A DNA stretch of 64,000 nt from assembly GCF_003946545.1 (NCBI RefSeq), contig NZ_RHOA01000004.1, forward strand, positions 62,001 through 126,000. The letters run 5' to 3'. Below are positions 1 through 64,000 of this stretch, piece by piece; the first letter of the stretch is position 1; each line of letters starts with the position of its first letter. The notes below the pieces were generated by a model. The model saw only the letters and a list, made by a program, of their open reading frames with translations, did not search any database and was not told where the DNA came from. The position numbers and the translations under genes are program-made. This DNA comes from Levilactobacillus tangyuanensis. Its GTDB lineage: Bacteria > Bacillota > Bacilli > Lactobacillales > Lactobacillaceae.

Positions 1-68
1 AAACAGTCTCACGACGCATAGCTAGAGAGAATTGAGTCGTCGAATAATTCTATTGGAGGTCATCAGAT

Positions 69-1046
69 ATGGAACTTTTTGATAGTCTTAAACAAAAGAT
101 TGACGGGAAGGGCAAGTCAATTGTCTTTCCTGAAGGGGAGGATGCCCGGGTCTTAGGCGCAGCCAGCCGGCTCGCTGCCGAAGGGCTCATCAAGCCAATC
201 GTGCTGGGGGACATGACCGCGATTCAAGCGACCGCCTCGGCCAACGATATTGACTTGAGCAAATTAAATCTTTTGGACCCAACGATGATTCCTTCAGATG
301 TTCACCAAGACATGTTGGATGCCTTAGTGGAACGACGCAAGGGAAAGAACACCCCTGAACAAGCGGCCGAAATGCTGAAGGATCCGAATTACTTAGGAAC
401 GATGATGGTCTACATGGACCAAGCCGATGGCATGGTCTCCGGTGCCGTACACGCAACCGGAGATACCGTTCGGCCAGCCCTACAAATTATTAAGACCAAG
501 TCCGGTGTTAAGCGGATTAGTGGGGCCTTCATCATGCAAAAGGGTGATGAACGTTACGTCTTCGCTGATTGTGCCATCAATATCGAACTGGATGCTGCCG
601 GAATGGCCGAAGTGGCCACTGAAAGTGCCGCGACTGCCAAGATCTTTGACATCGATCCTAAGGTTGCCATGCTGAGCTTCTCCACCAAGGGCTCTGCTAA
701 GGGTGAAATGGTCGACAAGGTTCGCGAAGCCACGGCCCTGGCTAAGGAAGCCGATCCAGACTTACCAGTCGATGGGGAATTACAATTTGATGCAGCCTTT
801 GTTGCCAGTGTTGCCGCCCAAAAGGCCCCAGACTCCAAGGTTGCCGGTCATGCCAATGTCTTCGTCTTTCCAGAATTACAATCCGGGAACATTGGTTACA
901 AGATTGCGCAACGTTTCGGGGGCTTTGAGGCCATTGGACCAATTTTACAAGGCCTGAACAAACCCGTATCTGACCTGTCACGTGGTTGCAACGAGGAAGA
1001 TGTTTACAAGGTTGCCATCATTACGGCGGCCCAATCATTGGCCTAA
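69..1046 (+). CDS. pta: Phosphate acetyltransferase
   Basis: This 325-residue protein has the usual length and sequence of short Pta enzymes without the N-terminal P-loop extension. The family interconverts acetyl-CoA and acetyl phosphate in the cytoplasm. In heterofermenters this leads either to ATP through acetate kinase or to ethanol. The conserved stretch GDTVRPALQIIKT lies near residue 131, and LSFSTKGSAKGE and the C-terminal SRGC region are intact. The ATG is preceded by GGAGG with 9-nt spacing. A weak hairpin follows the gene, and tsaE starts 100 bases downstream, so the two may be partly co-transcribed. Confidence 0.95.
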   Translation: MELFDSLKQKIDGKGKSIVFPEGEDARVLGAASRLAAEGLIKPIVLGDMTAIQATASANDIDLSKLNLLDPTMIPSDVHQDMLDALVERRKGKNTPEQAAEMLKDPNYLGTMMVYMDQADGMVSGAVHATGDTVRPALQIIKTKSGVKRISGAFIMQKGDERYVFADCAINIELDAAGMAEVATESAATAKIFDIDPKVAMLSFSTKGSAKGEMVDKVREATALAKEADPDLPVDGELQFDAAFVASVAAQKAPDSKVAGHANVFVFPELQSGNIGYKIAQRFGGFEAIGPILQGLNKPVSDLSRGCNEEDVYKVAIITAAQSLA

Positions 1047-1068
1047 TTTAAGTGAACGAATCCACAGG

Positions 1069-1103
1069 ATACCCGGATTGCTATTTATTAGCGGTGCGGG
1101 TAT
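1069..1103 (+). terminator. Weak hairpin after pta
   Basis: ATACCCG pairs with CGGGTAT around a 21-base loop that contains a GCTA/TAGC inner stem. Only TATTTA follows, so termination is probably partial and may allow read-through into tsaE. Confidence 0.4.
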
Positions 1104-1145
1104 TATTTATGAAGCAAATAAAAACGATTAAAGAAGGTTAACTAA

Positions 1146-1613
1146 ATGTATACAGTCACAGTGACAAGTCCAGAACAGACCATGGCCCTGGGTCACCAGT
1201 TAGCCGATGGCCTGCGAGCCCAGGATGTCATTTTGCTCGACGGCGACCTTGGTGCCGGTAAGACCACGTTTACCAAAGGGTTAGCGGCGGGACTCGGCAT
1301 TACCCGTAACGTCAAGAGTCCAACCTTTACCATCATTCGCGAGTATCAAGGCGGTCGGCTGCCCCTCTATCACATGGATGTCTATCGCTTGGAAGACGGC
1401 AGTGGGGATGAACTGGGATTAGATGAATATTTCAATGGCGACGGCGTCAACGTGATCGAATGGTCCAAGTTTATTGCGGATGAATTACCGGAAGACTATC
1501 TGCGCATCGTCTTCAAGCGTGATGACGATGCGGGCGAGACGCAACGCACATTAAGTTTCGAACCGGTTGGTGACCACTTTACAGAGCTGGTTCGGCACCT
1601 GGAGGAAAACTAG
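1146..1613 (+). CDS. tsaE: tRNA threonylcarbamoyladenosine biosynthesis ATPase TsaE
   Basis: This 155-residue protein carries the P-loop GDLGAGKT at residues 33-40, followed by the family motif SPTFTIIREY and HMDVYRL. TsaE is the ATPase that cycles the TsaBD complex during t6A37 modification of ANN-decoding tRNAs. The partner enzyme TsaC (Sua5 type) is also in this window, at 60789-61805. The start is an ATG behind AAGG. The next gene begins 2 bases after the stop, which indicates an operon with the acetyltransferase. Confidence 0.93.
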   Translation: MYTVTVTSPEQTMALGHQLADGLRAQDVILLDGDLGAGKTTFTKGLAAGLGITRNVKSPTFTIIREYQGGRLPLYHMDVYRLEDGSGDELGLDEYFNGDGVNVIEWSKFIADELPEDYLRIVFKRDDDAGETQRTLSFEPVGDHFTELVRHLEEN

Positions 1614-1615
1614 CC

Positions 1616-2140
1616 ATGAGTGAAGAAGTTGCGATTCGTTTACCAGAAGCGACTGAGGCCACGGCCCTGTTAGACCTACTCGAACAGCTTCAGCGCGAAA
1701 GTGACACCTTTGTCTTGGCCGATGCGGCGGACCGAATGACGGTTGCCCAGGAGGCCGACCAGCTACGACAGATTCAACATAGCTCCCGGCATCTGCTGCT
1801 AGTCGCTAGCCTGGGAACCGAATTAATCGGGGTCTGCTCAATCTCGCCAACCACGCAGGGACATGTCGGTGAGTTGGGCGTTGCCGTGGCCCAGGCCTAT
1901 TGGCATCAGGGCATTGGCACGGCGCTGGTCGACGAGGCGCTTTATTGGGCGGAAACGGCCAGTACGTTGGACGCGGTTGGTTTGACCGTCCAAACGCGAA
2001 ATGTGGCGGCGGTTAAGCTCTACGAGAAGCTGGGCTTCGAACGGACCAATATGCCAATGGAAACGGTGACGACGGCCGACGGTGAACAAGTGACGGCCGT
2101 GCAAATGGTGTTTTCAATTCAACAATCGGATGATCAATAG
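1616..2140 (+). CDS. GNAT family N-acetyltransferase
   Basis: This 174-residue GCN5-related acetyltransferase uses acetyl-CoA to acetylate an unknown amine. Visible signs are the beta4/alpha3 acetyl-CoA site around residues 83-101 (VGELGVAV then HQGIGTALV) and the closing VQTRNVAAVKLYEKLGF motif. It follows tsaE by 2 bases and is probably translationally coupled. Proximity to tsaE recalls RimI, which is usually clustered with tsa genes. However, the long N-terminal part and divergent sequence argue for another substrate, so none is named. A strong terminator follows. Confidence 0.8.
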   Translation: MSEEVAIRLPEATEATALLDLLEQLQRESDTFVLADAADRMTVAQEADQLRQIQHSSRHLLLVASLGTELIGVCSISPTTQGHVGELGVAVAQAYWHQGIGTALVDEALYWAETASTLDAVGLTVQTRNVAAVKLYEKLGFERTNMPMETVTTADGEQVTAVQMVFSIQQSDDQ

Positions 2141-2148
2141 ACATATGC

Positions 2149-2174
2149 GAGGGCTGTAGCGGCCCTCTTTTTTT
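2149..2174 (+). terminator. Rho-independent terminator after the GNAT gene
   Basis: GAGGGC and GCCCTC form a 6-bp stem with a 7-base loop, followed by seven T. Confidence 0.85.
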
Positions 2175-2182
2175 ATAGTGAA

Positions 2183-2212
2183 TTGCACATCGCTAGTTGA
2201 AAGCGGTATCAT
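2183..2212 (+). promoter_or_regulatory. Promoter of the aldo/keto reductase gene
   Basis: TTGCAC (2183-2188) and TATCAT (2207-2212) are 18 bp apart. The cre-like box at 2198-2211 covers the -10. Confidence 0.55.
2198..2211 (+). promoter_or_regulatory. Candidate cre (CcpA) site
   Basis: TGAAAGCGGTATCA matches the cre consensus TGWAARCGYTWWCA at 13 of 14 positions. It overlaps the -10 of the aldo/keto reductase promoter, a position suited to repression by CcpA in rapidly used sugars. Confidence 0.55.
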
Positions 2213-2244
2213 TAAAGGCGACGTTTAAATGAGGAGGGGTTCCA

Positions 2245-3261
2245 ATGTATCAAGCAAAACAGACCCGGTATGATGACATGGTCTATAACCGAGTAGGCAA
2301 CAGTGGCCTTAAGCTGTCGGCCATTGGCCTGGGGTTATGGAATAATTTTGGCAGTGTTGATCCGCTGGACCGGCAACGAGCGATCATTCATCAGGCATTT
2401 GATCTGGGCATCACCTACTTTGATTTGGCTAACAACTATGGTCCGGTTCCGGGAAGCGCCGAGGAAAATTTTGGCCGGATGCTGGCCAGCGACCTGCGAC
2501 CATATCGGGATGAGTTGGTCATTGCTAGTAAGGCCGGCTATGTGATGTGGCCGGGGCCTTATGGTAACTGGGGGTCTCGTAAGAGTGTGATTGCCAGTGC
2601 CGACCAAAGCTTACGCCGCACTGGGCTAGACTATTTCGATATTTTCTACAGCCATCGGGCGGACCCGGAAACGAATCCAGAGGAAACCGCCGTCGCCCTG
2701 GACCAACTCGTCCGGTCGGGTAAGGCCCTATACGTTGGCCTGTCCAATTATTCTGGCGCGCAGATTAAGGTGATGGCCGCCATCTTCAAGGATCTCCATA
2801 CACCATTTATCATTGACCAGCCCCGGTATAATATGTTGAATCGGCAAATTGAAACGGATGTATTGCCGGCGTTAACGGCCGAACATAAGGCGGCGGTGAG
2901 CTTTAGCTCGCTGTGCCAGGGCTTGTTGACGGACAAGTACCTTCATGGCATTCCGGCGGATTCGCGGGCCAAGAAGGGGACGATTCCGTTCTTACACCCG
3001 GCCCAGGTTGAACAAACCTTAGACACGGTTCGGGGGCTCAATGAGGTTGCCAGCGACCGTGGGCAAAGCTTAGCCCAAATGGCCTTGGCCTGGAACCTTC
3101 GACAACCAGCCATTGCGAGCGTCCTGATTGGTGCCAGTCGGCCAGAACAAGTGGTGAATAATGTTCAAGCACTGCAACATCTGGATTTCACGTCGCAAGA
3201 ATTACAACGCATTGATGACTTGCTAGCGAAACAACCCACCATTGATTGGCAGGCAAAGTGA
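2245..3261 (+). CDS. Aldo/keto reductase, YghZ-type
   Basis: This 338-residue NADPH-dependent TIM-barrel reductase has the catalytic tetrad Asp60, Tyr65, Lys96 and His137, plus the C-terminal cofactor motif VLIGASRPEQV. The overall sequence, including the NNYGPVPGSAE and YGNWGSRK stretches, matches the YghZ/Gpr branch. Members of this branch reduce L-glyceraldehyde 3-phosphate and methylglyoxal. The physiological substrate here is inferred only from that family. The ATG follows GAGGAGG. The gene is a single transcription unit with its own promoter and a candidate cre box, and a shared convergent terminator closes it. Confidence 0.88.
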   Translation: MYQAKQTRYDDMVYNRVGNSGLKLSAIGLGLWNNFGSVDPLDRQRAIIHQAFDLGITYFDLANNYGPVPGSAEENFGRMLASDLRPYRDELVIASKAGYVMWPGPYGNWGSRKSVIASADQSLRRTGLDYFDIFYSHRADPETNPEETAVALDQLVRSGKALYVGLSNYSGAQIKVMAAIFKDLHTPFIIDQPRYNMLNRQIETDVLPALTAEHKAAVSFSSLCQGLLTDKYLHGIPADSRAKKGTIPFLHPAQVEQTLDTVRGLNEVASDRGQSLAQMALAWNLRQPAIASVLIGASRPEQVVNNVQALQHLDFTSQELQRIDDLLAKQPTIDWQAK

Positions 3262-3263
3262 TC

Positions 3264-3299
3264 AAAAAGAGTCCGGGACTTCAGTCCTGGACTCTTTTA
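3264..3299. terminator. Bidirectional terminator
   Basis: AAGAGTCC pairs with GGACTCTT, with an inner GGACT/AGTCC stem, and A and T runs flank both sides. It serves the convergent aldo/keto reductase and exonuclease genes. Confidence 0.85.
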
Positions 3300-3302
3300 T
3301 CG

Positions 3303-3839
3303 TTAAGCGTTGATGGTGACGAAGTTTTTCAAGGGCTGCGTGCCAAAGTGATTGGCTTCATACAATAGGATATTGGCACAGGCCAGGCTATCATCGAGGG
3401 CATTGTGATGATGATGGAGGTCGATGTTGAGCTCGTCACAGACCGTGTTCAACTTATGATTAGGGAACTCGGGGAAGAATTTGCGACTAGTCTTGACGGT
3501 GTCGAGGGTTAAGTACCGCGCCGTTGGCAGCTGATAGTGTTCAAGGCTACTCCGTAAGACCCCATTATCAAATGGAGCGTTGTGGGCCACGACGAGCCGT
3601 TCTCGCTGGAAGAAGGGAGCCACGTGGTCCCAGACCTCAGGGAAGGTTGGCGCATTGGCCACGTCAGCCTCGTGAATACCGTGAATCTGGACGTTACGCC
3701 AGAAAAAGTCCGTATCGGGCTTGATGAGTGAATAAAATTCATCCACAACTTGGCCATTGCGTACGATGGTTAAGGCAAGCGAACAGGCACTATAGCGCTT
3801 GCCGTTTGCAGTTTCGAAGTCCATGGCAACAAAGTTCAT
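3303..3839 (-). CDS. DnaQ-like 3'-5' exonuclease (DEDDh)
   Basis: This 178-residue exonuclease of the DNA polymerase III epsilon fold opens with ExoI motif DFE (Asp7, Glu9). It has the middle motif HNAPFDNGVL and the C-terminal HNALDDSLACA with the His/Asp pair of the DEDDh class. It has no polymerase or helicase extension, so it is a stand-alone nuclease that probably trims DNA or RNA 3' ends. It lies 21 bases downstream of exoA on the same strand, which suggests a two-gene repair unit. The substrate cannot be told from sequence. Confidence 0.85.
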   Translation of the reverse strand: MNFVAMDFETANGKRYSACSLALTIVRNGQVVDEFYSLIKPDTDFFWRNVQIHGIHEADVANAPTFPEVWDHVAPFFQRERLVVAHNAPFDNGVLRSSLEHYQLPTARYLTLDTVKTSRKFFPEFPNHKLNTVCDELNIDLHHHHNALDDSLACANILLYEANHFGTQPLKNFVTINA

Positions 3840-3860
3840 GGCTGTCGCCTCCTTTCTAGA

Positions 3861-4625
3861 TTAAACGGTCAGGCCGGAAACGTTGAGTTCAACCGGACAG
3901 TGGTCGGAACCCATGACCTGGTCCAAGATATCGGCATCTTGTAATTGGTCGGCTAAGCGGTTGCTGGTGATGAAGTAGTCGATCCGCCAGCCGGCGTTAT
4001 TATCGCGAGCGTGGAACCGATAACTCCACCAAGAGTACCGAGCGGTAGCATCTGGGTTAAAGTAGCGGAAGGTATCCGTGAACCCGGCTTCCAGCAAATG
4101 ACCAAACTTTTCTCGTTCATCGTCGGTGAATCCGGCGTTATGGTGATTGGATTTGGGATTCTTTAGATCGATTTCGGTGTGAGCAACGTTAAGGTCCCCA
4201 CAGAAGATAATCGGCTTGTTGGCATCGAGTGATTGGATGAAGGCAAGAAAGGCCGCTTCCCATCCCATGCGAAAGTCGAGTCGTTTAAGGCCGCTACCAG
4301 AATTTGGCGTATAGCAGGTGAGCACATAGAAGTCCGGGTATTCCAGCGTAATGGTTCGACCCTCATGGTCGAAGTCCGGCGCATTGATGCCATAGATCAC
4401 GTTGAGTGGCTTGTGCTTGGTGAACAGCGCCGTTCCGGAGTAACCCTTACGTTCGGCGTAGTTCCAGTATTGGTAGTAACCGGGCAGATCGAGATCGATC
4501 TGGCCTTCCTGCAATTTGGTTTCTTGAATGCCAAAGAAATCGGCATCGAGGTCCTGAAAAGTTTTAACAAAGTCCTTTTTCACAATGGCTCGTAAGCCAT
4601 TGACGTTCCAAGAAATAAATTTCAT
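3861..4625 (-). CDS. exoA: Exodeoxyribonuclease III / AP endonuclease
   Basis: This protein of about 254 residues belongs to the ExoIII (Xth) family and incises abasic sites during base excision repair. Metal and catalytic motifs are visible: WNVNG near the start, Glu35 in GIQETK, GDLNVAHTEID in the middle, and the final SDHCPVEL. Two tandem ATGs are present. The second, at 4625, has the better SD spacing (GGAGG, 7 nt) and gives the family-typical start MKFISWNVNGLRA. The DnaQ-like exonuclease follows closely. Confidence 0.92.
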   Translation of the reverse strand: MKFISWNVNGLRAIVKKDFVKTFQDLDADFFGIQETKLQEGQIDLDLPGYYQYWNYAERKGYSGTALFTKHKPLNVIYGINAPDFDHEGRTITLEYPDFYVLTCYTPNSGSGLKRLDFRMGWEAAFLAFIQSLDANKPIIFCGDLNVAHTEIDLKNPKSNHHNAGFTDDEREKFGHLLEAGFTDTFRYFNPDATARYSWWSYRFHARDNNAGWRIDYFITSNRLADQLQDADILDQVMGSDHCPVELNVSGLTV

Positions 4626-4804
4626 CATGACACCTCCAGCAAACTAATTTCAGTATACCAGAAATATTAGAATTTATTGTAAATGGTGCGTTCAACCACG
4701 GTGAAGGCCGGATTCATGGTAAAATAAGAAATGACTTTAAAAATTGTTCGGCGATGGTTTGCTTGTCGGCAATTAATTTTTGTGGAACGAAGGGAACTTT
4801 AAAA

Positions 4805-5710
4805 ATGATGGAAGATATCGCAACGGCATTTCCAGCCGTCACTATTTTGCGGCATGAGCCACTGGCACATTATACCCATACGAAGACCGGGGGACCAGCG
4901 GATTACTTAGCCTTTCCAACCAACATTCAAGAGACCAAATCCTTGTTAGCCTACGCCAAGCAGACGGATTTACCCGTCACGGTGGTGGGTAACGCCAGTA
5001 ACCTCATTGTTCGTGATGGTGGTATTCGTGGCTTAGTGATGATTTTAACCAAAATGAATACGATTATGACCGATGGCAATACGGTCACAGCGGCCGCCGG
5101 TGCCGCCCTAATTAAGACAACGGAAGTGGCCCAGGCTCACGCCCTTACCGGCGTCGAGTTTGCTGCCGGGATTCCTGGTAGCGTCGGCGGCGCCATCTTC
5201 ATGAATGCCGGTGCATATGGCGGCGAGATTAAGGACGTCGTCGTTGCCGCTGAGGTCTTGACCCCCGAGGGTGAGATCCGGACGTTGGACCACGATGAGT
5301 TGGACTTTGGTTACCGTCACAGTTCGATTCAGGATTATCATGACATTGTTTTGACGGCGACCTTTGAGCTTAAGGCCGGGGATGCTGATGCCATCCAAGC
5401 CCAGATGGATGACCTGAATGCTCGCCGGGCTGCCAAGCAACCCCTAGATCTGCCATCCTGTGGGAGCGTGTTCAAACGTCCAGAGGGGCATTATACGGGA
5501 CGGCTCATTCAGGCGGCCGGCCTGCAAGGCTATCAAATGGGTGGCGCTCAGGTTTCGATGAAACATGCGGGCTTTATTGTGAATATTGACCACGCAACGG
5601 CGACAGATTATCTTGATCTGATTGCCCACATCCAAGCGGTCATCTGGAAAGAGGATGCCGTTAAGTTGGAAACGGAAGTTAGAATTATCGGTGAAGCACC
5701 AGCCAAATAA
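4805..5710 (+). CDS. murB: UDP-N-acetylenolpyruvoylglucosamine reductase
   Basis: MurB reduces UDP-GlcNAc-enolpyruvate to UDP-MurNAc with NADPH and FAD in the second step of peptidoglycan precursor synthesis. The 301-residue protein shows the FAD-domain motif [11 protein letters not shown] near the start, [14 protein letters not shown], and [23 protein letters not shown]. It also has the active-site serine in [11 protein letters not shown] and a C-terminal glutamate. The upstream in-frame ATG at 4754 lacks an SD. The tandem ATG at 4805/4808 follows AAGGGA and fits the family. It is 23 bases upstream of the antiporter gene. Confidence 0.95.
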
Positions 5711-5733
5711 CCTAGGAAAAGGGGGGACCTTAT

Positions 5734-7878
5734 TTGCCTATAATTGAAGCAGTGATCCTGTTGATCGTGTTAGTTTTATTGTCTAATATTATCAGTCACT
5801 ACCTCACGTTTATTCCCGTCAGTCTGATTCAAATCGGCCTGGGCCTGTTAGTGGCCCTGATCTGGCACTTTGAGATTTCATTAGAGACTGACTGGTTCTT
5901 GCTCTTGTTTATTGCGCCATTACTGTACAATGACGGCCGCCGCTTTCCCAAGCGAGAACTCTGGCGGCTGAGAGGGCCGATCTTTGCCAATGCCATTTGG
6001 CTGGTCTTTTTAACCACCATTTTGGGTGGCTTTCTCATATATAAATTAATTCCACAGATGCCTTTGACGGTGGCATTCGCGTTGGCGGCCATTCTATCGC
6101 CTACCGATCCGGTTGCCGTTCAATCAATTTCCAAGCAGGCTAAGTTACCGGCTAGCTTGATGCATCTCGTGAGTGGTGAAAGTCTTATCAACGACGCGAG
6201 TGGGCTGATCGCCTTTAAGTATGCGATCGCCGCCACGGTAACCGGTGCGTTCTCATTGGGAACGGCAACGGGTGACTTTATCTACATTAGTATCGTTGGG
6301 TTCTTGTCCGGATTGCTTTTCATGACCGCCATTCAACTCCTGATGGACTTTTTACGTCGCCAGGGAATTGACGATGTCATCTTCAATACAGTCTTGCAGA
6401 TTGCCACGCCGTTCGTGGTGTATCTGGTGACCGAAGAGGTGACGCATGCTTCCGGGGTGATTGCGGTTGTGACCGCCGGGGTCCTGTACCATGCTCGAGA
6501 GAATCGGGTGGTCGAGGATTCGCCGGAGCTGAAATTAGTGACGGAAAAGGTTTGGGACATTATTATCTATTCCTTGAACGGCGTTGTGTTTGTCATCCTG
6601 GGGATTGAGTTGCCAGTCGCGACGTCGCAAGTGATCAAGGGTGGTCAATTTAACACTTGGCAGGCCATGTTCTTTGCCTTCGTGAGCTGGGTCATCATTG
6701 TGGCCATTCGGGCCATTTGGACCTATGGCTATATGTTCTTTGGTCGATTGAACAAGAAGACCCCTAATGAACGGCCAAGCATTCGGATGTCATTACTGTC
6801 TGGATTGTCTGGGGTTCGGGGAGCCGTCACGATGGCCGGGGTGCTTTCCGTTCCCTTGACGATCGCTTCTGGTGGTGGCTTTCCAACGCGAGCGTTAATG
6901 TTGTTCGTGGCTTCTGGTGTGATTATCATCAGTCTAGTTGCCGCCACGGTGACCCTGCCATTAATCTCGACGTCCAAACAACCCTTACAAACGCGGGCGA
7001 GTGCCAGCGACGTCGGGGCAAATGACATTGATCTCGATGTCGACGTTGATGTCGATGGTGAAGAGATTCCTGCGGACCCGGTCCGGCAAATCAGTGAGGA
7101 TGAGGCGCGCGCCTACATCATGCGTTTAGCCATCTCTAAAATTGAAGAGTTACGGCGGCCTAGTAATCAACGGGCGGCTTACGACTTAATCCTGGACTAT
7201 CAGTTCATTATCCGGCGGTTAGAAATGAATTACCGGGCGGATCAGGCGATGCAGAAGGTCTTGGATGACGAACTTAGGCTACAAGAGATTACCTTGGCTG
7301 GAGAACGGGCCTCACTTAAGGAGTTGCGTAAGGGTGAGAAGATCACGCAGACCAGTTATGTTGGGGCGCTGCGGCGGATTGAAACGCTGGAGAATCGCTT
7401 GACGCAAGCCCAGGGGCATACGATGCCTGGCATGCTGCGTTACTGGCGGGTTTTCTTCAAGCATATGTTTCGGAACGTGGCCTACTGGCTGCATTCGGAG
7501 GATACTGAACGGCTACACGCCGAGAATCACTTGATTGAGCGGGAGACGGCGAAGGCCGCCATCCAATCTTTGTCGCAATATCTGGCGAGTTCCGACGTGG
7601 ACGAGACGCAGTTCGATAACCAAGCCGTCTACCATCTGCTGGTCCGTTACCGGAATCAAATCGAACGGGCCAAGGCAGAATCGGCACCGAACCATGAGGA
7701 AGAATACCAACACCAAATTAACAAATTACGGGTTCGAGCCTTGGGCGCCGAGCGGGCAGGGATTCAATCACTGCTCGAGGCCGGCAACATTACTTGGACC
7801 AAGGCCACGCACCTTCGGCAATACGTGAACTATTCCGAGAATGTTCTCGTCATGTCATTGAATAGCGAAGAAGGCTAA
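5734..7878 (+). CDS. Na+/H+ antiporter, CPA1/NhaP type
   Basis: This 714-residue membrane protein has about 12 hydrophobic segments in residues 1-415. They include the ion-site region LSPTDPVAV near residue 127 and GESLINDASG near 148, both hallmarks of CPA1 exchangers. A cytoplasmic tail of about 300 residues follows. It begins with an acidic Asp-rich linker (about 430-445) and is largely helical. The start is TTG behind a GGGGGG SD. The likely role is sodium/proton exchange for pH and salt homeostasis in acid. It is probably co-transcribed with murB, and a bidirectional terminator follows. Confidence 0.88.
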   Translation: MPIIEAVILLIVLVLLSNIISHYLTFIPVSLIQIGLGLLVALIWHFEISLETDWFLLLFIAPLLYNDGRRFPKRELWRLRGPIFANAIWLVFLTTILGGFLIYKLIPQMPLTVAFALAAILSPTDPVAVQSISKQAKLPASLMHLVSGESLINDASGLIAFKYAIAATVTGAFSLGTATGDFIYISIVGFLSGLLFMTAIQLLMDFLRRQGIDDVIFNTVLQIATPFVVYLVTEEVTHASGVIAVVTAGVLYHARENRVVEDSPELKLVTEKVWDIIIYSLNGVVFVILGIELPVATSQVIKGGQFNTWQAMFFAFVSWVIIVAIRAIWTYGYMFFGRLNKKTPNERPSIRMSLLSGLSGVRGAVTMAGVLSVPLTIASGGGFPTRALMLFVASGVIIISLVAATVTLPLISTSKQPLQTRASASDVGANDIDLDVDVDVDGEEIPADPVRQISEDEARAYIMRLAISKIEELRRPSNQRAAYDLILDYQFIIRRLEMNYRADQAMQKVLDDELRLQEITLAGERASLKELRKGEKITQTSYVGALRRIETLENRLTQAQGHTMPGMLRYWRVFFKHMFRNVAYWLHSEDTERLHAENHLIERETAKAAIQSLSQYLASSDVDETQFDNQAVYHLLVRYRNQIERAKAESAPNHEEEYQHQINKLRVRALGAERAGIQSLLEAGNITWTKATHLRQYVNYSENVLVMSLNSEEG

Positions 7879-7916
7879 GTCGTTCACGTTTTGACCGAAA
7901 CACAACGTATAACTTT

Positions 7917-7953
7917 AAAAAAAGGCCGCTGGATTTTTTCCAGAGGCCTTTTT
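7917..7953. terminator. Bidirectional terminator
   Basis: GGCCGCTGG pairs with CCAGAGGCC around a T-rich loop, with A and T runs on the flanks. It lies between the convergent antiporter and DUF1361 genes. Confidence 0.85.
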
Positions 7954-7959
7954 GCTAGG

Positions 7960-8619
7960 TTATAAAGTCATTTCATCTTTGTTTGACGTAATCAGATGAA
8001 GAATCCAGTAACAGAAGAGTTGGATGAAGGTCATGAGACCAACGAACAACCACATATCCGGCGTCCACATGTCGATGAGTGGCCGAACAAATTGTTCCGG
8101 ATTTAGGAATAGATAGACGGTATGAATGCGTAGAAAGCGGCCAATGTAAATGCCCACGGAGGTCAAAAAGGTTAGGGCAAACAAGATCGCGATCCGTCCG
8201 AGGCGTTGCCCCTTAACTAAACGTTCCGCAACCAGGTGACTGACGTGATTTAGGCTCCAGAAGCCCAGGAATGAACAGCCAACGGCGCTAATCACCATGT
8301 AGGTGAAGTAGATCCAGATGTGTGGCGTCACCCTGAGCAGGCCGCTGAGAGCATATGGCCTCAGGAGCGACAGGTGAAACAGGTCCGTCAGAAGGTAAGG
8401 GGTGTTGGGGTAAAACAACAGCCACAACACAAAGATTGGCCAGAACAGCCAGGCCTTTTGTGTTTGCTTACTGTGAAGGTGAAAGCTGATTTCGATAGGG
8501 ATGACCCCCAAGAAGGTGTTTAGGACCAAGAATGAGAAGGGGTCCTTAGCACGGAAGAACAGAAATATTAACCAAATTATGAAAAAGATTCGGACTTCCC
8601 ACCGGGCACGGCGACTCAT
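7960..8619 (-). CDS. DUF1361 membrane protein
   Basis: This 219-residue protein has about six to seven membrane segments. It contains the stretch LFYPNTPYLLTDLFHLS near residue 70, which is typical of the DUF1361 family. The function of the family is unknown. It is a single gene, convergent with the antiporter gene and divergent from the cdaA operon, so it need not be connected to either. Confidence 0.75.
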   Translation of the reverse strand: MSRRARWEVRIFFIIWLIFLFFRAKDPFSFLVLNTFLGVIPIEISFHLHSKQTQKAWLFWPIFVLWLLFYPNTPYLLTDLFHLSLLRPYALSGLLRVTPHIWIYFTYMVISAVGCSFLGFWSLNHVSHLVAERLVKGQRLGRIAILFALTFLTSVGIYIGRFLRIHTVYLFLNPEQFVRPLIDMWTPDMWLFVGLMTFIQLFCYWILHLITSNKDEMTL

Positions 8620-8825
8620 CAGCTTTCACCTTCTTTCCAAGATTTATCTAAACTTATCTTAACGCCAATGACGGCAAAATTCGCTCAATATGACTTCTAT
8701 GTTACCAGATTATTCTGATCCCGCAGCCGGTTACGAGTGGTTTTAAAGAATCTGTAAGTTTTCTTGGCGAAAAGCCGTGAGATCCGGCATTACTTAGGAT
8801 TCAGGGCGAAAAGTGTGGGGTGGCG

Positions 8826-8834
8826 TGCTATAAT
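8826..8834 (+). promoter_or_regulatory. Extended -10 promoter of cdaA-cdaR-glmM
   Basis: TGCTATAAT is a perfect extended -10. No good -35 is seen. It lies about 30 bases before the cdaA start. Confidence 0.65.
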
Positions 8835-8864
8835 AAAATCTGAATTCGATTTGGAGGGAAAGTC

Positions 8865-9713
8865 ATGAACCTGGATTGGGGCAACATCCTGACATTAGGG
8901 AACCTAGTCAACCTGCTCGACATTATTGTCGTCTGGTTTGTTATTTATGAACTGATCGTGATGCTCCGGGGCACGAAGGCCATTCAACTGTTCCGGGGGG
9001 TTATTTTGATTTTAATCGTCCGTTTTGTTAGTGCCTACCTGGGCCTTAACACCGTGCTATGGTTGGTGGATCAGGTCATTAACTGGGGCGTGATTGCCAT
9101 CATTATCGTCTTTCAACCGGAAATCCGGCGGGGCCTGGAACACTTGGGTCGCGGGTCGATTTTTGTTCGGATGCGGCATGAAAATGAAGAGACTAATCAT
9201 ATGATTGAAGGCCTGGACAAGGCCATTCAATACATGTCCAAACGACGGATTGGTGCCTTGATGACCATTCAACAAGAAACGGGTTTGGAGGACTATATCG
9301 AAACGGGGATTGATTTGGATGCCGAATTAACCGGTGAACTCTTAATCAATATCTTTATTCCCAATACACCGTTGCATGATGGCGCCGTGATTATTCGCAA
9401 CAGACGGATTGCCGTTGCGGCGGCCTATCTGCCCTTGTCCGAAAGCAATCTGATTCCCAAGGAATTGGGGACGCGACATCGGGCCGCAGTGGGGATCTCG
9501 GAGGTCACGGATGCTTTGACGATTGTCATTTCAGAAGAGACCGGTGAGGTTTCGATTACCAAGAACAACGAGCTTATCCGGGGGCTAACTCAGGAAGATT
9601 ACATGAAACTACTTCGTAACGAACTGGTTAATTCCGAAACGGCGTCTAATACCAATGTCTTGGTCAAGACCTTGGATTGGTTTGACAAACGGTTCAAAGG
9701 GGGGCGGCGCTAA
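8865..9713 (+). CDS. cdaA: Diadenylate cyclase CdaA
   Basis: CdaA joins two ATP molecules into c-di-AMP, the signal that controls potassium and osmolyte transport in Firmicutes. The 282-residue protein has three N-terminal membrane helices (about residues 10-85) and then a DAC domain. The catalytic motifs are DGA (in LHDGAVII, about residue 172) and RHR (in GTRHRAAVG, about 205). The ATG follows GGAGGG. The stop overlaps the cdaR start by one base, and glmM is third, which is the canonical cdaA-cdaR-glmM operon. GlmM binds and inhibits CdaA in related bacteria. Confidence 0.96.
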   Translation: MNLDWGNILTLGNLVNLLDIIVVWFVIYELIVMLRGTKAIQLFRGVILILIVRFVSAYLGLNTVLWLVDQVINWGVIAIIIVFQPEIRRGLEHLGRGSIFVRMRHENEETNHMIEGLDKAIQYMSKRRIGALMTIQQETGLEDYIETGIDLDAELTGELLINIFIPNTPLHDGAVIIRNRRIAVAAAYLPLSESNLIPKELGTRHRAAVGISEVTDALTIVISEETGEVSITKNNELIRGLTQEDYMKLLRNELVNSETASNTNVLVKTLDWFDKRFKGGRR

Positions 9714-10684
9714 TGAAGAATCGGCGTTACACAACGTGGCTCTACCGAGTGTTGGCTTTGATTCTGGCGGTGCTATTGTTCCTGTATGTGAATAGTACCA
9801 AGTCGTCCAATAATACTCAGTCGACAACTTCAACGGGGTCGAACACCTCGCTCACGGCCACTAAGTCCATGACGGTATCGGTCCCATTGCAACTTAATGT
9901 TAATAGCAATAAATACTTTGTGACGGGCTATCCGCAAAAGGTTAAGGTCACGTTACGCGGTCCCTTGGCGCTGGTTACCACAACGGCCAATACCCAAAAT
10001 TTTAAAGTTTACGCTGCCTTGAGCGATCTGGGTGTGGGCAAGCACCAGGTCACCCTTCATCAAGAGGGGTTGAATCATGAGATTCAGTCCACGATCGATC
10101 CGGCCAAAATCACCGTGGATATTGAACCGCGGCGGACAGTGTCATTCCCAGTGAAGGTCCAATACAATAGTCAAAATATTGCGGCCGGTTATTCTGCCGG
10201 CAAGGCAACCTCTGATGTGACTACGGTAAAAGCCACAGGCGCGGCCAATGAGATTTCACGAATTAAGCAAGTGGTTGCGCAATTGACGGTGCCACAGAAT
10301 ACGAAGAAGACGCTCAATAGCCAAGCCGTGATTGAGGCGTTAGACAGTTCGGGCAAGACCGTGAATGTTATCTTAACGCCATCGACCACGACGGTTAACC
10401 TGCCGATTAAGTCGGACGGAGAGTCGAAGAAGGTCGGGTTAAATCTGAACGCGAAGAATGGATCCTCCGGGACCTCGTACAAGCTTACCAGTAATGTCTC
10501 GAGCGTTACCGCCTATGGCAGCTCGTCACAATTGAAGGACTTGGACGATGTCGATGTCGACGTGGATGTCAGTGACGTTAAGAATAGCGCCACCAAGACG
10601 ATTACGTTGGATACCGATGACAACAATGTCACGGCCTTTGACCCAACTACCATTAAAGTTACCGTTAAAGCAACGACAAACTAA
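9713..10684 (+). CDS. cdaR: CdaA regulator, YbbR-domain protein
   Basis: This 323-residue protein has one N-terminal transmembrane anchor (about residues 10-27) and then a Ser/Thr-rich linker. Tandem YbbR repeats follow, recognisable by recurring stretches such as VSVPLQLN and VSFPVKVQYN, each leading into a beta-rich segment. YbbR proteins sit outside the membrane and modulate diadenylate cyclase. The gene starts on the TAATG that ends cdaA, so the two are translationally coupled. The C-terminus contains an Asp/Val-rich run (about residues 280-290). Confidence 0.92.
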   Translation: MKNRRYTTWLYRVLALILAVLLFLYVNSTKSSNNTQSTTSTGSNTSLTATKSMTVSVPLQLNVNSNKYFVTGYPQKVKVTLRGPLALVTTTANTQNFKVYAALSDLGVGKHQVTLHQEGLNHEIQSTIDPAKITVDIEPRRTVSFPVKVQYNSQNIAAGYSAGKATSDVTTVKATGAANEISRIKQVVAQLTVPQNTKKTLNSQAVIEALDSSGKTVNVILTPSTTTVNLPIKSDGESKKVGLNLNAKNGSSGTSYKLTSNVSSVTAYGSSSQLKDLDDVDVDVDVSDVKNSATKTITLDTDDNNVTAFDPTTIKVTVKATTN

Positions 10685-10719
10685 CTAAAACTAAGACTTA
10701 GAAATGAGGAGTATTGATC

Positions 10720-12075
10720 ATGAAGTATTTTGGAACTGATGGTGTACGGGGCGTTGCCAATCAAGAGCTAACCCCTGAATTAGCATTTAAAGTTGGCCGG
10801 TTTGGTGGGTATGTATTAACCCAACATGCCGACAGTGATAACGACCATCCTCAAGTATTGGTGGCTCGTGATACGCGGATTTCCGGCCAACTCTTGGAAA
10901 ACGCCTTAGTTGCTGGCCTTTTGTCCGTTGGGATTGAGGTTCTGCGTCTTGGCGTGATTAGCACGCCAGCTGTTGCCTACCTGGTTCGAACACAGGAAGC
11001 GGCCGCTGGGGTCATGATTACGGCTTCGCATAATCCCGTTGAATATAACGGAATCAAGTATTTTGGGAACGACGGTTACAAGCTTTCCGATGAAATGGAA
11101 GAAGAAATTGAAGCCCTGCTTGATGGCGAAAAGGATGAATTGCCACGGCCAACCACGGATGGTCTGGGAACGGTTGAGGACTATTCCGAAGGTAGTCAAA
11201 AGTACATCCAGTTCCTGGAACAGACCATTGCGGATGACCTTGAAGGCCTCCACATTGCGGTGGACTCTGCCAATGGCTCCACCAGTGGCCTGGTCTCACG
11301 TCTGTATGCCGACCTTAATTTAGACTTCGATACGATTGCTACCACGCCTAATGGCCTGAATATCAATGACCAGGTGGGATCAACTCATCCCGAACAACTG
11401 CAAAAGTTTGTGGTTGAAAAGGGTGCCGAGATTGGTTTAGCCTTTGATGGCGACGGCGACCGGTGTATCGCAGTTGATGAAAATGGGGAACTTGTCGATG
11501 GCGACAAGATCATGTATATCTGCGGGATGTACATGGCCGAACATGGTCGTTTGAAGAAGGATACCATCGTCACGACGGTGATGAGTAACCTGGGCATGTA
11601 CAAGGCCATGGAGGCCCATAACCTGAAGTCGGTTAAGACGAAGGTTGGGGACCGCTATGTGGTTGAAGAAATGCGGAAGTCTGGGTACAACCTGGGTGGC
11701 GAACAGTCCGGTCACATTGTCTTCCTTGACTTCAACACCACTGGTGATGGCTTGCTGACTAGCCTACAATTGTTGCATATCCTGAAGGTCACCGGCAAGA
11801 AGCTCTCAGAACTGGCTGCCGATGTGAAGACCTACCCACAAAAGTTGGTTAACGTGAAGGTAGCTGACAAGCAGGCTGCCTTGGACAACCCACAGGTTCA
11901 GGCCATGATCAAGACGGTTGAAGACGAAATGGCTGGCGATGGCCGGGTATTAGTTCGCCCTTCAGGGACGGAACCCTTACTGCGGGTGATGGCCGAGGCC
12001 CCAACCGAAGAAATTGTTAGTGGCTATGTAGACCGAATCGCTGATGTGGTTCGTGCCGAGGTCGGTGTAAAATAA
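10720..12075 (+). CDS. glmM: Phosphoglucosamine mutase
   Basis: GlmM converts glucosamine-6-phosphate to glucosamine-1-phosphate on the way to UDP-GlcNAc. The 451-residue protein has the phosphoserine loop TASHNP (Ser103), the metal loop DGDGDR near residue 244, the sugar loop GGEQSGH, and the phosphate loop RPSGTEP. The TTG at 10714 overlaps the SD. The ATG at 10720, 8 nt after GAGGAG, gives the canonical [11 protein letters not shown] start. It is the third gene of the cdaA operon and closes at a terminator. The next gene, glmS, supplies its substrate. Confidence 0.97.
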
Positions 12076-12090
12076 CGAATGAAAACGAAC

Positions 12091-12120
12091 AAGGGCCTGG
12101 CGAATGCCGGGTCCTTTTTT
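12091..12120 (+). terminator. Terminator of the cdaA-cdaR-glmM operon
   Basis: GGGCCTGGC pairs with GCCGGGTCC (with G-U) around GAAT, followed by six T. Confidence 0.88.
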
Positions 12121-12169
12121 CTGTAAACTCAATATTAAAAGGTTAATAGACCAGTTTTGGATTTTTTGA

Positions 12170-12198
12170 TTGACAACATCGAGGAAAGACTGTAAAGT
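12170..12198 (+). promoter_or_regulatory. Promoter of glmS
   Basis: TTGACA (12170-12175) and TAAAGT (12193-12198) are 17 bp apart. The predicted start of transcription, about 12205, is directly before the leader hairpin. Confidence 0.7.
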
Positions 12199-12205
12199 GT
12201 AGTCA

Positions 12206-12310
12206 TTCAGAATTGTTTTTCATTTTGTTTCAGTCTATACCAATTCTGAAGAAAGCTGATACATTTGAGCTAATAAATTATCCGCCATCCCGAAGTCAGG
12301 TTGTATGGCG
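12206..12310 (+). promoter_or_regulatory. Structured glmS leader
   Basis: A perfect 10-bp inverted repeat (TTCAGAATTG at 12206-12215, CAATTCTGAA at 12241-12250) is followed by a second hairpin, CGCCAT/ATGGCG (12283-12310). The second hairpin ends just before the AAAGGAAG SD. I do not see the conserved core of the glmS ribozyme. The arrangement suggests control of stability or translation, which is inference. Confidence 0.5.
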
Positions 12311-12332
12311 TTGAGTAAAGGAAGAAAATAAC

Positions 12333-14150
12333 ATGTGTGGAATTGTTGGAGTTACTGGAAAAGATAACGCCGTTCAGATCTTAGTTGACGGTTTGCAAAA
12401 GCTTGAATACCGGGGCTATGATTCCGCTGGTATCTACGTTAACGATCAAAAGGGAGACGACTTCCTGGTTAAAACGACTGGTCGTATTGCCGAACTCCGG
12501 AAGAAGATTACGCCCGACGTTCACGGTTCAACTGGGATTGGCCACACACGCTGGGCAACTCACGGTGGCGTGACTGTTGACAACGCCCATCCTCATTTTT
12601 CTAACGATGACCGTTTCTACCTGGTTCACAACGGGGTCATTGAAAACTTCCAAGAATTAAAAGACACTTACTTGAAGGATGTTCCCTTCAAGAGCCAAAC
12701 AGATACCGAAGTTGTTGTGCAATTGGTCGACAAGTTTGCCGTAGAGGACCACTTGGATGCCAAGAGTGCCTTGGTTAAGACCTTAAGCCTATTGAAGGGG
12801 TCTTCATATGCCTTCTTAATGATGGACCGCGAACAACCCGACACGATGTTTGTTGCTAAGCAAAAGAGTCCCCTGTTAATCGGTGTGGGGGATGGCTTTA
12901 ACGTCGTTTGTTCCGATGCTTTTGCTATGCTCCGCGAAACCCACGAATTCTTAGAATTAATGGATGGTGAAGTCGTTACCATTACGCCAAACAGCGTTGA
13001 CATTCAAGACGCCGATGGCAACGCCGTTTCTCGCGATCCATTCCACGTTGATATGGATCCTAACGAAGCCGACAAGGGGACGTATCCCTTCTACATGCTG
13101 AAGGAAGTTGACGAACAACCTAACGTGATGCGTAAGTTGGCCCAAACCTACTTGGATGCTGCTGGCAAGCCTGAAATTGATGACAAGTTGATCAAGGCCA
13201 TGCAGGCGGCTGACCGGTTGTACATTGTGGGTGCCGGGACGAGTTACCATGCCGGCCTGATCGGGAAGCGGCTCTTTGAAAAGCTGACCAACATGCCAAC
13301 GGAAGTGCATGTTTCTTCAGAATTTGCTTACGAACAACCCTTGTTGTCCGCTAAGCCATTCTTCATCTTCTTGACCCAATCCGGTGAAACGGCCGACAGT
13401 CGCGAAGTCTTGTCGAATGTTAACGAAGCCGGCTACCCTAGCTTAACGATCACCAATGTTGAAAACTCAACGTTGTCACGGGAAGCCAACTACACGTTGC
13501 TCTTACATGCTGGTCCAGAAATTGCCGTTGCCTCAACCAAGGCCTACACGGCACAAATTGCCTTGGAAGCCATCTTGGCTAAGGCATTAGGTGAAGACAT
13601 GGGCTTAGCCATTGCTAAGGACTTTGACGTGCGGACCCAATTGGGCTTGGTTGCCAATGGGATGCAAGCCATCGTCGACGAAAAGGACAAGTTGGAAGAA
13701 TTATCCAACGACTTCTTGATGGATACTAACCGGGCCTTCTACATTGGCCGGGGAATCGACCAGGCCGTCTCATTGGAAGCTGCTCTGAAGCTGAAGGAAA
13801 TCTCTTATGTTCAGGCCGAAGGTTTTGCTTCTGGTGAACTTAAGCATGGGACGATTGCCTTAATCGAAAAGGGCACGCCAGTTATTGGCATTATCACGCA
13901 AGCCAAGACGGCTAGCCTGACCCGCAGCAACCTGCAAGAAACGATTGCTCGTGGGGCCAAGACGATGACCATCGTTCGTGAAAGTTTAGCCAACGATGAT
14001 GATGATTTGGTTCTGCCTGATGTTGATGAGCTTTTGATGCCACTCTTAAGTGTCGTGCCAGCCCAATTGCTGGCCTACTACACCAGCTTGAACAAGGGAC
14101 TGGATGTTGACAAGCCACGTAACTTGGCTAAGAGTGTGACGGTTGAATAA
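12333..14150 (+). CDS. glmS: Glutamine-fructose-6-phosphate aminotransferase (isomerizing)
   Basis: GlmS makes glucosamine-6-phosphate from fructose-6-phosphate and glutamine, the committed step to amino sugars. The 605-residue protein starts MCGIVGV. Cys2 becomes the N-terminal nucleophile of the class II amidotransferase domain (about 1-240), and HTRWATHG is conserved. Two SIS sugar-isomerase domains follow, with GAGTSYHAG, SQSGETADS and SKAYTAQ-like stretches. The C-terminus ends in DKPRNLAKSVTVE as in the family. It is a single gene with its own promoter and structured leader. The catabolic counterpart nagB lies about 430 bases downstream. Confidence 0.97.
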   Translation: MCGIVGVTGKDNAVQILVDGLQKLEYRGYDSAGIYVNDQKGDDFLVKTTGRIAELRKKITPDVHGSTGIGHTRWATHGGVTVDNAHPHFSNDDRFYLVHNGVIENFQELKDTYLKDVPFKSQTDTEVVVQLVDKFAVEDHLDAKSALVKTLSLLKGSSYAFLMMDREQPDTMFVAKQKSPLLIGVGDGFNVVCSDAFAMLRETHEFLELMDGEVVTITPNSVDIQDADGNAVSRDPFHVDMDPNEADKGTYPFYMLKEVDEQPNVMRKLAQTYLDAAGKPEIDDKLIKAMQAADRLYIVGAGTSYHAGLIGKRLFEKLTNMPTEVHVSSEFAYEQPLLSAKPFFIFLTQSGETADSREVLSNVNEAGYPSLTITNVENSTLSREANYTLLLHAGPEIAVASTKAYTAQIALEAILAKALGEDMGLAIAKDFDVRTQLGLVANGMQAIVDEKDKLEELSNDFLMDTNRAFYIGRGIDQAVSLEAALKLKEISYVQAEGFASGELKHGTIALIEKGTPVIGIITQAKTASLTRSNLQETIARGAKTMTIVRESLANDDDDLVLPDVDELLMPLLSVVPAQLLAYYTSLNKGLDVDKPRNLAKSVTVE

Positions 14151-14168
14151 ACTTAACTAAAGTGTGAT

Positions 14169-14197
14169 GACGTTTCACGCATAACTAGTGAAATGTC
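14169..14197 (+). terminator. Hairpin after glmS
   Basis: GACGTTTCAC and GTGAAATGTC form a 10-bp stem (one G-U) just upstream of the main terminator. No T-run follows, so it may act as an RNA 3'-end stabiliser. Confidence 0.4.
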
Positions 14198-14202
14198 ACA
14201 AA

Positions 14203-14236
14203 AAAACGGCCTGAATGGTGACTTTCAGGCCGTTTT
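14203..14236. terminator. Terminator of glmS
   Basis: AACGGCCTGAA pairs with TTCAGGCCGTT. Both flanks carry A and T runs, so it could work in both directions. Confidence 0.85.
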
Positions 14237-14262
14237 CAATTGGCTACGATCGGTGACTTTGC

Positions 14263-14291
14263 TTGCATCGACGGCGTTTTCGTTGTATAGT
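14263..14291 (+). promoter_or_regulatory. Promoter of the 40-residue basic protein gene
   Basis: TTGCAT (14263-14268) and TATAGT (14286-14291) are exactly 17 bp apart, 35 bases before the ATG. Confidence 0.65.
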
Positions 14292-14326
14292 ATTTTCAAA
14301 TATTCAATGAAAACGTGGTGAAAATA

Positions 14327-14449
14327 ATGAAATACACGAAACGAACCGATTCTCATAAAAATCAAAAGCAGCGGGATGCAACCTTTGAGAAGTTCCGTAA
14401 ACAACAGAATGCCCTCAGCGCCAACCGGCGTGGCGTTCGCCGTAAATAA
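14327..14449 (+). CDS. Small basic protein, 40 residues
   Basis: This short ORF starts MKYTKRTDSHKNQKQRD and ends in NRRGVRRK. It is very rich in Lys, Arg, Gln and Asn and has no membrane segment, so RNA or ribosome binding is possible. No family is recognised. Support for expression is good. A TTGCAT-17-TATAGT promoter lies upstream, and a terminator starts 6 bases after the stop, making a complete one-gene unit between glmS and nagB. The SD is weak (GGTG). Confidence 0.6.
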   Translation: MKYTKRTDSHKNQKQRDATFEKFRKQQNALSANRRGVRRK

Positions 14450-14454
14450 GTCGA

Positions 14455-14486
14455 CCACTGATCCTGTCAGTGAGCGGCTTTTTTTA
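14455..14486 (+). terminator. Terminator of the small basic protein gene
   Basis: CACTGA pairs with TCAGTG around a 5-base loop. AGCGGC and a run of seven T follow. Confidence 0.7.
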
Positions 14487-14519
14487 TTATCATGGTAGTG
14501 GAAGACGAAAGTGTCTGAC

Positions 14520-14548
14520 TTGCAAAATTGGCCTAGAGCATTTATAAT
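14520..14548 (+). promoter_or_regulatory. Promoter of nagB
   Basis: TTGCAA (14520-14525) and a perfect TATAAT (14543-14548) are 17 bp apart. Confidence 0.75.
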
Positions 14549-14581
14549 TGGACTATACCATTAAAGACAAGGAGACTAACA

Positions 14582-15310
14582 ATGATGACACAAGGAACGA
14601 ACATGGACTTGCATATCGTCAAGGATCAAGCTGAAGGGGGTCGTGTGGGCTTTCAAGTATTCAAAGCGGCTTTAGATGATGGTGCCAAGGTGTTAGGATT
14701 GGCCACCGGGAGCTCACCCATTACGATCTATAACGAACTCGCCGGTAGTCAATTGGACTTTAGCCAATTAACGTCAGTGAACCTGGATGAGTACGTTGGC
14801 CTAAAGGCTGATCACCCGCAGAGCTACCACTACTTCATGCAACAAAACTTGTTTAATGCCAAGCCATTTGCTCATTCCTACGTGCCGGATGGGTCCAACC
14901 TCGACGAGGCGGCCGCTACCAGTCAGTATGACCAAATTATTGCGGATAATCCCATTGACTTACAATTGTTAGGCTTGGGCCAAAATGGCCATATTGGGTT
15001 CAACGAGCCCGGCACGGACCCAGAGTCGACAACGCACAAGGTGACTTTGACGGAATCAACCATTGCTGCTAACGCGCGTTTCTTCGAGAATGAAGATGAC
15101 GTGCCACGCTATGCCTATTCCATGGGGATTGGGTCCATTCTAAAGGCCAAACAGATCCTGATTGTGGCGTATGGCGAGGCCAAGGCTAGCGCCGTTGCCG
15201 CGATGATTGAAGGCCCGGTCACACCAGACGTTCCGGCAAGTTATTTACAAACGCATCCTCGCGTCACGGTTATCTTGGATGCCGCTGCGGCCAGTCAATT
15301 AAAACACTAA
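14582..15310 (+). CDS. nagB: Glucosamine-6-phosphate deaminase
   Basis: NagB turns glucosamine-6-phosphate into fructose-6-phosphate and ammonia, opposing GlmS. The 242-residue protein has LATGSSP near the start, the general base Asp69 in [19 protein letters not shown] (135-144) with the catalytic His and Glu, and a C-terminal [13 protein letters not shown] motif. Its length is that of the short, non-allosteric Gram-positive form. AAGGAG lies 7-8 bases before the first ATG. A third ATG at 14603 is possible. It has its own TTGCAA/TATAAT promoter. Confidence 0.95.
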
Positions 15311-15367
15311 TTTAGATTTCCTTTGAAAATTATTCCTAGAGCAAGACGAGTTATGGTATTCTTGTTC

Positions 15368-15381
15368 TGGAAACGTTTTTA
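15368..15381 (+). promoter_or_regulatory. Candidate cre site before the glucosaminidase gene
   Basis: TGGAAACGTTTTTA matches cre at 12 of 14 positions. It ends at the SD, so bound CcpA would block elongation. The assignment is tentative. Confidence 0.4.
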
Positions 15382-15396
15382 AGGGGGAACGGTTAG

Positions 15397-16800
15397 ATGA
15401 AGCGATCAAAGCGCTGGCTACTCGCCACATTGTTAGTAGGTGTCAGCTTGAGTAGTCTGGTTATTACGAGGGAAACAAGTCATGCGGCGACTTCCAATCC
15501 TCAGAATTTTATCTCACAATTAAAGAGTCCCGTGCAAACGGTAGCGAATAAATATAAACTGTATCCATCTGTCATGATGGCTCAGGCGGCCTTAGAGAGT
15601 GGTTGGGGGACCAGCCAGTTAACGACGTCTGCCAACAACTACTTTGGTGTTAAAGGGAGTTATAATGGGCAGTCTGTTAGCATGCAGACGGCCGAGTATG
15701 ATTCGAATGGTCAGCTCTATTACACGAAGGCTAACTTTCGTAAGTATCCGGACGCTAAGGCCTCGATGACCGACAATGCCACCTTGCTGCGCAACGGCAC
15801 GAGTTATAATCCGAAGATTTATAGTGGCACTTGGCGTGAGAATGCCAAGACCTATTCGGATGCCGCTAACGCCCTGACAGGAACCTATGCCACGGCTCCT
15901 GGCTATGGTGGTAGCCTGATCAACCTGATTCAGGAATACGGCATGAACAGCTTAGACAGTAGTAATAGTTCATCGGGATCTACCGCCGACAAGGTGGTCT
16001 ATGACACCGCCAAGTATTATGGGGCGAGTGGGACTCAGACGGCCAATCTAAGCAACAAATACAGCAGTTATCGGCTGTACAATCACGTTAAGAACACGCG
16101 GGCTGGGATTACCAAGACGGCCTGGAGCAAGGTTAAGGCCGCCAAAGGCGTCAAGGTTTACCTCGACATGCGGGCGGTTAAAACGTCTGGCAAGTCGAAG
16201 GCCAAGTCAACTTGGTACCGGGTGCGCTTTGCCAAGAGCACGAAGTCGAAGAAATATTGGGTCTATAGTAAGGCCCTGACATTTCCCAGCATCAAGTACA
16301 CCAACGGCACAGCTAAAGTTAAGGTGAACAGCAAGCTGAGTGGGAGTTACTACGACCACGTGCTTAACTCACCCTATCTGGCCGTAGCCAAAGGGAAGCT
16401 GAGTAAGCTGACCGCCAAGACCTACACGGCGGATAGTCAGGCGGTTAAGACCCAGGATGGCATTAAGACCACCTGGTATCGGATCAAGGTTGGCAGTAAG
16501 AAGTATTGGATCGCCGCCGACGAGACGGCGGCCAGTCCACAGTACGATTACGTCACTTATTCCGCCGCTAGTGGCACCAAGAAGTTAAGTAGCAAGTACA
16601 ACAAGTACAGTCTGTACAATCACGTCAAGAACACCCATTTTGACCAGAAGGCTAGCAAGTGGCCTAAGGGAAGTAAGAAGGGCGTGAAGGTCTCGGTAAA
16701 CCTTAAGGGATACAAGACCTCTGCTAAGACGACTTGGTATCGTTTGAAATTCAATGGTCAGAAAACCAACTACTGGGTCGATGCCCGGGCGTTGTCGTAA
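15397..16800 (+). CDS. Secreted glucosaminidase with three cell-wall-binding repeats
   Basis: This 467-residue precursor has a signal peptide of about 30 residues (basic KRSKRW, hydrophobic core, cleavage near SHAATS). A GH73 N-acetylglucosaminidase domain follows (about 35-185), with the catalytic Glu in AQAALESGWGTSQL and with NNYFGVKG. After a Ser-rich linker come three diverged, Lys/Tyr-rich SH3-like repeats of 75-85 residues at about 208-292, 305-380 and 390-467. Each ends in a TTWYRxK and KYW motif of the GW type, which binds teichoic acid. The likely role is peptidoglycan remodelling during cell separation. The gene stands alone with a strong terminator and precedes tagH. Confidence 0.87.
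   Translation: MKRSKRWLLATLLVGVSLSSLVITRETSHAATSNPQNFISQLKSPVQTVANKYKLYPSVMMAQAALESGWGTSQLTTSANNYFGVKGSYNGQSVSMQTAEYDSNGQLYYTKANFRKYPDAKASMTDNATLLRNGTSYNPKIYSGTWRENAKTYSDAANALTGTYATAPGYGGSLINLIQEYGMNSLDSSNSSSGSTADKVVYDTAKYYGASGTQTANLSNKYSSYRLYNHVKNTRAGITKTAWSKVKAAKGVKVYLDMRAVKTSGKSKAKSTWYRVRFAKSTKSKKYWVYSKALTFPSIKYTNGTAKVKVNSKLSGSYYDHVLNSPYLAVAKGKLSKLTAKTYTADSQAVKTQDGIKTTWYRIKVGSKKYWIAADETAASPQYDYVTYSAASGTKKLSSKYNKYSLYNHVKNTHFDQKASKWPKGSKKGVKVSVNLKGYKTSAKTTWYRLKFNGQKTNYWVDARALS
16020..16797 (+). repeat. Three tandem GW/SH3-like coding repeats
   Basis: The protein repeats each run from a KYSSYRLYNHVKNT-like start to a TWYRVRF...KYWV end. The first and third are most alike, both with YNHVKNT. 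The middle one is diverged, with YYDHVLNS. Confidence 0.7.
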
Positions 16801-16806
16801 ACATGG

Positions 16807-16833
16807 AGTCGGGACCTGGTCCCGACTTTTTTG
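16807..16833 (+). terminator. Terminator of the glucosaminidase gene
   Basis: AGTCGGGAC pairs with GTCCCGACT around CTG, followed by six T. Confidence 0.92.
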
Positions 16834-16896
16834 ATGGGGAAGGGCCTAAAGAAAAGACTAAGGCCACAGAGAAATGTTCCCCCATTGATAAATATT

Positions 16897-16905
16897 TGGT
16901 ATAAT
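16897..16905 (+). promoter_or_regulatory. Extended -10 promoter of tagH
   Basis: TGGTATAAT is a perfect extended -10, about 70 bases before the ATG. Confidence 0.55.
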
Positions 16906-16977
16906 ACAACAGACTAAGCTTGGATCTGTTTCAAGCTGTATTTGGATGGTTAATAACCGAGTTAGGAAGTTTAATTC

Positions 16978-18063
16978 ATGGATAATTCTTACAAAATTAA
17001 GGTTCAAAACGTTACCAAGGAATATGACTTGTTTAAGACCCAGTCAGAAAAGCTGCGGTCGTTCTTTTCAGTCGGCAACAATAAGGTGCCGCACTTCTGG
17101 TCACTGATGGGGATTTCACTCGAGGTTCACTCCGGCGAAACCATTGGCTTAATTGGGGTTAACGGTTCTGGGAAGTCGACGTTGTCGAACATTATTTCCG
17201 GAATCATCCCACAAACAACCGGGGTCGTTGATGTTCGTGGTGACACGTCCATCATCGCGATTGGTGCTGGTTTACGGGGTAACCTGACTGGTCTTGAAAA
17301 TATTCGATTGAAGGCCTTAATGCAAGGGTTAACCAATCCCGAAATTGATGCCTTAATGGATGATATTGTGGGGTTTGCCGATATTGGTGACTTCTTATAC
17401 CAACCCGTTAAGAGCTATTCGTCAGGGATGAAGTCCCGGCTAGGATTCGCCATTGCCGTCCACGTTAACCCTGATATTTTAATCATTGATGAGGCCTTGT
17501 CTGTTGGTGACGATACCTTCTACCAAAAGTGTGTGGACAAGATCGCTGAATTCAAGGACCTTGGCAAGACCATTGTCTTCGTTAGTCACTCCTTGAAGCA
17601 AGTCGAAATCCTTTGTGACCGGGTTGCCTGGATTCACTATGGGACCTTGAAGGAACTTGGCCCGACTGAAGAAATCGTGCAACACTACCGCGACTTCACG
17701 AAGTGGTTCAAGGCCCAAACCAAGCAAGAAAAGAAGCACTTCCAACGGCAGATGAAGAACAACCAAAAGACGTTTGACATCGATGCCTATCAAAAGCAGG
17801 TCGTTGCGGACCGGCAGGCGGCCGAGCCTAATAATGGCAACGTTGCGGCCGAGGTCAAGAAAGACTTCTATGGGTCCGTCATCAGCGAAAAGATGACGCC
17901 TGGCGCGCGTTGGTTAACCTTTGCGGTGACGTTAGTGTTTATATTCACCTGCTGGGCGAACATCTCCGGGCATTCGATGCGCAGTATCATTCAAAACCCG
18001 TCTAACCTGGTTCACGTTGAAAAGGTTTTGCATGACTCCAATGCCACGAAGAGTGTCAAATAA
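16978..18063 (+). CDS. tagH: Teichoic acid export ABC transporter, ATP-binding subunit
   Basis: TagH powers export of wall teichoic acid across the membrane together with the permease TagG. The 361-residue protein has Walker A GVNGSGKST (60-68), the signature YSSGMKSRLGFA near residue 147, and Walker B ILIIDEALSVGD near 166. It also has the switch His in FVSHSLKQ. A linker follows, then one transmembrane helix near residue 316 and a short outer tail. Both the fold and the extra C-terminal helix match TagH of lactobacilli. No tagG lies next to it, although tagGH is normally an operon. A 3' tail of about 140 bases runs to a terminator. Confidence 0.9.
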   Translation: MDNSYKIKVQNVTKEYDLFKTQSEKLRSFFSVGNNKVPHFWSLMGISLEVHSGETIGLIGVNGSGKSTLSNIISGIIPQTTGVVDVRGDTSIIAIGAGLRGNLTGLENIRLKALMQGLTNPEIDALMDDIVGFADIGDFLYQPVKSYSSGMKSRLGFAIAVHVNPDILIIDEALSVGDDTFYQKCVDKIAEFKDLGKTIVFVSHSLKQVEILCDRVAWIHYGTLKELGPTEEIVQHYRDFTKWFKAQTKQEKKHFQRQMKNNQKTFDIDAYQKQVVADRQAAEPNNGNVAAEVKKDFYGSVISEKMTPGARWLTFAVTLVFIFTCWANISGHSMRSIIQNPSNLVHVEKVLHDSNATKSVK

Positions 18064-18200
18064 TTAAAAAATAATTAGAAAATAGATAGATTTTTATCAT
18101 TTAACGTGGTATGTTTAATTTACCATTTATTTACCCCTTTATTTGATTTCCCAATGAATTGGATGAAGGTCTATCTCTCATTTGGTGAAAACTAAATGGT

Positions 18201-18232
18201 GGAACCGACAGTTATTGTCGGTTCCTTTTTTT
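18201..18232 (+). terminator. Terminator downstream of tagH
   Basis: GGAACCGACA pairs with TGTCGGTTCC around GTTAT-like loop bases, followed by seven T. It lies 138 bases past the tagH stop. Confidence 0.9.
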
Positions 18233-18303
18233 ATGGTCTGATGGCTTCCTGCCATGACTGAGGGGGGACACCGTTAAAAGTCACAACAATTTTCAGAAAG
18301 CTA

Positions 18304-18332
18304 TTGACAGCGCTTACAAAAACCGGTATATT
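18304..18332 (+). promoter_or_regulatory. Near-consensus promoter of a small RNA
   Basis: A perfect TTGACA (18304-18309) and TATATT (18327-18332) are 17 bp apart. No ORF follows. A terminator lies about 60 bases beyond the expected start of transcription. Confidence 0.8.
18305..18318 (+). promoter_or_regulatory. cre (CcpA) site over the small RNA promoter
   Basis: TGACAGCGCTTACA matches TGWAARCGYTWWCA at 13 of 14 positions and covers the -35. Bound CcpA would exclude RNA polymerase, so repression by glucose is expected. Confidence 0.65.
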
Positions 18333-18339
18333 ATTGTCT

Positions 18340-18426
18340 GTAAGGTATTAATAATTACCTTCTAATCAATTCTCTTTCTCTCTTATGCCGACCACTGCCA
18401 TTCCCTGGTAGTGGTTTTGTTTTGCG
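18340..18426 (+). ncRNA. Candidate CcpA-controlled trans-acting small RNA
   Basis: The predicted RNA is about 87 nt. It has a 5' hairpin AAGGTA/TACCTT (18342-18361) with an 8-base loop. An unpaired pyrimidine-rich stretch follows (18369-18385, core TCTCTTTCTCTCTTAT). A terminator then pairs CCACTGCC with GGTAGTGG and ends in T-rich DNA. The only ORF is eight codons without an SD. A CU-rich single-stranded region between two hairpins is the typical form of an sRNA that masks Shine-Dalgarno sequences. The start is inferred from the -10. The function is inference. Confidence 0.65.
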
Positions 18427-18468
18427 CTCAATCACGGTATAATAAGATGATTGTGGGAGGAATTCGAA

Positions 18469-18777
18469 ATGAAAAGCCATGAAACATTTACATTAATCGA
18501 AGAAATTACCCGATTAGACGGGACGAAGTACATGGAGATTAGCGACATGGTGCAAAACGGCCGAGCAGAACTGGCCGTGGAGCGCGGACTGATTAAGCAG
18601 GTTCGCATTCTCCAGTTAAATATCGCCCATACGCCTCACGTGCAGGCCTACGAAGACTATGTGAATGAACACTATGTCATGCCCGAGGAGGACTTTACCA
18701 AGTTTGAGGAATGGGAGAAGCCAGAAGACATGCAGAAGGAAGTGCAGGCGATTCTCCACGAAAATCACTTGGGGTAA
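18469..18777 (+). CDS. Hypothetical protein, 102 residues
   Basis: This is an acidic soluble protein with no membrane segment or motif I recognise. Its middle reads AELAVERGLIKQVRILQLNIAH and its C-terminus is Glu-rich. The GTG at 18451 lies within the SD region. The ATG at 18469, 8 nt after GGGAGGA, is the likely start. A TATAAT box at 18438-18443 directly follows the small RNA terminator, so it has its own promoter. A terminator follows within 50 bases, making it a one-gene unit. Confidence 0.7.
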   Translation: MKSHETFTLIEEITRLDGTKYMEISDMVQNGRAELAVERGLIKQVRILQLNIAHTPHVQAYEDYVNEHYVMPEEDFTKFEEWEKPEDMQKEVQAILHENHLG

Positions 18778-18823
18778 TCCGGCTAAATTAACTGAAATGA
18801 TTGCGGCTTGGTTCTGGGCCGTT

Positions 18824-18857
18824 GGTGTAGGCCCGAGAATGGGCTTACGCCTTTTTT
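18824..18857 (+). terminator. Terminator of the 102-residue protein gene
   Basis: GGTGTAGGCCC pairs with GGGCTTACGCC (with G-U) around GAGAAT, followed by six T. Confidence 0.8.
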
Positions 18858-19036
18858 GGCTACACCGCAAAACTGGCCCGTTGGACGACGCGATGACGGG
18901 TCATAAGCGACAACGTCAGGCTGTCTGACCGTCCAACGTCTACTTGATGGTAATTGCGTTTGCAGGGCCTTAAACGACTATTCTGGGCCTTGGCGGGGGA
19001 AGCCCGGCGAGTATTTAAGAATCGGTTGAATCAACC

Positions 19037-19075
19037 AAAAGAGGACAACCAAATGGTGATTGGTTGTCCTCTTTT
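19037..19075. terminator. Terminator of the polyphosphate operon
   Basis: AAAAGAGGACAACCAA pairs with TTGGTTGTCCTCTTTT, a perfect 16-bp stem. It lies 8 bases past the ppx stop on the minus strand and is symmetrical. Confidence 0.85.
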
Positions 19076-19082
19076 GTATGGG

Positions 19083-20024
19083 TTAATCTTCCTCGTTACC
19101 GTTCTTTATCTGGTTAATTTGTTCAAACAAAATGCCTTCGCGCAAACCAGCGTTGGAAAAGGTAATTTGTTTGGAATCAAGCAACCGCATCAGCAGGGTG
19201 ACGGGGATTAGACCACCGACGATAATGTCGGCGCGATCCTTGGAAAGTCCGGGAATCTTTTTGCGGCCGGCTAGGTCAAGACTTAACAGGCGGGTCAGCG
19301 TTGCGTAAACGTCGGCGGCTGAGAGCTTGTAACCGTGAACGTCTTCGAAGTTCAGGAAGTTTTTGTTGCGCCGGTTAATCTTGGCGAGCGTTCGGTTAGC
19401 ACCGCCCAGTCCAAAGACAGGGAGGTTGGTCGCCTCGCGGAGCCACCAGACATCATTCAAAATATTATTGACGTAGGTCATTGCCGTAAACAAGGAATCG
19501 GCCTGAACGCGGTCACTTTCGAGATAGGCCTGTGACAAGGTCACTGAGCCTAATGGGATGGAGACCACGTGCTTCATTTGGCGATTCTGGACCAAGATCA
19601 GTTCGGAAGAAGCCCCACCGGTGTCAACGAGCAGGCCATTGATAACCGGCAACGTGTTGACGACACCCAGGTAGTCATAGCGGGCCTCGGTTGTCCCAGG
19701 GATTACGGTGAAATCAAGATCTAATTGGGCTTTGACTTGTTTTAAAAATTGTTTTTGATTGCTGGCCTGACGAACCGCTGCGGTTGCAACAGCCTTGATT
19801 TTGGGATGGTCAAGCTCACTATAAATGGCTTTAAATTCTTCCAGAGCGGTTAACGTCCGCTCGATGGCCGCCGGTTGTAAGATTTGGGAGTCGCCCATGT
19901 TTTCGGAGAGGCGCACATAGCGTTTCTCTTGGGTGACCGTCTTATAATTACCAGCATTGTCGAGTTCACTAATCGTCATCCGGACCGAGTTTGATCCCAG
20001 GTCAATGACAACTAAGTTTTCCAT
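19083..20024 (-). CDS. ppx: Exopolyphosphatase (Ppx/GppA family), short form
   Basis: This 313-residue protein has the sugar-kinase-like ATPase fold of Ppx/GppA. The first phosphate loop is IDLGSNSVRMTI at residues 5-16. The catalytic Glu lies in GTTEARYDY near 118, and the second glycine-rich loop is DTGGASSEL near 140. The family hydrolyses polyphosphate or pppGpp. This short form has no C-terminal HD domain. It is the last gene of a three-gene unit and abuts ppk without any spacer. Confidence 0.88.
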   Translation of the reverse strand: MENLVVIDLGSNSVRMTISELDNAGNYKTVTQEKRYVRLSENMGDSQILQPAAIERTLTALEEFKAIYSELDHPKIKAVATAAVRQASNQKQFLKQVKAQLDLDFTVIPGTTEARYDYLGVVNTLPVINGLLVDTGGASSELILVQNRQMKHVVSIPLGSVTLSQAYLESDRVQADSLFTAMTYVNNILNDVWWLREATNLPVFGLGGANRTLAKINRRNKNFLNFEDVHGYKLSAADVYATLTRLLSLDLAGRKKIPGLSKDRADIIVGGLIPVTLLMRLLDSKQITFSNAGLREGILFEQINQIKNGNEED

Positions 20025-22190
20025 TTATTCAGGACTCCGATCGATAGGGGATTTTGGTTGGTTCTTGGGGCTTAACATGGGTTTAAATTGGTGCGTGACG
20101 GAGCCGCCTTCAGTGTGTTTCTGGGTTGCCGCCGCAATTTCCTTGGCGGCTTGATCCATGAAGCTGGCTTGGGCATCCAACGGATCGAGTCCGCGACGGT
20201 CGATGCGAGTAAAGGACCGGTCGGCCATCAGGACACGCGTCTTGACGTTATCATGCCAGAGCGTGTTGAAAATGTCAAAGACCCGTTGGCGTAAGGTGGT
20301 ATTCAGGATTGGGAAGAGTAGCTCGACCCGGCGATTCAGGTTCCGCGTCATCAGGTCCGCACTGGACAGATAAACTTGGGAATCACCGGCGTTAGCAAAT
20401 GCGTAGATCCGGCTGTGTTCCAGGTAGCGGCCAACGATTGAATGGACTTCAATATTTTCACTGAGGCCGGGGATGCCGACGTTGAGGCAGCAAATCCCCC
20501 GGACGATCAGTTTGATATGCACCCCAGCATGGGAGGCCTCATAGAGCTTGGCAATCATTTCGGAATCGGATAGTGAGTTCATCTTCATCTCAATCCACGC
20601 GGGCTGACCAGCCTTGGCATGGGTGATTTCTTCGTCAATTTTCTTGCTGATGAAGTTTCGAATCCCATCGGGTGACATGTGAAGCTGGTGGAAGAATGGG
20701 GGTTCCGAGTAACCGGATAACATGTTGAAAATGTTTGAAGCATCAATCCCCATGTCCGTGTTGGTGGTGAGGAGCCCTAGGTCGGTATAGAAGTGAGCGG
20801 TCACGTCGTTGTAGTTCCCGGTTCCCATATGCATGTACCGGCGGATGCCGTCGGCCTCACGCCGAACAATCAGGGTCAGCTTACAGTGGGTCTTTAACCC
20901 GATTAGGCCATAGATGACATGACACCCCATCTTTTCCAGTTGTTGGGCCCAGTGGACGTTATTCTCTTCATCAAACCGGGCTTTGACCTCGACTAACACC
21001 GTGACTTGTTTCCCATTTTGGGCGGCTGAACCGAGGTATTTGATGATGGGCGAGTTGGCGGAAACCCGGTATAGGGTCATCTTAATCGCCAGCACATCGT
21101 CATCATAGGCGGCTTGGCGAATAAATTCCGTAACCGCCGCAAAATTATCGTAGGGATGGTGCACTAAGACGTCATGTTGCCGAATGGTCTTGAAGACGTC
21201 ATCGGTGGGTTGGAGTCCGGGCGTCCGGGCCGATTGAAAGTCGGGATACTTTTCGTCATCATGGCCCGCAATTTGCTTAGTGAGGCCACTCAAACAGGTC
21301 AGGTCGATGGGACCATTGATTTCGTACACCGCGTATTCCGCAATGTTAATCGACTTGATCAATCGTTGCCGGAGCGATTGACTAATGCCCAATTCAACCT
21401 CTAGGCGAACGGCGCCACCATGTTCCCGTTTTTTCAGTTGTTGCTCAACTTCCTTCAACAGGTCGGAGGTATCTTCTTCGGCCACGTCGAGGTCCATATC
21501 CCGGATGACCCGGTAATTGGCGGCCTCCTTGACCTGGTAACCAATGAACAGGTTCCCAATGAAGGTCTTGATGATGTCTTCTAGCATAATGAAGTCGTTG
21601 TCGGCCCCGGGGAGACGAACGGTGCGGGGGAAGATGTCCGGCACTTGCACGGTGGCAAATCGTTTATCCTTCTTGTCCCCGTCCTTGAAGAGACGCAGGG
21701 CAATGTTTAGTGTGTTATTGCCGATGAAGGGGAAGGGCCGCGAGCTATCGACGGCCATGGGCGTCAGAGCTGGAGAGATCTCATCATTGAAATATTTCTC
21801 GATAAAACGCGTCTGTTGGCTGGTGAGTTCTCCCGGTTCGAGGACATGAACATCCAAGTTGGCCAGTAAGGGGAGGAGCATCCGATTGAGGGTGGAATAC
21901 TGTTTTACCACCTGATCATGGGCCTTCGCATTAACCGCGAGTAACTGGGCCTCCGCCGTCATGCCGGATGCGTCAGGTTTGGGATAGTTGACCGCGGCTA
22001 GCTTGGATAACGAGGCTACCCGGACCATGAAGAATTCGTCAGCATTACTTTGGGTAATCCCTAAGAAGCGGACGCGTTCCAGCAGGGGGTTAGCCTTGTC
22101 GCGGGCTTCCTCCAACACGCGATTGTTGAAGTCTAGCCAGCTGAGCTCCCGGTTGGTGTAGTACTTGGGTTTAGTATAATCAACGGTCAT
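20025..22190 (-). CDS. ppk: Polyphosphate kinase 1
   Basis: PPK1 polymerises the gamma-phosphate of ATP into polyphosphate at the membrane, and the reaction is reversible. The protein is about 721 residues with the N-terminal YTNRELSWLDFNNRVLEEA signature and the PLD-like catalytic half. The autophosphorylated-His region lies in IGLKTHCKL, and YMHMGTGNYN and RGICCLNVG are present. The start at 22190 has AGGAGG 8 bases upstream and shares ATGA with the stop of the preceding gene. A longer start upstream lies inside that gene and lacks support. In lactobacilli polyphosphate serves as a phosphate store, chelates manganese and aids stress survival. Confidence 0.95.
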   Translation of the reverse strand: MTVDYTKPKYYTNRELSWLDFNNRVLEEARDKANPLLERVRFLGITQSNADEFFMVRVASLSKLAAVNYPKPDASGMTAEAQLLAVNAKAHDQVVKQYSTLNRMLLPLLANLDVHVLEPGELTSQQTRFIEKYFNDEISPALTPMAVDSSRPFPFIGNNTLNIALRLFKDGDKKDKRFATVQVPDIFPRTVRLPGADNDFIMLEDIIKTFIGNLFIGYQVKEAANYRVIRDMDLDVAEEDTSDLLKEVEQQLKKREHGGAVRLEVELGISQSLRQRLIKSINIAEYAVYEINGPIDLTCLSGLTKQIAGHDDEKYPDFQSARTPGLQPTDDVFKTIRQHDVLVHHPYDNFAAVTEFIRQAAYDDDVLAIKMTLYRVSANSPIIKYLGSAAQNGKQVTVLVEVKARFDEENNVHWAQQLEKMGCHVIYGLIGLKTHCKLTLIVRREADGIRRYMHMGTGNYNDVTAHFYTDLGLLTTNTDMGIDASNIFNMLSGYSEPPFFHQLHMSPDGIRNFISKKIDEEITHAKAGQPAWIEMKMNSLSDSEMIAKLYEASHAGVHIKLIVRGICCLNVGIPGLSENIEVHSIVGRYLEHSRIYAFANAGDSQVYLSSADLMTRNLNRRVELLFPILNTTLRQRVFDIFNTLWHDNVKTRVLMADRSFTRIDRRGLDPLDAQASFMDQAAKEIAAATQKHTEGGSVTHQFKPMLSPKNQPKSPIDRSPE

Positions 22191-23725
22191 TTGTGTAACC
22201 TCCTTTGTTTTAAGACGGGTTGGAGCCCGAAGACGTCGGTGAAGAATTGCGCCTTGTAGTTGAAGGCCCAACGAATCAGCGAGAGCTCGTCGTCGCTGAA
22301 TGCCGTAATCACAATTTTATTGGTCCGAACGGAGACGGAAATCTTTTGAATGGTTTGTTGGTGCGCGTCGTCTAGCGCATCGGCGAGTCGCAGGATTGCC
22401 GAAAGCTTGGCGACGACCAAGCGTTTGTCGGCATCTAATTGTTGAAAATGAGCGAGGTCTTCCGCCGGTGTTCGCGTGCTATGGTAGCGTGAAACGGCCG
22501 CAATGATTTGGGTTTCTTCATTAGACAGCCCCAACATTTCCGATTGCTTCAGGACGTAGTCGGAATGGAGATAGTGTTCATGAGTATCGATGAATCCGCC
22601 AATATCGTGAACGATGGCGGCGATTTGCAACAATAGCCGGTCGCGATTGGTTAGGTGATGGAGGGGCCGCAACTGGTCGAAGAGATGCAGGGAAAAGTGG
22701 CGAACCAGTTCCATGTGATGGGGCTCCACCCGATAGCGTTGGGCCAGGTCATCGGCTGCAGCCAGGATCTGATTCTCAAAATGATATTTGTGATGGCCGG
22801 CCGTAATGGCCTGGTTAGTGGTGAGACCGTCCAAAACGTTGAGGTTTACCAGATGCAGCTTGTCGGCGTGAACCACCGTGAGCAGTTTTTTGACCAGTAG
22901 AACGACGGGCAAGACGGTGTCGACATTTTCCTCGGAGATTCGTAGTCGTTCAACTAAGAATTGGTTAGTCGCCCCCGATACCTCCCGGCTGAACTTGATG
23001 AAGTCCTGAATGGTCAGAGTATAACTAATTTTATTTTGAGGAATGAAGTAATTATTTAGCGGGGTCGCCCCAATTAAGATAATTTGATTTGGGGTATTTT
23101 GTAATTCAGCGGGTAGGAAACGGTAAAAGTCGTCAACCTTGCTGTTGATATAGTCATCGAGGACGTCGACGGGATTCGGGGCCGTGGCCCGCAAGTTTTG
23201 TAAGACTTCCTTGATGCGGATGGGCCCCAGCTTCATGTTGTGGGACGCCACCAGGTGTTCGTTGGCGAAGAAGGATAGGGTCGTACTCCCCGAATTCAGC
23301 CCGATGATGGCCGCGTGATGCTTGACCAGTTCCTGATACTGGTCGAGCTTGAGGGCAATGGCCTCATTGCGGACAAAGGATTCCTCACCGAGGGATAGCC
23401 AGTCGATGTGTAGTCCGGTGCGGACATAGAGTTGATCCCTAATGAACTCGGCGTTAGGTGCCGACGATAGTGCCTGAGATCCCCAGACCCGGTAGTTGTG
23501 AACACCGTAGTCTTTGATAATTTGGAGGAATCCGCGTAGGGCTTCCGCGGCGTCTGCGACGGTTTCAAAGTCAATTTCCTCATGGTTGTAAATATTTTCC
23601 CCAATTGCGACGCTGGATTTTACTCGTTCTGTTTGCGTGCCCGTTTTCAGATTGACGATGGAAAGCTCAATGCTGGAGACGTTCACCAGAATGGCGCCAA
23701 AATAATCATCAGCCATAGTTGTCAT
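22187..23725 (-). CDS. Ppx/GppA-type phosphatase with HD domain
   Basis: This 512-residue protein has an N-terminal Ppx/GppA ATPase half. It is recognisable but diverged, with LNSGSTTLSFF in place of the usual DTGGGS loop. The C-terminal HD domain has IVHDIGGFIDTHEHYLHS near residue 375 and ends in a basic tail. It is the first gene of the cluster, and its TGA overlaps the ppk ATG. Degraded phosphate-loop glycines make it uncertain whether it hydrolyses polyphosphate, (p)ppGpp or neither. The same three-gene order occurs in related lactobacilli. Confidence 0.82.
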   Translation of the reverse strand: MTTMADDYFGAILVNVSSIELSIVNLKTGTQTERVKSSVAIGENIYNHEEIDFETVADAAEALRGFLQIIKDYGVHNYRVWGSQALSSAPNAEFIRDQLYVRTGLHIDWLSLGEESFVRNEAIALKLDQYQELVKHHAAIIGLNSGSTTLSFFANEHLVASHNMKLGPIRIKEVLQNLRATAPNPVDVLDDYINSKVDDFYRFLPAELQNTPNQIILIGATPLNNYFIPQNKISYTLTIQDFIKFSREVSGATNQFLVERLRISEENVDTVLPVVLLVKKLLTVVHADKLHLVNLNVLDGLTTNQAITAGHHKYHFENQILAAADDLAQRYRVEPHHMELVRHFSLHLFDQLRPLHHLTNRDRLLLQIAAIVHDIGGFIDTHEHYLHSDYVLKQSEMLGLSNEETQIIAAVSRYHSTRTPAEDLAHFQQLDADKRLVVAKLSAILRLADALDDAHQQTIQKISVSVRTNKIVITAFSDDELSLIRWAFNYKAQFFTDVFGLQPVLKQRRLHK

Positions 23726-23743
23726 CTACTTCCTCAAGAATTT

Positions 23744-24562
23744 TTATTCGGTGAAGACTTGATTGTCCATAATCAGTCGGTCCAAGTGTTTCTCTGTGCG
23801 TTGGTTCTCCGGGGGTAAGACCCGGTAGTCCCCATACATGCGTTTCAAAATATTATCATAATTTTTTGGAATCTTTAGCATCAGGTGCTCAAATGGAACG
23901 GTTGTTAGGTCAGTTAACTCAGAAATCGAAAAAATCTCTTTGTCATAGCTGTATTGTGAGGCCAGATTTTTGAGTTGAACGCTGGCGGTCGTCTGGTATT
24001 GGGTCATCACAGCGTCGCGTTCTGCCTTCAGGGCGGCGGTATCAGCCAGTTGCTCTGCTGTGAGGTCACCCTGTAATTTGCGCAGCGGCGTATCGACGAG
24101 GTGGTAGCGCAACTGTAAAAGGATGCGGGCGTTGAGTACCTGGAATTTGGCGAGCTGTTCGCGCTGAAGCCCAGGATCACTGGGGATGCGATCTAGTGGA
24201 AAGATATCAATGAAGATGCCCTTGCGAGCGTTGTTCACATTGTTCTTTTCTTCGATATAGGTTCGCCGATCGAGGAGCTTCGCGTAGCTCAGGCCGTAGT
24301 TCTCGTCCGTTTGGGGCGTCTGTAAGAAGTAGTCACTCGTGGTGAGAAGTGCGGGGGCCGCCTCAACGAAACGGTCGTAGTCAGCTCGTAAAAGGCCAAC
24401 ATCGACGTCATCATCCCAAGGGATGAATCCTTGATGGCGCACGGCCCCGAGGAGTGATCCGCCAAGAAGGCAGTACTGGACGTCTAGTTGATCACAAAGC
24501 TGGACAAATTGGTCAAGGTTTCCCAAAGCAACGTGGTGGATTCTTTCGATTAACGCGGTCAT
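23744..24562 (-). CDS. LicD family phosphotransferase
   Basis: This 272-residue protein belongs to the LicD/FKRP nucleotidyltransferase-fold family. The tell-tale stretch is YCLLGGSLLGAVRHQGFIPW (residues 30-49) followed by the metal-binding DDDVDVGL (50-57), and IFIDIFPLD lies near 117. LicD proteins attach phosphocholine or a similar phospho-group to teichoic acid or other glycans. The donor here is unknown. The gene ends 18 bases before the ppx-HD start, so it may lead the polyphosphate cluster transcript. Confidence 0.85.
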   Translation of the reverse strand: MTALIERIHHVALGNLDQFVQLCDQLDVQYCLLGGSLLGAVRHQGFIPWDDDVDVGLLRADYDRFVEAAPALLTTSDYFLQTPQTDENYGLSYAKLLDRRTYIEEKNNVNNARKGIFIDIFPLDRIPSDPGLQREQLAKFQVLNARILLQLRYHLVDTPLRKLQGDLTAEQLADTAALKAERDAVMTQYQTTASVQLKNLASQYSYDKEIFSISELTDLTTVPFEHLMLKIPKNYDNILKRMYGDYRVLPPENQRTEKHLDRLIMDNQVFTE

Positions 24563-24582
24563 AGAAAATTCCTTCCTGAACC

Positions 24583-25134
24583 TTAGTTTAGTGAATAATG
24601 GCTTTGGTGAATGGTTTGATGATGGGTATCCTGATAGGTGACGGTGACACTGCCGCTCCCTTTAGGCTCAAAGGTTGCCAGCCCTTGGCTACTTTGACCG
24701 GGTTTAAGCGGCATGACCGTATTATTTAACTTATTATTATCCTGGGTTTGACTGGTCGTGAAGGCCAGGTTGCCCGTGCCAAGACTTTTCCCAGCCTGAC
24801 GGGCCGATACGGCGGCCTGCCAAATATCACTGGGCACAATCGATCTCGTTTGATGGTTGGTCACGGTATAATAAAGAACGAAGAGTTGTCGGTTAGCCGT
24901 GGCACTCGCCGTGACCTTCTCACCAGTTATCCGGTAAGCAACCCTTGAAATGGTGAAGGTCTGGTTGCTGAAGGTTGCTGTGGGCTTGACCTGTGCCGAC
25001 GAGGATGAGCTGGTCACCCGCGAACGACTGCTGGATGACGATTGACTAGAGGTCGTCTTAGCGGGCGATTGGTTGGCACAGCCGGCCAAGAGGCCTAGAC
25101 TGAGAATGCTGAGTAAGTAAAATTTTTGTTTCAT
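24583..25134 (-). CDS. Lipoprotein with DUF4352-like domain
   Basis: This protein of 183 residues has a lipoprotein signal peptide with the lipobox LLAGC (Cys19). A Ser-rich linker follows (about 25-48), then a beta-sandwich of the DUF4352/DUF5067 type. That domain contains VLYYTVTNHQT and ends in a LKPGQSSQGLATFE strand. The start at 25134 has GGGAGG 7 bases upstream. A longer frame to 25275 has no SD. It is divergent from marR over a shared 140-bp promoter region, so MarR control is possible. The ligand is unknown. Confidence 0.78.
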   Translation of the reverse strand: MKQKFYLLSILSLGLLAGCANQSPAKTTSSQSSSSSRSRVTSSSSSAQVKPTATFSNQTFTISRVAYRITGEKVTASATANRQLFVLYYTVTNHQTRSIVPSDIWQAAVSARQAGKSLGTGNLAFTTSQTQDNNKLNNTVMPLKPGQSSQGLATFEPKGSGSVTVTYQDTHHQTIHQSHYSLN

Positions 25135-25273
25135 GAAAGCGCCTCCCTCTTTGACTATCGCACATTGAGCGGGGTTGGTCCAGTAGCTAAGCGTTACCAT
25201 AAGAAAAACTGGTATTTGATGCGGGTAAATGCTAAGATAAAAATCGTATTTTGAGAATTGTAGGTGGGAAAGC

Positions 25274-25717
25274 ATGGCTGATCAAGAACCGTCGTTACTG
25301 GATGCTTTTATTGATGTGTATATGAACTCTTTGAAGTATTTAGATGAGTTCGTTTCGGAGCCTGCTAAGGAGTTTCATCTATCCTTCGAGCAGTATTTGA
25401 TTTTGCGAGAGATTACGCGTAATCATCAGGTGACGCTCATGGATATCGCGAGTGAACGACAGGTCACCCGTAGCGCGGTGTCGCGACAGATTAAAACTTT
25501 GTTAAAACAGGGCTATTTGGAACAACAGCCTGACGAAAATGACCGTCGGCGGTTATACTTAATTGCGACGCCCACTGGGGCCAAGGCCGAGCGGGTCATT
25601 CGGGAACGCATCAGCACCCGCTTCCAAAGCTGGGTCGACGTCTATGGCGAGGATCGGGCTAAGGAAATTTTGACCTTTATTCGAGACTTCAGCCAGCTAA
25701 CCCGACTGAAAAAATAA
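25274..25717 (+). CDS. MarR family transcriptional regulator
   Basis: This 147-residue winged-helix repressor carries the MarR core: MDIASERQVTRSAVSRQIKTL as recognition helix (about residues 57-77), and then the wing DENDRRRLYLIATPTG. MarR proteins bind palindromes as dimers and often respond to phenolics or oxidants. The gene is divergent from the lipoprotein gene and upstream of a small basic gene. Ohr lies 280 bases away in convergent orientation, but OhrR function is not claimed, because no N-terminal reactive cysteine is present. Confidence 0.87.
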   Translation: MADQEPSLLDAFIDVYMNSLKYLDEFVSEPAKEFHLSFEQYLILREITRNHQVTLMDIASERQVTRSAVSRQIKTLLKQGYLEQQPDENDRRRLYLIATPTGAKAERVIRERISTRFQSWVDVYGEDRAKEILTFIRDFSQLTRLKK

Positions 25718-25759
25718 GGCTATTAGCAAACGTGCTAAGAGAAAAGGAGATTGAAGTCA

Positions 25760-25936
25760 ATGGCCAAAAAGCGCATGAGTGATGAAGAGGCCAAGCGCTG
25801 GCGTAAGATTGTCTTCATGGATGATGAACACGAGGGCAAGCGTTCATCCCGGCAATCCCACTCCTATGTTTATGGCGAGACCACCCACAGTTCCTCTTGG
25901 TGGGAACGATTACGGCAACGACTAGGTCGCCGTTAA
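25760..25936 (+). CDS. Small basic hypothetical protein, 58 residues
   Basis: The protein begins MAKKRMSDEEAKRWRKIVF and is rich in Lys, Arg, Ser and His, ending in RLRQRLGRR. It is soluble and no family is recognised. ATG 25760 lies 10 bases after AAGGAG. The earlier in-frame TTG is less likely. It is 42 bases downstream of marR and probably co-transcribed, and it ends at a bidirectional terminator. Confidence 0.6.
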   Translation: MAKKRMSDEEAKRWRKIVFMDDEHEGKRSSRQSHSYVYGETTHSSSWWERLRQRLGRR

Positions 25937-25941
25937 AGCGA

Positions 25942-25987
25942 AAAGACCACACGGACCGATTTGAATCGGGGGTGTGGCCTTTTTTTA
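25942..25987. terminator. Bidirectional terminator
   Basis: AAGACCACAC pairs with GTGTGGCCTT, with an inner CCGATTTGAATCGG stem and T/A runs on both sides. It lies between the small basic gene and ohr. Confidence 0.85.
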
Positions 25988-25992
25988 TCGAG

Positions 25993-26442
25993 CTAATTCT
26001 CAATTGGACGAACCGGGGTAAAGTTGGCGACCAACTTCACCTGGACATTGGGTTGTCCCTGCATGAGTTTTGCAACCGGACACCGGCGTTCGGCTAGGTC
26101 GATCATGTCCTTGGCCCGTGCCTCATCGACGCCAGGAATCATGACCTCCGCCGTTAAATAGAACTGGAAGCCACGGGTATCTCGCGCCATCTCCACGATG
26201 GTGTGGACTTTTGAGGTATGTGGTAGGTGATCGCGACGCTCGATTGCCTCTAAGGTGGCATTCAGGCAGGTGCTGAGTGCTAACCCGATGAATTGTTCAG
26301 GATTCGCACCAGGGCGATCGTTTAAGGGATCGCTGACGGGGATGTCTAGGCCGTTGGGAATATAGGAACGACTTTCCAGGCCATCATCGTTGTTGGCGAC
26401 GGTCCGGTACAGCGGTGGGAACTTTTGCGGTTCAGTTGGCAT
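25993..26442 (-). CDS. OsmC/Ohr family peroxiredoxin-like protein
   Basis: This 149-residue member of the OsmC/Ohr fold reduces organic hydroperoxides with a pair of redox cysteines, Cys59 (in ALSTCLNATLE) and Cys121 (in ERRCPVAKLM). The N-terminal region with Arg25 and the NPEQFIGLA stretch before Cys59 match the family. A TTGTTT-17-TAATCT promoter can be read on the minus strand about 50 bases upstream, and the SD is AAGG. It is a single gene that probably protects against organic peroxides. Confidence 0.85.
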   Translation of the reverse strand: MPTEPQKFPPLYRTVANNDDGLESRSYIPNGLDIPVSDPLNDRPGANPEQFIGLALSTCLNATLEAIERRDHLPHTSKVHTIVEMARDTRGFQFYLTAEVMIPGVDEARAKDMIDLAERRCPVAKLMQGQPNVQVKLVANFTPVRPIEN

Positions 26443-26824
26443 ATTAACAACCTTCCTTCACGTTCGTTTGACTCAAGATTACGCTGTTTTGGACGAAAAA
26501 ACAACGGATTTGCCGGCAAAGTGAAAGAGCTTTCAAACAAGCTACACCAATGATGGTTGACTTAGTAAAATGTTGGTCAAACGTAAGACGCCTAGCGATG
26601 TTAACCGGTTGCACGGATGACATATACCAATTTTTGGTATGGCTGGTTTAAGCCGCGAAAGGATTCTAGGTAAAACGTATTAGTAATGCCGGTGAGTTAA
26701 CTATTTAAGCGTTTGTAAAAGTCTTGTAACAATTTTCGAAAAAAGGTAGACCACTAAGGAACACTTCGCTATAATGTAGTCGATGGTAGTAGAGCACTGG
26801 CGCAGAGAATTTGGGGGGAGCCAT
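26443..26824. other. Gene-free stretch with a palindrome
   Basis: The region carries the minus-strand promoter of ohr at its left and a TAGACC-17-TATAAT promoter (TATAAT near 26771) for the small gene at its right. In the middle, ATACCAA-TTT-TTGGTAT (26624-26640) is a perfect 7-bp palindrome that could be an operator. I see no gene. Confidence 0.5.
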
Positions 26825-27004
26825 ATGTTAACTGAACGACTATCTGAAGAAGAAAAACAATTTCAACGAATGACCTGGCGGGCAAAGAAGCATGGTGGCC
26901 AGGTGGTTGAACGGGAAATTATGCAACAATTTACCGCAACCATCGCCGAACAAGATGCCATCTTGGCAGCCGCACGGCAGCGGACGATGAGTTCTGTCAG
27001 CTAG
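26825..27004 (+). CDS. Small hypothetical protein, 59 residues
   Basis: The charged helical protein starts MLTERLSEEEKQFQRMTW. It has no membrane segment, and a coiled coil is possible. ATG 26825 follows GGGGGGA by about 6 bases. The next small gene begins 45 bases after the stop, so the two form a tiny operon ending at a very strong terminator. No family is recognised. Confidence 0.6.
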   Translation: MLTERLSEEEKQFQRMTWRAKKHGGQVVEREIMQQFTATIAEQDAILAAARQRTMSSVS

Positions 27005-27049
27005 TACCTGGTGACGCGGCTGTCGGTTTTGCCTTGGGGGGCGAATGAG

Positions 27050-27166
27050 ATGAAGCATCCAACGATCTATTACGTTTATTATCTCGCGGGGGTGGCCTTC
27101 GTCGGTCTCATGGTCGACGTGATTTGGCACATGCTCCGTTTGTGGTTAGAAGCAAGTCATATGTAA
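27050..27166 (+). CDS. Single-span membrane microprotein, 38 residues
   Basis: The ORF reads MKHPTIYYVYYLAGVAFVGL, then MVDVIWHMLRLW, and ends EASHM. It has one transmembrane helix (about residues 8-27) and an amphipathic tail. GGGGGG lies 8 bases before the ATG, and a 20-bp terminator follows 13 bases after the stop. It could be a regulator or stabiliser of a membrane partner. The partner is unknown. Confidence 0.6.
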   Translation: MKHPTIYYVYYLAGVAFVGLMVDVIWHMLRLWLEASHM

Positions 27167-27178
27167 CGACAATGACAG

Positions 27179-27225
27179 AAAAGGGTTTTCTTCAAGCAAG
27201 TTTTGCTTGAAGAAAACCCTTTTTA
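27179..27225. terminator. Very strong bidirectional terminator
   Basis: AAAAGGGTTTTCTTCAAGCA pairs perfectly over about 20 bp with its partner around a short loop, with T and A runs flanking. It lies between the microprotein gene and the minus-strand membrane protein gene. Confidence 0.92.
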
Positions 27226-27227
27226 AT

Positions 27228-28139
27228 TTATTCGTTTTTTGAGACGAGCTCTGGCGCTCTGGCCAACTTGCGATAGGCAACCGTGATTCCCAGAAAAAAA
27301 CTCGCTGCTAGGACCGTTGTCAGTGGGAGCATCTTGAACATGGCTTGCGGTAAGACCAGGGCCAATACCGGAAAGGCATACGCCGCGGGTAACTTGATTC
27401 GCAAGGCGGTGAGCAAGAGGAACACCAATGGGAGACTGATCGCCGCCGCTAAGAGCCAAGGTGCGGCGAACAGGTGGATGAATACCCCAATCGCGGCCGC
27501 CCCGGTCAAGGCAATGACCTGGCGAGCAGCTATCTTGGCATTGTAACCGGGTTTCTGGAGGACTTCGAAGAACACGACCATGACTGGTGGAATCCCGGCC
27601 ATTTGGCCTTTACCGGCCAGCCACACGGCTAGGATCCAGACCAGACTGGCCACCAGGTAAATGGCCATGTGTTTCAGACTCATCGGTGTGCGTTCTGGTC
27701 CCTTACCCGGATGATGGCGTAGCACAACGGCGATCGCCAGGATGAGGGTAAAGCCTAGGACGGTGAAGATGTATGACCAATGACTGGCGTTGGTCAGGAC
27801 CGGCAAAAGGCCGGTGGCAAAGGATGGTGCAAGAGGGGAATTCATGAGCCGGAGCAACAGTAAGATGAGGGCGATGGTCACGAACACCTTGAGACCATAA
27901 CTGATAGTGAGCATATTGACAAGAAAACCAATCAGCGCGGCCACGGATGGTCCCAGAAAAACATTTTCCGGATGAGACATCCACTCGCGGTTGTGATAAA
28001 TCCATAGACCGGTGGTCAGGGGTCCCAGCTCCGGCATAATGGTTTCGATGTCGCCGGACCAGGTGGCCAGGCCGATCATCGCTAAGACGAAGGCAAAACC
28101 GATCAGGTAGTCCAACGTTTTTTCTTTAGAGAAAGACAT
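27228..28139 (-). CDS. Multi-span membrane protein of unknown function
   Basis: This 303-residue protein has about nine to ten hydrophobic helices. It has a GPSVAALIGFLVNM segment near residue 64 and a cytoplasmic HHPGKGPERTPMS loop near 144. The arrangement faintly recalls HPP-type or FUSC-like integral membrane proteins, but I cannot place it. The SD is weak (GGGTGAAAACG). A possible small gene and a terminated RNA lie upstream on the same strand, so its expression may depend on read-through of that terminator. Confidence 0.65.
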   Translation of the reverse strand: MSFSKEKTLDYLIGFAFVLAMIGLATWSGDIETIMPELGPLTTGLWIYHNREWMSHPENVFLGPSVAALIGFLVNMLTISYGLKVFVTIALILLLLRLMNSPLAPSFATGLLPVLTNASHWSYIFTVLGFTLILAIAVVLRHHPGKGPERTPMSLKHMAIYLVASLVWILAVWLAGKGQMAGIPPVMVVFFEVLQKPGYNAKIAARQVIALTGAAAIGVFIHLFAAPWLLAAAISLPLVFLLLTALRIKLPAAYAFPVLALVLPQAMFKMLPLTTVLAASFFLGITVAYRKLARAPELVSKNE

Positions 28140-28152
28140 AATCGACTCGTTT

Positions 28153-28467
28153 TCACCCGTATAAATTTTGCAAGAAATCGGTGATTAAAATAATTTTCCG
28201 GTTTGGATGGTCATACGGGAAGCCATCCACAATCAATTGGCGACCAACAAAGGGAAGTGGTCGCCAATACGTCTGCTTATTATTTTCATAATTATATAAG
28301 AGCCTGCCAGGGGTGTCAAACCGAGGCAGGTCTTGAGATAATCCCTCTAAGCCGGCATTTGTATGCGGATTTGGACGAACAAGACGCACAATGGGTTGGG
28401 TGATAGATGGAATTCGATATATTATTATAGAATAAGTCAATGACGATTTTGGAATAATTAAGGGCAT
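28153..28467 (-). CDS. Doubtful ORF, 104 residues or shorter
   Basis: The C-terminal half (RLLYNYENNKQTYWRPLPF, then HPNRKIILITDFLQ) reads like real protein, while the first 35 residues do not. The ATG lies directly after the T-run of a terminator and no SD precedes it or any internal start. The ORF ends 13 bases before the membrane protein gene. It may be a remnant of a gene or a translated region with an unusual start. Confidence 0.25.
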   Translation of the reverse strand: MPLIIPKSSLTYSIIIYRIPSITQPIVRLVRPNPHTNAGLEGLSQDLPRFDTPGRLLYNYENNKQTYWRPLPFVGRQLIVDGFPYDHPNRKIILITDFLQNLYG

Positions 28468-28603
28468 AAAAAAAGCTAGTTACGTCGAGGCGCAACCAGC
28501 AGAATAGAAGTATGTGTACGGTTTCGATGGTGTTAATAATGGCAAAATGTCAATTAACTCCTCCAACGATCGAATCCCGTAGCAGGCTCTCGCCTGAATA
28601 TGT
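28468..28603 (-). ncRNA. Candidate structured RNA or riboswitch-like leader
   Basis: Read on the minus strand, the promoter leads to a transcript of about 135 nt. It begins with hairpin CAGGC-GAGA-GCCTG, continues through GGAGGAG, and ends in a terminator with 10-bp stem GCTGGTTGCG/CGTAACTAGC and seven T. GGAGGAG is followed 4 bases later by TTG and a six-codon frame. AGGCG of the first hairpin is also complementary to CGCCT in the terminator, so the two structures could compete. It is either an independent sRNA or an attenuator for the downstream membrane protein. Confidence 0.55.
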
Positions 28604-28609
28604 AAGTTC

Positions 28610-28638
28610 ATTATAACCTGCTAGCGGTGGTCTGTAAA
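28610..28638 (-). promoter_or_regulatory. Strong minus-strand promoter
   Basis: TTTACA (28638-28633) and a perfect TATAAT (28615-28610) are 17 bp apart on the minus strand. Confidence 0.75.
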
Positions 28639-28658
28639 CCATAAATTTAAAGTTTCAC

Positions 28659-29030
28659 TTAAGCTATTATCATTAGTAAAACGATTAATGTCACTATTGA
28701 CGGCATTCCTTGTAGCCAAAAGATTGATCGCTTCACCGTTAGACTACCGAATATTGCGACAATTATCACAAAGATTAGGAGGAGGGCACTGGTGGTTAGG
28801 CGAGCCTGGCCGTTCAGCAGCCACTGGCTGGCCAATAGGGTACCGCCAAGCATGCCATTGTAAATGCCTTGGTTCGCGAGAGCGGTCTGTGCGGCGGCTT
28901 GGCGGACAAACTCGAGTGGCATGCCAAAGGCCTGTGCCTGAAATTCGGGGCGTCCCCAAATTTCCAGGACCATGATACCAAGGTGTTCGATACCAACGAG
29001 AATAATTAAAACGGTGATTAGAAGTGACAT
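28659..29030 (-). CDS. DUF1304 membrane protein
   Basis: This 123-residue protein with four hydrophobic helices matches the DUF1304 family, for which no function is established. The middle motif ANQGIYNGMLGG is typical. The start at 29030 has AAGAAGG 8 bases upstream. The longer frame beginning at 29069 lacks an SD. It is a single gene, divergent from the AP2-domain gene. Confidence 0.78.
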   Translation of the reverse strand: MSLLITVLIILVGIEHLGIMVLEIWGRPEFQAQAFGMPLEFVRQAAAQTALANQGIYNGMLGGTLLASQWLLNGQARLTTSALLLIFVIIVAIFGSLTVKRSIFWLQGMPSIVTLIVLLMIIA

Positions 29031-29240
29031 AAACAAAACCTTCTTCTCTCTATAGTAGATAATGACCAAATTGATCGGTGGATTGGCGATTGTGGGGCAA
29101 AATCATTCGTACTTTAAGCTAATTTTTAGTTTGGCGTGTAGAATAATAAGTAAGATTATTTATGTCAGGGGAGCTTTAGCCATTCACGGGGAGAATGGCG
29201 TCATGACAATCTTTTTGAAATCTGAATGGAGGAATTATCT

Positions 29241-29732
29241 ATGAGACTCCTAGACTTAAGTGGACAACAATTCGGCAGACTGACGGTTATCCGTCGTGAT
29301 GGTACCGCGAAAAACGGTAACGCCACGTGGTTATGCAAATGTAGCTGTGGCAATTTAGTCACGGTTGACAGTTATCGCCTCCGTCACGGGATTACGGTCA
29401 GCTGTGGCTGTTACCGTCGTGACATCAGTAAAGAGCGTTTGACCAAGGATCCCCGGACCCGTAAGCAGATTGGGAATGCGACTAATTTGCCTTTAGTTAA
29501 CGGTTCGAATGTTGCGGCCTTAACCAAGATTAGCTCCCGGAATATCTCCGGCGTTATCGGTGTCAGCTTTGATAAGCGCTCTGGTAAGTGGGCCGCACGC
29601 CTATTTTACCATGGCCGTTACATTTTGAATCAAACTTTCAGTGAATTTTCCGACGCCGTCGCGGCCCGCAAGGCGGCAGAACAACAATTGAACCAAAACG
29701 AAGAACTTAAAGTTGAGGCCGCTGAAGGCTAA
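29241..29732 (+). CDS. AP2-domain DNA-binding protein with Cys-rich N-terminus
   Basis: This 163-residue protein has two parts. Residues 1-60 have the LSGQQFGRLTVI start and a zinc-binding pattern CKCSCGN and SCGCYRRD, common in phage HNH-associated proteins. Residues 95-145 form an AP2/ERF-like three-strand domain with GVIGVSFDKRSGKWAARL and a helix rich in Ala/Lys. No HNH nuclease motif is present, so it probably binds DNA without cutting it. ATG 29241 follows GGAGG by 8 bases. It stands alone with a terminator, without phage neighbours. It is likely a domesticated phage or homing-endonuclease relic. Confidence 0.8.
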   Translation: MRLLDLSGQQFGRLTVIRRDGTAKNGNATWLCKCSCGNLVTVDSYRLRHGITVSCGCYRRDISKERLTKDPRTRKQIGNATNLPLVNGSNVAALTKISSRNISGVIGVSFDKRSGKWAARLFYHGRYILNQTFSEFSDAVAARKAAEQQLNQNEELKVEAAEG

Positions 29733-29771
29733 ACGCTTTAATGAATCAGCAGAATAATATAGAAGCCAAGT

Positions 29772-29800
29772 AGCCGTTCCCAGTAGGGGGCGGCTTTTTT
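29772..29800 (+). terminator. Terminator of the AP2-domain gene
   Basis: AGCCG and CGGCT enclose an inner CCC/GGG pairing, followed by six T. Confidence 0.75.
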
Positions 29801-29873
29801 GGTGCCCTTGAGCAGTTAGATTGCACCAGACCATTGTCTTTAGGTAGACTGACAAAATATTTGTGACCGATTG

Positions 29874-29901
29874 TGTGACTTTTCTCGGTGTTGTTCGTTG
29901 T
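29874..29901 (+). promoter_or_regulatory. Possible ECF-type promoter of the sigma operon
   Basis: TGTGAC (29874-29879) and CGTTGT (29896-29901) are 16 bp apart, resembling TGAAAC/CGTC promoters of ECF sigma factors. A second TGTGAC lies 12 bases upstream. Autoregulation is a guess. Confidence 0.25.
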
Positions 29902-29921
29902 CTAGGTGGGAGGGGGAGCAG

Positions 29922-30404
29922 ATGCGCTTACAGCAATATGAATCACAGCTGGCCGACTTAGCTATCACCGTTCGCCATTATCTCATCAGTCGGGGAGCCG
30001 ATGCAGAGGTTGCAGCGGATGTGACGCAAGACGTCTTTGTCAAATTATTGGAAATGGAGTTAATCTTACCGGCCGACCAATTGCGGCCTTATATGTTTCG
30101 TGTTGCTTGGACGACGTATCTCGATATTTTTCGCAGGCAACAACGCTACCAGCGGCTAGTGGGGTTGTATTTACGGCCAACTCAGGCAAACCCTGGATTA
30201 GACGGTATTGATGAGAACCTGACCCGTGGGTTAGCGAGGCTGAAGGCAACAGAGCGACAGTTGTTGGTCTTACGGTACGTCGAGGGACTCAGCGTCCAGC
30301 AGACCGCTGAGCGGCTGCAATTGAAGCTGTCGGCCACGAAGATGCGGTTACGACGGGTTCATCGCAAGTTAGAACGACTAATGAGGAGTGAAGAGTGTGA
30401 ATGA
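29922..30404 (+). CDS. ECF-type RNA polymerase sigma factor
   Basis: This 160-residue sigma-70 family protein has region 2 (about 20-85, with VTQDVFVKLLEM and RPYMFRVAWTTYLDIFRRQ) and region 4 (about 105-155, with LRYVEGLSVQQTAERLQLKLSATKMRLRR). It has no region 1 or 3, as in extracytoplasmic-function sigma factors. The ATG at 29922 follows GGGAGGGGGAG. An upstream frame start at 29871 has no SD. Its stop overlaps the start of the membrane-anchored partner by 8 bases, the standard sigma/anti-sigma arrangement. Such factors are few in lactobacilli and usually answer envelope stress. Confidence 0.88.
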   Translation: MRLQQYESQLADLAITVRHYLISRGADAEVAADVTQDVFVKLLEMELILPADQLRPYMFRVAWTTYLDIFRRQQRYQRLVGLYLRPTQANPGLDGIDENLTRGLARLKATERQLLVLRYVEGLSVQQTAERLQLKLSATKMRLRRVHRKLERLMRSEECE

Positions 30405-31317
30405 CGGAAAAGAGTTCAAACGACTGGCTCAAGGGATTAAGATTCGGCGTTGGGGAATAACGATCGTCCTGATCGTGGGCATCGTATTGGGAATGACTGG
30501 GGTTACGTATAAGCTGACCCAGGTCAAGGCCAGCCGGGAGTCCAGTTCATTGATGCGATATATGTACGTGATTGGGGAGATCATGTCGCCAAATATCCAG
30601 CATGATGACCTGCGCTTGGCGGATACTAATTTGATGGGCGGCAAGGTGGTCAGCCACCGATATAAGGAAATTGAGGGACAGCGTTTTCCGTGGTCGACCA
30701 GTTCTAGCAATTATTCTTGGCTGTTAAATTCTGGGCAAACGGACTTGATATCACGAACATCAGCAAATTTTGGGCCGTCGTCCTATGACCAGGACACGCA
30801 ACAGAAAATTCCATCATTCTATAATCTAAAGATGCAAAAACACTCGATGAAGGTGGTTCATGAGGCTAAAGAGGTGGCTAAGACTAAGGGGGCTATCGCT
30901 GAGGTGGCACTGACCTTTAAGCAGCCAATGACCTATGACGAGATCCAGGGGAAGCTGCCTAAGGAACTTCACGCGACTTGGTATTGGCTGGGGGCCAAAG
31001 GGGATACCGATGTCACTTACGTGGATAATAATTACCTGGGATTCAGCGCAAATGACCAGGGTAAACTGACCAAGGGCGATTACTTCCGTCTTCGTGGGAC
31101 GTTAGAGGCGGCCAAGCCCTACCACCTGGTTTACGACAACTTTGACGTCTTTAAGTATGCGTGGCAATACGCCAAAAAGCATCCTAACTTCGAAACGGCG
31201 CCATTCTCTGGGGTCATTGTGACCGGGAATAGTCGTGATTTTAAAAAGTTAGTCAAGGCCGATTGGGTCGTTGCTAGTTCGGCAGGGATTGTTGCGCCTA
31301 AGACCACCATAAAATGA
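30397..31317 (+). CDS. Membrane-anchored anti-sigma factor
   Basis: This 306-residue protein has a short cytoplasmic N-terminus (about 1-18), one transmembrane helix (about 20-42) and a large extracellular domain. The sequence, including SWLLNSGQTDL near 107 and FETAPFSGVIVTG near 270, fits the sigma-factor-regulator N- and C-terminal domain pair seen in Firmicute anti-sigma proteins. It probably holds the adjacent sigma factor at the membrane until an envelope signal acts. The GTG at 30397 lies 8 bases after GAGGAG. The GTG at 30388 sits on that SD. Confidence 0.8.
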   Translation: MNDGKEFKRLAQGIKIRRWGITIVLIVGIVLGMTGVTYKLTQVKASRESSSLMRYMYVIGEIMSPNIQHDDLRLADTNLMGGKVVSHRYKEIEGQRFPWSTSSSNYSWLLNSGQTDLISRTSANFGPSSYDQDTQQKIPSFYNLKMQKHSMKVVHEAKEVAKTKGAIAEVALTFKQPMTYDEIQGKLPKELHATWYWLGAKGDTDVTYVDNNYLGFSANDQGKLTKGDYFRLRGTLEAAKPYHLVYDNFDVFKYAWQYAKKHPNFETAPFSGVIVTGNSRDFKKLVKADWVVASSAGIVAPKTTIK

Positions 31318-31329
31318 TTTATGAGAAAT

Positions 31330-31358
31330 TTGACATTTTTCTAATCAAAGTTTAATCT
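31330..31358 (+). promoter_or_regulatory. Promoter of the M20 dipeptidase gene
   Basis: A perfect TTGACA (31330-31335) and TAATCT (31353-31358) are 17 bp apart. The start of transcription is expected near 31365. Confidence 0.65.
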
Positions 31359-31392
31359 CATAAGTAACTCAAATTTTACCTGACCATAAAGA

Positions 31393-31436
31393 CATCAGAG
31401 AGTTAACTCGTTCTGATGGCTTGCCAGAACGATTTT
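31393..31436 (+). promoter_or_regulatory. Two mutually exclusive hairpins (attenuator-like)
   Basis: CATCAGA/TCTGATG (31393-31418) and CGTTCTG/CAGAACG followed by ATTTTT (31409-31436) share the bases TCTG and cannot form together. The second looks like a terminator and lies between the promoter and the dipeptidase gene. The pair therefore has the form of an antiterminator/terminator switch. Alternatively the second hairpin simply ends the sigma operon. Confidence 0.5.
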
Positions 31437-31460
31437 TAATTTAAAAGGGAGCGTGGTTGA

Positions 31461-32837
31461 ATGTCAGCAAGCGAAATCGATCAATTACAAAACGCCGTAG
31501 AAGAGGCCTTGGTCGCTGACCGACAGCGATTGGGCAAGTACTTAAGCATCGAAACGGTTTCGGCCCAGAAAAAGGGGATTCCAGAAACCGTCGCGTTTGT
31601 GCAACAGTCTTTTGAAGAACTTGGGGCCAAAGTTCAGGTCTGGCGAGATATTCCCGGCAGTAACCCCTTCATTTTTGCAACACTACCGGCAGGAGCAACC
31701 GGTAATGCTAATAAGACCCTACTCTTCTATAACCATTACGATGTTCAGCCGCCAGAACCACTGGAAGAATGGCATACCGAACCCTTTAAATTAACTGAGG
31801 TTGACGGAAAGTACGTGGCCCGTGGTGTTTCCGATGACAAAGGGGAACTCATGGCGCGATTGTCGGCGGTCAAAGCCTTACAGAACGCCGGCGGCCTCCC
31901 TTGCAATCTCAAGTTCGTTCTTGAGGGTGAGGAAGAGATTGGGAGTGTCCATATTCCCCAAATGACTCAAAAACATGCGGCTGATCTCGCGGCCAATGTT
32001 GTGGTTTGGGAAACGGGTGGCAAGGATGCCGATGAAAACTTTAATATCACCTGTGGGGTCAAAGGCATCATGAGTTTTGAACTGACCGTTCAAACGGCGG
32101 CCGTCGACCTACACTCCTCGTTCGCTGCTTACGCCGACAACGCGGCTTGGCGGTTGACACGGGCGTTGGCCTCGTTACGGGGACCCGACAATCAAATCCT
32201 GGTCGATGGCTTCTACGATGACATTCGGGAGCTGACCGCCCCCGAGAGATCGGCAATTGCCGATCTCAACTTTAACGAGGCCAAGACCAGAGCTAACTTT
32301 GGGATTACGGGGCCATTAGTCACCGATGATCCCAAGACGGCCCTCACCAATGCCACGACCATGACGATCAATGGCCTAACGAGTGGGTATGAGGGGGATG
32401 GGGTTAAGACCGTCCTACCGAAGTTTGCCAAGGCCAAGCTTGACTGTCGCTTGGTACCAGATCAGCGGCCGGAGAGATTGGCCCACCTTATTCAAGCGCA
32501 GTTGGATCGAAATGGGTTTGATGATGTTCATGTGAATTATTTACTAGGTGAAAATCCGTTTAGATCTGACCTGACCGATCCCTTTGTTCAGGCAACGGTG
32601 GCGACGGCTCATGAGGTCTATGGTGACCAGGTTAAATTGGTGCCGAACACGCCAGGTACCGGTCCTCAGGCGCCATTCGACGAGGCTCTTCACGCACCGA
32701 TCGTGGCCTTTGGGGCCAACTGGTCAGGTTCGGGCGCCCATGCGCCTAACGAGAGCGTTCGGATTGCTGATTACGCTCAGGATGTGTTCTATACGGCCCG
32801 TCTATTACAAAACTTTGGGGCAACTGACAACAAGTAA
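31461..32837 (+). CDS. M20 family metallopeptidase (dipeptidase)
   Basis: This 458-residue zinc peptidase of the M20/ArgE/DapE/CNDP-like group cleaves peptides or acylated amino acids in the cytosol. Metal ligands are visible: His in FYNHYDVQP near residue 93, Asp in GVSDDKGELMAR near 126, the EGEEEIGS pair near 158, Asp in VVWETGGKD-like context, and the late His in GSGAHAPNE. A dimerisation domain occupies about 195-320. GGGAG lies 9 bases before the ATG. Exact substrates cannot be read from sequence. A terminator follows. Confidence 0.88.
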   Translation: MSASEIDQLQNAVEEALVADRQRLGKYLSIETVSAQKKGIPETVAFVQQSFEELGAKVQVWRDIPGSNPFIFATLPAGATGNANKTLLFYNHYDVQPPEPLEEWHTEPFKLTEVDGKYVARGVSDDKGELMARLSAVKALQNAGGLPCNLKFVLEGEEEIGSVHIPQMTQKHAADLAANVVVWETGGKDADENFNITCGVKGIMSFELTVQTAAVDLHSSFAAYADNAAWRLTRALASLRGPDNQILVDGFYDDIRELTAPERSAIADLNFNEAKTRANFGITGPLVTDDPKTALTNATTMTINGLTSGYEGDGVKTVLPKFAKAKLDCRLVPDQRPERLAHLIQAQLDRNGFDDVHVNYLLGENPFRSDLTDPFVQATVATAHEVYGDQVKLVPNTPGTGPQAPFDEALHAPIVAFGANWSGSGAHAPNESVRIADYAQDVFYTARLLQNFGATDNK

Positions 32838-32854
32838 ATCGCTGATCCATCGCG

Positions 32855-32884
32855 GGAGTCGTGACTAAGTCACGGCTCTTTTTT
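32855..32884 (+). terminator. Terminator of the dipeptidase gene
   Basis: GAGTCGTGAC pairs with GTCACGGCTC around TAA, followed by six T. Confidence 0.9.
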
Positions 32885-33091
32885 GTTGCGGCAGTCAGGT
32901 CATTGGGGGGAGGCTGTGGGCAATGAAGGATGCCGTGGTCCCGCGACCATCGAGCTTGTATATAATCCGATGAAACGATTCAATACTAATCCTTATCGGT
33001 TACTTAACATTTAAACATATAATGGTTAACGGGGATTTCGAATTGTGATACACTTTTATTAAATAAGTGATAATCAAGGAGGAATGTTGAT

Positions 33092-33673
33092 ATGAAAGTG
33101 TTTAGCTATCTGTGGCGATGGGGCGGTGCGGTTGTGTTCGCTTTCCTAATGGTATTTCTCATATTTACGTATGTGTTACAAGTTGAGTCGTTTCGCGGAA
33201 CGGGAATGGCCCCTAACCTCAAGAGCAAGGATACCCTGGTCGTTTGGCGGATGGCCAAGGTTAAACGGTTGAGCGTGATTGCCTTTGATGCCCAGAGCGA
33301 AGTTCCGGGGTCTAAGGTTCATAGTACATTTGTCAAACGGGTCATCGGGATGCCGGGCGATCGCATCGTCAGCCGGAATGGTCAGATCTATGTGAACGGC
33401 AAGAAGCTTGACCAGTCATTTCTGAGTGCTAGTCAGCGCGAGCAAACCGGAAACTGGACCCTTAAGAGCTTGGGCCAGCAAAATGGCACGTCGAGCACGG
33501 TTGTCCCCAAGGGGAAATACTTTGTCTTGAGTGATGACCGGGCAACCACCCACGCCGAAGACAGTCGTGATTGGGGCTATGTCAGTGCCAAAAAAGTTGT
33601 GGGCGTGGCTAAGCTTGTTTTCTGGAGTGGATCGGGCGAACAACGGCAGCGAATTAACCAGTTAGCTAACTAA
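33092..33673 (+). CDS. Signal peptidase I-like protein lacking the catalytic serine
   Basis: This 193-residue protein has one N-terminal membrane helix (about 9-29) and the S26 peptidase fold. The catalytic-Lys box VKRVIGMPGD (Lys82) and the later box DDRATTHAEDSRDWG are present. In the first box, where the family has G-x-S-M-x-P, this protein reads GTGMAP, with Gly38 (codon GGA) in place of the nucleophilic serine. It should therefore not cleave signal peptides by the Ser/Lys mechanism. Inactive paralogues are known in the family (SpsA of Staphylococcus). AGGAGG precedes the ATG. It could help or regulate an active paralogue encoded elsewhere. Confidence 0.85.
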   Translation: MKVFSYLWRWGGAVVFAFLMVFLIFTYVLQVESFRGTGMAPNLKSKDTLVVWRMAKVKRLSVIAFDAQSEVPGSKVHSTFVKRVIGMPGDRIVSRNGQIYVNGKKLDQSFLSASQREQTGNWTLKSLGQQNGTSSTVVPKGKYFVLSDDRATTHAEDSRDWGYVSAKKVVGVAKLVFWSGSGEQRQRINQLAN

Positions 33674-33687
33674 TTGAGATGACAAAG

Positions 33688-33729
33688 CAGGAACTTCTCG
33701 GCATATAACCTAGGAGCTCCTGTTTTTTT
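33688..33729 (+). terminator. Terminator of the signal peptidase-like gene
   Basis: CAGGAACTTCT pairs imperfectly with AGGAGCTCCTG, followed by seven T. Confidence 0.75.
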
Positions 33730-33805
33730 GCTTAACTATTAAGGCTCACTCGCCGGGTAAATCCGGTATACTAAGGGAACTAAAGGTAAGGGAGCGATCA
33801 GTCAC

Positions 33806-33976
33806 ATGGATGATATATTCTATTACGCCGGAATTGCTTGCTTAGTCGTGACGGGGATGGCCCAATTAATCGTTGCCATTCGTTACCGTAGCTGGCAGGC
33901 ACAACCGCGGTGGGCAATTTGGGGTTGGCTGATGGGCATTGGATTGCTCAGCGTGGCCACCTTTTTGGCCATTTAA
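33806..33976 (+). CDS. Two-span membrane microprotein, 56 residues
   Basis: The protein has two hydrophobic helices (about residues 5-25 and 37-55) joined by a basic turn with RYRSWQAQPRW. It starts MDDIFYYAG. GGGAG lies about 11 bases before the ATG. The stop is 20 bases from the convergent CDF gene, with no room for a separate terminator. No family is recognised. Confidence 0.55.
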   Translation: MDDIFYYAGIACLVVTGMAQLIVAIRYRSWQAQPRWAIWGWLMGIGLLSVATFLAI

Positions 33977-33996
33977 GTCGCCAGGCTGCGTTTTCG

Positions 33997-34995
33997 TCAA
34001 GTTGGCTGATCGGCGGAACCTTTTTTCACGAAGGCACGATCGGCCGGCATGACCATCAAAGCGGTTTCGGTGACGCCGTATCGGGTATGAAGGAGCTGAT
34101 TAATGGTCTGGGTGAGTTGATAGATGGTGGCTGCCGTCATGTTGGGATTAACGGCAATTGTCACACTGACCATAATCAAGTTGCCGTCGTAGTAAGCCTT
34201 AATGAACAGGACGCGTTGAACGGCCGGCAAGTCGGCAACGGCCTGTTGATAGGCGGCCTCCAACCGTGGGTCGAAGTAGTCGACCAGTTTCAGTGCGCAC
34301 TGCCGGAAAATTTGAATGCCCACAAACAAGATATATAAACCCAGGGCAAAGCTGGCGGCGCCATCGATCCAATTGATGTGGAACCAGCCAACCCCCACGA
34401 TGGTGAACAGGGTGACGAGACTGGTTAGAACGTCGGTGAAGGTATCCTTGGCCGCGGCTGCCAACGCAGTATTTTTTAGCTGATGGGCCCACCGGCGATT
34501 GGACCACCAGAGTAAGGTGAGCAATAGGCCCGAAGCTGCCGCTGCGGCACCCGATAACAATGGTTGTAAATGTTCGTGGGATGGCCAGATTAAATGGTGA
34601 CCGGTCTCGAATAAAATATCCGCGGCAATGAAGACCATCATGATCCCGGCCAGCAGGGTATAGATTGTTTCAAAACGAAAACGAGATTGCTGCGTTCTTG
34701 GCCCAACGTGTGGACGGTCGACGGCAGCAATCGGGGCGCCCCACAGATCGTTGTCGCGAGTTTTACCGGCAATGTACAGGCCGGTCATGAGGAGACTGGT
34801 AGAAAAGATGCCGGATAGATTATTGAGGGCATCTGCCCGTAAGACTTGTGAGTGGCCAAACCAGGCTGCCAAGTCTTCAACGAGGAAGAGCGATAAATAA
34901 ATACCGGCATTTTCCCATAAATGACGGTTTGCCAGATTAAGATTGGCGACCACCGTTTGTTGCACGTGCTGCCAGTCCTGATTAGTGTCCTTCAT
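33997..34995 (-). CDS. Cation diffusion facilitator metal exporter
   Basis: This protein of about 332 residues belongs to the CDF family, which exports Zn2+, Mn2+, Fe2+ or Co2+ in exchange for protons. It has six membrane helices (about 40-220). The metal site lies in ADALNNLSG near residue 56 and AAAKDTFTDVLTS near 180, giving an Asp-rich site instead of the His-Asp pair of many Zn exporters. A cytoplasmic C-terminal domain follows. Tandem ATGs lie at 34998 and 34995. The second has 8-nt spacing from AGGAGG. That SD is buried in a long leader hairpin. Manganese is a plausible substrate, since lactobacilli accumulate it, but this is inference. Confidence 0.85.
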   Translation of the reverse strand: MKDTNQDWQHVQQTVVANLNLANRHLWENAGIYLSLFLVEDLAAWFGHSQVLRADALNNLSGIFSTSLLMTGLYIAGKTRDNDLWGAPIAAVDRPHVGPRTQQSRFRFETIYTLLAGIMMVFIAADILFETGHHLIWPSHEHLQPLLSGAAAAASGLLLTLLWWSNRRWAHQLKNTALAAAAKDTFTDVLTSLVTLFTIVGVGWFHINWIDGAASFALGLYILFVGIQIFRQCALKLVDYFDPRLEAAYQQAVADLPAVQRVLFIKAYYDGNLIMVSVTIAVNPNMTAATIYQLTQTINQLLHTRYGVTETALMVMPADRAFVKKGSADQPT

Positions 34996-35000
34996 CATCT

Positions 35001-35060
35001 TCACCTCCTGGGCCTGCTGCCGGATTTCTGGCTCCTATTAAGCCACAGGCGAGGAGGTGA
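35001..35060 (-). promoter_or_regulatory. SD-sequestering leader hairpin of the CDF exporter
   Basis: On the minus-strand RNA, TCACCTCCT (35060-35052) is perfectly complementary to AGGAGGTGA (35009-35001), which contains the SD. Inside it, GCCTG/CAGGC and TGGCT/AGCCA continue the helix, giving 9+5+5 base pairs with small bulges. As folded, the ribosome cannot reach the SD, so translation should need a signal that opens the hairpin. I do not see yybP-ykoY (Mn2+) or other known metal-riboswitch motifs. Confidence 0.6.
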
Positions 35061-35097
35061 GCTGCTTCACGTGCTCGTTAAACGGGGAGTTAGGCAT
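35038..35097 (-). CDS. Possible leader peptide of the CDF exporter
   Basis: A 19-codon frame, MPNSPFNEHVKQLTSSPVA, starts upstream of the SD-sequestering hairpin and runs through its 5' arm. It stops (TAA) in the apical loop. A ribosome translating it would open the stem and free the SD of the exporter. Against it, no SD precedes the ATG. Low confidence. Confidence 0.25.
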   Translation of the reverse strand: MPNSPFNEHVKQLTSSPVA

Positions 35098-35142
35098 GTT
35101 GACTGACGATTTGTGCGGAACCAAACGCCTAAAAATGGCCAC

Positions 35143-35175
35143 AAAAAAACCACATTCAATCGAATGTGGTTTTTC
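35143..35175 (-). terminator. Terminator of tmRNA
   Basis: ACCACATTC pairs with GAATGTGGT around AAT(C), with a T-run on the minus-strand side (seven A on the plus strand). Confidence 0.85.
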
Positions 35176-35205
35176 TCGTCATAGGTTTGGTCATACTGGC
35201 ATTTA

Positions 35206-35573
35206 TGGAGCCGGCGGGGATCGAACCCGCGTCCTAGCATATTGCCAACTTAACGTCTACACGCATAGGCAGACTACTTATAGTTTCACTGAATAACTTG
35301 CCGCCTGTCAGGGCCCACATACTCAGCTAACCTGATTCATCTCTTCTAACGTACTTCAGGTGGGAGCCGTTAGCGTAAGCCCGTTAAATTTAGGACCCAG
35401 ATCTAGACCGCGGGCAAGCCTAGGAGGATCTACGTTAAGCGCCTATTAAGCAGCTAAAGCGTAAGAATTGTTATTATTTTTTGCAGTTATAATAAACTGG
35501 ACCTTTTAACGTAGATGCCGCTACGACGCGCAGTCAAGCTTCAACCTATACCAGTCGAATCCAGAACGGCCCC
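35206..35573 (-). ncRNA. ssrA: Transfer-messenger RNA
   Basis: The 368-nt RNA has the tRNA-like ends: 5' GGGGCCG pairs with 3' CGGCTCC, and the T-arm GGGTTCGATCCCC is next to the 3' end. The resume codon GCA begins the tag reading frame at 35484, which encodes AKNNNNSYALAA and stops with TAA at 35446. This is the lactobacillar tag. The 3' CCA is not encoded. tmRNA rescues stalled ribosomes and marks the peptide for degradation. The promoter is read as TTGCAA-16-TAAACT upstream on the minus strand. Confidence 0.97.
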
Positions 35574-35848
35574 ATGACGATACTGATACAGTTTATCACA
35601 ACTTGCTGGGCTTGCAAAACTAGGCGCTCAATAAAGGGCAATAAAACCCCGAAGTTCCTTAACGATATAGTATAATAAAACATGTAGGTGCCAAATATTT
35701 ATTGATTAATGGTGAACCGACAAAAAGTTACAGAAAGATCATGGTTCCATCATGGCCCCTTCCAATGAAATTGGTAGGCTTAACGCCATATAAACCCTAA
35801 CTTTTTACTGGCTCCGTAGAAGGACAGTAATTTTCTCTGGAGGTCGCA
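35574..35848. other. Intergenic region between tmRNA and the two-component operon
   Basis: It holds the divergent tmRNA promoter at its left and a TATAAT box (35671-35676) for the response-regulator gene. The TATAAT leaves a 5' leader of about 165 bases. No clear terminator or known riboswitch is seen in that leader. Confidence 0.45.
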
Positions 35849-36583
35849 ATGAAATTATTAATGATCGAAGATAATCATTCTGTTTCTCAAATGATGTCGA
35901 TGTTTTTTAAAAAAGAACAATGGGATGCCCATTTTGCCTACGATGGCAAGGAAGCCATGACCATGTTTTCGGCGACGCCAAATGAATGGGACATGGTTAC
36001 GTTGGACTTGAACCTGCCTGAAATGGACGGCATGCAGGTCAGCGCTGAGATTCGCAAGATTTCGCCAACGGTGCCGATTATCATGCTGACAGCGCGGGAC
36101 TCGGAGAGTGACCAGGTTCTGGGACTCGAGATGGGGGCGGATGACTACGTGACCAAGCCCTTCAGTCCAATTACCCTGATTGCCCGGATTAAGGCGCTAC
36201 ATCGGCGAGCAGGACTGGGCGCGACTGCCCGGCCAGCTGCGGATGTTCCAGCCGATGACACAGAGGCCTTCGACGTGATTACTGACAACTTCAAGCTCAA
36301 CACCAAGACGCGGGAGGCTTACCTGAATGGTCGCCAGATTCAGGATTTGACGCCCAAGGAATTCGATTTGTTGAAGACCTTAGCACAGAAGCCCCGTCAG
36401 GTCTTCTCAAGGGAACAGTTGCTTCAGTTGGTTTGGGACTATGAGTACTATGGTGATGAACGGACCGTGGATGCCCATATTAAAAAGCTACGGCAAAAGA
36501 TTGAAAAGGTTGGTCCTCAGATTATTCAAACGGTTTGGGGTGTGGGTTATAAATTTGATGACAGTGGAGCCGATCAACAATGA
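35849..36583 (+). CDS. OmpR-family response regulator
   Basis: This 244-residue regulator has a receiver domain (about 1-120), with acidic residues Glu7 and Asp8, phospho-acceptor Asp53 in LDLNLPEMDG, and the switch Lys in VTKPFSP. After an unusually long, Ala/Pro-rich linker (about 125-150) comes a winged-helix DNA-binding domain (about 150-240) with LTPKEFDLLKTLAQ and DERTVDAHIKKLRQKI. TGGAGG lies 7-8 bases before the ATG. Its stop overlaps the kinase ATG by four bases. The signal and targets are unknown. Confidence 0.92.
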   Translation: MKLLMIEDNHSVSQMMSMFFKKEQWDAHFAYDGKEAMTMFSATPNEWDMVTLDLNLPEMDGMQVSAEIRKISPTVPIIMLTARDSESDQVLGLEMGADDYVTKPFSPITLIARIKALHRRAGLGATARPAADVPADDTEAFDVITDNFKLNTKTREAYLNGRQIQDLTPKEFDLLKTLAQKPRQVFSREQLLQLVWDYEYYGDERTVDAHIKKLRQKIEKVGPQIIQTVWGVGYKFDDSGADQQ

Positions 36584-38055
36584 AGTTAATGTATCAACAG
36601 ATGCTCGGATTTTTCGCGGCAATTATGATTATTCTCGTGCTCATGGGGGTTTCATATTCGCAGATGACCCGGCGAATGGTGTATAGCAACACCTGGAATT
36701 CTCTAGAAAAATATTCGAACAGTCTGATTGAGCAGTCGTTACGGATTAGTTCTCAGGATCCTAAGACCGTTAATTTTGACACCACGGCGCTAGCTAACAG
36801 TGAGCAGCTGTTGCAAAACCAGGCGGTGAGCACCACGATCTATAGCGCAACGAATCAGATTGTTTTTCCAGCCAACGTTTATCAACAATCGATCAAACCG
36901 GCTGATTGGAAAAAACTGAAAAACAATCAGATTATCCACAAGGTGGTTGACCGTCAGGTTCGCAATAAGAATGGCCGCGTTAGCCCAGCAATGACGGAAG
37001 TGATGAAACCGTATTTCTATAACCACAAACTAGTGGCGGTCGTTGTCATGGGCGCGTTCGTCTCTGACATCAATACCAGTGTGAACCAGATTAACCGGAA
37101 CTTGATTCGGGCCTTACTGTTATCCTGTATCGTCGCGATTGTTGCCAGTTACATCTTGGCTCGCTACTACACGTCGCGAATTAATCGCCTGCGAACGGCG
37201 ACCAACCAGGTTGCCAAAGGGAATTATGATGTGCAGATGGCCAGTCGTAATCGGGATGAAATTGATGACTTGATCAATGATTTTAATGGGATGACCCATT
37301 CATTGAAGGCGTCGCAAGACGAGATTCAACGTCAAGAAGAACGTCGACGAGAATTCATGGCCAACGCATCTCATGAGATGCGGACGCCACTAACCACGAT
37401 TAACGGTCTCTTGGAGGGGATGGCGTACGATGCCATTCCGGAGGAGAGTAAGGAAGAGAGTATCGAATTAATGCGTAGCGAGACGAGCCGGTTGATTCGG
37501 CTAGTCAATGAAAATTTAGACTACGAAAAGATTCGCTCCAATCAAATCGCGTTGAATCTTCATGAATTTAATGCGGTGGATGCCTTGCACAATATCGTTG
37601 AGCAATTGAAGCAAAAGGCCGACGACAAGGGTGACAGCCTGAATCTGGAAGCGGCGAAGGAGGTCCCAGTCTTTGCCGACTATGACCGCTTCGTACAGAT
37701 CATGTTTAACATTACGCAAAATGCCATTCAATTTACCGATAACGGTCAAGTAACCCTGTCGGCGCAACGCGGCTATGAAGAAACCATCGTTAAGGTGGCC
37801 GATACCGGGATGGGTATGACCGAACACCAACTGGCAAACATTTGGGAACGGTACTATAAGGCCGATCCTTCGCGGAAGAATACCAAGTATGGTGAATCCG
37901 GGTTAGGCCTATCGATCGTGCATCAGCTGGTCCAGTTGCATCATGGTAAGATTAGCGTCACCAGTAAGGCCGGTGTGGGGACCACCTTTACCGTCATCTT
38001 CCCCGATCAACATCAAACCAATTCAGAACGAGTTAAAGAGACACCGACAGATTAG
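36580..38055 (+). CDS. Sensor histidine kinase
   Basis: This 491-residue kinase has an N-terminal helix (about 7-28) and an extracellular sensor region of about 135 residues. A second helix (about 175-197) is followed by HAMP (about 197-250). The dimerisation domain has phospho-acceptor His265 in NASHEMRTPL. The ATPase domain has an N-box near NITQNAIQF, with ADTGMGM and GESGLGLSIV. The gene overlaps the response regulator (ATGA), so they form one two-component system. The architecture resembles envelope-stress or cell-wall-sensing kinases, but the stimulus cannot be inferred. Confidence 0.92.
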   Translation: MKLMYQQMLGFFAAIMIILVLMGVSYSQMTRRMVYSNTWNSLEKYSNSLIEQSLRISSQDPKTVNFDTTALANSEQLLQNQAVSTTIYSATNQIVFPANVYQQSIKPADWKKLKNNQIIHKVVDRQVRNKNGRVSPAMTEVMKPYFYNHKLVAVVVMGAFVSDINTSVNQINRNLIRALLLSCIVAIVASYILARYYTSRINRLRTATNQVAKGNYDVQMASRNRDEIDDLINDFNGMTHSLKASQDEIQRQEERRREFMANASHEMRTPLTTINGLLEGMAYDAIPEESKEESIELMRSETSRLIRLVNENLDYEKIRSNQIALNLHEFNAVDALHNIVEQLKQKADDKGDSLNLEAAKEVPVFADYDRFVQIMFNITQNAIQFTDNGQVTLSAQRGYEETIVKVADTGMGMTEHQLANIWERYYKADPSRKNTKYGESGLGLSIVHQLVQLHHGKISVTSKAGVGTTFTVIFPDQHQTNSERVKETPTD

Positions 38056-38118
38056 TCAATGGCTGTGTTAGTGTGGGTTTCATGCTACAATAGCAGATAG
38101 TCATTAAGGAGGAAACTT

Positions 38119-39267
38119 GTGAAACGAGTACAAATTACAGGGAAGTCCGTCCGGAAGTTTGAGGATGGGTACCCAATCGTATCAATAACAGATTTAGAAG
38201 ACCGCAATGATTTTGATAATGGTGCCTGGGTGCAATTAGAAAATCACGGTCACTTTGTGGCCACGGCATACTTTGCCAAGCAACATCGGGGCGTTGGGTA
38301 TGTCCTGAGCCTTAAGGAAAATGAAGCAATTGATGAGCGCTTCTTTGCCAGCAAATTTAGAGCCGCCGTTGCTCGGCGCTCTGCCTTCAAGGACGAAGCA
38401 GCCTACCGGTTATTCAATGGTGCCGGCGACAATCTCGGTGGCCTAGCTGTAGATGTTTACAACGGGTTATACATTTTCCGTTGGCAGAACACGGCCCTGA
38501 ACCGTCAATCAAAATTAATTTACGCTGGCTTTCAACGGGTCGTGGGTAAGGATGCCGTCATGTTAGCTACGACACCAGGCCATGATAACCTGACGATCGT
38601 GAATGGTAAGCTCCCAGATATGCAAACAGAAGTCATGGAAGATGGTGTCAGCTATCCCATCGACTTGACGGTTGGCCGTTCACAATTAGCCTTAGAGTTC
38701 CGTGATATTCGGGCCTGGGTTAAGGCCAATAGTGAGCAAAAGCACCTTTTAAACTTGTACAGTGCTGAAACCGGTTTGGTGACGGCTGCCATGGCCGGCG
38801 ATGCGGTTGAGGCCGTGACCGTCGACCCAACCAATCGAGCAACGACGACGATTCAAACGCAATTGGCCGCTAACAACTTGGATCAGGCTGCCGTTGAAAT
38901 GCGGACGATGGATGTCTCCAACTACTTGGACTATGCCAGCAAGCATGAGTTATCCTTCGATATCGTCTCGATTAATCCACCAGCCTTTATTCGCGGGAAG
39001 AAGCATTCCTTCACCCTGGAACAAGACCTGCCAGAATTATTGCGTCAGGCTTTAGCGGTTACCCACAGTGGTTCTCAAATTATTTTAACCACGACGACGC
39101 CAACGTATTCGATGAAGCGTTTGCGGCAGACGGTGGGGGATGTGTTAGAAAATTATACCGGTTCTGTAAGTATTTCCAATGAGTTCCTGGCACCGGCCGA
39201 TTTCCACAGTAATTCCGCCGATCGTCACGGGGAAGCCTTAAAGGGATTAGAGTTAACGATTAATTAA
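38119..39267 (+). CDS. Class I rRNA methyltransferase, RlmI-like
   Basis: This 382-residue protein has an N-terminal PUA domain (about 1-75), which ends with AKQHRGVGYVLS, an RlmI-type middle domain and a SAM-binding Rossmann fold. LLNLYSAETGLVTAAMAGDA is motif I (about 214-233), and the catalytic region SINPPAF (about 291) replaces the more usual DPPxF. RlmI makes m5C in 23S rRNA. Lactobacillar members may methylate other bases. The gene starts with GTG behind AAGGAGG, and an extended -10 (TGCTACAAT) lies upstream. Confidence 0.82.
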   Translation: MKRVQITGKSVRKFEDGYPIVSITDLEDRNDFDNGAWVQLENHGHFVATAYFAKQHRGVGYVLSLKENEAIDERFFASKFRAAVARRSAFKDEAAYRLFNGAGDNLGGLAVDVYNGLYIFRWQNTALNRQSKLIYAGFQRVVGKDAVMLATTPGHDNLTIVNGKLPDMQTEVMEDGVSYPIDLTVGRSQLALEFRDIRAWVKANSEQKHLLNLYSAETGLVTAAMAGDAVEAVTVDPTNRATTTIQTQLAANNLDQAAVEMRTMDVSNYLDYASKHELSFDIVSINPPAFIRGKKHSFTLEQDLPELLRQALAVTHSGSQIILTTTTPTYSMKRLRQTVGDVLENYTGSVSISNEFLAPADFHSNSADRHGEALKGLELTIN

Positions 39268-39295
39268 TGAAAAGATTGTGAAAACACAATTTGAA

Positions 39296-39340
39296 GAGTC
39301 GACGGTAAGGATAGACCACTTACCGATCGACTCTTTTTTT
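39296..39340 (+). terminator. Terminator of the methyltransferase gene
   Basis: GAGTCGACGGTAAG pairs with CTTACCGATCGACTC, followed by seven T. Confidence 0.9.
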
Positions 39341-39393
39341 AATGCGAACCGGTTTACTTTTGGAATAGAAAACTTTAAACTTACTATTACAAT

Positions 39394-39407
39394 TAAAACC
39401 GCTTTCA
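39394..39407 (+). promoter_or_regulatory. Candidate cre-like operator before glcU
   Basis: TAAAACCGCTTTCA matches cre at 12 of 14 positions. It overlaps an inverted repeat AAACC/GGTTT (39396-39414) just downstream of TACAAT (39388-39393). A sugar-dependent repressor is plausible but unproven. Confidence 0.35.
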
Positions 39408-39450
39408 GTGGTTTACCGCATAATTGAAATGAGAATTGAGGCTTACAACA

Positions 39451-40317
39451 ATGGACATTCTTCTAGCTTTAATCCCCACAATCTGTTGGGGAAGTATCGG
39501 ATTAATCAGTGGCCGCTTGGGTGGCACATCGTACCAGCAGACGCTGGGGATGACTGCCGGGGCAGTTCTCTTTGGGACCTTTTCCCTATTCTATTACCAA
39601 CCAAACCTTTCCGTTATGGCGATGGTGGTTGGGATCGCTTCCGGACTTTGCTGGTCCGTGGGGCAATTTGAGCAATTTCAATCGATGAAATTTATTGGTA
39701 TTTCCCGAACGGTCCCCATCTCTACGGGGCTTCAATTGGTTGGGACGGCGCTCGCCGGTGTCCTATTATTCCATGAATGGACGACCACTAAGATGATTAC
39801 CCTGGGGACGATCGCCGTGATCGTTCTGATCGTTGGGGCCGCAATGACGTCTCTGCGTGATAAGAACGCTGTCGCTGGCAGTAGTCAACCGATGGAGGCC
39901 GGTAAGGGCTCCATGGCGTTGGCCATTTCGACGATTGGCTACATTCTTTACACCGTGATTGTTGAGTGGTCTGGCTTGAAGGCAACGCGGATCATTTTCC
40001 CACAATCCTTGGGGATGATTCTTGGGGCCATTATCTTTGTCCTGTTTTCACGGCAACAAGTTATGCACAAGGCAACGGCCAAGAATATCCTGACCGGGAT
40101 CGTTTGGGGCGTGGGGAACTTCTTCATGTTCATGTCGATTCCTAAGGTTGGGTTGGCCATCAGTTACTCGTTGGCACAATGTGGAATCGTGATCTCCACC
40201 TTCGGCAGCATCTGGTTATTAGGCGAGAAGAAAACCAAGCGTGAGATGGTTTACATCACGATTGGCTCACTGCTGGTTGTGGCCGGTGGGGTCACGCTCG
40301 GCATTATGAAAAAATAA
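39451..40317 (+). CDS. glcU: GlcU/RbsU-type sugar permease
   Basis: This 288-residue membrane protein has ten hydrophobic helices in two internal halves, the GRP (glucose/ribose porter) arrangement of the drug/metabolite superfamily. It begins MDILLALIPTICWGSIGL. The family imports glucose or ribose with protons, without phosphorylation. ATG 39451 lies 9 bases after TGAGG. The earlier in-frame TTG overlaps the SD region. It precedes pgi, so uptake of free glucose and entry into central metabolism are encoded side by side, although each has its own promoter. Confidence 0.82.
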   Translation: MDILLALIPTICWGSIGLISGRLGGTSYQQTLGMTAGAVLFGTFSLFYYQPNLSVMAMVVGIASGLCWSVGQFEQFQSMKFIGISRTVPISTGLQLVGTALAGVLLFHEWTTTKMITLGTIAVIVLIVGAAMTSLRDKNAVAGSSQPMEAGKGSMALAISTIGYILYTVIVEWSGLKATRIIFPQSLGMILGAIIFVLFSRQQVMHKATAKNILTGIVWGVGNFFMFMSIPKVGLAISYSLAQCGIVISTFGSIWLLGEKKTKREMVYITIGSLLVVAGGVTLGIMKK

Positions 40318-40327
40318 GTATATTGAG

Positions 40328-40357
40328 ACCAGTCGCTGATGGTGACTGGTTTTTTTA
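40328..40357 (+). terminator. Terminator of glcU
   Basis: ACCAGTC pairs with GACTGGT, followed by seven T. Confidence 0.85.
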
Positions 40358-40379
40358 TTGGTTGCTTTGGACTATACCA

Positions 40380-40407
40380 TTTACATTCTTGGGGATTGCG
40401 TTATAAT
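40380..40407 (+). promoter_or_regulatory. Promoter of pgi
   Basis: TTTACA (40380-40385) and TATAAT (40402-40407) are 16 bp apart. Confidence 0.75.
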
Positions 40408-40444
40408 GTTCTTGTCTATAACAATAAAAGTGAGGTTATCTAAT

Positions 40445-41791
40445 ATGGCACATATCGCCTTTGATCGTTCCAAGCTGACACCCTTTATCCATGACAATGA
40501 ATTGGGAGAAATGCAGGCGCTCGTTACCGCTGCAGACACCGAATTACGTCAGGGAACTGGTGCGGGTAGTGACTTCCGTGACTGGTTAAACTTACCTAAG
40601 GATTACGACAAGTCTGAATTCGCTCGGATTAAAACCGCGGCCAAGAAGATTCGTTCCGACTCCGAAGTCCTTGTTGTCATTGGTATTGGGGGTTCTTACC
40701 TAGGTGCCAAGATGGCTGTTGACTTCTTGCACGACACGTTCTTTAACTACTTGCCGGCTGAGAAGCGTCAGGGTCCTCAAGTGATCTTTGCTGGGAACTC
40801 GATCAGTCCAGATTATGTCCACGACCTAATCAATTTGATTGGCGACCGTGATTTTTCCGTTAACGTGATTTCGAAGTCTGGGACCACGACGGAACCTTCC
40901 ATTGCCTTTCGGATCTTTAAGGAAATGTTAGTTAAGAAGTACGGTGAAGACGGCGCGAAGTCACGGATTTACGCCACGACCGATAAGCAACGTGGGGCCT
41001 TGAAGACCGAAGCGGATGCTGCTGGATACGAGACGTTTGTCATCCCTGATGGCGTTGGTGGCCGATACTCCGTCCTGACTGCCGTTGGATTATTACCAAT
41101 CGCCGCTTCAGGGGCCGACATCGACGAATTGATGGCCGGTGCCGCTGCAGCCCAAGACGACTACACGGATCCTGACCTCACCAAGAATGCGGCTTACCAA
41201 TACGCTGCACTGCGGAATATCCTGTACCGGAAGGGTTACACGACTGAATTGCTGGAAAATTACGAACCACGTCTGCAATACTTCGCAGAGTGGTGGAAGC
41301 AATTAATGGGTGAATCCGAAGGGAAAGACCAAAAGGGCATTTATCCATCATCCGCTAACTTCAGTACCGACTTGCACTCATTGGGTCAATACATCCAAGA
41401 GGGTCGGCGGAACCTGATGGAAACGGTAATTACCGTTGATAAGCCACAAAATGACGTGAACGTCCCAAGTGCCGCCGATGACCTCGATGGCCTGAAGTAT
41501 TTGGAAGGCAAGCCAATGAGCTTCGTTAACCGCAAGGCCTACGAAGGGGTTGTCTTAGCGCATACTGATGGTGGCGTTCCTAACATGGGGGTTCATATTC
41601 CTGACCAAACGCCTTACACACTGGGTTATCTGATCTACTTCTTCGAAGTGGCCGTTGCAATTTCTGGTTATTTGAATGGGATTAACCCATTCAACCAACC
41701 GGGGGTTGAAGCTTACAAGACCAACATGTTTGCACTTCTTGGCAAGCCTGGTTTTGAAAAGTTAGGGAAAGAATTGAACGATCGGCTTTAA
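40445..41791 (+). CDS. pgi: Glucose-6-phosphate isomerase
   Basis: This enzyme interconverts glucose-6-phosphate and fructose-6-phosphate. The 448-residue protein, the short Gram-positive form, has two SIS domains. [10 protein letters not shown] (about 76) and [10 protein letters not shown] (about 143) bind phosphate. The catalytic Glu lies in the [10 protein letters not shown] region (about 320), and the C-terminal His/Lys region [13 protein letters not shown] is intact. ATG 40445 follows GAGGTT. The longer frame from 40358 crosses the promoter and is not used. Fructose-6-phosphate made here feeds glmS. Confidence 0.97.
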
Positions 41792-41814
41792 TTAACGAAG
41801 GAAATTCATTGTAA

Positions 41815-41850
41815 ATGTCTGCGGATCGATTGATCTGCAGGCATTTTTTA
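41815..41850 (+). terminator. Terminator of pgi
   Basis: ATGTCTGCGGATC pairs with GATCTGCAGGCAT around GATT, followed by six T. Confidence 0.9.
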
Positions 41851-41936
41851 TGGTCTAATAGCGATTATGTGCGGGTAGGGGCCGGGCATAATCGGTCAAA
41901 AACCGTAAAGTTTAGTTTATAAAAGGAGAGTAACCC

Positions 41937-41965
41937 TTGAAGGGTGGATCTTGAACCGGTATAGT
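41937..41965 (+). promoter_or_regulatory. Promoter of the yfhO gene
   Basis: TTGAAG (41937-41942) and TATAGT (41960-41965) are 17 bp apart, 50 bases before the TTG start. Confidence 0.6.
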
Positions 41966-42014
41966 ATTAAGGTATGCTCCGGAGTGGGGCAGAAAAGTCA
42001 AGGGAGAGAATAAT

Positions 42015-45000
42015 TTGAAGGCTTCAAAACGTACATATTTATGGTATACAGCGATTTTTCTAGTGCTGGTTGCTTGTTCCTACGGGATCTTCATACTGAC
42101 TGGGAAGTCGTTCATCTGGGAAGGTGATGGCCTAGCCCAACATTTTCCAATCTTGGAGAAATTTTACAGCTGGTTGCACTCGGGGAGTATTACCGGTTGG
42201 TCGTGGGACTTGGGCCTTGGAGCCGATAAGTTAACGACCTTCTCCTACTATGTCCTAGGGGACCCATTCAGTTACCTCATCGCGTTTTTTCCTCATGCGC
42301 GGATTGAATTGGGGTATAACCTGTTAATTCTATTGCGGTTATATGTCAGTGGGTTGGCATTCCTGTTCTTTGCTCGTCAACGCGGCTTCAAGACCGCCAG
42401 TCAATTGTTTGGGACGCTAACTTACACCTTTACCGGGTTTTCACTTTACGTTAGTATCCGGCACCCGTTCTTCTTGTTACCGATGATCCTGTTCCCATTG
42501 CTGGCCTTTGGGGTTGATCACGTGTTACGCGGGAAGTCATGGGTACCACTGGCCATCTTCACTGGCCTCGCCTTAGTCAGCAACTTCTACTTTGCCTACA
42601 TTTTGGCAATTGGGAGCCTGATTTACGCCGTGTTACGGTACTTCAGTGTTCGTGAACATCAGAGTCTGAATACTTGGCCGGTTGTTGGTAAATTGGTTGG
42701 CGCCGGGTTTGCCGGCTTCATGCTGGCAGGTGTCCTGTTTATCCCTTCATTAATGGGGGTTATGTCATCGACGCGGGCCACGGCCAAGTTTGCTAATGGG
42801 TACTTCATTTATCCATTCAGTTATTACTTACGCCTATCGAACAGCATGGTCACCACGGGTAACCCAATGCGCTTTTGGGTAAACTTAGGCCTGGCAGGGA
42901 TTACCTTCCTGGCCTTGGTCTACGTCCTGCGGCACTTCCGTCGATACCTATGGTTAAACATTGCCATCGTCATGATGGCCGTCGGTACCCTAATTCCAGC
43001 CGTTGCCGCCATTATGAATGGTGGGACGACGCCATCACAACGGTGGTTATTACTGGGGTGCCTGGCCTTTAGTCTGGCGGTTATGTCGTTTGTCGACAAC
43101 CTGACGAGTCTGGATCGCGGTGACTTAACGACCCTGATGCTCAGCACCTTAGGGCTGTTGCTCTTGGTATGGCTGTCTAATGGGTTTATCTTTAACAATC
43201 ATCCCCATGACTTTGTCCAATACGGCCTGTTACTGATGACCTTGGGGATTGTGCTAGTGGGGCATTTCTACCACTGGTCCGTTGAACGGACCGGGGCCCT
43301 GTTGATTGTCTGCTTGGCCATTAACCTGATTGGTAACGCCTATGGTTACTTCAGTCCGAATGCCGGTGGGGCAAGTTCCCAACTGGTTACTCGTGGGGTA
43401 TCCACGAAATACCAAAAGAATTTTTACGACGGGGCACAGGCCTACGTCAAGAAGCAAAAGGGCTTCACGCGGAGTGCCACGAGTAAGTATTATTACTTCA
43501 CGAATGAAGCCAAAACCAACATGGGGATGAACTTAGGGACCCATGATATTATGTCCTACTTCTCCGTTGAAAACGGGGCCGTGGGTGACTTCAGTCAAAA
43601 GTTAGATAACTCACAGTTCAAGATGAACAAGCCGATTAATCAGGCTGATAGTCGGACGACGATGAGCAATCTATTGGGCGTTAAGTACATCTTTGCCCGT
43701 AACAATCAGATTGGCACGCAGGCCTTTCCATATGCTTATCAAGTTGCCAAGCACAACAATGGTAAGGTGGTTAAGTACCGTGATCAACCAGTCCATGACT
43801 TAGGAAACAACTACGGCACGACCATCTTGAAGTCTAAGGACGCCTTGCCATTAGCCTATCTCCAAACGAGTCAAATTAGCGGTAAGCAATTTGCCGGGAT
43901 GAGTGGGTTGAATCGCGAACAAGCCTTGACGTATGGTGCCGAGGTTCAAAAGCCAATCAGTGGGGTTAAGACCGCTACGGTACCGGACTCAACCAAGGCC
44001 ATTGCCTATCATGTCGAACCCGATAAGGCCATGGTTGTCGATAGCTTGGGTCAAGTGGTTAAGTTCCGACAACAAGGAAACCAAGTCAATCCTGACCTCA
44101 TCACGACCACTCAGACGTCCTTACGGCAAAAGAACCAGGACCGGTCGGTTAATATTACCAATGACCGGGCCCGGCTCAAGAAGTTGGCTAAGGAAAATGC
44201 CAAGACGTTGGCTCGTAATGAAAAGGTCAATGCCAACGGGTTGAACACCATGACGAGTGACAACATGGGGAATCCGATGACCTATCATCTGATGATTGAT
44301 CGGCCCGTATCAACCAAGCATACCGAGTTGTATTTGGAACTGGATGGGATTAAGGCTGACCGCTTCAGTGTTCGTGACAAGTATCGTCATGAGAAGAACA
44401 CGAAGGCCTTCAGTAACCAGGCCTACACGGGGATTGCCCGGATGCAAACGCTGCGGAGTGCCCTGTGGAACCAGAGCGACGGTGCTTATACCGTTACTGC
44501 CACGAGTTTCCAAAACGTCACGAGCTTTAACCAGTTAGGACAAGGGAACCTGTCCGATTACCAGAACAAGCAACGGGTCTTGTTAAACTTAGGCTATTCA
44601 CCAACTCGACGCCAGAAGATCAAGCTGACCTTTAGCGGCGTCCAAAACTTGAAGTTCAAGTCGGCCAAGTTGGTGGCTGTGCCATTCAACAAGGCTTACA
44701 GCACGCGGATGCATAAGCTGCAAAAGCAAGGCTTAAAGAACCTGAAGGTTAAGAACAACCTGGTCAAAGGGAGCACGAACAGTCAATCTGCGAGTGTCCT
44801 GACGACCTCGATTCCTTATTCCAAGGGCTGGCAATTAACGGTGGATGGTCACCAACAACCAACCACTAAGGTTAACGTCGGCTTTGTAGGGGGTAAAATC
44901 CCCGCTGGGAAGCATCAAATCCGTTTAACTTACCGGACACCAGGATTGAAACTAGGGGGCTTAATGACGCTCTTAGGGCTACTGGTGGTTGTGCTCATCG

Positions 45001-45038
45001 GCGGCTTCCAGTTTTGGTGGTCACGGCGAACGAAATAA
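42015..45038 (+). CDS. yfhO: YfhO family membrane protein
   Basis: This is the largest gene here at 1007 residues. The first half (about 1-450) has some 12-13 membrane helices and the GT-C-like motif GKSFIWEGDGLAQHFPILE with acidic residues in the first outer loop. A large extracellular, Lys/Thr-rich region follows (about 460-970), and a last helix (about 978-1000) with a basic end. YfhO proteins are GT-C-fold glycosyltransferases, and in related bacteria they are linked to glycosylation of lipoteichoic acid. That role is inferred here. The start is TTG behind AGGGAGAG. It forms a single unit with its own promoter and terminator. Confidence 0.85.
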   Translation: MKASKRTYLWYTAIFLVLVACSYGIFILTGKSFIWEGDGLAQHFPILEKFYSWLHSGSITGWSWDLGLGADKLTTFSYYVLGDPFSYLIAFFPHARIELGYNLLILLRLYVSGLAFLFFARQRGFKTASQLFGTLTYTFTGFSLYVSIRHPFFLLPMILFPLLAFGVDHVLRGKSWVPLAIFTGLALVSNFYFAYILAIGSLIYAVLRYFSVREHQSLNTWPVVGKLVGAGFAGFMLAGVLFIPSLMGVMSSTRATAKFANGYFIYPFSYYLRLSNSMVTTGNPMRFWVNLGLAGITFLALVYVLRHFRRYLWLNIAIVMMAVGTLIPAVAAIMNGGTTPSQRWLLLGCLAFSLAVMSFVDNLTSLDRGDLTTLMLSTLGLLLLVWLSNGFIFNNHPHDFVQYGLLLMTLGIVLVGHFYHWSVERTGALLIVCLAINLIGNAYGYFSPNAGGASSQLVTRGVSTKYQKNFYDGAQAYVKKQKGFTRSATSKYYYFTNEAKTNMGMNLGTHDIMSYFSVENGAVGDFSQKLDNSQFKMNKPINQADSRTTMSNLLGVKYIFARNNQIGTQAFPYAYQVAKHNNGKVVKYRDQPVHDLGNNYGTTILKSKDALPLAYLQTSQISGKQFAGMSGLNREQALTYGAEVQKPISGVKTATVPDSTKAIAYHVEPDKAMVVDSLGQVVKFRQQGNQVNPDLITTTQTSLRQKNQDRSVNITNDRARLKKLAKENAKTLARNEKVNANGLNTMTSDNMGNPMTYHLMIDRPVSTKHTELYLELDGIKADRFSVRDKYRHEKNTKAFSNQAYTGIARMQTLRSALWNQSDGAYTVTATSFQNVTSFNQLGQGNLSDYQNKQRVLLNLGYSPTRRQKIKLTFSGVQNLKFKSAKLVAVPFNKAYSTRMHKLQKQGLKNLKVKNNLVKGSTNSQSASVLTTSIPYSKGWQLTVDGHQQPTTKVNVGFVGGKIPAGKHQIRLTYRTPGLKLGGLMTLLGLLVVVLIGGFQFWWSRRTK

Positions 45039-45062
45039 CGCGTAAGCTAGAAGTGTAATGAG

Positions 45063-45099
45063 AAAGGCCATCCGATCGGCTGATCGGGTGGCCTTTTTT
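45063..45099 (+). terminator. Terminator of the yfhO gene
   Basis: AAAGGCCATCCGATC pairs with GATCGGGTGGCC around GGCT, followed by six T. Confidence 0.9.
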
Positions 45100-45364
45100 C
45101 GCTTTCTAAAAAACTGTGTTCAATGGCTTCAGGAGGGGAGGCAGTGACCGTTAGCCGGCCGAGGTAACCGCTTTTATTGCGTAGACGTCGTCAGTACAAT
45201 GCATGGGTAGATTATAGAAACAGTCGTCAACAATAGCTGTATCAGGAAAAAGATCTTTTCACGGCGGCATCAATTGTCCCATGTTGGTCAAACTAAGTGA
45301 TCATTCCCACAAATGGTGCAGGGATCGAATAAAGGCACGGCCAAATGGCTATGCCTTTTTATGA
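45100..45364. other. Gene-free stretch ending in a terminator-like hairpin
   Basis: No convincing gene lies here. The hairpin at 45331-45360 (AAGGCA/TGCCTT with inner GCCA/TGGC and five T) is terminator-like on the plus strand, yet no gene ends before it. A small RNA from an unrecognised promoter is possible. ORFs such as the 27-codon frame ending in the hairpin lack an SD. Confidence 0.4.
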
Positions 45365-45410
45365 ATAAATAAACCCCAGATATTCAATGCCAGGCATCGA
45401 ATATCTGGGG
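45365..45410 (-). terminator. Terminator of tRNA-Gln
   Basis: CCCCAGATATTC and GAATATCTGGGG form a perfect 12-bp stem. The T-rich tail lies on the minus strand. Confidence 0.88.
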
Positions 45411-45421
45411 TTCATGTCTGA

Positions 45422-45494
45422 TTGGGTATACTGGACTCGAACCAGTAAATTACGGATTCAGAGTCCGCTGCCTTACCAATTTGGCGAATACCCA
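45422..45494 (-). tRNA. tRNA-Gln (anticodon CUG)
   Basis: The 73-nt cloverleaf has a perfect acceptor stem (TGGGTAT/ATACCCA) and anticodon stem GCGGA/TCCGT with loop CTCTGAA. Its T-arm is CTGG-TTCGAGT-CCAG. Anticodon CUG reads CAG only, so this is a minor isoacceptor beside the usual UUG form. CCA is not encoded. A near-perfect promoter (TTGACA-17-TACAAT) drives it. Confidence 0.92.
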
Positions 45495-45518
45495 ATAAAG
45501 TTATCAAACAACAAATTA

Positions 45519-45547
45519 ATTGTAACTTGTCCAACTATTAGTGTCAA
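45519..45547 (-). promoter_or_regulatory. Promoter of tRNA-Gln
   Basis: TTGACA (45547-45542) and TACAAT (45524-45519) are 17 bp apart on the minus strand. Confidence 0.85.
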
Positions 45548-45616
45548 CTATCTTTTGGCAGAAAAAGCGATAAATTGCATAAATCCGACTTTTCTCGAAT
45601 TTTATTACATAATCGA

Positions 45617-45645
45617 TTGACAATTACTGATGGGTAATGTAAAGT
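45617..45645 (+). promoter_or_regulatory. Promoter of tRNA-Glu
   Basis: TTGACA (45617-45622) and TAAAGT (45640-45645) are 17 bp apart. Confidence 0.75.
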
Positions 45646-45668
45646 AATAGTTGCTTAGTTGATCACAT

Positions 45669-45742
45669 TGCCCGCTGGTCAAACTGGTTTAAGACGTCGC
45701 CCTCTCAAGGCGGAGTTACGGGTTCGAGTCCCGTGCGGGTGA
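45669..45742 (+). tRNA. tRNA-Glu (anticodon CUC)
   Basis: This tRNA of about 74 nt has anticodon stem TCGCC/GGCGG with loop CTCTCAA, T-arm ACGGG-TTCGAGT-CCCGT, and a D-arm like that of bacterial tRNA-Glu. Anticodon CUC reads GAG only. Aligned to the normal tRNA-Glu, positions 1-72 are U-G instead of G-C and 2-71 is G-U, an oddly weak acceptor end. CCA is not encoded. It is divergent from the tRNA-Gln gene. Confidence 0.85.
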
Positions 45743-45768
45743 TAAGTTGAAGTGTACCGGTATCATAA

Positions 45769-45812
45769 GAAGGCCTAAACGCTGTGTTAACAGTGTTTAG
45801 ACCTTCTTTTTT
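45769..45812 (+). terminator. Terminator of tRNA-Glu
   Basis: GAAGGCCTAAACGCTGT pairs with ACAGTGTTTAGACCTTC (with two mismatched or G-U positions), followed by six T. Confidence 0.9.
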
Positions 45813-46030
45813 CATTCCCAAAATTTTGAAATGACAATACTAAGGTCAAATTAGGTCAAGTGAATCGGGTGACCTTTTTTTCAAGGCTTTTAGTTGTTTT
45901 AAGCTCTTTAGTGTCCCACAGACAAAATTTCTGGTCATCTTTTATTCACTTTAACGGGGCTATCCTGCAGTCGATTGAGAGCCACCGGTATCAGCCGTTC
46001 AGACACGCGATAGTCGAAAATACTGATGAA

Positions 46031-46071
46031 CAAAAAAGCGACCTGACCGATTGATTATCGGCTGGGTCGCT
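46031..46071 (-). terminator. Terminator of the DUF805 gene
   Basis: AGCGACC pairs with GGTCGCT, with an inner CCGAT/ATCGG stem and six T on the minus strand. Confidence 0.8.
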
Positions 46072-46128
46072 GAATAATAGCAAAAATAAACGTGAACGTG
46101 CGGATGCTTCACCTTACTTGAAAGGGTG

Positions 46129-47442
46129 TTAGCTTAAATTAATCGTGGCATCAAAATTTTTGAAGTCATTGTCGTCGTCATAATCGTCCGTATCGTAACT
46201 CGCATCCCACTTTAAACGAATGCTAGAAAGGTCGGACACGTCATCCAAGGTTGGCAGCAGAAAGTAAAGATCGCCGTCCGATTGCGTACCTGAATTCAAA
46301 TCACCATCGAAGTCATCACTATCCAGGGAATCAACATCAACCTGTTGGCCATCGTCAGTACTCAAGGTTGCTTGGGTTGGGTAGGCTGAGATATCACGGC
46401 CGGCATCGATGGACATGTGGACCTTTACAACACCATTGAAATCCGACTTGTCCTTGCCGCTCCCTTGCGTGTAAACGCCGTCGGTTTTATAGAGCGTGAC
46501 CTTGTCGATCGCAAAGGTCGATTGAGCCCAGTCCTCGGAATAATCCGTGGTAAAGTCTTGTTTGTCCGCAATGTCGATAGAACCGTCTCCGAGTTTAATC
46601 CGGTCGGATGAGCTTGAATCGCTTTCGTCGTCGGTGTCATCGGTTGAAGCATCGTCCCTCGCAGCGGGTTGAGTGGAACTATCTTGAGCAAGCGGCATGT
46701 CGCCTGTATACTCGGCGATTGGTCTCATCATCGCGGTCATCAGTAGCGACCCAACAATGAGGATTGTCCAGGTCCACCATTTCTTTTGCCAGGGTTTAAC
46801 AACCTTCTTAGTATCAAAACGTTTTCCCAGCGCATTGGCCGGCTGAACAAACATCACGATAGCAATGATCGTGCCAAAGAATGGAATAAGGATTAACCAT
46901 AAAAAGTGACCGGATCGATTAGTATCATGTAGTCGGCGAATTTCAGACGTCAAGTACATGACGGAGGTCAGGGTAAATATGAGTGAAATTAAAAATAAGA
47001 GCAATAACCAACCGTTCACGGCTCCTAGGCTCACGTGTTCAAGTGTTGAGGCCAGTGGAAACGAAACGATAAAATCTATGATAAATAGGGCCAAGAACTG
47101 CCACCAGAAGTCAGCGCGGCTCATTCGACCGGAAATCGTGAACATATCCTTGAAACCACGTTTAAACGATTTGACCAGGCCGGGCTTGTCAGGATGAGCA
47201 GTGTTGGTTACCGGTGAGATAACGGGGCCTGACTCTGAGTTGACGGTCGTCTCTGAATCAGAGCTGACCGAACTCTCTGACGCGGATCCAGCATCTGTTT
47301 CTGAAGTGGGTTCCACCTCACTGTCTGGTTCGCTTGAAGAGTCCTGATAGGTGGGTTGTTCGGTCCCGCAGTACGGACAGAAACGGACATCTATCGGAAT
47401 CGCCTTCCCACATTTTACGCAAAATCGGTGTTCTTTAGTCAT
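46129..47442 (-). CDS. Zinc-ribbon / DUF805 membrane protein with acidic outer domain
   Basis: This 437-residue protein begins with a zinc ribbon (CVKCG near 8 and CPYCG near 22). A Ser/Glu-rich linker (about 30-85) follows. A DUF805 domain with four or five helices (about 90-215) contains RMSRADFWWQF and RRLHDTNRSG. Another helix (about 230) is followed by a very Asp/Ser-rich region and a beta-rich C-terminal domain (about 300-437) containing many Asp. The DUF805 function is unknown. GGGAGGA precedes the ATG. The combination suggests a membrane sensor or envelope-associated protein. Confidence 0.75.
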   Translation of the reverse strand: MTKEHRFCVKCGKAIPIDVRFCPYCGTEQPTYQDSSSEPDSEVEPTSETDAGSASESSVSSDSETTVNSESGPVISPVTNTAHPDKPGLVKSFKRGFKDMFTISGRMSRADFWWQFLALFIIDFIVSFPLASTLEHVSLGAVNGWLLLLFLISLIFTLTSVMYLTSEIRRLHDTNRSGHFLWLILIPFFGTIIAIVMFVQPANALGKRFDTKKVVKPWQKKWWTWTILIVGSLLMTAMMRPIAEYTGDMPLAQDSSTQPAARDDASTDDTDDESDSSSSDRIKLGDGSIDIADKQDFTTDYSEDWAQSTFAIDKVTLYKTDGVYTQGSGKDKSDFNGVVKVHMSIDAGRDISAYPTQATLSTDDGQQVDVDSLDSDDFDGDLNSGTQSDGDLYFLLPTLDDVSDLSSIRLKWDASYDTDDYDDDNDFKNFDATINLS

Positions 47443-47552
47443 TTTCTTCCTCCCAAAATAGGTGTTCAGCTTTTAAAGTCATCAGTTTTGGACGCATAAC
47501 TCGGTTTGCTGGTTTTGCTGTTATCACTATTTAAGAGAATGAATGATGAGAC

Positions 47553-47596
47553 AAGTCATGCGTCGACCGCACTCCGAAAGGGTCAACGCATGACTA
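47553..47596. terminator. Hairpin between the DUF805 and XRE genes
   Basis: AGTCATGCGTCGACC pairs with GGTCAACGCATGACT, a 15-bp stem with one G-U. T-runs are weak on both sides. It is probably the XRE terminator. Confidence 0.55.
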
Positions 47597-47613
47597 AGTT
47601 TTATCGTTGATTG

Positions 47614-47973
47614 TTACTGGTGTAATGGGCGCTTCCAGAAGATCGTCGATATGGCGACCCGTAGCTGTTCTCTTTCAATTTCCGTCAGTTCTTCGCCACC
47701 ATAGGTTAGCAGCCCTTGATGATCTTGTAGGAATTTCTGTAAATCATGAGAACTACTGGGTTGTGAGGGGGCTTGATTATCGTGGCGACCCAATAAATCG
47801 TCCAATGTCACACCGAAAAAGGTGGCCAGATGAAGCATCATGTCATAACTCGGTTCCGATTGGTGGGTCTCCCAACTGGCAACGGTTTGCTGGGAAACCT
47901 TCAATAAGTCAGCGAGTTCTCGTTGACTTAGCTTGAGTTGCTTTCTTAATTCCTTGATGCGATTGGCTAACAT
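47614..47973 (-). CDS. XRE-family transcriptional regulator
   Basis: This 119-residue protein has an N-terminal Cro/CI helix-turn-helix (about 1-62), with LKLSQRELADLLKVSQQTVASWE as the two-helix motif and GVTLDDLLGR closing the domain. The C-terminal part (about 70-119) is helical with LTEIEREQLRVAIS and has no recognised fold. GGGG lies before the start. The adjacent DUF805 gene downstream on the same strand could be a target, but nothing in the sequence shows it. Confidence 0.85.
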   Translation of the reverse strand: MLANRIKELRKQLKLSQRELADLLKVSQQTVASWETHQSEPSYDMMLHLATFFGVTLDDLLGRHDNQAPSQPSSSHDLQKFLQDHQGLLTYGGEELTEIEREQLRVAISTIFWKRPLHQ

Positions 47974-48109
47974 AAGAACCCCCTAAGAAATAACCATACC
48001 ATGATTAGTGGCGGTTTTAATGGTTTACTATGAACATGCGTAAAACTAATTATATGACAGGCTATCGTGGTATTAAATAACAACATAATGTAGTAAGTAA
48101 CTTTTAACA

Positions 48110-48185
48110 TAAAAAGCATCTGTTCCCTTTAAGCGTTGTCAACCGGTCATTTTGGTTGGCAATGATAAAAGGACAGATGTTTTTT
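48110..48185. terminator. Long bidirectional terminator by the EAL gene
   Basis: CATCTGT...ACAGATG enclose CCTTT/AAAGG and GTCAACC/GGTTGGC pairings. T-runs follow on the plus strand and also on the minus strand. Confidence 0.7.
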
Positions 48186-48870
48186 ATCGTTGGTTTCTTA
48201 ACAGGTCTTCCGGTAGCGGATGCGGCTTACCGTAGTACCAGCCTTGGCGATTAGGAATACCGAGCTGATTAGCCAGGTCGTGATCGGTCTTGGTTTCAAC
48301 CCCCTCAAGAATGAAGCGTAGGCGGTATTGTTGGGCAATTTTTAACCAGAAATGAAGAGCGGGTTGAATTTCTGTTTCCCGATGGGCTTCACGGAAATTT
48401 TGTAAGGGAAACTTCAATTCGCTGACAGCCGATAGAAGGGGTTCTAAGTGCTCGTAAGTATTGAGACCGGTTCCCACATCGTCTAGGCTGAGCTGAATGC
48501 CATGGTCGTCGAAGTAATGAATCTGCTCACTGAGTTGCCGTTCGGTGACGGGATGGGCGGTAGGTTCCTCTGTGACCTCTAGAACTAGATTAATTGGGTA
48601 GATGGCGCGTTGGGCCTGAATGATGGCCTGAGCCATGCTTCGATCTAGGAATTGGTGTTCATTGACATTGAACGACAGCGACCCCACCTTCAGCTGTAAT
48701 TGCTGGGCCGCTTGCTCAATTAAGCGGGCTTCATCATCCACCGCGATTCCCGTTGTAGCGGTGGGGGTCAGCCATTGTCCTGACTGTTTTTGCCGGAGAA
48801 GAAGTTCGTACCCAATCACGCTGTCATTGATGGCATCGACTTGCGGTTGAATAAAATAGCGATAGGTCAT
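48184..48870 (-). CDS. EAL-domain c-di-GMP phosphodiesterase
   Basis: This 228-residue single-domain EAL protein hydrolyses c-di-GMP to pGpG in its family. The ExL motif is YELLLRQ (Glu22). Asn in LSFNVNEHQF, Glu in LEVTEEP, the DDVGTG metal site, Lys in LKFPLQ, Glu in LEGVETKT and Gln in RQGWYYGKP are all present, so activity is likely. The first ATG at 48879 touches the SD. The ATG at 48870 has 9-nt spacing. It is divergent from a GGDEF gene over a 292-bp region, giving a paired make/break module for c-di-GMP. Confidence 0.85.
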   Translation of the reverse strand: MTYRYFIQPQVDAINDSVIGYELLLRQKQSGQWLTPTATTGIAVDDEARLIEQAAQQLQLKVGSLSFNVNEHQFLDRSMAQAIIQAQRAIYPINLVLEVTEEPTAHPVTERQLSEQIHYFDDHGIQLSLDDVGTGLNTYEHLEPLLSAVSELKFPLQNFREAHRETEIQPALHFWLKIAQQYRLRFILEGVETKTDHDLANQLGIPNRQGWYYGKPHPLPEDLLRNQR

Positions 48871-48954
48871 TCTGAACATCCTCCCAACTTAATACTTATG
48901 TCTATCATACTTTAATAGGCAGAAATAAAATAGTGACATCTTGAAGAAATCGAT

Positions 48955-48990
48955 GGTAAAATGAGCACCCCAGTTGGCAAAATGAGTAAC
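48955..48990. repeat. Direct repeats in the EAL/GGDEF promoter region
   Basis: GGTAAAATGAGCAC (from 48955) and GGCAAAATGAGTAAC (from 48976) share GGYAAAATGAGYA and are 21 bp apart, two turns of the helix. They could be a tandem operator for the divergent c-di-GMP genes. Confidence 0.45.
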
Positions 48991-49162
48991 AGATTAGTTT
49001 ATCTGGAAAACTCGTGCATTATAATTAGGGTTGTTTTATAGTTAAAGTAAGCGTCCAGATAGCCACAATTGTCAATGTGGTAAATCACTATTAGGATAAT
49101 TCAATACGGGACCACTTTAAAAGGTCACTTAATAATCTATCTACAGTAAGGAGCATGATGAG

Positions 49163-50287
49163 ATGGCTTGGTCAGTTTGGCTAGTACCGCCAATCATTAC
49201 CAGCGTGTTCTTTGTCCTTGGGGTCATTACCCTTTATTGGTCAATCTTCAACTGGGTTACCGCGCGGGTTCAGGCACATCATGAACCGAACACGGTTAAA
49301 AAAATTCAAGTCGCCATTGGGACGGCGTGTGCCGTCGTTTCGATTTTTGCGTTACAAGTCATTGTTCGTGGCAGCCATCTGGCATGGACCTTCACCAATT
49401 TTCAATTACTGCTACTAATCTTTGTGGCTTACTTCCTTCAATTACGGATTCCCTATTGGGTCATTCTTATTTCCGGGGTAGGCTTCATGGTCCTTAATGG
49501 CAATGTGTCGGCACCGTTGTCGTGGGTCTATACGATTGTCTTCGTGTTGTTCTATGTCGTGTCGTATCGACAGAGCTTAAAGCTCAATCGTTGGCCGTTT
49601 GCACGGTATATGGCGATTGCCCTGGTGTTCGCGCTAGTTCTTTGGTTTTTGGTTAAGCAACGTTATAGCCTGAGCTGGGGCAACTATGTGACGGAAATTG
49701 CCGACTATGCTTTATTGGCAGCACTGATGTACGGCTACTTTATCATTCAAAACAAGGACCGCCGCATCAAGGACCGCCTGTTCCAATCGGCCAACTGGGA
49801 TGCCTTAACTCATGTCCAAAATTACGCGGCGTTTGACCGGGCCATTGGCTATCAATTCCAGCAAAGCTTGGAACACGACCATGACTTGTCGATGATTATG
49901 TTTGATATCGATCACTTCAAGCGAGTCAATGATGGCTATGGGCATTTGGCCGGGGATGAGGTCCTGAAGCAGGTGGCTTCGCAGGTCACCGACGTCTTAC
50001 AAAGTCTGGACCCTAGTCTAATTCTTTATCGAACCGGTGGGGAAGAGTTTAATATTATCTTGCCAGGGTATGACCTGGAGCAAACGCGACCAATCGCTGG
50101 TCAGGTCTTCCATGGGGTTCAACATCTGGTGGTTACGTACAATGAAATTGATATTCAGGTCAGTATTTCAGTCGGGGTTTCTCGACTGGTTGAGACGGAT
50201 CACAATCCCTTGGACTTTTACAAGCGGGTGGATGCAAATCTCTATCATTCAAAACAGAATGGTCGGCAACAGATTACGGTTGCTTAA
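49163..50287 (+). CDS. GGDEF-domain diguanylate cyclase
   Basis: This 374-residue membrane protein has six or seven N-terminal helices (about 1-195), probably a 5TM/7TM-like sensory region. The GGDEF domain (about 210-370) has DIDHFKRVNDGYGHLAGDEVL and the active-site motif GGEEF in YRTGGEEFN, a functional variant. No RxxD inhibitory site is seen at the usual spacing. The gene makes c-di-GMP from two GTP in its family. GGAG lies before the start, which is about 9 bases downstream. Candidate -35/-10 elements are TTGTCA and TAGGAT near 49069. Confidence 0.87.
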   Translation: MAWSVWLVPPIITSVFFVLGVITLYWSIFNWVTARVQAHHEPNTVKKIQVAIGTACAVVSIFALQVIVRGSHLAWTFTNFQLLLLIFVAYFLQLRIPYWVILISGVGFMVLNGNVSAPLSWVYTIVFVLFYVVSYRQSLKLNRWPFARYMAIALVFALVLWFLVKQRYSLSWGNYVTEIADYALLAALMYGYFIIQNKDRRIKDRLFQSANWDALTHVQNYAAFDRAIGYQFQQSLEHDHDLSMIMFDIDHFKRVNDGYGHLAGDEVLKQVASQVTDVLQSLDPSLILYRTGGEEFNIILPGYDLEQTRPIAGQVFHGVQHLVVTYNEIDIQVSISVGVSRLVETDHNPLDFYKRVDANLYHSKQNGRQQITVA

Positions 50288-50377
50288 TGCTCGGTGTTTT
50301 TACGTGTTTTTATAATAAAAATAGTGTAAACTAACGACAAGTTAAGTTGAACGGCTTAGCAGAATGGAGCGATCAAC

Positions 50378-50581
50378 GTGATCTTTTGGTTATTAGCACT
50401 ATTTTTATTGTTTCCCGTTCTCCGGATTGTTTTCGGATTGGGTGGCTGGTTGTTGGGCCTACTAGGAACCCTGATTGTTGGGGCAATTGTCCTCGTCGCC
50501 TTTGCAGCTTTCTTCTGGGTTTTTATCGCCGCCGCGTTAGTATTTGGTGGCCTGTGGATCTCACGATCCCTCTTAAGTTAA
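50378..50581 (+). CDS. Hydrophobic small membrane protein, 67 residues
   Basis: The protein is almost wholly hydrophobic, with two helices (about 3-25 and 28-58) rich in Leu, Val, Ala and Phe, starting MIFWLLALFLLF. GTG 50378 follows GGAG by 8 bases. A perfect terminator begins 5 bases after the stop. No family is recognised, though similar tiny proteins are common in lactobacilli. Confidence 0.65.
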   Translation: MIFWLLALFLLFPVLRIVFGLGGWLLGLLGTLIVGAIVLVAFAAFFWVFIAAALVFGGLWISRSLLS

Positions 50582-50585
50582 AATC

Positions 50586-50617
50586 AAAAGCGAATGGCAC
50601 AGCCATTCGCTTTTTTC
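50586..50617. terminator. Bidirectional terminator
   Basis: AAAAGCGAATGGC pairs with GCCATTCGCTTTT around ACA. It lies between the small membrane protein gene and the convergent hypothetical gene. Confidence 0.9.
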
Positions 50618-50622
50618 GTGAC

Positions 50623-50952
50623 CTATTCAAAAGAGATTTCCACCAGATAGGTGTGTTCGGATGGAATATGACTGGTTGTAATCCAGACCTGCTGGTAGTC
50701 TAGCTTGGAACTGCTGGTCAAGTCGAAGAAGTCGTTGAGCAGGTCGCCATTCTTCGCTAGGAAGTCTTCGTTCATCAGATTCACTTGTAAGTGGTTAACC
50801 GGGAAATAGAGATCTGCGTTGGCGACGGTGACCGTATCGGGGACACCGACCGCGATGACATTGCTATTCCGGCGTTTGATAAACGTCATTTCCGGTTGAT
50901 GCCGATGGATATAGGTTAAGACGTTATAGATTGAATCAGAGTTACTCGCCAC
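50623..50952 (-). CDS. Hypothetical protein, 109 residues
   Basis: This is a soluble protein with MASNSDSIYNVLTYIHRHQ at the start and a mixed alpha/beta composition (DTVTVANADLYFPV, then LDYQQVWITT). It has no recognised motif. The start is GTG behind GGAG with 10-nt spacing. It is convergent with the small membrane gene and divergent from the ABC exporter genes. Confidence 0.6.
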   Translation of the reverse strand: MASNSDSIYNVLTYIHRHQPEMTFIKRRNSNVIAVGVPDTVTVANADLYFPVNHLQVNLMNEDFLAKNGDLLNDFFDLTSSSKLDYQQVWITTSHIPSEHTYLVEISFE

Positions 50953-51033
50953 AATTCTCTAGCTCCCTTCGATGCTTACATTGTAACAAAAACTGGTCGC
51001 ATTACCAGTGACTGATGATTGGGTCTTCATTGA

Positions 51034-51061
51034 TTGCAAAAGAAAGTCAGTTGGGTATAAT
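51034..51061 (+). promoter_or_regulatory. Promoter of the ABC exporter operon
   Basis: TTGCAA (51034-51039) and TATAAT (51056-51061) are 16 bp apart. The 5' leader of about 55 bases contains the complement to the small RNA (51097-51110). Confidence 0.7.
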
Positions 51062-51123
51062 TATCGCATATGCTTTTTATTAAATAAGACAATGAAATAA
51101 GAGAGAAAGAAGGCCAAAATCAA

Positions 51124-52857
51124 ATGATACGACTAGCCCGTAAACACCTTGACTGGTGGGCGGTTATCCTGGCGGTTGTGTTCATGATCGTCCAGGTATC
51201 CTGTGATCTTTCCTTACCGACGTTAACCTCGGATATTATCGATAAGGGGATTGCCACGAATGATATTGCCTACATCTGGCGCACTGGGGGCAAAATGCTC
51301 CTGCTGAGTTTTATTGGTGTCCTGGGGGCGGCCGGCAATGTTTACTTTGCGGCCACTCAATCCCAGAAGATGGGGCAACGCATCCGGTCCGGCATTTTTA
51401 AGAAGGTCACGTTTTCATCAACCGAGGAATTTGAAACGGTTGGGAATGCTTCCTTGATTACGCGAACCACTAACGACGTTGTCCAGATTCAAAATGTCAT
51501 GGTGCAGATGCTGCGAATGATGTTGATGGCACCCATCATGTTAGTGGGTGCGGGCGTGTTGGCCTACGTTAAGAGTCCACGCCTAACGGTGGTCTTCTTG
51601 GTTGCATTGCCCGTGCTGGCCGCCTTTACCGGGGTCATTATGTACTTTGCCGTGCCACTCTTTAAGAGCCTCCAAAAGAAGATTGATCGGATTAACCTCA
51701 TCTTCCGGGAAGGATTAACGGGGGTTCGGGTTATTCGGGCCTTCAATCAAGATGAATTCGAACAGGATCGTTTCGAGAAATCCAACCGAGACTACACGCA
51801 GACCGGGATCAAGGTCTTTATGATTGTTTCCCTGATGTTCCCAATTATTACTTTAATTATTAGTGGCACCAACATTGGGATCGTTTGGTATGGGGGTCAA
51901 TTGATTTCCAGCCAAGCCATGGAAGTGGGTAATTTAGTTGCCTTCATGACTTATGCGACTCAGATTCTGATTAGCTTCATGATGGTTTCCATGGTGTTTG
52001 TGTTCGTGCCACGGGCCCAGGCCTCGGCCGCCCGGATTAACGAAGTCATGGATCTTAAATCAAAGATTAACGATGCTGACCAACCGGTCGATTTTGACCA
52101 CAGCCAGGCTAGTCTAAGCTTTGAACACGTTAACTTCCGGTACACTGGCGCCGAAGAACTGGCGTTGGCCGATGTTAACTTTTCGGCCAAGGCGGGGCAA
52201 ACGGTCGCCATCATTGGGGGAACCGGTTCGGGTAAGTCGACCTTGGTTAACCTGATTCCCCGCCTGTTTGACCCCGAAAGTGGCCAAATTATGGTTGATG
52301 GGTCGCCATTGCCGGCCGTCAGCCAGGCCGATCTGCACGCGGCCATTTCAATCACGCAACAGCAAGCGGTCCTGTTTTCTGGGACGATCCGGACCAATAT
52401 GGTCTATGGGATGGCGGACGCGAGCGATGATCAAATCTGGCACGCACTCGACATTGCCCAAGCAACGGACTTCGTTAAGGAGGCTGGTGGCTTGGATGCC
52501 GTGGTCGAACAGAATGGGGATAACTTCTCGGGTGGTCAACGACAACGGTTAGTCATTGCGCGAACCATCTTGAAGTAGGCAAGTGTTTACATTTTCGATG
52601 ATTCCTTCTCGGCTTTGGACTTTAAGACGGACGCCGCCTTACGGGAAGCCCTTAAGACTGATGACCAAGTGAACCAAGGCGTCACGGTCATCGTTGCCCA
52701 ACGGGTTTCCACGGTGGCCAACGCCGACCTGATCCTCGTGATCGATGGTGGACGGATTGTCGGCCAAGGGACTCACGATGAACTGAAAGAAACGAACAAG
52801 ACCTACCAGGAAATTCTGGAGTCTCAACTCCGAAAGGGGGATGTGATCGATGCGTAA
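51124..52857 (+). pseudogene. ABC exporter subunit interrupted by an in-frame TAG
   Basis: The frame encodes an LmrC/YheI-like half transporter of about 577 codons: six membrane helices (about 1-310) and an ATPase domain with Walker A GGTGSGKST (near 365) and signature FSGGQRQR (near 469). Codon 485 is TAG (52576-52578). The frame continues undisturbed into VYIFDDSFSALDFKTDAALR, the Walker B/D-loop region, the switch His segment IVAQRVSTV, and a stop overlapping the next gene. A single base change explains the break. The truncated product lacks Walker B and cannot hydrolyse ATP. The noncanonical IFDDS Walker B indicates the degenerate site of a heterodimer. It may be recent decay, a sequencing error or stop readthrough. 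Confidence 0.85.
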
Positions 52858-54682
52858 TGGACGCGGTGCTGCAACGAAGCAGCGACCTCAAAGCTTTTGG
52901 CGGACCACATTCCGTCTCTTCCGGTACATGAAGCACTGGTTGCCCGGGATCTCACTGGTCTTGGTCTTAGCCACGGTAGCGGTTATTTTACAAATCCGGA
53001 CGCCTAAGATCTTAGGGAAGGCAACCACGGAACTTTTCAAGGGCGTGATGAAGGGGCAAGCCGAGCTGAAGGCGGGGCTGCCAATTCACAATCTGCCTGT
53101 GAACTTTGACAAGATTGGCCACATTCTATTGATCGTTGGGGTCATGTATGCCGGGGCAGCCGTCTTTAATGTCATTCAGTCCATCATCATGAACTGGATT
53201 TCCCAAAAGGTGGTTTACCAACTGCGCCGGGACTTGAAAGAGAAGATGAAGGTTCTGCCAATCAGTTACTACGATAGCCATAGTAACGGGGACCTGATGT
53301 CGCGGATGGCTAACGATATGGATAACATTGGTGGGACGTTACAACAGACGCTCTCACAATTGGTGACCAGTGTCCTGACGTTCTTTGGGGTCCTCTACAT
53401 GATGCTCACCATTAGTGGCTGGCTCACCTTAGTCGCGTTGGTTTCCGTGCCCTTGAGTCTCCTCGTGGTGATGTTGGTTGCTCCGCGGTCACAGAAGTTT
53501 TTCGCCGGGCAACAAAAGAACCTGGGTCTATTGAACAACACGGTTGAAGAAACTTACGCGGGTCATACCGTTGTGAAGACCTTCAACCGCGAACAGGCCA
53601 CACAGGAACAATTCGAAGAGCACAACCAGAAATATTATCAATCAGCCTGGAAGGCGCAATTTGTTTCCAGCTTGATCTTTCCACTGATGAACTTCGTTAA
53701 GAACCTGGATTACCTGGCGGTCGCCGTGATTGGTGGGATTCAAGTGGCCAATGGCCAAGTGAGCTTGGGGAACGTGCAGGCATTCCTGCAATACACGAAC
53801 CAATTTTCACAACCCATCACGCAGATGGCCAACCTGACCAACACGATTCAAGCCACAATTGCCTCGGCCGAACGGATCTTTGCCGTTCTCGATGAGGGGG
53901 AAATGCCGGCGAGTGAAACCGTGACTGAAAAGGCTGATACGGCTAACATCTTGGAATTTGACGATGTTAGCTTCCAATACGTTGATGACACGCCATTGAT
54001 TGCCGACTTTAACTTAAAGGTTAAGCCGGGGGAAATGGTCGCCATCGTTGGGCCGACCGGTGCCGGGAAGACTACGATTATTAACCTGCTTGAACGTTTC
54101 TATGACGTTAAGGGCGGGGAGATTCGGTTCCAAGGCCAGAATACCAAGCAATTATCCCGAAACGATTTACGGAAACATTTTGCGATGGTTCTGCAGGATA
54201 CCTGGCTCTTCACGGGTTCGATTTTTGACAACATCAAGTATGGTCGTGAGGATGCTACCGATGACGACGTGTACGCGGCGGCTAAAGCAGCTCATGCGGA
54301 TACCTTCATTCGGCAACTGCCTGATGGTTATGATACGGTGTTGAATGAGGCCGCAACCAATATTTCCCAAGGCCAACGGCAATTGTTGACGATTGCCCGG
54401 GCCTTCGTTGCCGATCCGGATGTTTTAATCCTGGATGAGGCCACGAGTTCTGTGGATACACGGACTGAAATGCTGATTCAAAAGGCCATGGAAAGTCTCC
54501 TGGCCGGTCGGACCAGCTTCGTGGTTGCGCACCGACTGTCAACGATTCAAAATGCCGAGAACATTGTGGTGATGAACCACGGGCATATTGTTGAAACCGG
54601 GAACCACGATAGCTTATTGGCGGCGGATGGGTTCTACGCGGACCTGTACAACAGTCAATTTAAGGGAAACAACTTAGCTTAA
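52850..54682 (+). CDS. ABC multidrug exporter subunit (LmrD-like)
   Basis: This 610-residue half transporter has six membrane helices (about 35-340). Its ATPase domain has Walker A GPTGAGKTT (near 400), signature ISQGQRQLLTIA (near 504), canonical Walker B VLILDEATSSVD with catalytic Glu, and switch His in VAHRLSTI. It overlaps the broken partner gene by 8 bases. Heterodimeric exporters of this type (LmrCD, BmrCD) expel drugs, bile acids or other amphiphiles and need both subunits. The signature here, ISQGQ instead of LSGGQ, is the usual variation of this partner. Confidence 0.9.
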   Translation: MRNGRGAATKQRPQSFWRTTFRLFRYMKHWLPGISLVLVLATVAVILQIRTPKILGKATTELFKGVMKGQAELKAGLPIHNLPVNFDKIGHILLIVGVMYAGAAVFNVIQSIIMNWISQKVVYQLRRDLKEKMKVLPISYYDSHSNGDLMSRMANDMDNIGGTLQQTLSQLVTSVLTFFGVLYMMLTISGWLTLVALVSVPLSLLVVMLVAPRSQKFFAGQQKNLGLLNNTVEETYAGHTVVKTFNREQATQEQFEEHNQKYYQSAWKAQFVSSLIFPLMNFVKNLDYLAVAVIGGIQVANGQVSLGNVQAFLQYTNQFSQPITQMANLTNTIQATIASAERIFAVLDEGEMPASETVTEKADTANILEFDDVSFQYVDDTPLIADFNLKVKPGEMVAIVGPTGAGKTTIINLLERFYDVKGGEIRFQGQNTKQLSRNDLRKHFAMVLQDTWLFTGSIFDNIKYGREDATDDDVYAAAKAAHADTFIRQLPDGYDTVLNEAATNISQGQRQLLTIARAFVADPDVLILDEATSSVDTRTEMLIQKAMESLLAGRTSFVVAHRLSTIQNAENIVVMNHGHIVETGNHDSLLAADGFYADLYNSQFKGNNLA

Positions 54683-54690
54683 ACTGATCA

Positions 54691-54751
54691 TGATGGATTG
54701 TGAGGCGTTTGCTGGCCGTGAGACCGCAGCACCGCGCAATCTATTTTTTTA
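54691..54751 (+). terminator. Terminator-like hairpin of the ABC operon
   Basis: GATTG pairs with CAATC, with inner CTG/CAG and GCG pairings. TATTTTTTT follows. Confidence 0.5.
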
Positions 54752-54834
54752 TAATCGAACGAATTTTAACCGTAAATAGCTGGCAGGTTGGCCTGGGTAA
54801 GCTACAATAGAAGACAGAGAGAGGGCGTGTTGGT

Positions 54835-55845
54835 GTGGCATATACACAGACAAAGGCGGCGTTACAGCGGCTGATTGATGATGGGGTAGTTCCAGGGGTA
54901 AGCTATGCCTTCGTCGATGGCGATCGGGTATTGAGTGGCGCGATGGGACGAGCGGCAATCGTGCCGCGGTCGGAAGTGCTCCGACCAGGCATGACTTATG
55001 ACGTGGCGTCCCTGACTAAAGTAGTGGGGACACTGACGGTCACCCTGCAACTACTTGCTCAGGGTCGCCTGCGGCTGACGGATTCGCTGCATGATTGGTT
55101 ACCGGGGTGGGCGGACCGGCGGGTGACGATTCATCACTTACTCACGCATACCTCTGGTATCATTGGGTACATTCCTAATCGGGATGCGCTGAATGCCGAA
55201 GAGTTAACGGCGGCGCTATTGACCCTGCACGTTGGGCCAACCTTCAATCGTAAAATGGTGTATGCCGATGTGAACTATATTTTCCTGGGATGGATCTTGG
55301 AACAAGCGCTGGGGGCGCCCGTGCAGGACCTTGTTCGGCAGCGAGTCCTGGAGCCACTCGGTATGCGGCACAGCACCTTTACGCCAAGCGATCCCACCCA
55401 ATGTGTGCCAACGGCCTTTGCGCCGGGCCGCGGAATGGTGCGGGGACAGGTCCACGATCCCAAGGCGTTTGTCCTGGGCAAGCGGTGTGGCTCGGCGGGC
55501 TTGTTCAGCACGGCGGCCGACCTGGCGACCTTTTGTCAGGGGGTTCTGCATCCGGAAAGGGTCGCGGCGGTCTTGCCACCAGCCTGGGTTCATCGCTTAA
55601 CGGCGGATTTGACCCCGTCTGGAAAGGCGCGGCGGTCTTTGGGCTGGGCATTAACGGTAGCCCAGACGCCAACGCCCCACTGGGTCATCTGGCACTCCGG
55701 TTTTACCGGCACTTATTTGGCCCTAGACCCGGCAACCGATCAGGCCATGGTCTTCCTGACCAATCGGGTTCATCCCTATGCCCCGAACGAGCCGTACCTC
55801 GACCAACGCAACGCGGTCGTTGGTACCTACTTAGCAGAAAAATAA
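54835..55845 (+). CDS. Beta-lactamase-fold serine hydrolase
   Basis: This 336-residue protein belongs to the class C beta-lactamase/DD-peptidase fold (PBP4*/esterase group). The catalytic tetrapeptide is SLTK in VASLTKVVGTL (about residue 61). The second motif is YAD (in VYADVNYIFLG), and the third HSG in WHSGFTGTY. There is no signal peptide, so it acts in the cytoplasm or as an esterase, and not as a wall PBP. The start is GTG with a GA-rich stretch upstream. The gene is a single unit, and strong terminators follow. Confidence 0.82.
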   Translation: MAYTQTKAALQRLIDDGVVPGVSYAFVDGDRVLSGAMGRAAIVPRSEVLRPGMTYDVASLTKVVGTLTVTLQLLAQGRLRLTDSLHDWLPGWADRRVTIHHLLTHTSGIIGYIPNRDALNAEELTAALLTLHVGPTFNRKMVYADVNYIFLGWILEQALGAPVQDLVRQRVLEPLGMRHSTFTPSDPTQCVPTAFAPGRGMVRGQVHDPKAFVLGKRCGSAGLFSTAADLATFCQGVLHPERVAAVLPPAWVHRLTADLTPSGKARRSLGWALTVAQTPTPHWVIWHSGFTGTYLALDPATDQAMVFLTNRVHPYAPNEPYLDQRNAVVGTYLAEK

Positions 55846-55849
55846 CGAT

Positions 55850-55886
55850 AGTCCGGATACCAATTGCAGGGTATCCGGACTTTTTG
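55850..55886 (+). terminator. Terminator of the serine hydrolase gene
   Basis: AGTCCGGATACC pairs with GGTATCCGGACT around a 7-base loop, followed by five T. Confidence 0.9.
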
Positions 55887-55925
55887 CGTAAAAAAACCGT
55901 CATACCGAGGATCCGGCGTGACGGT
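55887..55925 (-). terminator. Terminator of gatD-murT
   Basis: On the minus strand, ACCGTCACGCCG pairs with the CGGTATGACGGT side and is followed by seven T. Confidence 0.8.
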
Positions 55926-55941
55926 CGTTGATTGTAAAGTT

Positions 55942-56646
55942 TTAGAATGTGGCAGGAATCGGTAAAGCCTCTTGTTCACTGAAGTCGACGTCAGGGTATT
56001 TACGCTTCAACGCGGCAATCAGTAAGTGTTTAGCAATATTCCCATTACGAGTTAACACGGGGCCGTGGAAGTAGGAACAGTAGACGTTCTTATAGATAGC
56101 GCCCTCTGATCCATCCTCACCATTATTGCCCTTACCGGAAAGAACGTGGCCCAGGGGCCGTTCGTCTGCACCCAAGAAAGTTCGGCCTTGGTGATTTTCA
56201 AAGCCATGGTAAGTTTCGCCGGTTTCTTCATTCTTGATTTCGATGTTCCCAATGAATCGGTTGTTGTCTTGGGATAAGGTGTAATGGTCCAAGGCGCCGA
56301 TGCCGGGCATCTTTTCGCCGTCGGCCCCAACGTAGTAGTGACCCAATAGTTGGAAGCCCCCACAGATGGCTAAAATGGGACCACCGGACTCGATGAATTT
56401 AGTCAGCTCGGCTTTCTTTGTTTGGATGTCCTTGGAGACAATGGTCTGTTCGAAGTCTTGGCCACCGCCAAACAACGCCATGTCGTAGTCGTCTGAGTGA
56501 AATTCTTCGTCCAGGCTGACAACGGTGACCTTGATGTCGACGTCCATTTGCTTCGCGTAGTACTTCAATGCCAGAATGTTACCGGCATCGCCATACGTAT
56601 TCATTAGGTCACCATAGAGGTGAGCAACGTTTAGTTCATAACTCAT
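55942..56646 (-). CDS. gatD: Lipid II isoglutaminyl synthase, glutaminase subunit
   Basis: GatD strips ammonia from glutamine and MurT uses it to amidate the D-Glu of lipid II, giving D-iso-Gln. This modification is needed for cross-linking and resistance. The 234-residue class I amidotransferase has the nucleophile Cys95 in [10 protein letters not shown] and the catalytic His in SYFHGPVL (about 190), but no Glu of the classic triad, as in known GatD. Its ATG overlaps the murT stop by four bases. It is the second gene of a murT-gatD operon ending at the adjacent terminator. Confidence 0.94.
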
Positions 56647-57992
56647 TCGCCAATGGCCTCCTTAATGTAGCCTTGTTCCTTCATGATGTCGCGGACCTGG
56701 AGCATGGCCGTGTAGGTCGCCAGAACGTAAACGCGTTCGGTTGGTAACTCGGCGATGTCCGCCACAACCTTCTTCAGGTCGGGTTCGACGATGTGTTTGT
56801 CATCGGGAACGCCAGCAACTTTCAGCCGGAACGTGATGTCCTTGTAGCGTTCACCACCGGTGATGAACTTCGGGACATCCATCTGGGTCAGCTTTTCAAA
56901 GTCGCCGTCCCAGATCCAACTGGTATCAATTCCATCGGCATAGTTTGCGTTCAGCAAGGCTACCAAGGAGAAGGGATGGGTTTCGCGGCTAATGGTCTGT
57001 AAGACTTGGTCCAACCCAACCGGGTTCTTGACCAAGATAATGGTGACCTTTTTGCCGTCGACATCGATGACTTCTTGGCGACCGAAGACGCGTTCATCGC
57101 TGTTGAACGCATTGCTGATTTCGGTTGGACTGACATCGAAGAATTGACCAACCGCGTAAGCGGCTAGTGCGTTGTAGATGTTATAAGTTCCGCCGATTTG
57201 AATCTTGAATGGGTGACCGTCCAATTCAAACTTAGAAGAGGTTGGGGTTTGTTCGCCCAGCTTCGTCAAACGATAGGTGAGCTCAGGGCGAGCAAAGCCA
57301 CAGTGAGGGCAGAAGTACTTGCCTTGGTTCCCATAGGTTAGGGAATGGTAGTGCAAGATGTGCTCACACTTGGGACAAAGGACGCCATCCGTATTGGCCT
57401 TGGCCTTGAAGTCCTGATCGGGTTCGTTGTCGAAGCCGTAGTACAAGATTGGATTCGGTAAGTCCTTTGAGTGGAAGATTGGGGAATCCCCGTTGGCAAT
57501 GATGGTCGCGTTGGGTGCCAAGGCCACCCCGTCGAGAATTTTTTGGTAAGTGGTGTAGATTTCACCGAAGCGGTCCATCTGATCCCGGAAAATATTGGTA
57601 AAGACGAAGGCTTTGGGTTCAATGTATTTAGTAATATTGATGACGTTAGCCTCATCAACTTCTAAGACGGCAATTGGTCGCCCAGATTGAGACTTTTCGG
57701 CCTTAAGGAACGTCGTAACGATCCCCTGTTCCATGTTGGAACCGGAGGGGTTGGTCAGGACGCCCGGGTATTTTTCATTCAGTACGGACACGGTGAGGGC
57801 AGTCGTCAACGTTTTACCGTTGGTTCCCGTCACGATGACCAGATCATACTTTGCCCCAAGTGCCCGCAAGATGCTGGGGTCGAGAGTCAGAGTAATCTTC
57901 CCTGGGAGGGAACTTCCTCCGTTGAGAAATTTATGCAAAAACCAGTACGAGGACTTCCCCGCAAAGGTTGCAACGCCGCTTCTTAATGACAT
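56643..57992 (-). CDS. murT: Lipid II isoglutaminyl synthase, MurT subunit
   Basis: This 449-residue Mur-ligase-like enzyme activates the D-Glu of lipid II with ATP and receives ammonia from GatD. The P-loop is [13 protein letters not shown] (about 53-65), and a zinc ribbon with two CxxC pairs sits in the middle domain (VLCPKCEHI near 208, FCPHCGFA near 229). This ribbon marks MurT against MurE/MurF. A C-terminal domain of unknown fold (DUF1727) follows. It is the first gene of the operon, divergent from tdk. Confidence 0.95.
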
Positions 57993-58195
57993 GGATACTT
58001 CGCTCCTTATCGAGACAAATTTCGTGTCGAATTCCTTGTTTGTTCAAGTGTTAATTCTAACATGGTTTGGTAGATAAGAGGAGCCATCCGGTTCAGCTTT
58101 GGGAAAACGCAAGAAAAGTTTGGCAATCCCACAGTCGAATTTTCGTTAGTGATCGGCTATAATAGATAGAAACTGTCAAAAAGGTGGGAATTAAC

Positions 58196-58780
58196 GTGGC
58201 GCAGTTATTTTTTCGGTACGGCGCAATGAATAGTGGGAAGACCATTGAAATCTTGAAGGTCGCTCACAATTACGAGGAACAAGGCAAACGGGTGATCATC
58301 ATGACGAGTGGTCTGGATACCCGAGACAACGTCGGTTACATCACGAGCCGCATCGGATTGAAACGAGCCGCTCATCCAATCTTTAAAGAGACGAATTTGT
58401 ACGATGCGATTGAAAAGTTGGATCCAAAGGCCAACTGCGTCTTGATTGACGAGGCCCAATTTTTAACGAAGGAACACGTGTTACAACTCGCAAAAGTGGT
58501 CGATGAGTTAAAGATTCCGGTCATGACTTTTGGGTTGAAAAACGATTTCCGCAACGACTTGTTCGAAGGGACAAAGTACCTGCTGCTGTATGCAGATAAA
58601 ATTGAGGAAATGAAGACCATCTGCTGGTTCTGCACGAAGAAGGCCATCATGAATCTTCGTTTCCATGATAACAAACCCGTGTACGAGGGTGAACAGGTCC
58701 AAATTGGTGGTAATGAAACCTATTATCCAGTCTGTCGGCGGCATTATTTTAACCCGCCATTAGATCAGATTGGGAAATAG
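58196..58780 (+). CDS. tdk: Thymidine kinase
   Basis: This type II TK phosphorylates thymidine for salvage. The 194-residue protein starts with the P-loop GAMNSGKT (9-16). It has the DEAQF Walker B-like motif, the lasso region near [12 protein letters not shown], and a four-Cys zinc site (CWFC and PVCRRH). Starting at GTG 58196 gives the family-typical [15 protein letters not shown] and a GGTGGG SD 8 bases away. The GTG at 58184 lies on that SD. TATAAT near 58159 is the likely -10. It leads the series towards prfA. Confidence 0.94.
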
Positions 58781-58848
58781 CCATTTCAGTTAAGCACCGC
58801 TAAAGTGACCTGATGCTGGTAACAACTGAACGAAACGAGGTTAATCGA

Positions 58849-59934
58849 ATGGATGAAATGTTTGACAAGCTCCAGGCCGTTGCCGACCGTTATGACGAGC
58901 TGAATGAATTAATTAGTGACCCAGAAATCATTGCGGATACGCAACGTTTCATGGCACTTTCAAAAGAAGAAGGGGAACTCCGCGAGACGGTGGACAAGTA
59001 CCACCAATATCAAGACGTGACCCAACAAATTAGTGACGATGACGAAATGTTACGCGAAAAGTTAGATAGTGACATGGAAACCATGATCAAGGAAGAACTG
59101 AAGGACTTAACGTCTCAAAAAGAAGCCTTGGAAGAAGCCATCAAGGTCTTGCTCTTACCTAAAGATCCTAACGATGACAAGAACATCATCATGGAAATCC
59201 ATGGGGCTGCCGGTGGGGACGAAGCCAGTCTCTTCGCTGCGGACCTCTTTAGCATGTACTCCAAGTATGCCGAACGTCAGGGTTGGCAGATTGAAATTGT
59301 CGACGAAAACGATACCGAGGTTGGGGGCTTCAAGGAAATTGTGCTGATGATTTCCGGTGACAAGGTTTACTCCAAGCTGAAGTATGAAAACGGTGCGCAC
59401 CGGGTGCAACGGGTACCCGTAACAGAATCGGCCGGACGGGTACATACCAGTACCGCAACGGTTGGTGTGATGCCTGAAGAACAAGACGTTGACATTGACA
59501 TCGATCCTAAGGATATTCGGACCGACGTTTACCGGTCATCCGGTGCCGGTGGGCAACATATTAACAAGACGTCATCCGCCGTGCGGATGACCCACTTACC
59601 AACTGGGATCGTCGTGGCCATGCAAGACGAACGGTCACAACAACAGAACCGGGCCAAGGCCATGCAGATTCTGCGGACTCGGGTCTACGACTACTATAAG
59701 CAACAGGAAGAAAGTGCCTACAACGCTGAACGAAAGTCAGCCGTGGGGACCGGGGATCGTTCGGAACGGATTCGGACCTACAACTATCCTCAAAACCGGG
59801 TCACCGATCACCGAATCGGCTTAACCTTAAACAAGTTAGACCGGATTATGAATGGTGAGTTGGATGATATTGTTGATGCCTTAATTCTGTCGGATCAGGC
59901 AGCTAAGCTGGAAGATCTCAAGAACAATGGCTAA
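58849..59934 (+). CDS. prfA: Peptide chain release factor 1
   Basis: RF1 ends translation at UAA and UAG. The 361-residue protein has the coiled-coil N-terminal domain (about 1-110), a PxT-type stop-recognition region (in [19 protein letters not shown]) and the GGQ catalytic motif in [12 protein letters not shown] (about 231-242). ATG 58849, 8 bases after GAGG, gives [11 protein letters not shown]. The frame from 58813 has no SD. Its last codons overlap prmC, whose product methylates the GGQ glutamine. RF1 of this strain would terminate at the TAG in the ABC gene. Confidence 0.96.
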
Positions 59935-60769
59935 GCAAGTGACTTACTTTAGCTTGCTCCATACGGCCCAGGAACAATTGACGGTCGCACGGCAAGATCC
60001 TAGTGCGGCGGAATACCTGTTGCTCGAGGGACGGAATTGGCGCTACACGCAGCTGGTCCAACACTACCGGGACGTGGTTCCGGCCTCGGTGTTGGACCAG
60101 TTTCGTCATCAGCTAGATCGCGTCTTAGCTGGTGAGCCGGCGCAATACGTATTGGGCCACGCGCCGTTCTATGGCCGTGAGTTTCAGGTGACGGCGGCCA
60201 CCTTGATTCCCCGTCAGGAGACCGAGGAACTGGTCGAATGGGTCTTAACGGACTGTCCGCAGGAGCCCCTGAAATTAGCCGACATTGGCACCGGTAGCGG
60301 CGCCATCGCGCTATCATTGAAGCTGGAACGTCCGGATTGGCAGGTGACCGCCACGGATATTTCTGCGGCGGCCGTTGCAGTGGCTCGGCAAAACGCCGAG
60401 GCTTTGAATGCGGCGGTTCGGTTTGAGGTGGGGGATCTGTTGGCGCCATTGGCGGGACAACGATTCGATACGATTGTATCGAACCCGCCCTACATCGACC
60501 AGGCGGAACGACCGGTGATGGATGAGTCTGTTAAGCGATTCGAGCCGGACCAGGCGTTGTACGCTGCGGATCATGGGCTGGCTTTCTACCAGCGCTTTGC
60601 GGCGGCACTACCGGCATTCTTAACGCCTAAGGGTTGCTTCTTTGCCGAGATTGGCTATCACCAGGGTCCAGCCGTGCGCGAACTCTTCACCGCGGCGTTA
60701 CCGGCCGCTAGGGTGACGGTCCGTCAGGATATTAATGGCCAGGACCGGATGGTCAAAGTGCAATTGTGA
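59927..60769 (+). CDS. prmC: Release factor glutamine methyltransferase
   Basis: PrmC methylates the glutamine of GGQ in RF1/RF2 using SAM, raising termination efficiency. The 280-residue protein has an N-terminal helical domain with [15 protein letters not shown]. Motif [14 protein letters not shown], is near 117, and the NPPYID catalytic motif is near 186. It overlaps the prfA stop by 8 bases, the usual coupling. tsaC starts 19 bases later, so prfA-prmC-tsaC make one operon. Confidence 0.95.
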
Positions 60770-60788
60770 TAAGGGAGACTTAATATTT

Positions 60789-61805
60789 ATGGAAACCAAG
60801 ATCTTTAAACCAACTGAAATTGATGCCGCTGCTCAGGCCATTCGTGACGGCCAACTTGTGGCGTTTCCGACTGAGACCGTTTATGGCTTAGGAGCGGATG
60901 CCACCAATGAAGCGGCGGTTAAACAAGTCTATTTAGCGAAGGGTCGTCCTAGCGACAATCCGTTGATTGTTCATGTGACGGGGATGGATACGGTTGAACA
61001 GTATGCCCAGCCACTGTCACCGGCGGCTAAGAAGCTCATTAAGGCCTTCTGGCCGGGTCCCTTAACGCTTATCTTTAAGTTACAGCCCGGGAAGCTTTCC
61101 TCGGCTGTTACCGGTGGCCTAAACACGGCGGCGTTTCGCAATCCGGACAACCAGGTCACGCTTGACCTGATTCGCACGGCTGGCGTGCCATTGGTCGGGC
61201 CATCCGCTAATACGTCGGGCAAGCCCAGTCCAACCTTGGCCAAGCATGTCTACCATGATTTGAATGGCAAGATTGCCGGCATCTTGGATGACGGGCCGAC
61301 CGAGGTTGGCGTTGAGTCCACGGTGTTGGATATGTCGACGGATATGCCCACTATTTTGCGGCCAGGTGCCGTGACCGAAGAAGAACTAACCGCAGTCATT
61401 GGGGATGTTCGCTCCAGTCATCATCGGGTGGGGGCCAAGGAGGTTCCTAAGGCGCCGGGGATGAAATACAAGCACTATGCACCGAATGCCCAAGTGACCA
61501 TCGTGGATCACGAGGCAGATTGGTCGGCAGCCATGGCGTGGGCCGGTCACCAGGATGGAACCATTGGTGTGATGGCGACCGACCCAATCTTGGCCGAACT
61601 GACGTTACCCAACAATACCGAGACGTATTCGTTGGGGGCTAACTTGGATTCGGCGAGTCACCAACTGTTTGCCGGCCTGCGACACTTCGATCTTGAGTCA
61701 CCAGTCACGGGCATCCTAGCGCAGGGCTTCCCCGATGACGGTCTTGGTGCAGCATACATGAATCGGTTGAACAAGTCAGCTGGCCAAGTCCACTTTGAAA
61801 AATAG
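60789..61805 (+). CDS. tsaC: L-threonylcarbamoyladenylate synthase (Sua5 type)
   Basis: The enzyme makes threonylcarbamoyl-AMP from threonine, bicarbonate and ATP for t6A modification of tRNA, the first step of the pathway in which tsaE (1146-1613) also acts. The 338-residue protein has the YrdC domain (about 1-200), with PTETVYGLGADA, KGRPSDNPL, SANTSGKPSPT and the GVESTVLD motif. The C-terminal Sua5 domain (about 220-338) has APGMKYKHYAP. ATG 60789 lies 11 bases after GGGAG. The longer frame from 60735 overlaps prmC. Confidence 0.94.
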   Translation: METKIFKPTEIDAAAQAIRDGQLVAFPTETVYGLGADATNEAAVKQVYLAKGRPSDNPLIVHVTGMDTVEQYAQPLSPAAKKLIKAFWPGPLTLIFKLQPGKLSSAVTGGLNTAAFRNPDNQVTLDLIRTAGVPLVGPSANTSGKPSPTLAKHVYHDLNGKIAGILDDGPTEVGVESTVLDMSTDMPTILRPGAVTEEELTAVIGDVRSSHHRVGAKEVPKAPGMKYKHYAPNAQVTIVDHEADWSAAMAWAGHQDGTIGVMATDPILAELTLPNNTETYSLGANLDSASHQLFAGLRHFDLESPVTGILAQGFPDDGLGAAYMNRLNKSAGQVHFEK

Positions 61806-61896
61806 GCAAAATTAATTGAATCTCGAATGGTGGCGGCCCCACCTGAGCAGAAAATTTGGTAAAATGAAACCAATTACTGTTCAGGAGGGACCGCCA

Positions 61897-63138
61897 TTGA
61901 ATTTTAAAGAGAAAGATCCAGCTCTTTGGGGAGCTATTGCCAAGGAAGAACAACGACAAGAGGACACCATCGAACTGATTGCTTCGGAAAACATTGTGAG
62001 TCAGGCCGTTCGGACGGCACAGGGGTCGGTGTTGACCAACAAGTACGCGGAAGGTTATCCAGGCAAACGTTACTATGGTGGCACCCAATACATCGATATC
62101 GTTGAGCAACTGGCGATTGACCGGGCCAAGGAATTGTTTCACGCGGAGTATGCGAACGTGCAGCCACATTCCGGTTCTCAAGCTAACCAGGCGGTCTATG
62201 CAGCGCTCCTGAAACCGGGAGACACCATCCTGGGGATGAGTCTCGACGCGGGGGGCCATTTGACTCACGGGGCCAAGGTTAACTTCTCCGGGAAGCTTTA
62301 CCAAACTTACGGTTACGACTTGAATCCCGACACAGAACGACTGGATTTTGACGCGATTCGTGCTCTGGCACTGAAGGTTAAGCCCCAACTGATCGTTGCC
62401 GGCGCGTCCGCCTATTCCCGGACGATTGACTGGCAGGCTTTCAGGGCCATTGCCGACGAGGTCGGTGCTTATCTGATGGTCGACATGGCGCACATCGCCG
62501 GCCTGGTTGCTGCCGGACTGCATCCCAGTCCCGTAGGCATTGCCGACGTTGTGACGACCACTACCCATAAGACCTTGCGTGGACCCCGTGGGGGGCTCAT
62601 CTTGTCTCAAGAAAAGTACGCCAAGCGGTTGAATTCGGCGGTATTCCCGGGGACGCAGGGGGGACCTTTGGAACATGTGATTGCCGGGAAGGCTGCGGCC
62701 TTCTTTGAAGATTTACAACCAGAGTTTAAGGACTATGCCCAACGGATTATCGACAATGCGCGGGCGATGGCAACGACCTTCGCCGATCTGCCAACGGTTC
62801 GAGTGGTGTCTGGTGGGACCGACAATCATCTGATGACGTTGGACCTTTCGGCAACCACGTTAAATGGGAAGCAGGCGCAAGATTTGTTGGATAGCGTGAT
62901 GATTACCACTAATAAGGAAGCCATTCCTAACGAAACTCTGAGTCCATTCAAGACCTCTGGCATTCGTCTTGGAACCCCGGCCATTACGACTCGTGGCTTC
63001 ACCCCAGCCGATTGTCAACAGGTTGCGAAGATGATTGTGGAAACACTCCTTAATCCAGAAGATGAAGCCGTTTTGAACCGGGTTCGTTCACAGGTCCGAG
63101 AATTGACGGCAGCTCATCCATTAACAGTGTTACCTTAA
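61897..63138 (+). CDS. glyA: Serine hydroxymethyltransferase
   Basis: GlyA converts serine and tetrahydrofolate into glycine and methylene-THF, the main source of one-carbon units. The 413-residue protein starts at TTG, 7 bases after AGGAGG, giving the family-typical [19 protein letters not shown] longer frame from 61816 has no SD. PLP-site motifs are LIASENIVS (about 26), HSGSQANQA (about 90) and the Schiff-base Lys in [14 protein letters not shown] (about 226). It lies 91 bases after tsaC and precedes upp. Confidence 0.96.
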
Positions 63139-63144
63139 TTTTGA

Positions 63145-63158
63145 AAAAAACGTTTTCA
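63145..63158 (+). promoter_or_regulatory. Cre-like inverted repeat before upp
   Basis: AAAAAACGTTTTCA matches cre at 12 of 14 positions, within a TGAAAA/TTTTCA inverted repeat (63142-63158). It could also be a weak glyA terminator. An extended -10, TGGTACAAT, lies about 40 bases downstream of it, near 63191-63199. Confidence 0.3.
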
Positions 63159-63229
63159 TTTGAAATTTTTCCGCTGTAATGCCGTAGATAATGGTACAAT
63201 TGTAAGAAATCACAAAGGAGCGTTTATCC

Positions 63230-63859
63230 ATGGGGAAGTTTCAAGTTCTTGACCACCCGTTGATTCAACACAAACTGACAATTATTCGGAATAAGAGTTG
63301 TGGTACTCGTAGTTTCCGGGAAGTTGTTAACGAGATCTCAACTTTAATGGCCTACGAGGTTTCACGCGATATGCCATTACAAGATAAGACGATCGAAACG
63401 CCGGTGGCGAAGATGACAGCCAAGGAACTTGCAGGTAAGAAAGTGGCCATTGTGCCAATCTTACGAGCAGGGATCGGCATGGTTGATGGTATTCTAGAAT
63501 TGATTCCAGCCGCCAAGGTGGGTCATATCGGGATGTACCGTGATGAAGTCACCCTTCAACCCCATGAGTATTTTGTTAAGTTACCTTCTGACATTGATCA
63601 ACGACAGGTATTCGTTGTCGATCCAATGTTGGCAACCGGTGGCTCGGCTATTATGGCCATTGATGCGCTGAAGAAGCGTGGTGCCAGCAACATGAAGTTT
63701 GTCTGCTTGGTCTCTGCCCCAGAAGGGGTTAAGGCCTTGCAGGAAGCCCATCCAGACGTCGACATTTACACGGCGGCCTTGGATGATCACTTGAACGAGG
63801 ACGGGTACATCGTCCCTGGTTTGGGCGATGCTGGTGACCGGTTGTTTGGGACAAAATAA
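63230..63859 (+). CDS. upp: Uracil phosphoribosyltransferase
   Basis: Upp joins uracil to PRPP to form UMP in pyrimidine salvage. The 209-residue protein has the start [17 protein letters not shown], the PRPP-binding region [15 protein letters not shown] (about 129-143) and the uracil-site stretch [16 protein letters not shown] at the C-terminus. ATG follows AGGAG. A near-perfect terminator closes the gene. In lactobacilli the atp operon commonly follows upp. That part lies beyond this window. Confidence 0.97.
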
Positions 63860-63865
63860 ACTTAG

Positions 63866-63902
63866 TAAGGTTCGGCTAGTTTACTAGCCGAACCTTTTTT
63901 GT
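63866..63902 (+). terminator. Terminator of upp
   Basis: AAGGTTCGGCTAG pairs with CTAGCCGAACCTT around TTTA, followed by six T. Confidence 0.93.
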
Positions 63903-63964
63903 TTTAATCTTTCGTTTGGAAATGGTTATGAAAACTGAAATTGTGTGCGTGCGCAAGTAAATTA

Positions 63965-63978
63965 TGGAAGCGATAACA
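63965..63978 (+). promoter_or_regulatory. Cre-like site near the window end
   Basis: TGGAAGCGATAACA matches cre at 12 of 14 positions. The downstream gene is outside the window. Confidence 0.25.
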
Positions 63979-64000
63979 ATCCTTTTATCATTGATTTCAA

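Follow-up and report, generated by a model that had tools for sequence, protein, structure and literature searches.

The leader of the cation efflux family (CDF) exporter gene in Levilactobacillus tangyuanensis forms a hairpin that buries the gene's own Shine-Dalgarno (SD) sequence, and this element is best explained, with a probability of about 0.55, as a lineage-specific, constitutive SD-masking stem-loop that lacks a sensing part and damps translation of the exporter. What can be seen directly is the hairpin, its rank within the genome, and its absence as a stable fold from one homologous leader. In a transcript carrying both arms of the stem, the SD would be closed and the CDF exporter poorly translated. 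Such transcripts would most likely be read-through products of the tmRNA gene situated just upstream, and the damping would be constant, with no response to metal, heat, or translation of the leader. If functional, the element would show how a gene lying behind a tmRNA gene stays untranslated in read-through RNA. The pertinent features, given in coordinates of the window (i.e., the whole 64-kb stretch of DNA that was analyzed), are as follows:

33997..34995, minus strand: CDF (cation efflux family) exporter gene, 333 aa from ATG 34995 (Pfam PF01545, 8.1e-30)
35001..35060, minus strand: SD-masking stem-loop in the minimum free energy (MFE) fold, with 5' arm TCACCTCCT (35060-35052), SD arm AGGAGGTGA (35009-35001), and an inner helix of 35050-35045 with 35017-35012
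35038..35097, minus strand: 19-codon open frame MPNSPFNEHVKQLTSSPVA, probably not translated, from ATG 35097 to TAA 35040-35038
35143..35172, minus strand: terminator-like hairpin and T run 3' of the tmRNA gene (sequence and fold, -13.6 kcal/mol)
35203..35573, minus strand: tmRNA gene (ssrA), co-directional, 142 nt upstream of the 5' arm (Rfam RF00023, 6.1e-73)

Along the minus strand, the tmRNA gene (35206-35573 by its ARAGORN boundaries) is followed by the terminator-like hairpin, which is absent from the pattern-scan listing, by a leader of ~145 nt, and by an intact CDF gene. The GTG start assigned to the latter in the ORF list (35004) falls within the SD. Judging from sequence comparison, the start codon is likely ATG 34995, because the preceding ATG (34998) is ACG in Levilactobacillus senmaizukei, where ATG 34995 is kept.

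A preliminary description of this DNA had proposed that TCACCTCCT pairs with the SD-holding AGGAGGTGA upstream of the CDF exporter, and this pairing is indeed found as a 9-bp SD helix in the MFE fold. The further extensions proposed for the helix fared less evenly: a 6-bp GCCTGT/GCAGGC helix is part of the MFE fold, whereas TGGCT/AGCCA is not, its place being taken by GCT/GGC and GGA/TCC pairs. The overall stability of the leader is only moderately unusual; the 108-nt CDF leader segment (MFE -35.7 kcal/mol) was equaled by 7 of 200 shuffles (z -2.04), and a 161-nt segment by 11 of 200 dinucleotide shuffles (z -1.58). Occlusion of the SD itself, as modeled, is unusually strong. Specifically, opening the CDF SD is predicted to cost 13.6 kcal/mol, relative to a median of 3.6, which ranks third among 267 SD-bearing genes of the genome. 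The background for this ranking was drawn from the 64-kb window and 20 further stretches of the L. tangyuanensis genome, from whose 413 gene models those 267 were kept that had an SD match of at least 5 bases and enough upstream sequence. Likewise, when the SD was held fixed and the upstream part shuffled, only 1 of 1000 CDF leaders reached an opening cost of 13.6 kcal/mol. SD-occluding mRNA hairpins serve in constitutive translational damping, and the CDF leader resembles them in its predicted fold, with an SD held in a stable helix beside the start codon and a degree of pairing well above background; the damping of CDF is itself a prediction. Selection could also account for a rank of 3/267 together with a perfect 9-nt SD.

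Among the relatives found, L. senmaizukei DSM 21775 is the closest. A CDF homologue is present in all 35 Levilactobacillus genomes, and in only two of these, L. tangyuanensis and L. senmaizukei, does the CDF gene adjoin the tmRNA gene; among 30 CDF loci, ARAGORN located a tmRNA solely at those of the same two species (L003 and L004, respectively). When the 144-nt leader was compared by blastn (word size 7, E 0.1) with loci from across the genus, namely 30 CDF loci and 30 of the 35 tmRNA loci, the matches were confined to L. tangyuanensis (L003, L064) and L. senmaizukei (L004, L072), the latter leader being homologous at 68% identity over 116 columns. L. senmaizukei was also the sole match when genome contigs were searched with the CDF protein. 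A DNA search with 156 nt of leader across 301 Lactobacillaceae genomes returned its own genome and 30 others through short matches (E 0.0016 or weaker), and was insensitive, having missed the L. senmaizukei leader that was found via its CDF gene; no match emerged from plasmids searched with a 601-nt query.

In L. senmaizukei, opening the SD is predicted to cost 4.0-4.2 kcal/mol, corresponding to rank 115/267 on the L. tangyuanensis scale, and the difference persists as upstream sequence is varied from 80 to 200 nt (3.5-4.2 kcal/mol vs. 12.9-13.7 in L. tangyuanensis). Mapped onto the L. senmaizukei leader, the L. tangyuanensis structure evaluates to +0.6 kcal/mol, as opposed to -31.0 in its own sequence, and the MFE fold of that leader (-13.6 kcal/mol) contains a 4-bp hairpin touching the SD but not the 9-bp helix. 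Homologous exporters lacking a partner for the SD had been named beforehand as evidence that would count against the hairpin. The single homologue is such a case insofar as the stem is unstable in it, although column by column 6 of the 9 outer pairs (14 of 21 overall) are still formable there, one through a double change and three through C to U facing G. To say that the stem is "simply gone" would therefore be too strong, although the count of 14/21 is at chance level: the same substitutions, when moved to other same-base positions, left means of 13.1 pairs (all) and 5.7 (outer), with P values of 0.38 and 0.57. Bases have changed at 7/9 positions of the anti-SD arm, 2/9 of the SD arm, and 7/27 between the arms. 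In a sliding control, the L. tangyuanensis register reached 83% of cells vs. 26-55% when slid, half of the cells being those of L. tangyuanensis, the source of the structure. Structure retention with compensatory changes, as would mark a conserved regulatory RNA element, is thus not apparent in the one homologous leader compared, and one homologue at ~68% leader identity is thin evidence. L. senmaizukei appears to do without the stem despite the same tmRNA-CDF layout, and the stem is therefore probably not needed there. The nearest relative, then, can lack even a striking SD-masking hairpin, and so a relative is needed before such leaders are called switches.

The ten next CDF orthologue loci (L005-L014; 58-68% protein identity) have unrelated leaders and cannot test the CDF stem, because the leader matched only L. 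tangyuanensis and L. senmaizukei. With starts chosen by hand, their SD opening costs were 10.3, 5.9, 4.0, 3.7, 5.4, 5.4, 8.3, 7.5, 4.0, and 7.0 kcal/mol, that is, at least 7.0 in four of ten and above the L. tangyuanensis median in all; some of these leaders are near-identical to one another, and hence the values are not independent. The CDF gene may thus commonly have a fairly closed SD. These modeled costs, which are compatible with a tendency to weak CDF translation, constitute the main result favoring function.

The same SD-masking test points to a better candidate within the window, the leader of glyA:

61816-61900, plus strand: glyA leader, an SD-masking long inverted repeat behind prmC-like and Sua5-like genes

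Both the SD and the TTG start of glyA lie in the 3' arm of this repeat, whose loop holds an extended -10-like TTTGGTAAAAT, and the SD opening cost of 15.3 kcal/mol ranks first of 267. Across 30 homologous glyA leaders of the genus, SD opening costs at least 7 kcal/mol in 13, and TTTGGTARAAT occurs at 28 of the 30 loci, masked or not, residing in the loop of the masked ones. The arms differ by indels among leaders, and in an RNAalifold analysis of 10 of the 13 masked leaders the covariation term was +0.13, a value that does not support covariation, and both partners had changed in one of 16 pairs. The glyA repeat may silence read-through from the upstream genes, with an mRNA made from the loop promoter lacking the 5' arm. 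The SD-opening method is able to detect a recurring SD mask where one exists, and the CDF leader is unlike glyA in this respect in its one homologue.

How the CDF gene is transcribed bears on two competing explanations. A 9-of-12 promoter scan found no minus-strand site in the interval separating the tmRNA and CDF genes, and by a custom promoter score the best site fell below the shuffle mean in both L. tangyuanensis and L. senmaizukei, results that favor the damping stem-loop; the CDF mRNA may arise from tmRNA-gene read-through or from a weak unrecognized promoter. The stretch between the hairpin arms does contain a weak extended -10-like TGGCTTAAT, and were the mRNA to start there, after the 5' arm, the hairpin would be absent from the main transcript and its complementarity would be a matter of chance, without effect. 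This account ranks behind the damping stem-loop and strikes us as somewhat unlikely. It fits with the instability of the stem in L. senmaizukei, with the better preservation of the between-arm stretch relative to the anti-SD arm, and with the presence of TTTGGTAAAAT inside the SD-masking repeat of glyA, but it is at odds with a promoter score no better than shuffles and with an SD opening cost beyond that of 999 of 1000 shuffles. The same putative promoter would take on another meaning if the stem were a guard that silences CDF in transcripts read through from the tmRNA gene, and if a promoter located between the arms gave rise to a short mRNA whose SD is free, a logic likened here to that which the glyA leader appears to use. 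In read-through protection of the IS10/IS50 type, the transposase SD is sequestered solely in transcripts that originate outside the element. The CDF leader resembles this arrangement in that a stem masking the SD follows an active transcription unit, yet differs in that its gene encodes an exporter and that a promoter between its arms could not be demonstrated, the best promoter score not exceeding shuffles. Such a guard is given little credence. Upstream of the tmRNA gene by ~95 nt, a 9-of-12 promoter-like site (35667-35694, minus strand) could give a long pre-tmRNA.

Two further explanations would make the stem responsive. The preliminary description had raised a metal-, temperature-, or translation-dependent switch, and a stem opened by metal, temperature, or a small RNA so as to turn on the exporter would suit the strong, specific SD occlusion ahead of a metal exporter, as well as the 6/9 outer pairs formable in L. 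senmaizukei, one of them through a double change. The yybP-ykoY (Mn) and NiCo riboswitches are found in metal-exporter leaders and may control the SD, and to that extent the CDF leader is similar, but neither family was matched in Rfam scans of the window (at threshold) or of the leader (permissive). An Mn riboswitch of mntP is named in the abstract of PMC11647493, and a literature search found no title naming this CDF leader. The earlier remark that no known metal-riboswitch motif is evident holds, since no such family reached the gathering score in the window or the leader; the permissive leader scan gave five weak, sub-threshold matches to unrelated families (best E 0.077). RNA thermometers such as ROSE and fourU rely on an SD helix of marginal stability, whereas the core stem here, with a predicted -31.0 kcal/mol at 37 C, exceeds the stability expected of a simple thermometer and likewise matched no Rfam family. 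Together with the unstable stem and accessible SD of the sole homologous leader, and with pair retention at chance level, these results leave a regulatory switch improbable.

Even less can be said for coupling to a leader peptide, whereby translation of the 19-codon frame would melt the 5' arm and free the SD. As previously described, this frame runs across the 5' arm, ending in the apical part of the hairpin, and in L. senmaizukei a frame is also open from the same ATG to a TAG at the same place. In leader-peptide attenuation of the erm type, a short frame overlaps the anti-SD arm, a likeness that the CDF leader shares; it differs in that no SD precedes the ATG of its frame and in that coding constraint is not evident. 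Compared with L. senmaizukei, the 19 codons comprise 7 identical ones, 12 with non-synonymous changes, and none with synonymous changes, relative to 45 synonymous and 17 non-synonymous changes over the first 133 CDF codons, and the third-position pattern of the latter is missing (8, 10, and 5 changes at codon positions 1, 2, and 3 vs. 14, 6, and 52 in CDF). Moreover, 23% of shuffled leaders contain an ATG frame of 19 codons or more. The sequence thus offers neither an initiation site nor the conserved coding expected of an attenuator, the suggested leader peptide finds no backing, and this coupling seems highly improbable next to a constitutively damping stem-loop.

An artefact of divergent SDs was also considered for the CDF stem and rejected, there being no ATG at SD distance on the opposite strand of the leader, beyond which lies the tmRNA gene. 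Elsewhere in L. tangyuanensis, a transposase gene on contig C11 (L111 4770, plus strand), presumably IS30-like, has its SD in a strong hairpin that ranks second of 267; by analogy, this is what would be expected for read-through protection. A search of 35 Levilactobacillus genomes with TCACCTCC...GGAGGTGA yielded matches in six. In four genomes (G017, G027, G029, and G030), these correspond to a nearly identical 64-nt stretch with facing SDs (L119, L122, L123, and L124). At L119 and L124, the two of these four loci that were examined, both strands bear SD-plus-start frames, and the inverted repeat exists there because two facing SDs make it. At L121/L120, the opposite strand carries no more than an SD and an ATG with a 20-codon frame. 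Finally, at L106 4060 (minus strand, L. tangyuanensis contig C6) and at L120 in G024, the SD of a gene for a 128-aa protein is paired to an SD-like site of the opposite strand that precedes a 20-codon hydrophobic frame, MAGVLGIIVVVVMLAGSSNN, an arrangement kept in two species.
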